Shown one piece after another: positions 1-7,342 of a DNA stretch of 7,342 bases. The position numbers and the translations under genes are program-made. The DNA comes from an uncultured Clostridia bacterium (GTDB lineage: Bacteria; Bacillota_A; Clostridia; Oscillospirales; Acutalibacteraceae). The stretch's first letter is position 1, and every line of letters starts with the position of its first letter. Under the pieces are notes generated by a model, which was given only the letters and a program-made list of their open reading frames with translations, did no database searches and was not told where the DNA came from. The stretch is from the NCBI GenBank assembly GCA_944380625.1, contig CALWIE010000161.1, positions 1-7,342 of the forward strand. Reading direction: 5' to 3'.

Positions 1-216
1 GACCGGCTGCCGGAGCTGATCCGGGAGGGAAACCTGCAGAAGCTCTATTTCTGCTGAGGCAAGGAGGAATTCCTCTACGACCGGTAACTGGCCTTTAAAG
101 AATACGCCCAAGGGCTGGGCCTGCCCGCCATCTTTGAGGAGGAAGAGGGCTACACCCACGAGTGGCGCTTCTGGGACCGGTACATCCAAAAGGCTTTGGA
201 CTTCTTCGGGCTGTAA
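1..216 (+). pseudogene. 3' remnant of an alpha/beta-hydrolase esterase gene (tributyrin esterase / EstA-like), two internal stops
   Basis: Reading frame 1 gives an esterase-like C-terminus, LYFC*GKEEFLYDR*LAFKEY and onward, ending in a THEWRFWDRYIQKALDFFGL tail and TAA at 214-216. The HEWxFWD block matches the region around the catalytic histidine in the putative-esterase (EstA / S-formylglutathione hydrolase-like) family, and the GKEEFLY block corresponds to the stretch that normally carries the catalytic aspartate (GTEDFLY), here Glu. The frame is broken by TGA at 55-57 and TAA at 88-90, with no frameshift, so both look like point nonsense mutations. The upstream half lies outside the window. 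Recoding is unlikely because two different stop codons are involved, and TGA and TAA both end intact genes nearby. The family call rests on a short C-terminal segment. Confidence 0.72.
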
Positions 217-232
217 AACCCGGGAGGGATAC

Positions 233-269
233 ATAAAATATCCCCTGGCTTTGCCAGGGGATATTTTAT
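233..269. terminator. Bidirectional Rho-independent terminator between convergent genes
   Basis: A perfect 17-bp stem (233-249 with 253-269) encloses a 3-base TTT loop. The core is CCCCTGGC/GCCAGGGG, flanked by ATAAAATAT and ATATTTTAT, so each strand has an A tract before and a T-rich arm after the GC core. It sits 16 bases after the esterase remnant's stop and 21 bases beyond the stop of the minus-strand methyltransferase gene, so it can end transcription from both sides. Confidence 0.93.
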
Positions 270-290
270 TGCGTCTCTCTTTGCTCCCCC

Positions 291-821
291 TTACGGGGCC
301 CCAGTGGGCGGGGGAACAAAAAAGCCCTTTTGGAAGGCCCCCTCCAGCTTTAGGAGGGCCGCCTTCCGGGAGATGCCACCGGCGTAGCCTGTCAGGCTGC
401 CGTTTGCCCCCACCACCCGGTGGCAGGGGATGAATAGGGAGATCCTGTTGCGGCCCACGGCGCCTCCCACTGCCTGGGCGGGCAGGGGGCCGCCCCTTTT
501 TTCCCCCAGGCGGCGGGCGATCTCCCCGTAGGTACAGGTCTGCCCATAGGGGATGCGGAGAAGGGCCTGCCACACCTGGAGCTGGAAGGGGGTGCCCCGA
601 AGCCCCAGGGGGACTTGGAAATCCGGCTTCCCGCCGGAGAAATAGACGTCCAGCCACTTCTGGGCCAGGACAAGGGGCCCGGCCTCCCCCTCCCGGTGGT
701 CCGGGTCCAGGGAGCGGGCAAAGTATTTCTGGCCTTCAAACCACAGACCCGTCAGGGCGGCGCCGTCCGAGGCCAGGAGGATGGGCCCCAGGGGGGATGG
801 ATACCGGCAGGTGTACTCCAC
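291..821 (-). CDS. ogt: Methylated-DNA--[protein]-cysteine S-methyltransferase (O6-alkylguanine repair)
   Basis: A 176-aa protein that removes the alkyl group from O6-alkylguanine (or O4-alkylthymine) in DNA and transfers it irreversibly to its own cysteine. The signature IPCHRVVG is at residues 131-138, with Cys133 as the acceptor. Upstream are the helix-turn-helix region with QVWQALLRIPYGQTCTYGEIA (about 82-102) and the GxxxxxNRISLFIPCHRV block; the SLTGYAGG loop (142-149) follows. Residues 1-70 fit the variable N-terminal ribonuclease-like domain. Length is normal for Ogt/AdaB-type proteins without an AdaA domain. The start is GTG at 819-821, supported by AAGGAGG seven bases upstream (829-835). 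It begins 15 bases after the glf stop, so it is probably co-transcribed as the last gene of the unit. Symbol ogt is by family resemblance. Confidence 0.95.
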   Translation of the reverse strand: MEYTCRYPSPLGPILLASDGAALTGLWFEGQKYFARSLDPDHREGEAGPLVLAQKWLDVYFSGGKPDFQVPLGLRGTPFQLQVWQALLRIPYGQTCTYGEIARRLGEKRGGPLPAQAVGGAVGRNRISLFIPCHRVVGANGSLTGYAGGISRKAALLKLEGAFQKGFFVPPPTGAP

Positions 822-836
822 AAGAACGCCTCCTTC

Positions 837-1940
837 TTACAGGGCCAGCTCTTCCCGGGCGTCGTCCAGGGCGGCGCGGATCACCTGGTCCATGTTGTAA
901 TAGCGGTAGGAGCCCAGCCGGCCGCCGAAACGGACCTCCGGACGGGTGCGGGCCAACTCCCGGTAGCGCTGGTAGAGGGCCTGGTTTTTTTCGTCGTTTA
1001 CCGGGTAATAGGGCTCGGCGCCCGGCTGCCAGGGGGCAGGGTACTCCCAGGTGACCACTGTCTTGGGCTGCTTGCCGAAGAGGAAGTGCTTGTGCTCGAT
1101 GACCCGGGTGTAGGGGACCTCCCGGGCGGTGTAGTTGACCACCGCGTTGCCCTGGTAGTTTTCGCAGTCCAACACCTGGGTCTCAAACTCCAGGGAGCGG
1201 TACTCCAAGGGGCCGAACCGGTATTGGAAAAAGCCGTCGATGGTGCCGGTGTACACAATCCGCTCCGCGGCGCCGGGGTTCTCCGCCGCGAAGGCCTGGT
1301 ACTCCGTGGAGAGGAGCAAGTCGGACCCCTCCAGCAGCCGCCGGGCCAGGGCGTCGTAGCCCTCTTCGGGAATGCCCTGGTAGCGGTCGGTAAAGTAGTT
1401 GTTGTCGAAGGTGAACCGCAGGGGCACCCGGCGGAGGATAAAGGCGGGCAGGTCCTTGCAGTCCCGGCCCCACTGCTTTTCCGTGTAGCCCTTGATGAGC
1501 TTTTCGTAGATGTCGTCCCCCACCAGCTTTAGGGCCTGCTCCTCCAGGTTTTGGGGCTCCTGGATGGCGTGGCGGGCGGCCTGGCGGCGGATCTCCTCCT
1601 GGGCCTGCCGGGGGGTGACAACCCCCCACAGCTTCGCGAAGGTGTTCATGTTGAAGGGGAGGTTGTACAGCTCCCCCCGGAAGTTTGCCACCGGGGAGTT
1701 TATAAAGTTGTTAAAGGAGACGTACCGGTTTGCATAGTCCCACACCTCCCGGTCGGAGGTGTGGAAGATATGGGCCCCATACTGGTGGACCTGGATGCCC
1801 TCCCGCTCCTGGCAGTGGGCGTTTCCGGCGATGTGGGGGCGCCTGTCGAGAACCAGGCAGCGCTTGCCCGCGGCGGTCATCTGCTGGGCGAACACGCATC
1901 CGTAAAGGCCCGCGCCCACAATGAGGTAGTCGTATCGCAT
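837..1940 (-). CDS. glf: UDP-galactopyranose mutase
   Basis: A 367-aa flavoenzyme that interconverts UDP-galactopyranose and UDP-galactofuranose, the donor for galactofuranose in surface glycans; cytoplasmic. The N-terminal FAD Rossmann motif VGAGLYG (residues 8-14) is followed by the RRPHIAGNAH block (33-42) and YGAHIFHT (54-61). The substrate region GYTEKQWGRDCKDLP (151-165) includes Trp157. Arg171 lies in the LRRVPLRF block expected to contact the UDP diphosphate. The C-terminal GRLGSYRYYNMDQVI block completes the FAD site. The length equals typical bacterial Glf. ATG at 1938-1940 is chosen because AAGGAG lies seven bases upstream and the protein then starts MRYDYLIVGAG; an in-frame TTG at 1976 would add 12 residues without family support. 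It follows the GT2 gene by 49 bases and precedes ogt by 15. Confidence 0.97.
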   Translation of the reverse strand: MRYDYLIVGAGLYGCVFAQQMTAAGKRCLVLDRRPHIAGNAHCQEREGIQVHQYGAHIFHTSDREVWDYANRYVSFNNFINSPVANFRGELYNLPFNMNTFAKLWGVVTPRQAQEEIRRQAARHAIQEPQNLEEQALKLVGDDIYEKLIKGYTEKQWGRDCKDLPAFILRRVPLRFTFDNNYFTDRYQGIPEEGYDALARRLLEGSDLLLSTEYQAFAAENPGAAERIVYTGTIDGFFQYRFGPLEYRSLEFETQVLDCENYQGNAVVNYTAREVPYTRVIEHKHFLFGKQPKTVVTWEYPAPWQPGAEPYYPVNDEKNQALYQRYRELARTRPEVRFGGRLGSYRYYNMDQVIRAALDDAREELAL

Positions 1941-1989
1941 AGAAGCTCTCCTTTCTTTCCCCTCCCTGGGCCCCAAAAGGGCCGGCCTG

Positions 1990-3006
1990 TCAGTTAAAGC
2001 CGAAGACCTTCTGGCTCAGGCGGTAGGCCTGGAGGGTGAACCACCGGCTGGGGGCGGAGCGGGAGCGGAGCACCCGGCCGAAAAACCGGTGGGCCAAAAG
2101 GGCGTAATGGCGGGGGTAGTCCCGCTCCATATCGGCCCAGAACTGGCGCTCCCGCTCCAGGTGCTCCGGGGTGCCGGAGCGGAACAGCAGCACGCAGGAC
2201 ACGGTGGTGACAATCTCCAGGTAGTTTAGGAGATACCGGCGCAGGCGCGGGTCCTCCACCTGGTCCAAGTCCACCTGGCCCAGCATGAGCCAGTTGACCT
2301 TGAGCTGCTGGTCGATGCGGCGGATCATCACCTGCTCTTGGACGGACTGGTCCTCCCGGCCGATGAAGTAGTGGTAAAATACCTGGTCCACATAGTAGAG
2401 GGTCTTCACCTGGGCCATGGGCACGTAGACAAACAGGTTGTCCACGTAGAAGGTGTGATGGGGCAGCTGCAGGCCGCTGTCCCGCAAAAGCTGGGTGCGG
2501 TAAATCACCGAGTGCATCAAGAGGTAGTGGCCCTTGGGGAAGGCGCCCACTTCCTCCCAGCGGAGCACCCGATCTGTGGGCAGGGTGCGGGGGTAACGCA
2601 TCACCTTTTTGTGCTTTGCCCCCACCTTGTCGTAGACAAAGTCGCTGACCACCATGTCCACCGGCTGGTGGGTCATTTGGAAGCGGCGCAGGAGCTTTAG
2701 AAGCTCCTTTAGGACCTGGGGATCCACCCAGTCGTCGCTGTCCACCACTTTGAAGTAGAGGCCCGAGGCGTTCTCCAGGCCCCTCATCACCGCCCCGCCG
2801 TGGCCCGCGTTCTCCTGGTGGATGGCCCGGACGATGGCGGGGTATCTCTCCTGGTACTCGTCGGCGATGGCGGCGGTGCCGTCCTGAGAGCCGTCGTCCA
2901 CGATGAGGATCTCCACCTCCTCCCCTCCGGGCAGCAGGGTCTCCACGCAGTGACGCATGTAGTCTTGGGAATTGTAGCAGGGCACTACTACGGACAATAG
3001 CTTCAT
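1990..3006 (-). CDS. Family 2 glycosyltransferase (GT-A fold)
   Basis: A 338-aa predicted cytoplasmic glycosyltransferase that moves a sugar from a nucleotide-sugar donor to a glycan acceptor. The N-terminus LLSVVVPCYN (3-12), the IVDDGSQDGT nucleotide-binding block (35-44) and KVVDSDDWVDP (86-96), carrying the DxD-type metal and donor site, define GT2. The C-terminal third (about 220-338) is helical and basic with no recognised motif; no membrane segment is evident. ATG at 3004-3006 is preferred: AAAGGAG is nine bases upstream and the protein begins directly with the GT2 core strand. A longer frame to 3027 would add seven residues overlapping the RBS. It lies between the sulfotransferase gene (66-base gap) and glf (49-base gap), which suggests one surface-glycan pathway. 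The sugar cannot be told from sequence; a galactofuranosyl role is possible only from the glf neighbour. Confidence 0.93.
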   Translation of the reverse strand: MKLLSVVVPCYNSQDYMRHCVETLLPGGEEVEILIVDDGSQDGTAAIADEYQERYPAIVRAIHQENAGHGGAVMRGLENASGLYFKVVDSDDWVDPQVLKELLKLLRRFQMTHQPVDMVVSDFVYDKVGAKHKKVMRYPRTLPTDRVLRWEEVGAFPKGHYLLMHSVIYRTQLLRDSGLQLPHHTFYVDNLFVYVPMAQVKTLYYVDQVFYHYFIGREDQSVQEQVMIRRIDQQLKVNWLMLGQVDLDQVEDPRLRRYLLNYLEIVTTVSCVLLFRSGTPEHLERERQFWADMERDYPRHYALLAHRFFGRVLRSRSAPSRWFTLQAYRLSQKVFGFN

Positions 3007-3015
3007 GGGTGATCT

Positions 3016-3042
3016 CTCCTTTTGCAAAGGGGCTTCTCCCCT
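3016..3042 (-). promoter_or_regulatory. Possible RBS-masking hairpin ahead of the GT2 gene
   Basis: In the minus-strand transcript, CCTTT-GCA-AAAGG (3018-3030) forms a 5-bp hairpin that would pair most of the GT2 Shine-Dalgarno (AAAGGAG, 3016-3022). An alternative stem AGGGG/CCCCT (3028-3032 with 3038-3042, 5-base loop) uses overlapping bases, so the two exclude each other. Both are short, and this may be chance in a GC-rich gap. Confidence 0.22.
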
Positions 3043-3072
3043 ATTAGACAGGGCAAAGGGGGATTTGTTACA

Positions 3073-4881
3073 TCACTCCCGCAAAAACCAGAAGCCCTCG
3101 AAATCGCCTTTCATCACCCGGTAGCCGTTGGCGGTGCAGGTGTAGTTGTAGCGGCGGATGAGCCCGCCCTCCAGGGTGTACTCCTCGAAGCACTGGTGGA
3201 CGCCGTTGTTGACCACATAGGTGTCCCCCCGCCACTGGGCGTTGGACACCAGGCTGGAGTAGGGCAGGTCGAAGGAGCCGCACAGGGAAAAGGTTCCCGC
3301 GGCCTCGTCCACCAGGTAGAAATACACGTGGGAATTGGCGTCCCCGTCGATGGTGGAAGAGGTGCTCACCTCTTCGGAGACCTCCACCTGGAAGTCGTCC
3401 CGGCTGGACATGGCGTAGTAGTTGTTGTCGTAAACCCGCAGGTAGAGCTGGCCCTCCCCCGCCTGGGGCAGTCCCAGGGCGTCGACCTCCGCGGTGGTCA
3501 TGCGCTCCACGTCGTGCTGGCCGTACTGGAAGGGGAAGTCCCCCTCCGGCTCCAGAGAGTATTCCGCAAAGTCCGTACCCTCCCAGAAGGCGGGGTCCCC
3601 GGCCAGCCACTGGATCTCCGGCTCCTCCCCCAGGGCGCACTTGATGATGGTGGAGGTCTCCCGGGAGCTGACGATGATGGCGTTGTCCTCCTCTATGTAT
3701 TGGAGGGAGTTCAGGTGCAGCCAGTCCCACTCCCCTTCGCTCCACAGGCCGAAGGGGTCCGTGGCCTGGACGGGGCGGGTGATGTCAAAATAGCTTTGGA
3801 ACACCTGCGTAAAGTCCACAATGTGCGCGACTTCCCCCGTTTCCAAATCCACCTGGAGCACCTGGTCCTCCACCGTCTCCCCCCGGGTGTCGGTGGCCAG
3901 GGCCAGAAGGGTCCCCTCGGGGCCCCAGTTGATGTCGTGGTGGAGCTCAAACTCCCCCAGATCGAACACCTGGGTCACCTGGCCGAAGCGGTTGAAGCGG
4001 GCAATTTTATTGCCGCCCACACAGGTGATGAGGGAGCCGTCCCCGTCCCAGAGGAACCGGTCGGCGTGATAGCCCTCCATCACCAGCTCGTAGCGGAGGA
4101 CGCCGCTGTTGTCGAAAAAGAAGGTGTAGCCGTAGTAATCCCCCAGGCCCATGGCGTAATAGAGCCCCTGGGAGAGCTGGGAGGCCTCCACGTCCCCGTC
4201 CTCGTACTCCAGTTGGGACTCAAACCCGGAGAGGGACTCGGGCATGGAGATGGTGAAGGAAAACTCCTCCTCCCTCCCCTGGCGGGTGACAGTTTGCAGG
4301 GTGACGGTGTTCTCCTCCCCTGGCACCAGACCGATGAGCAAAAACTCCTGGAGGCGGCTGTAACCGTTCTTCCCCTGGTTGTTGGCGGCGGCGGTGTAGT
4401 CCGGGACGGACCCGCCCTCCACGTGGACGGTGTAGCGGACCTGGGTGGGGACGTCCGTGTGGAAGTACAGGTACAGCCCGTTGGATCCGGTGCCGAAGGG
4501 GTTTAGGATCGCCAAGGGGTTCTCCAAGGTGAAGCCCCCCTGGGGGGCGTCCTTCTGCTGCTGGAGCAGGGTGTAGGCAAGCCTGTCCTGGACCTTCTCG
4601 TCGTAATAGGTGAAGCCCTCCTCCTCGAACTCATCGGGGATGATCTGGGTGATCTGGATGCTGGCCTGCGCCGGATCGGTGTAGACCGTCACCTGCTGGG
4701 AGGCCTCCCGGTCCGTCACGTCGCCGGTGTCCACCTCCCAGTCCTCCCGGGGCTGGATCTCCGATTGGATGAAGGAGCGGGTGGCCAGCCGGACAACACC
4801 GTACACAGCTACAGCCAGGACCACCAGCGCGGCGGCGGCAATCAGGAAGATGCGCGTCTTCTTTTTACTGTGCGCTTTCAA
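3073..4881 (-). CDS. Aryl-sulfate sulfotransferase, membrane-anchored (ASST family)
   Basis: A 602-aa PAPS-independent sulfotransferase that moves sulfate from one phenolic sulfate ester to another phenol. Residues 1-10 are basic (KKKTR). Residues 11-31 form one hydrophobic segment (IFLIAAAALVVLAVAVYGVV) without a lipobox, so the protein is probably anchored with the enzyme outside the cell. An N-terminal beta-rich domain (about 60-215) precedes the propeller domain. The four residues known as catalytic in E. coli ASST all have counterparts: His315 or His314 in ELHHDINWG, His389 in DWLHLNS, Arg407 in VSSRETS, and His456 in YGQHDVERM, the likely sulfohistidine. The start is TTG at 4879-4881: the next in-frame Met is residue 213, and AAAGGTGGAG lies about eight bases upstream. 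It is the first gene of the unit, under the promoter at 4954-4981. The physiological substrate is unknown. Confidence 0.92.
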   Translation of the reverse strand: MKAHSKKKTRIFLIAAAALVVLAVAVYGVVRLATRSFIQSEIQPREDWEVDTGDVTDREASQQVTVYTDPAQASIQITQIIPDEFEEEGFTYYDEKVQDRLAYTLLQQQKDAPQGGFTLENPLAILNPFGTGSNGLYLYFHTDVPTQVRYTVHVEGGSVPDYTAAANNQGKNGYSRLQEFLLIGLVPGEENTVTLQTVTRQGREEEFSFTISMPESLSGFESQLEYEDGDVEASQLSQGLYYAMGLGDYYGYTFFFDNSGVLRYELVMEGYHADRFLWDGDGSLITCVGGNKIARFNRFGQVTQVFDLGEFELHHDINWGPEGTLLALATDTRGETVEDQVLQVDLETGEVAHIVDFTQVFQSYFDITRPVQATDPFGLWSEGEWDWLHLNSLQYIEEDNAIIVSSRETSTIIKCALGEEPEIQWLAGDPAFWEGTDFAEYSLEPEGDFPFQYGQHDVERMTTAEVDALGLPQAGEGQLYLRVYDNNYYAMSSRDDFQVEVSEEVSTSSTIDGDANSHVYFYLVDEAAGTFSLCGSFDLPYSSLVSNAQWRGDTYVVNNGVHQCFEEYTLEGGLIRRYNYTCTANGYRVMKGDFEGFWFLRE

Positions 4882-4914
4882 GGTTTCAGCTCCACCTTTC
4901 TGGAGGGGGCGCCC

Positions 4915-4948
4915 CTGTAAAAGGGCCCGTACCCATCTATTTTTACAG
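4915..4948 (-). promoter_or_regulatory. Inverted repeat at the sulfotransferase transcription start (operator or leader hairpin)
   Basis: CTGTAAAA (4915-4922) and TTTTACAG (4941-4948) form a perfect 8-bp inverted repeat with an 18-base centre. The right arm overlaps the predicted start site (about 4947) and the left arm lies about 30 bases into the leader. It could be a repressor operator or an RNA hairpin. It lacks the GC-rich stem plus U tract of a terminator. Confidence 0.45.
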
Positions 4949-4953
4949 TTTAC

Positions 4954-4981
4954 ATTATAACCAAATTTTCGCCGTTGTCCA
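4954..4981 (-). promoter_or_regulatory. Sigma-A type promoter for the sulfotransferase-GT2-glf-ogt unit
   Basis: Read on the minus strand, TGGACA (4976-4981, five of six to TTGACA) is separated by 16 bases from a perfect TATAAT (4954-4959). The spacer is AT-rich next to the -10 in an otherwise GC-rich window. The predicted start is near 4947, giving a leader of about 65 bases before the TTG codon. Confidence 0.78.
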
Positions 4982-5014
4982 GTACGTATTTTTAGGACAT
5001 CGCCCCTTTTCCAG

Positions 5015-5058
5015 AAAAAAGCCCCAAGGCCGCTTTTGCGTCAGCGTCTTCGGGGCTT
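5015..5058 (-). terminator. Rho-independent terminator after the sigK 3' end
   Basis: On the minus strand AAGCCCC (5052-5058) pairs with GGGGCTT (5019-5025). The stem is extended by AAG/CTT (5048-5050 with 5026-5028) past one bulged base. A run of six T residues follows (5015-5020). It begins 13 bases beyond the sigma fragment's stop codon, which fits its being the native sigK terminator. Confidence 0.8.
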
Positions 5059-5071
5059 GGGGGAAATGGGC

Positions 5072-5152
5072 TCAGAGGGCCCCTCCCCGCTCAAATTCCG
5101 CCCGGAGTTTTTCCAAGGCTTTTTTCTCAATGCGGGATACATAACGCCGCGC
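5072..5152 (-). pseudogene. sigK: C-terminal fragment of sporulation sigma factor sigma-K, split by an inserted element
   Basis: The minus-strand frame ending at TGA (5072-5074) reads RYVSRIEKKALEKLRAEF then ERGGAL. This matches the end of region 4.2 of sigma-K proteins, where the recognition helix continues ISRSYVSRIEKRAL plus a short basic tail. Sigma-E, -F and -G differ here (for example SYISRLEKR or QVSRLEK), so sigma-K is the best fit. About 23 codons (5075-5143) are sigma-like. The next upstream codons degrade, with TAG at 5153-5155. There is no start codon in the frame. In B. subtilis and C. difficile sigK is interrupted by a skin element and rebuilt by serine-recombinase excision in the mother cell. 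The recombinase beside this fragment, on the same strand, suggests the same design. The fragment is short, so the family call rests on about 14 residues plus context. Confidence 0.8.
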
Positions 5153-5158
5153 CTAACG
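5141..5158. other. Probable attachment-site junction (host sigK / element boundary)
   Basis: Sigma-K homology fades around 5141-5152, between the last sigma-like codon (Tyr, 5141-5143) and the recombinase stop at 5172. The interval holds a direct repeat TAACG (5142-5146 and 5154-5158) spaced by CCGCGCC. The exact crossover dinucleotide cannot be fixed without the other end or an unoccupied sigK. Confidence 0.5.
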
Positions 5159-5171
5159 TAAGCGATGCCCT

Positions 5172-6755
5172 TTAGGAAATCACCTCCACCTCGCGGAAGC
5201 GGAACTTGATGAGGATCTCTTTTTTCTCGGTGAGCTCCACCCGCTCGATGAGGCTGACCAGCAGCTCCCGGTTTTCCCCAGCGGTCTCCATGAATCGCCG
5301 CACCAGCTCTCTGGCCCTGTCCTCCCGGCAGGCAGGGTTCTTTTTTTGCGGCTCCAGCGCCAGCGCCGGCCGCCTCTCCTCCAGCTGCGCCCGCTCCCCC
5401 TTGATCCGGCTGAAAATCCGTTGGAAGTCCTCCTCTGGAAGCAGCCCGCTGAGGCGGTCCGTGTACATCCGGTCCAGGCGGGCGGTAAGGCTGCCGATCT
5501 GGGATTGGAGCGCTTGAATTTCCGACTCCAAGCTGTCTTGCCCCGCGGCCTGCTCCAGGGCCTCCCGGGCCACGGGGAGCAGCTCGTCCGGGTTCAGATA
5601 TGCCTGGCAGACCTCCCGCACCTTGGCGAGCACGGCTTCGTTCACCCTTTCCTCCTTGATGGAATGACAGGTGCAAAACCCCGCCTTGGTGAACCGCTGG
5701 TAGGTGCGGCAGACGAAGTACAGCACGTCCTCTCCCCTGGCGTTTTTCCGGTTGAGCACCGCCAGGGGACAGCCGCACTCGTGGCAAAAGATCAGCCCTT
5801 TCAGAAGGAAGTCATAGGTGCGGCTTCGGGTATGCTTGCGGCTGTTCACTAGCATCTGCACCTTCTGAAAGGTTTCCGGGTCGACGACCGGCTCATGGGT
5901 CCCTTCCACGACCACCCAGTTTTCCGGGGACTGCCGCAGGCACTTCTTGGATTTGTAGCTGACCTTCACCGTGCGCCCCTGGACCATGTTGCCGATGTAG
6001 GTCTCGTTTTTCAGCATTTCGGAAATCCGCTCGCCGCTCCACAGGCCCGTGTAAGGACCGCGCCTTGCAGCCGGAAGGTCCGCGTAGGCGGCGGGAGTGG
6101 GAACGCCCTCCTCGTTGAGGGCGGCGGCAATCTTGCGGCAGCTCATGCCGGAGAGGGCCAGGGAAAAGATCCGCCGCACCACAGCCGCCGCTTCCCCGTC
6201 GATGACGATTCTATTCTTCTCCGTGGGGTGCATCTTGTAGCCGTATACGGGCTTGCCGCCGATGAACTGGCCCTTCCGCTGCTTATCCCGCTTGACGGAC
6301 TTGATCTTCTTGGAGATGTCCTTGGCGTACATGTCGTTCATGATGGCCCGGAAGGGGGTGATGTCGTTGGCGGTGGAATCCACGCCGGTGTCGATGCCGT
6401 CAAGCAGGGAGATGTACCGCACCCGGTGCTCCGGAAAGTACCGCTCCATGTAGTGGCCGGTCAGGATGTAATCCCGGCCCAGCCGGGAGAGGTCCTTGGT
6501 GATGACCATGTTGACCCTCTTCGCCTCAATGTCGGCGATCATCCGCTGGAAACTGGGGCGGTCGAAGTTGGCGCCGCTCCAGCCGTCGTCCACATAGGTG
6601 TCAAAGACGGGAAGCCGGTGCCGCTCTACAAACTCCCGCAGCAGAGACTCTTGATTCTGCACACTTTGGGACGGCCCCTCGCTTTCGTCCTCCTTGGACA
6701 ATCTGATGTATAAAGCCGCATGGTAATCCATGGGGTTTCCTATCTCCAAGTACAT
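5172..6755 (-). CDS. Large serine recombinase (SpoIVCA-like site-specific recombinase)
   Basis: A 527-aa recombinase that cuts DNA through a serine 5'-phosphodiester intermediate to integrate or excise its element. The resolvase-type catalytic domain spans about 12-160: ALYIRLSKED carries nucleophile Ser20 with Arg18, and DLSRLGRD carries Arg91 and Arg94. The recombinase DNA-binding domain (about 165-300) contains GKPVYGYK and SGMSCRKIAAALNEEGVPTP. A zinc ribbon (about 320-365) has CHEC (Cys324, Cys327), Cys349 and Cys361 or Cys363. A coiled coil (about 405-462) follows, then a basic C-terminal tail. All catalytic residues are present, so it looks active. The start is uncertain: ATG at 6755 (AGGGG six bases upstream) or ATG at 6731 (AGGA six bases upstream), the latter giving MDYHAALYIRLSKED. 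The stop lies about 20 bases from the sigK junction. That position suggests it excises this element to rebuild sigK. Confidence 0.95.
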   Translation of the reverse strand: MYLEIGNPMDYHAALYIRLSKEDESEGPSQSVQNQESLLREFVERHRLPVFDTYVDDGWSGANFDRPSFQRMIADIEAKRVNMVITKDLSRLGRDYILTGHYMERYFPEHRVRYISLLDGIDTGVDSTANDITPFRAIMNDMYAKDISKKIKSVKRDKQRKGQFIGGKPVYGYKMHPTEKNRIVIDGEAAAVVRRIFSLALSGMSCRKIAAALNEEGVPTPAAYADLPAARRGPYTGLWSGERISEMLKNETYIGNMVQGRTVKVSYKSKKCLRQSPENWVVVEGTHEPVVDPETFQKVQMLVNSRKHTRSRTYDFLLKGLIFCHECGCPLAVLNRKNARGEDVLYFVCRTYQRFTKAGFCTCHSIKEERVNEAVLAKVREVCQAYLNPDELLPVAREALEQAAGQDSLESEIQALQSQIGSLTARLDRMYTDRLSGLLPEEDFQRIFSRIKGERAQLEERRPALALEPQKKNPACREDRARELVRRFMETAGENRELLVSLIERVELTEKKEILIKFRFREVEVIS

Positions 6756-6781
6756 GGGATGCCCCTGAGATCAGCAGCCGC

Positions 6782-6925
6782 TCATCGCAAGGGGGATGGC
6801 GTAAAGGGGGGATTTTCCCCAAGGGCGCGGCGCACGAACAACCGGAACGATTCTTCCATCAGCTGGGGCAGGCGGGTCTCCCCTTCGGAATAGACACAGC
6901 GGACAACGATCTCTTTCTGCTTCAT
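6782..6925 (-). CDS. Small protein of unknown function upstream of the recombinase (47 aa)
   Basis: The ORF starts at ATG 6923-6925 with a near-perfect AAAGGAGG seven bases upstream, stronger than either recombinase RBS, and ends 26 bases before the longer recombinase start. The product begins MKQKEIVVRCVYSEGETRLP and continues with an amphipathic stretch, LMEESFRLFVRRALGE, then a Pro-rich tail. It has no Cys pair, membrane segment or recognised domain. The compact strand-then-helix look and position suggest an accessory protein, such as a recombination directionality factor or regulator, but that is guesswork from context. A longer frame extends to 7033 but would run through the terminator at 6986-7020, so the internal start is preferred. 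Confidence 0.7.
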   Translation of the reverse strand: MKQKEIVVRCVYSEGETRLPQLMEESFRLFVRRALGENPPFTPSPLR

Positions 6926-6985
6926 CTCCACTCCTCCTTTGATCCATCGTATGCGCGCCCGCAGCTGTTTTTTCCTGTCCAGCCG

Positions 6986-7020
6986 AAAAAGAAAGATGGC
7001 CCGGGGCCGCCCGTGCCATC
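6986..7020 (-). terminator. Rho-independent terminator at the CRISPR trailer side
   Basis: On the minus strand GATGGC (7015-7020) pairs with GCCATC (6995-7000) and CGGG (7010-7013) pairs with CCCG (7002-7005), separated by one mismatch, with a 4-base loop. A T-rich tract TTTCTTTTT follows (6986-6994). It lies 68 bases beyond the last degenerate CRISPR repeat and would stop array transcription before the small ORF and recombinase. Confidence 0.75.
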
Positions 7021-7087
7021 CCAAATCCCTCACAGCCTATCGGACCCGCTCATCCACGGCATGGCGTTTCCCGGTCGCCGCCAAACG

Positions 7088-7115
7088 GGCTCACCCCCGC
7101 CCATGCGGGGAATTG
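7088..7115 (-). repeat. Degenerate terminal CRISPR repeat
   Basis: This 28-nt unit sits exactly one 61-nt period before the first good repeat. It keeps TCACCCC at positions 4-10 and GCGGGGAA at 18-25. It differs from the other copies at position 3, in the loop (about 14-17) and at positions 26-27. Decay of this kind marks the oldest, trailer-side end of an array. Confidence 0.85.
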
Positions 7116-7342
7116 GCAGCCTGCCTATCACGGGCAACGGCTGTCTGGGGATCACCCCTGCGAGCGCGGGGAAAAGAAATTCGGGCCTGGGGGGCCTGGG
7201 GCGGGTCCTGGATCACCCCCGCAGGCGCGGGGAAAAGGGTCCGCAGACCTGCAGGGAGTGGTGTGGGGGAGGATCACCCCTGCGGGCGCGGGGAAAAGGC
7301 TGACTTATCGCGGTACCATCGGCGGCCGGTAGGATCACCCCC
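7088..7342 (-). CRISPR. CRISPR array, type I-E-like repeats, trailer end (continues past window)
   Basis: Repeats of 28 nt start at 7149, 7210, 7271 and (cut by the window end) 7332, preceded by a degenerate copy at 7088; the period is exactly 61. Spacers of 33 nt lie at 7116-7148, 7177-7209, 7238-7270 and 7299-7331 and are mutually unrelated. On the + strand each repeat begins GGATCACCCC and ends GCGGGGAAAAG. The reverse complement (CTTTTCCCCGC ... GGGGTGATCC) has the layout of known type I-E repeats, so the guide strand is probably minus and the leader lies beyond 7342. The stem pairs repeat positions 8-13 with 18-23. The three full repeats differ at positions 11, 14 and 15, as expected near a decaying trailer end. 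In the minus-strand RNA, position 11 makes an A-C mismatch in two of the three. No cas gene is visible. Confidence 0.95.

What the first reader, a model, noticed from the sequence alone, without database searches (positions are those of the whole stretch)
5072..7342. CRISPR array apparently carried inside a sigK-interrupting skin-like element
The sigK C-terminal fragment fixes the host/element boundary at about 5141-5155. The recombinase, small ORF and CRISPR array all lie on the element side with no N-terminal sigma sequence before the window end. Known skin elements are remnant prophages that the mother cell discards at sporulation. A type I-E-like array as cargo would be kept in vegetative cells and the spore line but lost from the terminal mother cell, and could defend the element's niche against rival phages. 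I do not know of a described example.
Basis: partly seen in the sequence, partly recalled or inferred. Interest (0 to 1): 0.82.

Follow-up and report, generated by a model that had tools for sequence, protein, structure and literature searches.

The report
CRISPR array inside sigK-splitting mobile element
A probable gut bacterium carries a CRISPR immune memory inside a piece of mobile DNA that splits a spore-forming gene; a CRISPR array on such an element is already known in another bacterium, but this one belongs to a little-studied family of sigK-splitting elements, several of which carry genes that look like anti-virus defences.

Summary
The window carries one end of a sigK-interrupting serine-recombinase element: sigK C-terminal fragment (5072-5143), attachment core 5136-5143, 527-aa recombinase, conserved small ORF, then a type I-E-like array (five repeats, 61-bp period, cut by the window end). 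Of the 80 loci kept with a 71-87% identical recombinase, 74 have a sigK half just past it. In 21 elements both halves are held (2.4-103 kb apart); joining them at the shared core restores the sigK frame in 16 of 18 tried. A genome of the nearest genus has an unbroken sigK beside the same genes. The distal end known from relatives (25-37 of 38 matches) is absent before the window ends (19; background 18-22), so the array lies inside the element if the contig is sound. Corrections: a CRISPR array on a skin element is already in print for Clostridioides difficile, and many relatives are short cargo islands rather than plain prophage remnants. Cargo of 17 of them is rich in defence-type genes (251 PADLOC families in 82 ORFs, 21 in 52 host-flank ORFs). 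No array was found in the stretches held of relatives, but 29 of 80 loci have under 2 kb of element. Cas genes, this genome's sigK N-half, spacer targets and excision were not seen.

The parts
5072..5143 (-). C-terminal fragment of sigK (YVSRIEKKALEKLRAEFERGGAL, stop 5072-5074), host side
   Evidence: unbroken sigK with a closely similar ending upstream of the same host genes in L161, and in L160 at this site
5136..5170 (-). attR: core TATGTATC (5136-5143) plus element arm GGGCATCGCTTACGTTAGGCG (5150-5170)
   Evidence: similar arm and core 3' of the recombinase in relatives; mirror-image arm at the other end
5172..6755 (-). large serine recombinase, 527 aa
   Evidence: Pfam Resolvase, Recombinase, Zn_ribbon_recom; 71-87% identical relatives, 74 of 80 beside a sigK half
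6782..6928 (-). small ORF, 48 aa, conserved partner of the recombinase; function unknown
   Evidence: tblastn hits within 200 bp before the recombinase in 39 of 80 loci; no Pfam or NCBIfam match
7088..7115 (-). degenerate terminal CRISPR repeat (inferred leader-distal end)
   Evidence: 71% to the reference copy, in register
7149..7176 (-). CRISPR repeat, type I-E-like
7210..7237 (-). CRISPR repeat, type I-E-like
7271..7298 (-). CRISPR repeat, type I-E-like
7332..7342 (-). start of a fifth repeat, cut by the window end
7116..7148 (-). spacer of 33 nt (others at 7177-7209, 7238-7270, 7299-7331)
   Evidence: no exact match of any of the four in viral contigs
3073..4881 (-). host gene: arylsulfotransferase family
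   Evidence: Pfam Arylsulfotrans 1.9e-61; 71-78% identical in 4 of 29 genomes of the genus of G317
1990..3027 (-). host gene: family 2 glycosyltransferase
   Evidence: synteny in L162, L159, L160
837..1937 (-). host gene: UDP-galactopyranose mutase
   Evidence: TIGR00031 396 bits; synteny in L162, L163

Best explanation
The window shows the sigK C-terminal end of a skin-like element that splits sigK of an uncultured spore-former, by its relatives an Oscillospiraceae-type gut bacterium. Shown: recombinase, attR, sigK fragment and array here; both ends, in-frame rejoining and an unbroken site in relatives. Inferred: the serine recombinase cuts the element out as a circle in the mother cell during sporulation, probably with a directionality factor, so that sigK is rejoined there while growing cells and the spore line keep the element and its CRISPR array. 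Inferred: the array is interchangeable defence cargo, like the SIR2-HerA, Pycsar-type, Kiwa-type and Ppl-type genes in sister elements. Inferred: the array is read from right to left, its old end faces the recombinase, and type I-E cas genes, if in cis, lie to the right beyond the window.
For: 74 of the 80 loci kept (of 483 relatives found) have a sigK half next to the recombinase: 63 C-half and 9 N-half by script, L014 and L048 by eye. 17 complete elements of 2.4-9.8 kb, 3 more, and one of 103 kb in G004. Joining at the core gives a continuous ...SRSYVSR-E... sigK frame in 16 of 18. G342, in the genus with the closest flanking genes, has an unbroken sigK 6.4 kb before the arylsulfotransferase gene. 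No distal end in window 5200-7342: best 19 of 38, against 25-37 in 19 relatives (from which the consensus was taken by eye) and 18-22 in 40 background stretches. Arrays whose repeats differ from the window's degenerate pattern by one base stand beside cas genes: cas3e, 8e, 11e, 7e, 5e, 6e in G046, cas1e and cas2e in G278, cas7e in G364. Cargo: 251 PADLOC families in 82 element ORFs, 21 in 52 host-flank ORFs.
Against: No array was found in any of the 21 complete sister elements, nor in the other stretches held (80 loci, 19 further stretches), so the window is a single case; 29 of 80 loci have under 2 kb upstream of the recombinase, so their cargo was not seen. The contig ends inside the array, and reads are not at hand. 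The genome is not held, so a second complete sigK is not excluded. In the window the sigK end lies about 190 bp from the arylsulfotransferase gene, in the four relatives 2-7 kb. The array has only five repeats, some divergent. Excision was not observed.
Confidence: 0.76

Rival explanations
1. The contig is chimeric: an ordinary chromosomal type I-E array was joined by the assembler to the end of a sigK element.
For: No array was found in the stretches held of sister elements; contigs of relatives often end near the recombinase; the array is richer in G+C (0.694 against 0.607-0.625).
Against: About 160 bp separate the small ORF from the array and the repeat search of the window shows no repeat in 6930-7087; the degenerate terminal repeat faces the element, as at a real array end. 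Defence-type cargo is common in this place in sister elements.
Confidence: 0.13
2. The element has decayed: its distal end and the sigK N-half were lost or moved, so the array is now ordinary chromosome beside a remnant.
For: The genome is not held; neither the N-half nor attL is in the window.
Against: The recombinase is full length with its three domains and attR matches the family; 21 relatives keep both ends.
Confidence: 0.09
3. The array is cargo of the element but inactive: an orphan array without cas genes. (A variant of the best explanation; its confidence overlaps with it.)
For: Few repeats with several differences. cas7e is rare in the nearest genus: 1 of 29 genomes.
Against: The side where cas genes would lie is beyond the window; the one repeat-bearing genome of that genus has cas7e and a run of minus-strand ORFs there.
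Confidence: 0.3

Closest known systems
C. difficile skin element (skinCd)
   Same: Splits sigK, large serine recombinase, and carries a CRISPR array (PMC6563280 Table 1; PMC5154133; passages seen)
   Different: Other host; excision there needs the sigma-E-controlled factor CD1234 (PMC5025042, passages). The C. difficile array is type I-B (recalled). Whether the insertion point within sigK is the same was not tested
Bacillus subtilis skin element and sigK prophages of C. tetani and C. perfringens
   Same: Insertion in sigK; a serine recombinase in the C. tetani case (PMC5553647, passages); regulated excision in B. subtilis (recalled, and abstract of PMC5025042 in the listing)
   Different: Prophages or prophage-like; the complete relatives here of up to 10 kb are islands with many defence-type genes
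gin element in gerE of B. cereus and yin element in yabG of C. botulinum
   Same: Elements splitting a sporulation gene; gin is titled 'non prophage(-like)' (search listing)
   Different: Other target genes
Type I-E CRISPR-Cas of G046, G278 and G364
   Same: Repeats within one or two mismatches of the degenerate pattern, mostly 61-bp period
   Different: No sigK or related recombinase in the stretches fetched around them

Membership tests
sigK-intervening (skin) element | Insertion inside the sigK coding sequence | tested here: met
   C-half in the window; both halves in relatives; unbroken site in G342
sigK-intervening (skin) element | Element-encoded serine recombinase beside an attachment site | tested here: met
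sigK-intervening (skin) element | Precise excision restores the reading frame | tested here: inconclusive
   In-silico joining works in 16 of 18 relatives; the window's own N-half is not available
sigK-intervening (skin) element | Excision confined to the mother cell during sporulation | not testable with these tools
   needs sporulating cells
sigK-intervening (skin) element | Prophage or prophage-remnant gene content | tested here: inconclusive
   Window too short; no phage structural family named among 40 of 82 cargo ORFs of 17 short relatives; longer relatives were not surveyed for genes
Type I-E CRISPR array | 28-nt repeats with ~33-nt spacers, repeat like those of known type I-E loci | tested here: met
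Type I-E CRISPR-Cas system | cas3-cas8e-cas11-cas7-cas5-cas6e-cas1-cas2 genes | not testable with these tools
   beyond the window end; genome not held

The most novel reading that the evidence does not exclude
The residue-208 sigK elements of Oscillospiraceae-type gut bacteria are a large family of exchangeable defence islands. Developmental excision throws the immune genes, here an adaptive CRISPR memory, out of the dying mother cell and keeps them in the spore line, and the essential sporulation gene anchors the island in the genome.
Probability: 0.4. Interest if true: 0.75.

Novelty: new variant of a known kind. Interest (0 to 1): 0.52.

Why it matters
It links two fields that rarely meet: developmental gene rearrangement in spore formers and anti-phage defence. 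An element that breaks a sporulation gene must be cut out exactly for that gene to work, which could make it a stable carrier for immune genes. If confirmed, sigK elements would be a recurrent, easily searched home of defence cargo in common gut bacteria, with CRISPR as one kind.

Tried and rejected
Rejected: 'array is ordinary chromosome because the element ends between 6755 and 7088' (no attL-like site, and no sigK match at E 10 or better in 5200-7342). Rejected: 'the fragment is from sigE': the N-half of relative L012 scores better with SigK models (248 bits) than with SigE (194), and the 10 host genomes have a separate full-length match from model position 17-18 to 225-226, which I read as sigE.

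Led nowhere: exact search of the four full spacers in viral contigs; spacers against the loci held, up to 8 mismatches (the same search finds the window's own spacers); array against phages and plasmids (two unannotated faecal phage records with arrays, seven Propionibacterium phage records at E 0.8, and 39 plasmid records, 36 of them Streptomyces); repeat pattern in viral contigs; Rfam. Cas1 in 50 of the 80 host genomes: 14 have it. One search stopped with an error after printing the 80 loci. A first joining script placed the join wrongly and was replaced, where L021 and L078 still failed because their C-half lacks the literal ATGT core. One search was an empty script. No structure was predicted and the search for homologous proteins was not used.

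Rows dropped or limited: 80 of 483 recombinase relatives were kept by the tool. 6 of 80 loci (L004, L011, L027, L030, L049, L067) were not counted as sigK neighbours, though L067 has an N-half upstream. 1 of 53 control ORFs (L048:8031-8504, cut by the contig end) was left out. Pfam was run on 40 of 82 cargo ORFs; PADLOC on all 82 as a tally and on 11 with their own table. Of 20 genomes with the recombinase, one (G756) was not fetched.

Full report
What is there. The right end of the window holds, from left to right: the last 23 codons of a sigK-type gene on the minus strand, an attachment site, a 527-aa serine recombinase, a 48-aa ORF and a CRISPR array cut off by the window end. The array has repeats at 7088, 7149, 7210, 7271 and 7332, spaced 61 bases apart, with 33-nt spacers. 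The best three-way agreement of 28-mers is 25, against at most 14 in 60 dinucleotide shuffles. Reading from the element into the sigK fragment meets a stop three codons before it.

Which family. A scan of one genome per species found 483 recombinase relatives, of which the best 80 were kept, 71-87% identical. In 63 of 80 the sigK C-half follows the recombinase and in 9 of 80 the N-half stands there in reverse; in two more (L014, L048) the C-half is plain by eye. Six of 80 were not counted. So the recombinase is tied to one place in sigK, just after ISRSYVS, near residue 208 of my 227-residue query, in both orientations. In a sample of 394 genomes of the order of G317, 20 have the recombinase at E 1e-180 or better, 56-84% identical.

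Both ends. In 17 loci both halves are held, 2.4-9.8 kb apart. Further cases are L176, L185 and L187 and a 103-kb one in G004, 21 in all. Short elements are favoured by the 10-kb flank: of 25 C-half loci with at least 9.5 kb upstream, 12 show no N-half there. The element ends are mirror images: typically GGGCATCGTTTACAATAGGCG beside the C-half and TAATGTAAACGATGCCC beside the N-half. Joining the halves at the shared TATGTAT core gives a continuous sigK frame in 16 of 18 tried. The lengths printed there run from stop to stop, so they are not gene lengths; four products (L016, L028, L040, L048) are short because the gene is broken again upstream or the contig ends. The L012 N-half is best matched by SigK models.

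Host and unbroken site. The window's arylsulfotransferase, glycosyltransferase and galactopyranose mutase have 69-85% identical counterparts in the same order in genomes of one genus. One of these genomes (G338, L077) is titled 'uncultured Neglecta sp.'; NCBI places that name in Oscillospiraceae. In that genus G342 has an unbroken sigK 6.4 kb before the arylsulfotransferase gene, G352 is broken only near residue 58, and G317 and G338 are broken at the window's site. This is the expected pattern of a mobile insertion. A difference: the distance from sigK to the arylsulfotransferase gene is about 190 bp in the window and 2-7 kb in the four relatives.

Is the array inside? The distal end was looked for in 5200-7342 with a 38-base consensus taken by eye from relatives. 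Nineteen of those relatives score 25-37 at their true site; the window's best is 19, and 40 background stretches give 18-22. A sigK query finds nothing there even at E 10. So the element does not end before the window does, and the array lies inside it, provided that the contig is a true join and the element is not decayed. Reads were not available, and the genome is not held.

What kind of array. In G046 a repeat one mismatch from the degenerate pattern follows a cas operon named cas3e, cas8e, cas11e, cas7e, cas5e, cas6e. In G278 cas2e and cas1e stand beside it. In G364, of the nearest genus, the array has cas7e and a run of minus-strand ORFs to its right. By this layout I infer that the window's array is transcribed leftwards, that its oldest end, with the degenerate repeat, faces the recombinase, and that any cas genes lie to the right. 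In that genus only 1 of 29 genomes has the repeat (up to 2 mismatches) and the same one has cas7e, so a type I-E locus there is rare and plausibly acquired.

Cargo of sister elements. Named cargo in the 17 complete elements includes HerA with SIR2 (L012), SIR2 with a ParA-like ATPase (L002), two Pycsar-type cyclases (L016), KwaB and an AriA/GajA-like ATPase (L024), a PtuA-like ATPase (L031), Ppl (L072), Fic proteins (L002, L012, L016, L019, L021) and tyrosine recombinases. Some cargo is not defence: shikimate-pathway genes in L048, a glycosidase in L073. As a control, 82 element ORFs (24,372 aa) matched 251 PADLOC families, and 52 ORFs from the host side of the same loci matched 21. Family counts are inflated by related ATPase models, and the control also holds a Cas12f-like and an RtcR-like protein, so this is an indication, not a measured enrichment. 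Leaving Fic aside, at least 6 of 17 elements have a defence-type protein (L002, L012, L016, L024, L031, L072).

Against the reading. A detector that finds the window's array found none in the 80 loci, nor in the 19 further stretches, which with L138 and L139 cover the 103-kb element of G004 (with another detector on the 80). The window is thus a single case within what was seen. But 29 of 80 loci hold under 2 kb upstream of the recombinase, and several of the 19 stretches are 2-5 kb, so arrays in those elements would be missed. Spacers have no exact match in the viral collection, and none within 8 mismatches in 2.07 Mb of held loci, some overlapping.

Known or new. A CRISPR array on a sigK element is not new. 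PMC5154133 states that C. difficile arrays occur on prophages, plasmids and the skin element (passages), and PMC6563280 lists CRISPR 6 with the skin locus CD1233.1 (passages). How skinCd works, with recombinase CD1231 and directionality factor CD1234, is in PMC5025042 (passages); it also says the B. subtilis and C. difficile elements sit at different sites. Searches for sigK with Oscillospiraceae and recombinase (0 papers), with defence system and integration site (1), for skin element with defense and CRISPR (5), for sigK with mobile genetic element and serine recombinase (4) and with anti-phage (5) listed no paper whose title or abstract start describes defence islands in sigK. Most listed papers were not opened, and subscription papers are mostly not held.

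Mechanism. Shown by sequence: insertion, family-specific ends, in-frame rejoining in relatives, position of the array. Inferred: excision in the mother cell only, loss of the array with the dying cell, inheritance by the spore, and immune use of the array. The small ORF beside the recombinase is a candidate partner and no more than that.

Noticed in passing
L137 (G004), L160 (G352), L059, L043, L016, L028, L035, L179: sigK is also broken at two other places, near residues 58-61 and 104, with distant (20-25% identical) serine recombinases beside the breaks; G004 has two insertions in one sigK, about 17 kb and 103 kb long.
   Followed up: partly
L097, L098, L099, L105: Viral-collection contigs with several serine recombinases in a row, one of them a closer relative (71-93%, in part over a fragment) of the window's.
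   Followed up: no
window 1-217: Plus-strand coding-like stretch resembling an esterase C-terminus (recalled, not searched) with an in-frame TGA and TAA read by eye: broken gene or sequencing error.
   Followed up: no
L002, L012, L019, L024, L028, L040: These sigK elements hold a tyrosine recombinase besides the serine recombinase.
   Followed up: no
L152, L153: Two unannotated 'Bacteriophage sp.' records from human faeces carry type I-E-like arrays; L152 also has cas3e and cas2e, so it may be bacterial DNA.
   Followed up: partly
L019 contig, G312:C20:138438-139307: A Cas1 gene about 13 kb beyond the sigK C-half, outside the element.
   Followed up: partly
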